From Candidatus Bathyarchaeota archaeon (GTDB lineage Archaea; Thermoproteota; Bathyarchaeia; TCS64), in NCBI GenBank assembly GCA_016934355.1, contig JAFGTA010000200.1, forward strand, positions 1 to 13,543: a DNA stretch of 13,543 bases, given 5' to 3'. The translations under genes and the position numbers were made by a program. Positions 1 to 13,543 of this stretch are shown here, in pieces (positions within the stretch are counted from its first letter, which is position 1; each line of letters opens with the position of its first letter). The notes below the pieces were generated by a model that saw nothing but the letters and a program-made list of their open reading frames with translations, was not told the origin of the DNA and made no database searches.

Positions 1-171
1 CCCGCCTGTGCGGCTAACCCACACCGGGTACCCTGGGATAAGTGTCTCGCCCCATGTCACGAGCTCAGCCCCCTCCCTAGCGGCTTCCTCTATCATGGCG
101 GCGAGCTTCGCCCAAGTCTTCTCTGCGTCGAGGAAGACAGGCGCCATCTGGATGCATGCGACGCGGATCAT
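1..171 (-). CDS. Nitrilase / carbon-nitrogen hydrolase, N-terminal fragment
   Basis: This is the first 57 codons of a gene read leftwards, open at the window edge. The protein starts MIRVACIQMAPVFLD, the usual first beta strand of the carbon-nitrogen hydrolase superfamily. It continues to GETLIPGYPVW, which matches the segment around the catalytic glutamate of nitrilases (commonly PET or GET followed by a PGYP stretch), so Glu42 would be the first member of the Glu-Lys-Cys triad. The lysine and cysteine lie outside the window. Family members hydrolyse nitriles or amides to acids; the PGYPVW form is closer to true nitrilases than to omega-amidases, but substrate cannot be fixed from this fragment. 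The ATG at 171 is supported by an A/T box centred about 26 bases upstream. It is divergent from the M24 peptidase. Confidence 0.85.
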   Translation of the reverse strand, partial: MIRVACIQMAPVFLDAEKTWAKLAAMIEEAAREGAELVTWGETLIPGYPVWVSRTGG

Positions 172-190
172 GGTTCAAAAATGGCTTATC

Positions 191-202
191 ACGTATTAAA
201 CC
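191..202 (-). promoter_or_regulatory. TATA-like box of the nitrilase gene
   Basis: Read on the minus strand this is GGTTTAATACGT, centred about 26 bases before the ATG at 171. That spacing places the archaeal transcription start at or next to the start codon, so the mRNA is probably leaderless. Inferred from position and composition only. Confidence 0.45.
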
Positions 203-241
203 TCGTTGAAAGGCGGCGTCTACACTGTTCCGGGGATTAAG

Positions 242-248
242 CTTATTC
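242..248 (+). promoter_or_regulatory. TATA-like box of the M24 peptidase unit
   Basis: The A/T-rich stretch CTTATTC is centred about 25 bases before the ATG at 269, which fits a leaderless archaeal transcript. There is no purine-rich ribosome binding site directly before the start. The 97-base gap 172-268 therefore seems to hold two back-to-back promoters and nothing else that I can see. Confidence 0.4.
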
Positions 249-268
249 TAGGGAACCAACTGTAATGT

Positions 269-1555
269 ATGAGCGATCAGCTTTTCCCGCCCCACAGTAA
301 CCCCGGGGCGGACTCGTACAGGCAGAAGGTTCTGCCCCTCCGCGAACGCATGGAAGTCTACAACGGCTGGCTCAGGAAGCGGCTTGAGACGCTTCTTCCC
401 CCGCTGATGGACGAGTGCGGCATAGACATGTGGCTCGTGATAGCCCGGGAGTACAACGAGGACCCCGTCATCATGAGCCTCCTCCCGGAGCCCAACCTCT
501 ACGCTAGGCGGCGCACAATACTGGTGCTCCACAGGAAACCGGACAAGGTGGACAGGCTCGCCGTCTACCGCTACGGGTTCGGCGACTATTTCGAGGGCGT
601 CTGGGACCCTGAGAAGGAGGAGCAGTACGAGTGCCTAGCCCGAATCATAAAGGAGAGGAACCCCAAGAAGATCGGCATCAACGTCGGCAACACGTGGGCG
701 TTCGGCGACGGCCTCACCCACGGAGAGTACACGCTTCTCGTGGACGCCCTCGGCGACATGAGTGACCGCCTCGTCTCAGCCGAGAAGCTGTGCATAAGGT
801 GGCTCGAGACCCGCGTAGAGGAGGAGCTTGAGACTTACCCGATGCTGGTGGAGCTCACCCACGCCATCATACAGGAGGCGTTCAGCAGCAAGGTGATCAC
901 CCCAGGCGTCACAACCAACGAGGACGTCCAGTGGTGGATAAGGCAGAAGATGCTTGATCTAGGCGTCGAGATGTGGTTCCCCGCCACCGTGGACCTCCAG
1001 GCCCCGGGCGTCAAGTACGACGACAAGGAGAAGCGGAAGACCATCAGACGCGGCGACCTGCTTCACTGCGACGTCGGTTTCTACTACCTGGGCCTCGCCA
1101 CCGACGTACAGCAGAACGCCTACGTACTCAAGCACGGCGAGACAGAAGCGCCGCAGGGCCTCAAGGACGCCCTCGCGGACGCCAACAAGCTGCAGGACTT
1201 CCACGCCGCAGCGATGAAGACGGGGCGCACAGGCAACGAGATACTGAAGAAGGCGCTGGACGACGCCAAGGCGGCAGGTCTCAACCCCAGCATATACACG
1301 CACCCCATCGGCGTCCACGGCCACGCCGCAGGCCCCACAATCGGCCTCTGGGACCAGCAGGGCGGCGTCCCCGGCAGAGGAGACCACCCGCTGCACCCTA
1401 ACACGTGTTACGCCATCGAGCTCAACGCCAAGTGGGTTGTCCCCGAGTGGGACGGCCAAGAGGTCAGGATGAGCCTCGAGCAGGACGCTTGGTGGACGGG
1501 CGACAGGCTCATGTTCCTGGCGGGTCGTCAGAAGCGGCTGCACCTGGTGAGCTAA
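269..1555 (+). CDS. M24-family metallopeptidase (Xaa-Pro aminopeptidase-like)
   Basis: A 428-residue protein with the two-part layout of aminopeptidase P and creatinase relatives: an N-terminal creatinase-like domain (about residues 1-180, including AREYNEDPVIMSLLPEP) and a C-terminal pita-bread catalytic domain. All five expected dinuclear metal ligands can be placed: two aspartates 11 residues apart in HCDVG...LATDVQQ, the histidine in HPIGVHGHAAGPTIG, the glutamate in CYAIELNAK, and the glutamate in VRMSLEQD. It is therefore probably an active cytoplasmic metalloenzyme; no signal peptide is visible. Members cut X-Pro bonds or act on small non-peptide substrates such as creatine. The unusual GVHGHAAGP in place of the common GHGIG pattern puts it in a divergent subfamily, so the substrate is open. 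The stop is one base before the next ATG, implying co-transcription with the cysteine protein that follows. Confidence 0.88.
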   Translation: MSDQLFPPHSNPGADSYRQKVLPLRERMEVYNGWLRKRLETLLPPLMDECGIDMWLVIAREYNEDPVIMSLLPEPNLYARRRTILVLHRKPDKVDRLAVYRYGFGDYFEGVWDPEKEEQYECLARIIKERNPKKIGINVGNTWAFGDGLTHGEYTLLVDALGDMSDRLVSAEKLCIRWLETRVEEELETYPMLVELTHAIIQEAFSSKVITPGVTTNEDVQWWIRQKMLDLGVEMWFPATVDLQAPGVKYDDKEKRKTIRRGDLLHCDVGFYYLGLATDVQQNAYVLKHGETEAPQGLKDALADANKLQDFHAAAMKTGRTGNEILKKALDDAKAAGLNPSIYTHPIGVHGHAAGPTIGLWDQQGGVPGRGDHPLHPNTCYAIELNAKWVVPEWDGQEVRMSLEQDAWWTGDRLMFLAGRQKRLHLVS

Positions 1556-1556
1556 G

Positions 1557-2063
1557 ATGGAGATCAAGAGGATAGGCGAGAAGGCCCTCGCCTTCGACAA
1601 GTACAGCGGCTGCAGCCAGAGCGTGCTACTCGCCCTACAGGAAGACCTGGGCATCGGCGGCCTCGAGAGCTTCAAAGCCGCCACCGTCCTCAGCGGCGGC
1701 GTCGCGAGGCGCGGCGAGACATGTGGCGCCCTCCTAGGCGGCCTACTGGCCCTCGGTTTGGTAGTCGGTCGCGAGGACATCAGGGACACCCAGGCGTACA
1801 GGGACGCCATGAAGCCGGCTAACGAGATAGTTGACGAGTTCAAGGACAGGCTGCGGAGGGAGTTCGGGTTCGAGAAGCCGCTTGAGTCCACCATCTGCAG
1901 GGACATTCAGGAGCGTATCTACGGCAGAGGCTTCGACCTTAACGACCCCGGCGACTACCCTGCGTTCCTCGAGGCGGGCGGCCACGGCGACGATGGCTGC
2001 CCCAAGGTGTGTGGGATAGCAGCTATGGTTACGGCGGAGAAGCTGCAGAAGCTAATAAAATAA
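1557..2063 (+). CDS. C_GCAxxG_C_C family putative redox protein
   Basis: A 168-residue protein with the spaced conserved cysteines of the C_GCAxxG_C_C family: Cys19 in SGCSQSV, Cys56 in GETCGALLGG, Cys114 in STICRDIQ, and Cys148 and Cys152 in GCPKVCGIAA. The glycine- and alanine-rich segment after Cys56 is a likely helix in or against a membrane, but there is no clear transmembrane protein architecture. Members are described as probable redox-active proteins, found mainly in anaerobes, often beside oxidoreductases, and are of unknown biochemical role. Here the ATG follows the M24 peptidase stop by a single base, so the two genes are almost certainly translated from one message. The pairing suggests the cysteine protein supports or regulates the peptidase or uses its product, which is inference. 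It ends at TAA, convergent with the zinc protein gene. Confidence 0.85.
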   Translation: MEIKRIGEKALAFDKYSGCSQSVLLALQEDLGIGGLESFKAATVLSGGVARRGETCGALLGGLLALGLVVGREDIRDTQAYRDAMKPANEIVDEFKDRLRREFGFEKPLESTICRDIQERIYGRGFDLNDPGDYPAFLEAGGHGDDGCPKVCGIAAMVTAEKLQKLIK

Positions 2064-2066
2064 ACT

Positions 2067-2079
2067 GCCGGATACCGGC
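2067..2079. repeat. Short perfect inverted repeat at a convergent gene end
   Basis: GCCGG-ATA-CCGGC sits between the stop codon at 2063 and the opposing stop at 2079, overlapping the latter by one base. It could fold as a 5-bp stem with a 3-base loop in either transcript. No T tract follows, so it is not a classic intrinsic terminator; it may protect 3' ends or slow converging polymerases. The same kind of element occurs at the other convergent junction (10573-10590). Confidence 0.4.
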
Positions 2080-2276
2080 TACTTCTTCATCCGGAAACCG
2101 GAGAGGAAACCGCCGAGTAGGCCCTTGCCCGATCCGGAGCCTTTGCCCTTATCGGATAGGCAGTTGTTGCAGATTTTCTTATGGGATTTTCCGCAGCGGA
2201 CGCAGAATTGTTTGCCGCATTCCTTACACTCGTAGGTCTTGACCTGTTGGGCTCCACAAATTTCGCAGTCTGGCAT
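2079..2276 (-). CDS. Small cross-brace zinc-finger protein
   Basis: A 65-residue protein with four CxxC pairs: Cys4/Cys7, Cys17/Cys20, Cys25/Cys28 and Cys36/Cys39, plus His32. Alternate pairing (first with third, second with fourth) would give two zinc sites in a cross-brace fold, as in B-box, RING or MYND-type fingers. The tail is a flexible lysine- and glycine-rich linker (GKGSGSGKG) followed by a short amphipathic basic end, LLGGFLSGFRMKK. Such tiny archaeal zinc proteins usually bind nucleic acid or partner proteins; I do not recognise a named family. Two ATGs compete. The one at 2285 abuts the GGTGA ribosome binding site with no gap, whereas the one at 2276 lies 9 bases after it and gives the clean start MPDCEIC, so I chose 2276. 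It stands alone, with its own upstream A+T-rich region. Confidence 0.75.
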   Translation of the reverse strand: MPDCEICGAQQVKTYECKECGKQFCVRCGKSHKKICNNCLSDKGKGSGSGKGLLGGFLSGFRMKK

Positions 2277-2285
2277 TTCGTTCAT

Positions 2286-2290
2286 TCACC
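2286..2290 (-). promoter_or_regulatory. Ribosome binding site that decides the zinc protein start
   Basis: Minus-strand GGTGA (in AAAGGTGA) lies 9 bases before the ATG at 2276 and directly touches the ATG at 2285. The spacing favours 2276 and implies that this mRNA has a leader, unlike the probably leaderless genes elsewhere in the window. Confidence 0.55.
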
Positions 2291-2350
2291 TTTACGATAC
2301 GCCGCTCTTCTTTGTACGCGCGAAGTATCCTCCCCTTGGACGGGTGCACC

Positions 2351-2360
2351 CATATAAATC
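2351..2360 (-). promoter_or_regulatory. Candidate TATA box of the zinc protein gene
   Basis: Read on the minus strand this is GATTTATATG. Transcription about 26 bases further on would begin near 2329 and give a leader of about 50 bases that contains the GGTGA site. Positional inference only. Confidence 0.4.
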
Positions 2361-2426
2361 ATTACATTACACGGTCGAGGAAAAACGGGTGCCGTCGGTT
2401 CACAGGGTTTAGACGATCATTTAACC

Positions 2427-2440
2427 ACGTTTATAAACGT
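2427..2440. repeat. 14-base perfect palindrome with TATA core
   Basis: ACGTTTATAAACGT is self-complementary over its whole length. It could be an operator overlapping a promoter, or a bidirectional TATA box. A perfect 14-base palindrome is expected about once by chance in a window of this size, so the evidence is the position in a non-coding gap plus the TATA core, not rarity. Confidence 0.4.
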
Positions 2441-2455
2441 CGGTATATCTGCTCT

Positions 2456-2464
2456 GTTTATAAA
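2456..2464 (+). promoter_or_regulatory. Candidate TATA box, second GTTTATAAA copy
   Basis: GTTTATAAA recurs here 27 bases after the copy inside the 14-base palindrome. If used rightwards, a start about 26 bases from its centre would fall near 2487, exactly where the cluster of inverted repeats begins. The motif is symmetric, so direction is not determined. Confidence 0.3.
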
Positions 2465-2470
2465 TTGGTA

Positions 2471-2498
2471 TTAAATAAAAGCCCTAAAAACGAAAATA
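2471..2498 (-). terminator. T-rich terminator of the acetyltransferase operon
   Basis: In the direction of the minus-strand operon, about 90 bases past its last stop codon, come three closely spaced T tracts (TTATTTTCG, GTTTTTAG, CTTTTATTTAA). Archaeal RNA polymerase terminates on such U-rich tracts, and the hairpins at 2502-2565 precede them in that transcript. Confidence 0.5.
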
Positions 2499-2565
2499 AC
2501 TGAATTAATAAATTCGTTTCCTGAGAAACCCCAGTAAATAGACTATTTATCATCATTATCTGGGG
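2488..2565. repeat. Cluster of overlapping inverted repeats
   Basis: Four perfect inverted repeats are packed in 78 bases: AAACGAA (2488-2494) with TTCGTTT (2513-2519); GAATT-AATA-AATTC (2502-2515); GTTTC-CTGA-GAAAC (2516-2529); and CCCCAG (2529-2534) with CTGGGG (2560-2565), the last enclosing TAAATAG-A-CTATTTA (2535-2549). The first three share bases, so some of the hairpins exclude each other. They may form the structured 3' end of the acetyltransferase operon mRNA or part of a small RNA. Confidence 0.5.
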
Positions 2566-2586
2566 GGAGTGGGGGGCTAAGAGCCT

Positions 2587-3174
2587 CTATAAGGTGGGTG
2601 CCGCTATCACGTACCTCATGATGAGGCCCAGGCTAGGGTCGAGAGCCGCCTCGCCGAAGCCTAGTCTCTCGTAGAACTCCTTGAGCCTCCGCCCTTTTTC
2701 GTCGGTCTCCTCCGTATACAGGGTGATGGACCTGTACGAGAGCCCTATACAGTAGTGGATGAGGAGGCCGAGAAGCACCTTGCCCAAGCCCTTTCCCTCG
2801 ACCCTAGTCACGAGCTCGTCCAGGAAGAAGCCCTCGGGGTCTGCTTCGTAGTCGTAGCCGTAGAGGAACGCTGTGGGCTCCCCGCCCACCGATAGCACCA
2901 TGCAGACAAAGTCCCTCTTCTTGGTCTTCTCCAGGAACTCGTCGTGGGTGTACCAGAGTTCCTGCCTGAACTTCTCGTGGTCTATGGCTTCCAGCTTGGA
3001 CAGCAGCTCGTCGTCGATGCTGTAGTGGACAAAGATTCTGCAGGGGCTCCCCAGCCTCTCGGACGCCTTGGCCTCGGCCTGCCTCAGCGCCCTGTTGAAG
3101 AGTTCCGAGGGTTCGTCGAGTGGCGCTCCTTCACTGTAAGCCGTATCGCCTGATCGCGGCCTCAATGACCTCAC
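2587..3174 (-). CDS. GNAT-family N-acetyltransferase
   Basis: A 195-residue protein. Residues about 47-190 form a GNAT domain: the acetyl-CoA pyrophosphate loop is in VTRVEGKGLGKVLLGLL (about 121-137, matching the R/Q-x-x-G-x-G/A pattern), preceded by the beta strand GFFLDELVT and followed by the C-terminal YERLGFGE motif. It transfers an acyl group, usually acetyl, to an amine; the acceptor is unknown. The predicted GTG start at 3174 lies inside the ATP-grasp gene and overlaps its end by 44 bases; a TTG at 3165 after GAGGT is an alternative. It is the last gene of a minus-strand operon with the ATP-grasp and PP-loop genes, so its substrate may be the amino acid or dipeptide they make. The first 45 residues are not part of the recognisable domain. 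Confidence 0.82.
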   Translation of the reverse strand: MRSLRPRSGDTAYSEGAPLDEPSELFNRALRQAEAKASERLGSPCRIFVHYSIDDELLSKLEAIDHEKFRQELWYTHDEFLEKTKKRDFVCMVLSVGGEPTAFLYGYDYEADPEGFFLDELVTRVEGKGLGKVLLGLLIHYCIGLSYRSITLYTEETDEKGRRLKEFYERLGFGEAALDPSLGLIMRYVIAAPTL

Positions 3175-4141
3175 GCACCATGTCGTCGAACTTCTTGCCG
3201 AGGGCGTACCACATCATGGGGTAGAAGCTGAGCTCATCCCTCACGACGTCGTAGTCGATGCCGGGCAGGGTGTTGACCTCCAGGAAGTAGAGCTCGCCGT
3301 CGCCGTCGATCCTGTAGTCCATCCTCGCCCAGTCGAGGCAGTTTAACGCCCTGTAGCTCGCCTTGGCGTGGTCCTCGACTCTCTTCCTGAGCCCGTCGTC
3401 GATGTCGGCTGGGCACTTGTAGTTGCTGCTGTCGTCGAAGACGCTCTTGGCCTTCTGGCCGAGGACGCGACCCAGCTCGGGCGGGAAGCCGCTGAAGTCG
3501 ATCTCCAGTATGGGGAGCACGGTAGGCTCCTCGTCGCCGTGGTAGTTGCCTACGAGGCCGACGCTGAACTCGCGGCCGTCTATGAACCTCTCCGCGAGGA
3601 TGGGCTGCCTATAGGTCTCCAGCATCTCAGCTAGCTTCGCCCTGAGGGCCTTCTCGTCGTTAACGACGTTGTCCCAGTTGATGCCTATGCTGCTGCCCTC
3701 GTGGCTGGGCTTCAGTATGAGCGGGTACCTGAGGCCCCTGCGGAGCTTGTCATTGACCTTGCTGAGCACCTGGAAAGGCGCGGTCTTGAGGCCGTGGTAC
3801 TCCAGGATCATTTTGGTGGTCGGCTTGTCCAGCCCGATGGCGTTGGCCATCACACCGCTGCCCACGTACGGGATGCCCAGCATCTCGCAGAAGGCGGGCA
3901 CATGGCTCTCCCTGCTCTCGCCTCTGACGCCCTCGGCCCTGTTGAACACTATGTCGGGCCTCAGCTTCTTCAGGGTCTCGTAGCAGGTCTCATCTGCCTC
4001 TATCTGGAGGAACTCCCAGCCGGCCTTCTCGATGCCGTGCTTGACGTGTTCGATGGTCTCCTCGGGCTCGTACTCTATGTTGAACTCGTCGTCCGCGTGC
4101 CTTGTGTTGCAGCAGAACGCTACTCGAAGCCTACGGGACAT
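3131..4141 (-). CDS. D-alanine-D-alanine ligase-like ATP-grasp enzyme
   Basis: A 336-residue ATP-grasp protein with the order of elements seen in Ddl. It has an N-terminal domain with Asn67-Glu70 (FNRAEGVRGESRES, corresponding to the substrate-binding glutamate loop), the ATP-binding lysine in LILKPSHEGSSIG (Lys144, EGSS 148-151), ERFIDGREFSVGL (184-196), a SNYKCPADI segment like the lid region of Ddl, and the magnesium-binding ARMDYRID and LEVNTLPG (Asp275, Glu288, Asn290). Catalytic residues look intact. It should activate a carboxylate as acyl phosphate and join it to an amine. Most archaea have no peptidoglycan, so the product is probably not a murein D-Ala-D-Ala; a specialised dipeptide or amino-acid ligase is more likely, which is inference. 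The ATG overlaps the end of the PP-loop gene by 11 bases, showing a tightly coupled operon. Confidence 0.87.
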   Translation of the reverse strand: MSRRLRVAFCCNTRHADDEFNIEYEPEETIEHVKHGIEKAGWEFLQIEADETCYETLKKLRPDIVFNRAEGVRGESRESHVPAFCEMLGIPYVGSGVMANAIGLDKPTTKMILEYHGLKTAPFQVLSKVNDKLRRGLRYPLILKPSHEGSSIGINWDNVVNDEKALRAKLAEMLETYRQPILAERFIDGREFSVGLVGNYHGDEEPTVLPILEIDFSGFPPELGRVLGQKAKSVFDDSSNYKCPADIDDGLRKRVEDHAKASYRALNCLDWARMDYRIDGDGELYFLEVNTLPGIDYDVVRDELSFYPMMWYALGKKFDDMVREVIEAAIRRYGLQ

Positions 4142-5489
4142 CGCTTAGGGTCTCCCTGTAGATGCTCTCCACCTTGCTTCGGATGCGCTTGGGGAGTGTG
4201 ATTGGATCGTGGATGTCGAAGAACGTCTTGTACAGCTCGTCCTCTCTTCCTTTCGCCTCGTCGAGGAACCGTTTCTCGAACTCCTCGACCAGTGGGCTCC
4301 TGTCGCCGTTTCTCCACGCGAGGTAGAACGCGAAGAGCTGTTCGTCTCGGCCTCTGCCTGTGAGGGCGTAGGTGTTGACGTCGCTTCCGCCGAAGAGGCT
4401 GAAGTATTCGCGGCAGTCATCTGTGAGCATGTTACGGTCCAGCCCCACCGTGCTCGGGTCGTAGCCCGACGCCTTGATGAGCAGGTACATCTTGCTGCAG
4501 ACGCTGCAGTCCATGCACCAGCGGGTGTCCCTCCCGGCCTCGGTCTCCACGAAGCAGCTCATATGGTACTTGGCGACGTCTGGGTACCTCTTGTAGAGGG
4601 TGTAGACCACGGCGATGTCGTTCAGGGGCTCGATGACGCTCATGGTGCGTACGCCTCCGCCGCTGAGCTGACGGGTGATCGTGTCGATCTGGGTGGTCCA
4701 TGTGTGGCACTGGTCGTACGCCGGGTAGCATACGTATCCTTCTCTGTCGTGGTAGTACTCACCGCAGCTCTGCTCGTTGCCGAAGAGGATGTACTTGCTC
4801 TGGAACTTGTGGGCGATGGGCAGTATCATCATGGCGTACTGGGTGGACTGGAGACCCCATCCAAGCTCCGTCTTGCCGACTCCCAGCCTCATGCCGTCCC
4901 GGAGGTTTCCCATGCTGTGCTCGATCTTCTGAAGCTCGACCCCGAACTCCTTCATGAACGCCTTGGCCAGCTTGTCCTTATGCTTCTCCTCGTAGAGGAG
5001 CACCGGCTCGACGATGTAAGCCGCCTGCGGGTTCAAGCCTATCTCGCGGCACACCGCCCACGTCAGAAGGCTGTCCTTGCCGAAGCTGAGACTCACCACG
5101 CTGGAATCCTCGCGGGTCTCGTCCCTGAAGGTGGGCAGCTTAATCTCGTTGTCCTTGAACCTCATCTTCAGGTTCATGAACTCCTTGATGAGCTCCGACG
5201 TGCTCGTTCCGTCCACGTCGGCGCAGCTCGGGAGATCCATGACGAGGTTCTGGAAGAAGTGGGTCTGGAAGAACGGGGGCGAAGTGTTGTATATTATCCC
5301 GTTTTTCCGGAATGTCAGTGGGAGGTGTACGGTCTCGGCGTATACAAGATTGTCGAATAGGATGTCCTTGGCCTCCTGCGGGTACGCCTGCCATATCTCG
5401 TCAGGATAGTTCATGACGTACCTAGAGCCCCGGAACAGAATCTCAAAGCCGTGGGCCGTCTGCCTCGCGTTAATGCTTAGACTATTCAC
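4131..5489 (-). CDS. MurL-like PP-loop ATP-dependent enzyme
   Basis: A 452-residue protein with a PP-loop signature SFGKDS at residues 135-140, the mark of the ATP pyrophosphatase fold that adenylates its substrate. Downstream are FGNEQSCGEYYHDREGY (236-252) and a three-cysteine cluster WCMDCSVC (Cys325, Cys328, Cys331) that could hold a metal or Fe-S site. Length, PP-loop position, the FGNE segment and the WC..C..C segment resemble, from memory, MurL, the bacterial enzyme that uses ATP to epimerise the terminal L-glutamate of UDP-MurNAc-L-Ala-L-Glu. The assignment is by motif recall, not alignment, and tRNA-modifying or amide-forming PP-loop enzymes remain possible. It starts with GTG and heads the operon with the Ddl-like ligase and the acetyltransferase, which favours a role in amino-acid or peptide chemistry. 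It is divergent from the PLP enzyme. Confidence 0.7.
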   Translation of the reverse strand: MNSLSINARQTAHGFEILFRGSRYVMNYPDEIWQAYPQEAKDILFDNLVYAETVHLPLTFRKNGIIYNTSPPFFQTHFFQNLVMDLPSCADVDGTSTSELIKEFMNLKMRFKDNEIKLPTFRDETREDSSVVSLSFGKDSLLTWAVCREIGLNPQAAYIVEPVLLYEEKHKDKLAKAFMKEFGVELQKIEHSMGNLRDGMRLGVGKTELGWGLQSTQYAMMILPIAHKFQSKYILFGNEQSCGEYYHDREGYVCYPAYDQCHTWTTQIDTITRQLSGGGVRTMSVIEPLNDIAVVYTLYKRYPDVAKYHMSCFVETEAGRDTRWCMDCSVCSKMYLLIKASGYDPSTVGLDRNMLTDDCREYFSLFGGSDVNTYALTGRGRDEQLFAFYLAWRNGDRSPLVEEFEKRFLDEAKGREDELYKTFFDIHDPITLPKRIRSKVESIYRETLSDVP

Positions 5490-5524
5490 GCGTTCCGCTA
5501 CCTACTTATTCTGGATCGGTGACC

Positions 5525-5532
5525 TTAATTAA
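5525..5532. promoter_or_regulatory. Symmetric A/T box shared by divergent genes
   Basis: TTAATTAA lies in the 63-base gap between the PP-loop operon (minus) and the PLP enzyme (plus). Its centre is about 25 bases before the ATG at 5553, fitting a leaderless PLP transcript, and about 39 bases before the GTG at 5489, which would leave a leader of about 13 bases on the operon. A second A/T stretch at 5505-5512 could serve the operon instead. The short shared gap suggests the four genes are expressed together. Confidence 0.45.
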
Positions 5533-5552
5533 AAGTAATATTTCTTCCTACA

Positions 5553-6539
5553 ATGAAGAGGCCTGAAAAACTAGGCATGTTCACAGAAAAGTTTAAAGAA
5601 GCAGGGATCGGGGAGACCGTTTTTACACGTTCAAGAAACCTCGAGAAATTGCTAAATTTCAGTCAATTTTGGTTTAAGTTCGAGGGCGGGAATCCCACGG
5701 GGACCATGAAGGACAGGGCGAGCTACGCGACCCTCAGCCTCGCCGCCGAGAAGGGGTTCAAGGAGATAGCCGTCGCGAGCTGCGGCAACTTCGGCGCCAG
5801 CGTCGTCCACCTGAGCAGGCTCTTCTCCCTTAAGCCACACGTCTACATACCTGAGAGCTTCGTCGCTCCGCGGGTAGCCGAGATGGAGAGGCAGGGAGGT
5901 ATCATCCACAGGGCGCCGGGCACCTACGAAGACCTCGTAGACCTCAGCGCCGAGGACGCCGAGGCAGGGGGATGGTATAACGGTAACCCGGGGACGCCGG
6001 AGAACACGCGTGTGAGCCTTGAGGCGTACGCCACCATCGCCTACGAGGTGACCGAGAGTCTGGGGGACGCGCCCTACGCCGTGTCTGTGTCAGTCAGCAA
6101 CGGCACATGCTTCTCGGGTATACTCCACGGCTTCAAGACGCTGAAGGACAAGGGCGTGATCGAGTCCTCACCACACATGGTGGCCGCCAGCACCGAGGGC
6201 GGGAACCCCATCGTCCAGAGCTTCAACGAGGGTAGGAAGAGGATTAGGGACCTCGACCCGTCAAGCATCGTCGAGACCGAGGCCAACGAGCCCATAGTCA
6301 ACTGGAGGAGCCTTGACGGGCAGGAGGCTCTTGATGGCCTCTGGGCGAGCGACGGGTACGCGTTGAACGTCTCAGACGAGGCTCTTGAAAGATACGCGAG
6401 GTACCTGGAGCACGAGGAGGGCATCGTCGTCCTCCCCGCGTCGGCTGCCGCCTTGGTCGCTATGGAGAGATACGCGAAGTCTGTGGACGCCTCGGGCGGT
6501 AAGGCGTATGTGGCGGTTCTTACGAGTCGCCGCCACTAG
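5553..6539 (+). CDS. Threonine synthase-like fold-type II PLP enzyme
   Basis: A 328-residue member of the tryptophan synthase beta / threonine synthase superfamily. The PLP Schiff-base lysine is Lys53 in GGNPTGTMKDRASY; the substrate carboxylate loop is ASCGNFGAS (75-83); the PLP phosphate loop is SVSNGTCFSGILHG (180-193); and the end VLTSRRH supplies a serine or threonine near the pyridine nitrogen. This class performs beta- or gamma-replacement or elimination on amino acids: threonine synthase, cysteate synthase, cysteine synthase, diaminopropionate synthase. It is shorter than typical threonine synthases and carries changes in each loop, so I would not call it thrC. Its divergent pairing with a PP-loop and an ATP-grasp enzyme points to making a special amino acid. 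The first 128 bases are about 38% G+C, well below the rest of the gene. Confidence 0.85.
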   Translation: MKRPEKLGMFTEKFKEAGIGETVFTRSRNLEKLLNFSQFWFKFEGGNPTGTMKDRASYATLSLAAEKGFKEIAVASCGNFGASVVHLSRLFSLKPHVYIPESFVAPRVAEMERQGGIIHRAPGTYEDLVDLSAEDAEAGGWYNGNPGTPENTRVSLEAYATIAYEVTESLGDAPYAVSVSVSNGTCFSGILHGFKTLKDKGVIESSPHMVAASTEGGNPIVQSFNEGRKRIRDLDPSSIVETEANEPIVNWRSLDGQEALDGLWASDGYALNVSDEALERYARYLEHEEGIVVLPASAAALVAMERYAKSVDASGGKAYVAVLTSRRH

Positions 6540-6545
6540 TGGATA

Positions 6546-6556
6546 GGATTTAATCC
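6546..6556 (+). promoter_or_regulatory. TATA-like box of the helicase gene
   Basis: GGATTTAATCC, itself a near-perfect inverted repeat, is centred 27 bases before the ATG at 6578. This fits a separate, leaderless transcript for the helicase even though the gap to the preceding gene is only 38 bases. Confidence 0.45.
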
Positions 6557-6577
6557 TGCGCCTCCCCAAGAAACCTC

Positions 6578-9427
6578 ATGCAGCCCAGCGTCTTCGAGTT
6601 GCTTGACCCCCTAGTACGGTCGGGTCTTGAGGAGCTGGGCATCACTGAGCCGACGCCTCCTCAGATGAAGGTCATTCCGCCGATCCTCGACGGCGAGAAC
6701 GTGCTACTCATCGCGCCCACCGCCAGCGGCAAGACCGAGGCCGCGCTTCTACCTATCTTCGACATGTACCTCAAGGAAAAGCCGGAGAAGGGGATAGGGA
6801 TCATCTACATCACGCCGCTCCGGGCGCTGAATAGGGACATCGAGAAGAGGATGATGTTCTGGGCCGACCACCTCGGCATAGACGTGCAGGTGAGGCACGG
6901 CGACACCAGCCAGAAGCAGAGGAGGCGGCAGTCCACCAAGCCGCCGCAGATGCTCATCACGACGCCCGAGACCCTGCAGGCAATCCTGCCCACCAAGTCT
7001 ATGCGGAAGCACCTCGCCACGGTGAGGTGGATCATAGTGGACGAGATACACGACCTCGCCGCCAGCAAACGCGGGGCCCAGCTCACAGTGGGTATGGAGA
7101 GGCTCGACATGGCTTCAAGGCACAGGGTGCAGAGGATCGGGCTCAGCGCGACGGTCGGCAACCCCGAGACGGTCGCCGGCTTCCTAGGCGGCCCCCACCC
7201 GGTGACCACCGTAGAGGTGGAGGTGGACAAGGACTACGTCTACAACGTCGAGTTCCCTGAACCGGTGGACGCTGACTACGACCTCGCCGACGAGATAGAC
7301 ACGTCACCCAAGGCGGCTTCAAGACTCAACAGGATAAGACACCTCGTCAGGGACCATAACGGCACACTAATCTTCGTGCAGGGCAGGGGCCAGGCCGAGG
7401 CGCTGGGCTACAAGCTGAAGACGCTGGACAAGGGGATCGAGGTGCACCACGGCAGCCTGAGCCGGGAGCAGAGGCACCGGGTCGAGGACGAGTTCAAGCA
7501 GGGGGAGCTCAAGGCTATAGTCTGCACAAGCACACTGCAGCTAGGTATCGACATCGGCGAGGTCGACCTGTGCATCCAGTACCTGAGCCCCCGGCAGGTA
7601 TCGGCCCTCATCCAGAGGGTGGGCCGCTCAGGACATAGATTAAGCCGCCTAAGCAGAGGCGTCACGATACCGGCGTACGGTGAGGACGCGCTTGAGAGCC
7701 TGGTGACCAGCGAGATGGCGCGCCGTAAGAAGCTTGAGCCGACAATAGTCCACGTGGGGGCTCTTGATGTACTCACCCACCAGATAGCCGGGCTGACCAT
7801 GAGCCACGAGGAAGGCATCACCCTCAGCCAGATGCACGAGGTGATCACGAGGGCGTACCCGTACAGAGATTACAGCCTAGGGGAGCTGGAGGAGCACGCC
7901 GTGTTCCTTGAGAAGATAGGACTGGTCGTGAAGGAGGGAGATTTGTTGAAAGGTCGCGGAAAGACGAGGAGATACTACTACGAGAACCTTGGGATGATAA
8001 ACGACGAGCGACGGTACCCGTTCATAAACGCCATCACCGACGAGATGGTGGGCACCGTAGGAGACGAGTTCTGGAGCCTACGCGCACGCGTCGGCCTCAA
8101 CGTCATCCTCCGAGGCAGGGTCTGGAGGATACTCCAGATCGACGAGGAGCGCGGCGTCCTCCACGCCCTGCCCAGCACAGACCCCCTCGGGGCGCTGCCG
8201 GGCTGGGACGGAGAGCTCATACCTGTATCGAGAGACGTCGCCGAGGAGGGGGGAAGGCTGCGCGGAGAGATTCTATCAGCCAGCCAGGGCGGCGGCCTAG
8301 ACACGCTAGCCGAGTCCATGGAGGCTGACAGCAACAGTCTTACTGAGGTCGCCCGGGAGGCCGAGGTCCACATCAAGTCCGGGGTTCCGCTGCCGAGCCC
8401 CGAGAACCTAGTGTTTGAGGTCTATGATAGGTACATGGTCATCCACAGCACCCACGGCGAGAACTTCAACAGGACCCTCGGCGCCATACTGGACGCTGCG
8501 CTGAGCGAGATGGAGCTCATATACGCTTGGTGGAACGACCCGTACCGCATCCTCATAGAAGCGCCCAACAGGCTCAACGAGGACGAGGTGGAGCGGGTGG
8601 AGAAGCTGATCACGGGGCTCACCGAGGAGCGAGCCGAGAAGCTACTCATGGAGTTCATGGAGGCCCGTTTTCCCTTCGGCTACAAGATGAAGTTCATCGC
8701 CGAGCGGTTCGGGGTGCTGCCCCGCGGCAAGATAATGGGCCCCGACCGCGTCGAGAACCTGTACTACCGGTTCAAGGACACGCCCATCTACAAGGAGACT
8801 CTCAGGGAGGCGTACCAGGAGAAGCTAGACCTCCCCGGCGTCAAGGAGATGATCCGTTCGATGACGGAGGGGAAGGTAACCATCGCAACCAAGATGGTCG
8901 CCGAGCCCAGCATTCTGGCTAGGCATATACTGGAGAAGTACGCAGATGTCGAGGAGCTCATGGCCACCGACGCCACCATCACGGACCAGCTCCAGTACAT
9001 GAAGCAGAGCATCGAGGCGCGGAGCGTCAACCTCGCCTGCGTCAACTGTGGCGAGTGGCACACAAGGATCAGGATCAGGGAGATGAGCGACCACCCCCAG
9101 TGCGACAACTGCGGCAGCGGCCTACTCGCGATGATGAGGCGCCACCAGAGCCCCGAGCACTTCCAGGGCCTCCTCAAGAGGTGGAAGGAGGGTGAGGAGC
9201 TCTTCGGCGACGACATGGACCAGCTCGTCCACGGCAGGAAGACCGCGGACATGGTGCTCAGCTACGGCAGGCAGGCGGTGGAGGCGTTGATGGTGTACGG
9301 CGTCGGCCCCGTCACATCGTACCAGGTGCTGAGCCGTATGCACCGCAGCGACGAGGAGTTCTACAAGGACCTCCTCAAGGCCAAGATACAGTACATGAAG
9401 ACCCGGCAGTACTGGGACAACAAGTAG
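6578..9427 (+). CDS. lhr: Lhr-type superfamily 2 ATP-dependent helicase
   Basis: A 949-residue SF2 helicase. Motifs in order: Q-like motif TPPQ (26-29), Walker A APTASGKT (46-53), Ia TPLRALNRD, TTPETL (Ib), Walker B DEIH (155-158), III SATV (190-193), IV LIFVQGR, V TSTLQLGIDIG, and VI QRVGRSGHR (346-354). After the two RecA domains comes a long Lhr-core region (winged helix and following domains, about 360-800). Lhr enzymes translocate 3' to 5' on DNA and unwind DNA or RNA-DNA hybrids, and are linked to repair and, in archaea, RNA metabolism. Near the C-terminus is a four-cysteine zinc ribbon, Cys821/Cys824 and Cys842/Cys845, followed by a helical end with a helix-hairpin-helix-like VEALMVYGVGPVTSYQVL stretch. 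The gene appears intact, and all helicase motifs are present. A TATA-like box about 27 bases upstream suggests its own promoter. Confidence 0.92.
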   Translation: MQPSVFELLDPLVRSGLEELGITEPTPPQMKVIPPILDGENVLLIAPTASGKTEAALLPIFDMYLKEKPEKGIGIIYITPLRALNRDIEKRMMFWADHLGIDVQVRHGDTSQKQRRRQSTKPPQMLITTPETLQAILPTKSMRKHLATVRWIIVDEIHDLAASKRGAQLTVGMERLDMASRHRVQRIGLSATVGNPETVAGFLGGPHPVTTVEVEVDKDYVYNVEFPEPVDADYDLADEIDTSPKAASRLNRIRHLVRDHNGTLIFVQGRGQAEALGYKLKTLDKGIEVHHGSLSREQRHRVEDEFKQGELKAIVCTSTLQLGIDIGEVDLCIQYLSPRQVSALIQRVGRSGHRLSRLSRGVTIPAYGEDALESLVTSEMARRKKLEPTIVHVGALDVLTHQIAGLTMSHEEGITLSQMHEVITRAYPYRDYSLGELEEHAVFLEKIGLVVKEGDLLKGRGKTRRYYYENLGMINDERRYPFINAITDEMVGTVGDEFWSLRARVGLNVILRGRVWRILQIDEERGVLHALPSTDPLGALPGWDGELIPVSRDVAEEGGRLRGEILSASQGGGLDTLAESMEADSNSLTEVAREAEVHIKSGVPLPSPENLVFEVYDRYMVIHSTHGENFNRTLGAILDAALSEMELIYAWWNDPYRILIEAPNRLNEDEVERVEKLITGLTEERAEKLLMEFMEARFPFGYKMKFIAERFGVLPRGKIMGPDRVENLYYRFKDTPIYKETLREAYQEKLDLPGVKEMIRSMTEGKVTIATKMVAEPSILARHILEKYADVEELMATDATITDQLQYMKQSIEARSVNLACVNCGEWHTRIRIREMSDHPQCDNCGSGLLAMMRRHQSPEHFQGLLKRWKEGEELFGDDMDQLVHGRKTADMVLSYGRQAVEALMVYGVGPVTSYQVLSRMHRSDEEFYKDLLKAKIQYMKTRQYWDNK

Positions 9428-9432
9428 CTCAA

Positions 9433-9440
9433 CATTTTAA
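9433..9440 (+). promoter_or_regulatory. TATA-like box of the C45 hydrolase gene
   Basis: CATTTTAA is centred about 27-28 bases before the ATG at 9465, in the 37-base gap after the helicase, again with leaderless spacing. Confidence 0.45.
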
Positions 9441-9464
9441 CGGGAGTATCGACACTCTCTGTCC

Positions 9465-10568
9465 ATGACGACGCCCAGAGAACAGGGACGGGCGAGGGGC
9501 CGCAAGGAGACCCCCGGGATAAAGCACATACTAGGCGAGGTGGAGAAAGCCGCCGGCTTCTTCAACCAGAGCCTAGATGACTTCCTGAACGTGGATAAGA
9601 AGACCCTCAAACACATCCCCGAGCGCTACATCGAGGAGTGCGAAGGCATAGCGGAAGGTGCAGGCATAACAGAGGAGCTGGCGATGGGGATCAGCTTCGG
9701 CAAGGGACCGGGCAACCTCTTCAGGGAGGGGTGCACCGCCTTCGCGGTGCCGGCGCAGTGCTCCGCCGACGGCGCACCCCTGCTAATGAAGAACCGTGAC
9801 CTAGGCTACAGGCGGATGCACCCGCAGGTGCTGGCCTACAGCAGGCTGGACGGGTACAACGAGTTCATGGGGATCACCACGGCGGGTAACGCCTACTGGT
9901 ACCAGGGAGTCAACGAGAAGGGGCTGGTCGCCTACAACACGGCCACCCTGTGCGGCAAGTATGAGGAGGGCACGCCCGTAAACATACTGGTGCGTAGACT
10001 CCTAGAGGAGTGCAACACAGTGGATGAGGCCCTCAAGCTCATCGAGGAAAACAAGTTGGCTGCGTGCAGCAACCTCTTCCTGGGAGACCGCGAGAAGACG
10101 GTCATAGCCGAGCTCAAGAACGGATTCCCCGTCCACGTTGATGACCTCGATAAGGCGGACGCCCGCGCTAACCACTATGTGTACCACGATAACCCTCCCC
10201 TCATCGACAAGGACGTCATCCTCCACAGGCAGTACACCCTCCACCGCTACCAGCGGGCCAAGGAGCTGCTGAATACCGTTGAGAAGGTTTCAGTGGACGA
10301 CCTCATAAGGTTCGGCAGGGACCACGCGAACGGGCCGGGCAGCTACAGCGTGTGCCGCCACAACTCGTACATCGGCAGCGAGTTGGAAAAGCTCCTGAGC
10401 AGCAGCACCCTGAGCAGCCAGATATTCGAGATAGGGGACAAAGTCGAGACCTGGGTCTCCTTGGGGCGGCCTTGCCAGACCGAGTTCGTTCACCACGTCT
10501 GGGGAGACGAGATAGTTCCAGACATGGCGTCGGGCGAGATGTGGATAAGAAACCTTTCCCAGAGCTAG
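9465..10568 (+). CDS. Peptidase C45 / penicillin acyltransferase-like Ntn hydrolase
   Basis: A 367-residue member of the acyl-CoA:6-aminopenicillanate acyltransferase family (peptidase C45). The key evidence is Cys90 in REGCTAFAVPAQ, followed by GAPLLMKNRDL; in this family the precursor cleaves itself just before this cysteine, which then becomes the N-terminal nucleophile. The 89 residues before it would be the shorter subunit. Further family landmarks are MGITTAGNAYWYQGVNEKGL, NLFLGDREKTVIAEL, an asparagine in ARANHYVYHD that fits the usual NH segment, and a C-terminal WVSLGRPCQTEF. Members acylate amines or hydrolyse amides; in archaea their substrates are mostly unknown. No signal peptide is visible, so it acts in the cytoplasm. 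The amide chemistry would fit a link to the amino-acid ligase cluster upstream, but it is separated by the helicase. It is convergent with the AhpD-like gene, with 7 bases between them. Confidence 0.85.
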   Translation: MTTPREQGRARGRKETPGIKHILGEVEKAAGFFNQSLDDFLNVDKKTLKHIPERYIEECEGIAEGAGITEELAMGISFGKGPGNLFREGCTAFAVPAQCSADGAPLLMKNRDLGYRRMHPQVLAYSRLDGYNEFMGITTAGNAYWYQGVNEKGLVAYNTATLCGKYEEGTPVNILVRRLLEECNTVDEALKLIEENKLAACSNLFLGDREKTVIAELKNGFPVHVDDLDKADARANHYVYHDNPPLIDKDVILHRQYTLHRYQRAKELLNTVEKVSVDDLIRFGRDHANGPGSYSVCRHNSYIGSELEKLLSSSTLSSQIFEIGDKVETWVSLGRPCQTEFVHHVWGDEIVPDMASGEMWIRNLSQS

Positions 10569-10572
10569 CTGA

Positions 10573-10590
10573 GCCCTAGACGTCTAGGGC
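10573..10590. repeat. 18-base perfect palindrome across a convergent gene end
   Basis: GCCCTAGACGTCTAGGGC is fully self-complementary. It covers the stop codon (10576-10578) of the AhpD-like gene and starts 5 bases after the opposing stop at 10568. In RNA it could fold as a 7-bp stem with an ACGT loop in either direction. Fewer than 0.1 perfect 18-base palindromes are expected by chance in a random window of this length. No U tract follows, so it may be a 3'-end stabiliser, a bidirectional terminator or a protein site. Confidence 0.6.
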
Positions 10591-10884
10591 GAAGTTCCTG
10601 TGGGCGATACGCGCGCCCGCCGCGAGCGCCATGGCGATCTGGATGACCTCGGCGAGCTCCTCCTTGGTCGCCCCCGCCTTAACAGCGGCTTTGGCGTGTC
10701 CCTCGATGCAGTAGGGGCACCTGGTCATGTAGGTGCACGCCACGGCCACGAGCTCCTTGGTCTTTTTGTCCAGCTTGCCAGGAGCCATAACCTTCGTGTT
10801 CCAGTTCATGAAGGCCTCCATGACTTCTTTGTCGAAGTAATCGTTTACCTTTGGGTCCCGATCCTTTGCGTAGTGGTAGTCCAT
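10576..10884 (-). CDS. AhpD-like / carboxymuconolactone decarboxylase family protein
   Basis: A 102-residue single-domain protein with the AhpD core: the CxxC-x3-H motif TRCPYCIEGHAKAA (Cys56, Cys59, His63), the upstream glutamate helix KKTKELVAVACTYM, and the alanine-rich helix MALAAGARI. AhpD uses the CxxC thiols as a peroxiredoxin reductant; carboxymuconolactone decarboxylase lacks the cysteines. The cysteines here favour a thiol-disulfide or peroxide-related role, probably as an oligomer in the cytoplasm. Length is normal for the small archaeal members. An A/T box at 10908-10915, about 27 bases before the ATG and inside the last codons of the neighbouring glycosyltransferase gene, suggests its own leaderless transcript. 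There is no linked peroxiredoxin in the window. Confidence 0.87.
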   Translation of the reverse strand: MDYHYAKDRDPKVNDYFDKEVMEAFMNWNTKVMAPGKLDKKTKELVAVACTYMTRCPYCIEGHAKAAVKAGATKEELAEVIQIAMALAAGARIAHRNFALDV

Positions 10885-10899
10885 GCCGCAATGATGGGC

Positions 10900-12123
10900 T
10901 CAACGGCGATTTAACACATTCGTGTGCCTACCTGGGAGCATCTCCTCGATGACCTTGAGCGTGTTCTCCAGTCCCTCGCCGAGGGACTCCCTGGAGTTGA
11001 GCTCGTCCAGTGCTGTCTTATATCTGCCGCCCCTCAGGACGCTGTCAACTGCCGAGACGAGGGTTTTCCCGTTCACGTTTTTCTGGTGCATCGCGTATGC
11101 GACGCCGAGCGCCATCGCCCTCCTCGCGTTGCCGTACTGCTCAGGGTGCTTAGGAACAGGGATGATTATGGACGGCTTCCTGTAGCAGATGCTCTGCATG
11201 ATGGTCTCGTGGCCGCCGCGGCTGACGACGAGGTCGCAGGCGTTCAGGTACTCGAACCTGTTCTCAAGCCACGGGATAACAGTGAGCGGCCCCTTCTTCA
11301 GCGGCTTAGACCCGCCGTTAGGCACGCCCATGGACATGACCACCCTGTAGCGATCGGGGAACTCCCTGAAGATCGGTTCAAGCATCCTCACCAGGGGCTC
11401 ACGCTCCGGCTTCGGCCCGCTGATCCCCGCGTATAGGAGGCGCTGCCCCTCGCCTACTCCGAGGCTCTCCCTTATCTCGTGGTAGAGGCTGTTCTCCTCA
11501 GGCCTCTCGCGTAGGATGGAGCCCACCAGGCTTACCCGCGCCCCTATCCTTCGAGGCATCCTGAGGCTGTCTAGGCTTATCGTATAGGGCTCCGGGAAGT
11601 CTGGGATCACGATGATGTTGCTCAGAGCCCACGTCTTCCCCAGCACGGTGAGGACGGCGCCGTCGAACATCCTGAAGAGGTTGGTGTCCTTCTCCCGCGG
11701 CGCCCTGGGTAGGAACTGGTTCAGCAGAAGGATGACGGGTACCTTGAGTACCCTCGCCGCTATGATGCTGCTGACCCTCGAATCGCTGAAAACGATGTCG
11801 GCGTCGAACGCCTTGATGTTCCGCAACTCGAACCGCACCTGGTCGAGGAGCGTCGGAAGCGCGGTGATTCCCTGCTGGATGGTGGACGACTTGAGGTCTA
11901 TGCTGCCGGTGATGTCGTTCTCCATCTGGATGGGCGGCGCCGAGACCACGGGGTAACCGAACTTCTTCACGTAGTCCACCGCCTCGAGGTAGGTCGAGAA
12001 GAGAACCTCGCCGCCTCTCTTCACCACCTCGTCTGCGATGGCGAGGCTCCGGCTGACGTGGCCGAACCCTATCCCGCATGGGCTGAAGTAGATCCGTGAT
12101 CCCTCTAATCCGTCCACAGACAC
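10900..12123 (-). CDS. MurG-like GT-B glycosyltransferase
   Basis: A 407-residue GT-B fold glycosyltransferase. The N-terminal acceptor-side loop is GIGFGHVSRSLAIADEV (from about residue 17), equivalent to the glycine-rich GGTGGH-type loop of MurG relatives. The C-terminal sugar-nucleotide site is VVSRGGHETIMQSICYRKP with IIIPVPKHPEQYGNA (about 298-333), the pattern of MurG, MGDG synthase and UDP-glycosyltransferases. The donor is probably a UDP-sugar and the acceptor a lipid-linked or membrane-associated molecule. In an archaeon this would suit protein N-glycosylation, glycolipid or cell-surface polymer synthesis, which is inference. It starts with GTG at 12123, 8 bases after the AMMECR1 stop, so the two are likely co-transcribed. 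The 3' end contains the likely promoter of the AhpD-like gene. Confidence 0.82.
   Translation of the reverse strand: MSVDGLEGSRIYFSPCGIGFGHVSRSLAIADEVVKRGGEVLFSTYLEAVDYVKKFGYPVVSAPPIQMENDITGSIDLKSSTIQQGITALPTLLDQVRFELRNIKAFDADIVFSDSRVSSIIAARVLKVPVILLLNQFLPRAPREKDTNLFRMFDGAVLTVLGKTWALSNIIVIPDFPEPYTISLDSLRMPRRIGARVSLVGSILRERPEENSLYHEIRESLGVGEGQRLLYAGISGPKPEREPLVRMLEPIFREFPDRYRVVMSMGVPNGGSKPLKKGPLTVIPWLENRFEYLNACDLVVSRGGHETIMQSICYRKPSIIIPVPKHPEQYGNARRAMALGVAYAMHQKNVNGKTLVSAVDSVLRGGRYKTALDELNSRESLGEGLENTLKVIEEMLPGRHTNVLNRR
10908..10915 (-). promoter_or_regulatory. TATA-like box of the AhpD-like gene
   Basis: Read on the minus strand this is GTTAAATC, centred about 27 bases before the ATG at 10884. 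It lies within the last codons of the glycosyltransferase gene, so the AhpD-like gene may be transcribed separately from inside its neighbour. Confidence 0.4.
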
Positions 12124-12131
12124 TCGCCCCG

Positions 12132-12746
12132 CTAAGTCAACTCGTGGCGCACCACGGCGCCCCTCGGTGACGCCTCGGCGAAGATGATCGCCTGGAACCT
12201 CTGTATCTCAGTGCCTTCAAGCAGCCACGAGTCAGGTGGCAGACCCGCCTTGTAGCAGCACTGGGCGAGGAACTCCTCGGAGTCCCAGCCCCAGTCCACG
12301 GCTACCTGAGGCAGCAGGAGCCCCCTACGGTACCCCCTGCCGATGATCAACCCGTCTCGCCCCACTATGATCTCACCCGGAACGTCACCCGGTTTTACTA
12401 TCTCCAAGGTCTCCGGAGGCGTCAGCACGCTCACCTCGACGACGATCCCATCCATCTCTTCTTTCTTGACGGGTGGGAACCTTGGGTCCTCGAAGGCGGC
12501 GTTCAGCGCCGACTCCTTGACCGCGGTGAGCAGGTCCTTCACGGGATAGGGGTAGCCGATGCATCCTCTGAGCCTGTTTTCTCCGCCTTCGTGCCTGTTC
12601 AGCGTGACGAAGACGCCGCACTCTGTCCTGGTGACCTCTGGCGCGTCGCCGGTGTCAGGTTCGTCAGCGAGCCCTAGACGCGACTCTATCGCCCCTCTGG
12701 CGACACGTACTAGGTACTCTCCTTCTCCTTGGGTGAGGTCGAATAT
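12132..12746 (-). CDS. AMMECR1 domain protein with a non-standard start codon
   Basis: The frame encodes an AMMECR1-family protein of about 204 residues, the usual archaeal length. It begins (I/M)FDLTQGEGEYLVRVARGAIES, then CGVFVTLNR, the hallmark LRGCIGYPYP (from residue 59), AAFEDPRFPPVKKEEMD, VEVSVLTPPE, GRDGLIIGRG and VAVDWGWDSEEFLAQCCYKAGLP. The frame is open up to a TAG at 12762-12764. Between that stop and the conserved helix there is no ATG, GTG or TTG: the first is a GTG at 12542, which would delete 68 conserved residues including LRGCIG. The ATA at 12746 aligns with the normal initiator methionine and follows AAGGGG by 8 bases. Either ATA is the start, or the base was ATG in the organism. 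The molecular role of AMMECR1 is unsettled; it is conserved in archaea and eukaryotes. It heads a unit with the glycosyltransferase. Confidence 0.85.
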   Translation of the reverse strand: MFDLTQGEGEYLVRVARGAIESRLGLADEPDTGDAPEVTRTECGVFVTLNRHEGGENRLRGCIGYPYPVKDLLTAVKESALNAAFEDPRFPPVKKEEMDGIVVEVSVLTPPETLEIVKPGDVPGEIIVGRDGLIIGRGYRRGLLLPQVAVDWGWDSEEFLAQCCYKAGLPPDSWLLEGTEIQRFQAIIFAEASPRGAVVRHELT

Positions 12747-12783
12747 TTCTGACGCCCCTTTCTATCAAAGATGAAACCGAGTT

Positions 12784-12791
12784 CTTATAAA
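12784..12791 (-). promoter_or_regulatory. TATA box of the AMMECR1-glycosyltransferase unit
   Basis: Minus-strand TTTATAAG overlaps the stop codon of the Mut7-C gene. A start about 26 bases on would fall near 12762, giving a short leader of about 15 bases that carries AAGGGG before the ATA at 12746. This supports translation starting near 12746 and not at 12542. Confidence 0.5.
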
Positions 12792-13282
12792 CGCTTGGAG
12801 TTGCCTTCTCCGGATAACCTGTCAGCCTCCTCTATGGTGGAGACTATCTGCTGCCAGTGGCTCCCCCTCCAGTAGACGCCGCCGCAGGAGCCGCACACCC
12901 AGAAAACGTCGAAAGCCTCGTACGAAGCCTCCGGGACGCTGCCCCTGACCTCCTCCTTCCCGGCTCTCCTGAGGGCCCCGTTGCACCTGGGGCAACGCGA
13001 GTTGGATGCGTCGAGTATAAGCCCAAGCCCCGACGCCAGCGCCCCCAGCTGCTCAGCGTCGCCCTCCCCCTCCACAAGGATCGCCTCGACGCCGCGCTTC
13101 CCCGCCCTGATGACCAGCACGCGGTCCCTCGTCAGCAGGGTCCTCCCTGTCTCGGATGCCTCTACGATGAGGTCGTCGTCCTCGGCGTCCCTCCGGTACT
13201 CGGCGTCGTACCCGCTTATGCGGAGCCATCTGGCGAGTGAGCCGAGCATGCTGTCAACTAGGAAACGCTGCTTCATCCACAT
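12785..13282 (-). CDS. Mut7-C RNase domain protein (PIN-like plus zinc ribbon)
   Basis: A 165-residue protein. Residues 5-90 are a Mut7-C domain, a PIN-like nuclease fold: RFLVDSMLGSLARWLRISGYDAEY, a following acidic DAEDDD (32-37) and LLTRDRVL (49-56), with Asp10, the acidic cluster and Asp53 as likely metal-binding residues. Residues 97-142 are a zinc ribbon with Cys97/Cys100 (CPRC) and Cys130/Cys133 (CGSC), ending in VYWRGSHW. This is the standard stand-alone archaeal and bacterial architecture, related to the C-terminus of the animal Mut-7 exonuclease, and is predicted to be an RNase; a real substrate is not established. An ATG at 13276 is an alternative start. It lies 30 bases after the CBS protein gene, probably in the same operon. 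Confidence 0.88.
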   Translation of the reverse strand: MWMKQRFLVDSMLGSLARWLRISGYDAEYRRDAEDDDLIVEASETGRTLLTRDRVLVIRAGKRGVEAILVEGEGDAEQLGALASGLGLILDASNSRCPRCNGALRRAGKEEVRGSVPEASYEAFDVFWVCGSCGGVYWRGSHWQQIVSTIEEADRLSGEGNSKRL

Positions 13283-13312
13283 GAATAGGTGCCCGGAGAG
13301 TATTGGGCTTTT

Positions 13313-13543
13313 TCACTCTACGCGGCAGTCCTCGCAGAGGAACTCGCCGTCGACGGACCTGAGGTTGTCGCTGTATATCTCGCAGCGGGCGCAGTACCCG
13401 GCGACTGAAGGCCCACCCACGGCCATCCCGTTGTTGATCTCCCTCTGCTCCTTCATGATCTCGACGATGGTGGGCACGACCCTGATGATGTTTCTGTCGG
13501 ATATCACGCCCACTAGCTCGCCCTTGTATGTGACCCCGAGGCG
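13313..13543 (-). CDS. CBS domain protein with C-terminal zinc ribbon (C-terminal part)
   Basis: The last 76 codons of a gene cut by the right edge; the frame is open to base 13543. The visible part begins RLGVTYKGELVGVISDRNII, which is the end of a CBS domain (the typical lGvitdrDil stretch), so at least one and probably two CBS motifs lie outside the window. After a helix (VPTIVEIMKEQREIN) comes a four-cysteine ribbon: CARC in YCARCEIYSDNL and CEDC at the very end. CBS pairs bind adenosyl ligands such as AMP, ATP or SAM and act as sensors; the zinc ribbon probably contacts nucleic acid or a protein partner. A reader starting at the in-frame GTG at 13513 would wrongly see a 66-residue protein. 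It is upstream of, and likely co-transcribed with, the Mut7-C gene. Confidence 0.85.
   Translation of the reverse strand, partial: RLGVTYKGELVGVISDRNIIRVVPTIVEIMKEQREINNGMAVGGPSVAGYCARCEIYSDNLRSVDGEFLCEDCRVE

Follow-up and report, generated by a model that had tools for sequence, protein, structure and literature searches.

Within the sections of PMC8788868 and PMC5808125 on which we draw, the only ATP-driven peptide epimerase named is MurL, an enzyme of bacterial cell-wall synthesis. Those sections describe MurL as acting on a peptidyl residue once ligation is done and as unidirectional, from L to D, and they give adenylation of the carboxylate as their authors' hypothesis (PMC8788868, PMC5808125). 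The MurD2/MurL system, found in Xanthomonas and others, pairs a ligase gene with an ATP-using MurL-family enzyme of PP-loop type, and its proposed order is ligation, adenylation and then epimerisation of the new terminal residue; the archaeal locus described here has a comparable pairing, and the order that we propose for it is similar. In peptide chemistry, activated N-acyl residues epimerise through oxazolone-type intermediates. The DgcN D-glutamate pathway (NF041892) joins N-acylation to a change of configuration, as a sister operon described below may do, and its racemase is a protein of the enolase superfamily. The NAGGN osmolyte system comprises a GNAT/ATP-grasp protein, an asparagine-synthase-like enzyme and a peptidase, and its product is N-acetylglutaminylglutamine amide. 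Clusters for D-cycloserine combine a fold-type II PLP enzyme with an ATP-grasp ligase and, to our knowledge, hold neither a MurL-like enzyme nor a GNAT. In the open-licence literature, we recognised no paper describing the module presented here.

The window, a stretch of 13,543 nucleotides from contig JAFGTA010000200.1 of a Candidatus Bathyarchaeota archaeon, carries four closely packed genes in the following arrangement (evidence in brackets).

2587-3174, minus strand: GNAT-family N-acetyltransferase, 195 aa (Pfam Acetyltransf_1, 29.9 bits; gene neighbourhoods)
3131-4141, minus strand: Ddl-like ATP-grasp ligase, 336 aa, predicted amino-acid/peptide ligase (Pfam Dala_Dala_lig_C; NCBIfam; residues)
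4131-5489, minus strand: MurL-like PP-loop enzyme, 452 aa, predicted carboxylate-adenylating epimerase (NCBIfam MurL; invariant columns; hhalign)
5490-5552, no strand: divergent intergenic region, 63 bases, containing TTAATTAA (5525-5532); putative bidirectional promoter (sequence)
5553-6539, plus strand: PRK06381-group PLP enzyme of fold type II, 328 aa, annotation 'threonine synthase' (NF004996; association with MurL-like genes; tree)

An earlier sequence-only reading of this DNA had described two overlaps and a PLP gene diverging across 63 bases, and the open reading frame coordinates bear this out: the PP-loop and ATP-grasp genes share 11 bases (4131-4141) and the ATP-grasp and GNAT genes share 44 (3131-3174). 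The GNAT gene starts with GTG at 3174. No other ATG, GTG or TTG occurs among its first 80 codons apart from a TTG three codons downstream, so the second overlap is either 44 or 35 bases. The enzyme classes were likewise correctly called, three of them by Pfam (Dala_Dala_lig_C, Acetyltransf_1 and PALP) and the PP-loop protein by a weak match to the NCBIfam MurL profile. The symmetric A/T box noted in the intergenic region is indeed a palindrome, but no conserved motif was found when it was compared with relatives: eight other divergent gaps are A/T-rich with differing sequences. Elsewhere in the window (12132-12542), a TIGR00296/AMMECR1-like gene covers only positions 69-198 of a 200-position profile, and its beginning seems to lie in another frame, possibly because of a frameshift. 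The nearest contig found (L001) belongs to a Bathyarchaeota metagenome-assembled genome whose PP-loop protein is 80% identical to that of the window; its gene (6001-7356) contains one in-frame TAG, which may be a recoded codon, a sequencing error or a sign of decay.

When 256 genomes of the class Bathyarchaeia were searched with a PP-loop family profile, 26 matched: 15 with full window-type proteins, one with a piece at a contig edge (G435), nine with distant relatives and one (G536) with a match of 19.3 bits that was left out of the counts, giving a window-type set of 16 genomes (15 plus G435). The ligase gene adjoins the PP-loop gene in all 16, an intact GNAT is next to the ligase (11 genomes) or fused with it (three), and in 15 the PLP gene flanks the block, divergently in nine, upstream in the same direction in four and convergently beyond the GNAT in two. 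Some genomes have displaced or incomplete parts: G440 has its PLP gene about 100 kb from the block and only a GNAT remnant with a stop, G001 has no GNAT adjoining the block but a split match on another contig, and in G575 the PLP gene is interrupted by a contig edge. Because of these conserved neighbourhoods, the arrangement is not chance. The proposal that the four genes form a set, for which a neighbourhood search had been named as the check, thus holds in other genomes, and their conservation as one archaeal module is well supported.

Part of this linkage is inherited synteny with the neighbourhood of an Lhr-like helicase, which lies near the block in 10 of the 16 genomes. Could the four then be housekeeping genes that have simply stayed together, encoding an additional threonine synthase, a ligase of general function and an acetyltransferase? 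The conservation of the helicase and other neighbours in those 10 genomes speaks for such an account, and the PLP enzyme does pass a family model named threonine synthase (NF004996). However, the PLP gene stays with the block in G556, G560, G491 and G435, and the set holds together at loci L064 (in G556), L065, L068 and L070, with no helicase in the stretches read. The set also persists in three arrangements, so synteny with the helicase as the lone cause was rejected. Together with the fusion of ligase and GNAT, the recurrence of the PLP and MurL-like genes as partners in the sister operon, and a separate thrC gene in 15 of the 16 genomes, this makes the housekeeping explanation very improbable and largely refuted.

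One further genome, G571, keeps the PLP gene and cleanly lacks the PP-loop, ligase and GNAT genes over about 40 bases. The empty site (L162, about 9480-9520) lies between a C_GCAxxG gene and the PLP gene, and tblastn found no remnants there. The PLP gene can therefore be kept without the other three, and this genome and G440, with its distant PLP gene, indicate that the PLP enzyme may also serve a separate function.

The PLP enzyme matches Pfam PALP (174.1 bits) and exceeds the cut-off of NF004996 (threonine synthase PRK06381; 339.8 against 266 bits), while it falls under that of the thrC model TIGR00260 (85.0 against 167.1 bits), as compared with 45.5-104.6 bits for the cluster PLP enzymes listed. 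A canonical thrC over the cut-off is present elsewhere in the genome in all window-type genomes except G574, where the match was partial and reached 78.8 bits; these counts come from the 16 related genomes, so statements about the organism rest on its relatives rather than on the genome of the window itself. A role as the only threonine synthase, which the sequence-only reading had named as a result that would speak against a pathway, is thus ruled out in 15 of the 16 relatives, and the ligase, the other possible housekeeping enzyme, lies below the listed Ddl cut-offs and lacks the aligned Ddl residues. In a tree of 44 proteins, the 40 PRK06381 proteins stood apart from four canonical ThrC proteins (100/100), and a branch with support of 89/64, present in 90% of 200 bootstrap trees, set the window-type enzymes apart on one side, adjoining the Bathyarchaeia enzymes of the sister operon (99/93). 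The group shares with threonine synthase its fold, the catalytic lysine motif and the family name, but all 40 members have [S/T]CGN[F/Y]G in place of the STGNT of the solved threonine synthases 2zsj and 2d1f. We predict that the enzyme acts on an amino acid used by the module. In G024 and G048, PRK06381-type PLP genes (L181 and L182) lie near proteins that, judged by eye, resemble MurQ-type SIS proteins and sugar kinases, with neither a DUF1611 nor a MurL-like partner on the stretches read.

The PP-loop protein has no Pfam match at E<=0.01. Its match to the NCBIfam MurL model (NF041275) is weak and collinear, aligning residues 108-441 with profile positions 118-444 of 447; at 25.6 bits it is far below the equivalog cut-off of 700, and the nearly full-length homology places the protein in the wider MurL superfamily. 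Neither the PP-loop residues nor four cysteines (C312, C325, C328 and C331) vary across the 63 members of the family alignment, and the corresponding motif and cysteines are likewise invariant in 18 rows of the sister family. The two families are homologous along their length (hhalign probability 99.4%, E 5e-22, 413 columns); the sister proteins tested had no NCBIfam match at E<=0.001, MurL included. For PF26299, which is precomputed for two distant PP-loop relatives, no match was obtained. Searches of solved structures yielded no convincing relative. By analogy with MurL, we predict that the protein is a carboxylate-adenylating epimerase. The system differs from MurD2/MurL in its Ddl-like ligase, with no Mur ligase (MurD2) next door, in its PLP enzyme and GNAT, in its archaeal host and in a MurL score so far under the cut-off. 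Additional PP-loop paralogues occur in the class: one in G556 (L064:6844-8286) is 34% identical and converges on the PLP gene, and others sit elsewhere, including one that adjoins a gene for myo-inositol-1-phosphate synthase (L078).

Asparagine-synthase-like and TtuA-like PP-loop enzymes activate a carboxylate for amide formation or sulfur insertion, and with such chemistry the same module might yield a capped dipeptide that is amidated or sulfur-bearing, similar in outline to NAGGN. The four invariant cysteines would be in keeping with a site for a metal or an iron-sulfur cluster, the top profile match among solved structures was TtuA (E 0.011, covering the PP-loop part only), the window protein also matches WbuX weakly (18.8 bits), and GNAT and ATP-grasp domains do occur fused. 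Against this, the MurL profile matched 53 of the 63 family members (E<=0.01) over nearly their full length, compared with two for WbuX and one for NadE, and neither Pfam nor NCBIfam detected a glutaminase domain in the PP-loop protein. We consider an amide- or sulfur-forming enzyme somewhat less likely, and retain a MurL-type epimerase as the preferred reading.

The ligase matches Pfam Dala_Dala_lig_C with 119.4 bits. Its best NCBIfam score, 191.5 bits, falls short of the 243 required by NF002378, and it passed no cut-off among the matches listed (25 of 39 matched families). All 17 ligases compared have T or S after a conserved K and a loop reading PG[I/M/L]D; the same positions in the solved Ddl 4zqi read AKY and PGMT, residues that we take to have functional roles in Ddl. 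An identity as D-Ala-D-Ala ligase was rejected on these scores and residues. The non-Ddl residues lead us to infer a second substrate other than D-alanine, and the enzyme is predicted to be an amino-acid or peptide ligase.

Separate in the window, the ligase and GNAT are fused in three genomes (G566, G349 and G565) and in three database proteins; the fusion at L067 has 542 aa, with the ATP-grasp domain preceding the GNAT domain. The union of GNAT and ATP-grasp functions in one protein (in three of 16 relatives here), alongside a PP-loop enzyme, is reminiscent of NAGGN. NAGGN differs in that its two domains stand in the other order, its PP-loop enzyme is of the asparagine-synthase type and not MurL-like, and a peptidase takes the place of the PLP gene; in the window itself the two genes are unfused. 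As for the parallel with D-cycloserine drawn by the earlier reading, nothing was found that ties the set specifically to that chemistry. At four of 16 loci (L072, L074, L075 and L082), the GNAT gene is followed on the same strand by a gene for a GGACT/AIG2-like (gamma-glutamylamine cyclotransferase-like) protein, which in L082, the copy on which Pfam was run, overlaps the GNAT gene by 4 bases.

A second arrangement of related genes places the module in a wider context. At 17 of 20 loci read, the distant MurL-like PP-loop gene belongs to a sister operon in the order PLP (PRK06381), DUF1611 (DgcN-like) and PP-loop. In two of the exceptions (G243 and G281) the PLP and DUF1611 genes are together elsewhere in the genome; in the third (G237) neither is on the short contig and no PLP enzyme passed the cut-off. 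G190 and G207 have the PLP-DUF1611 pair with only fragmentary PP-loop matches. Database records assign sister PP-loop proteins to Infirmifilum uzonense, Thermofilum pendens and several Thermococcus species, and PP-loop relatives to Aigarchaeota, Thorarchaeota and Hodarchaeota. Locus L147 (G073:C1) holds a complete sister operon, and the assignment of a sister operon to Infirmifilum uzonense is putative.

The PLP and MurL-like genes are strongly associated. PRK06381 passed its cut-off in 25 of the 256 Bathyarchaeia genomes (the 15 with full window-type proteins, the nine with distant PP-loop proteins and G571), and 24 of these 25 also carry a MurL-like PP-loop gene. In a sample of 398 genomes from the phylum, each was found in 22 genomes and both in 18, with a MurL-like gene and no PLP enzyme over the cut-off in G033, G057 and G237. 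Fisher tests gave p values of 2e-31 for the class and 8e-24 for the phylum, in samples that overlap and with kinship ignored. The remaining components divide between the two types: DUF1611 was found in all 12 sister-type genomes searched and in none of 17 with window-type genes (the 16 and G571), whereas the ligase was found in three of three window-type genomes and neither in five sister-type genomes nor in G571. Within this set of genomes, the two modules are mutually exclusive. We infer that the common core is a PLP enzyme, a MurL-like PP-loop enzyme and an enzyme that acylates an amino group, with the acylating part being the one exchanged.

The DUF1611 protein also bears on the direction of the chemistry. 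In a salvage route, D-amino acids or peptides with D residues would be taken up, acylated, epimerised to L and degraded, and the PLP enzyme would act as a lyase. The sister DUF1611 proteins match DgcN (NF041892) with 167-171 bits, and the GGACT/AIG2-like gene at four loci would suit such a route. Yet the DgcN scores are far under the equivalog cut-off of 480, a ligase builds bonds rather than breaking them, and MurL is reported, in the sections cited, to run only from L to D (PMC8788868, PMC5808125). Salvage is consequently an improbable reading, and we return to the biosynthetic one.

Our observations are consistent with a model in which an amino acid is built, joined and capped before its carboxylate is activated and epimerised, as in MurD2/MurL, and we put the probability of this reading at roughly 0.4. 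The PLP enzyme would make or adjust an amino acid X, which is the least certain step; the Ddl-like enzyme, to judge from its family, would couple an amino acid to X; and the GNAT would acetylate the free amino group of the resulting dipeptide. Following the example of MurL, the PP-loop enzyme would then use ATP to adenylate the acylated residue at its terminal carboxylate. Once activated, that residue would epimerise, perhaps via an oxazolone-type intermediate that requires the N-acyl group, and hydrolysis would fix the D form. The probable product of the set is a small capped peptide, in which one amino acid may have been turned into its mirror image.

The sequence-only reading had the PP-loop enzyme act on a free amino acid ahead of the ligase. 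The conserved set supports its grouping of the four genes, but ligation or N-acylation first is likelier than the order it proposed, because MurL is described as acting after ligation (PMC8788868, PMC5808125) and because in the sister operon the partner of the MurL-like enzyme is homologous to the N-acetyltransferase DgcN. The sister operon would be a simpler version of the module, in which the DgcN-like protein N-acylates in place of ligase and GNAT. A mechanism that acylates first would account for the varied company of MurL-like enzymes: a ligase in MurD2/MurL, a ligase and a GNAT in the window, and a DgcN-like protein in the sister operon.

Overall, we tentatively suggest that these loci belong to an archaeal module family in which ATP-driven epimerisation of the MurL type yields D-amino acids that are N-acylated or bound in a peptide, with two interchangeable front ends (DgcN-like, or Ddl-like ligase plus GNAT), a misnamed PRK06381 enzyme as supplier of the amino acid and a novel metabolite as product. 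If the linked archaeal family is real, it would extend MurL chemistry to the archaea, point to novel metabolites and call into question the database name 'threonine synthase' on archaeal proteins; as the sister genes are found in cultured heat-loving archaea, the question is testable there.
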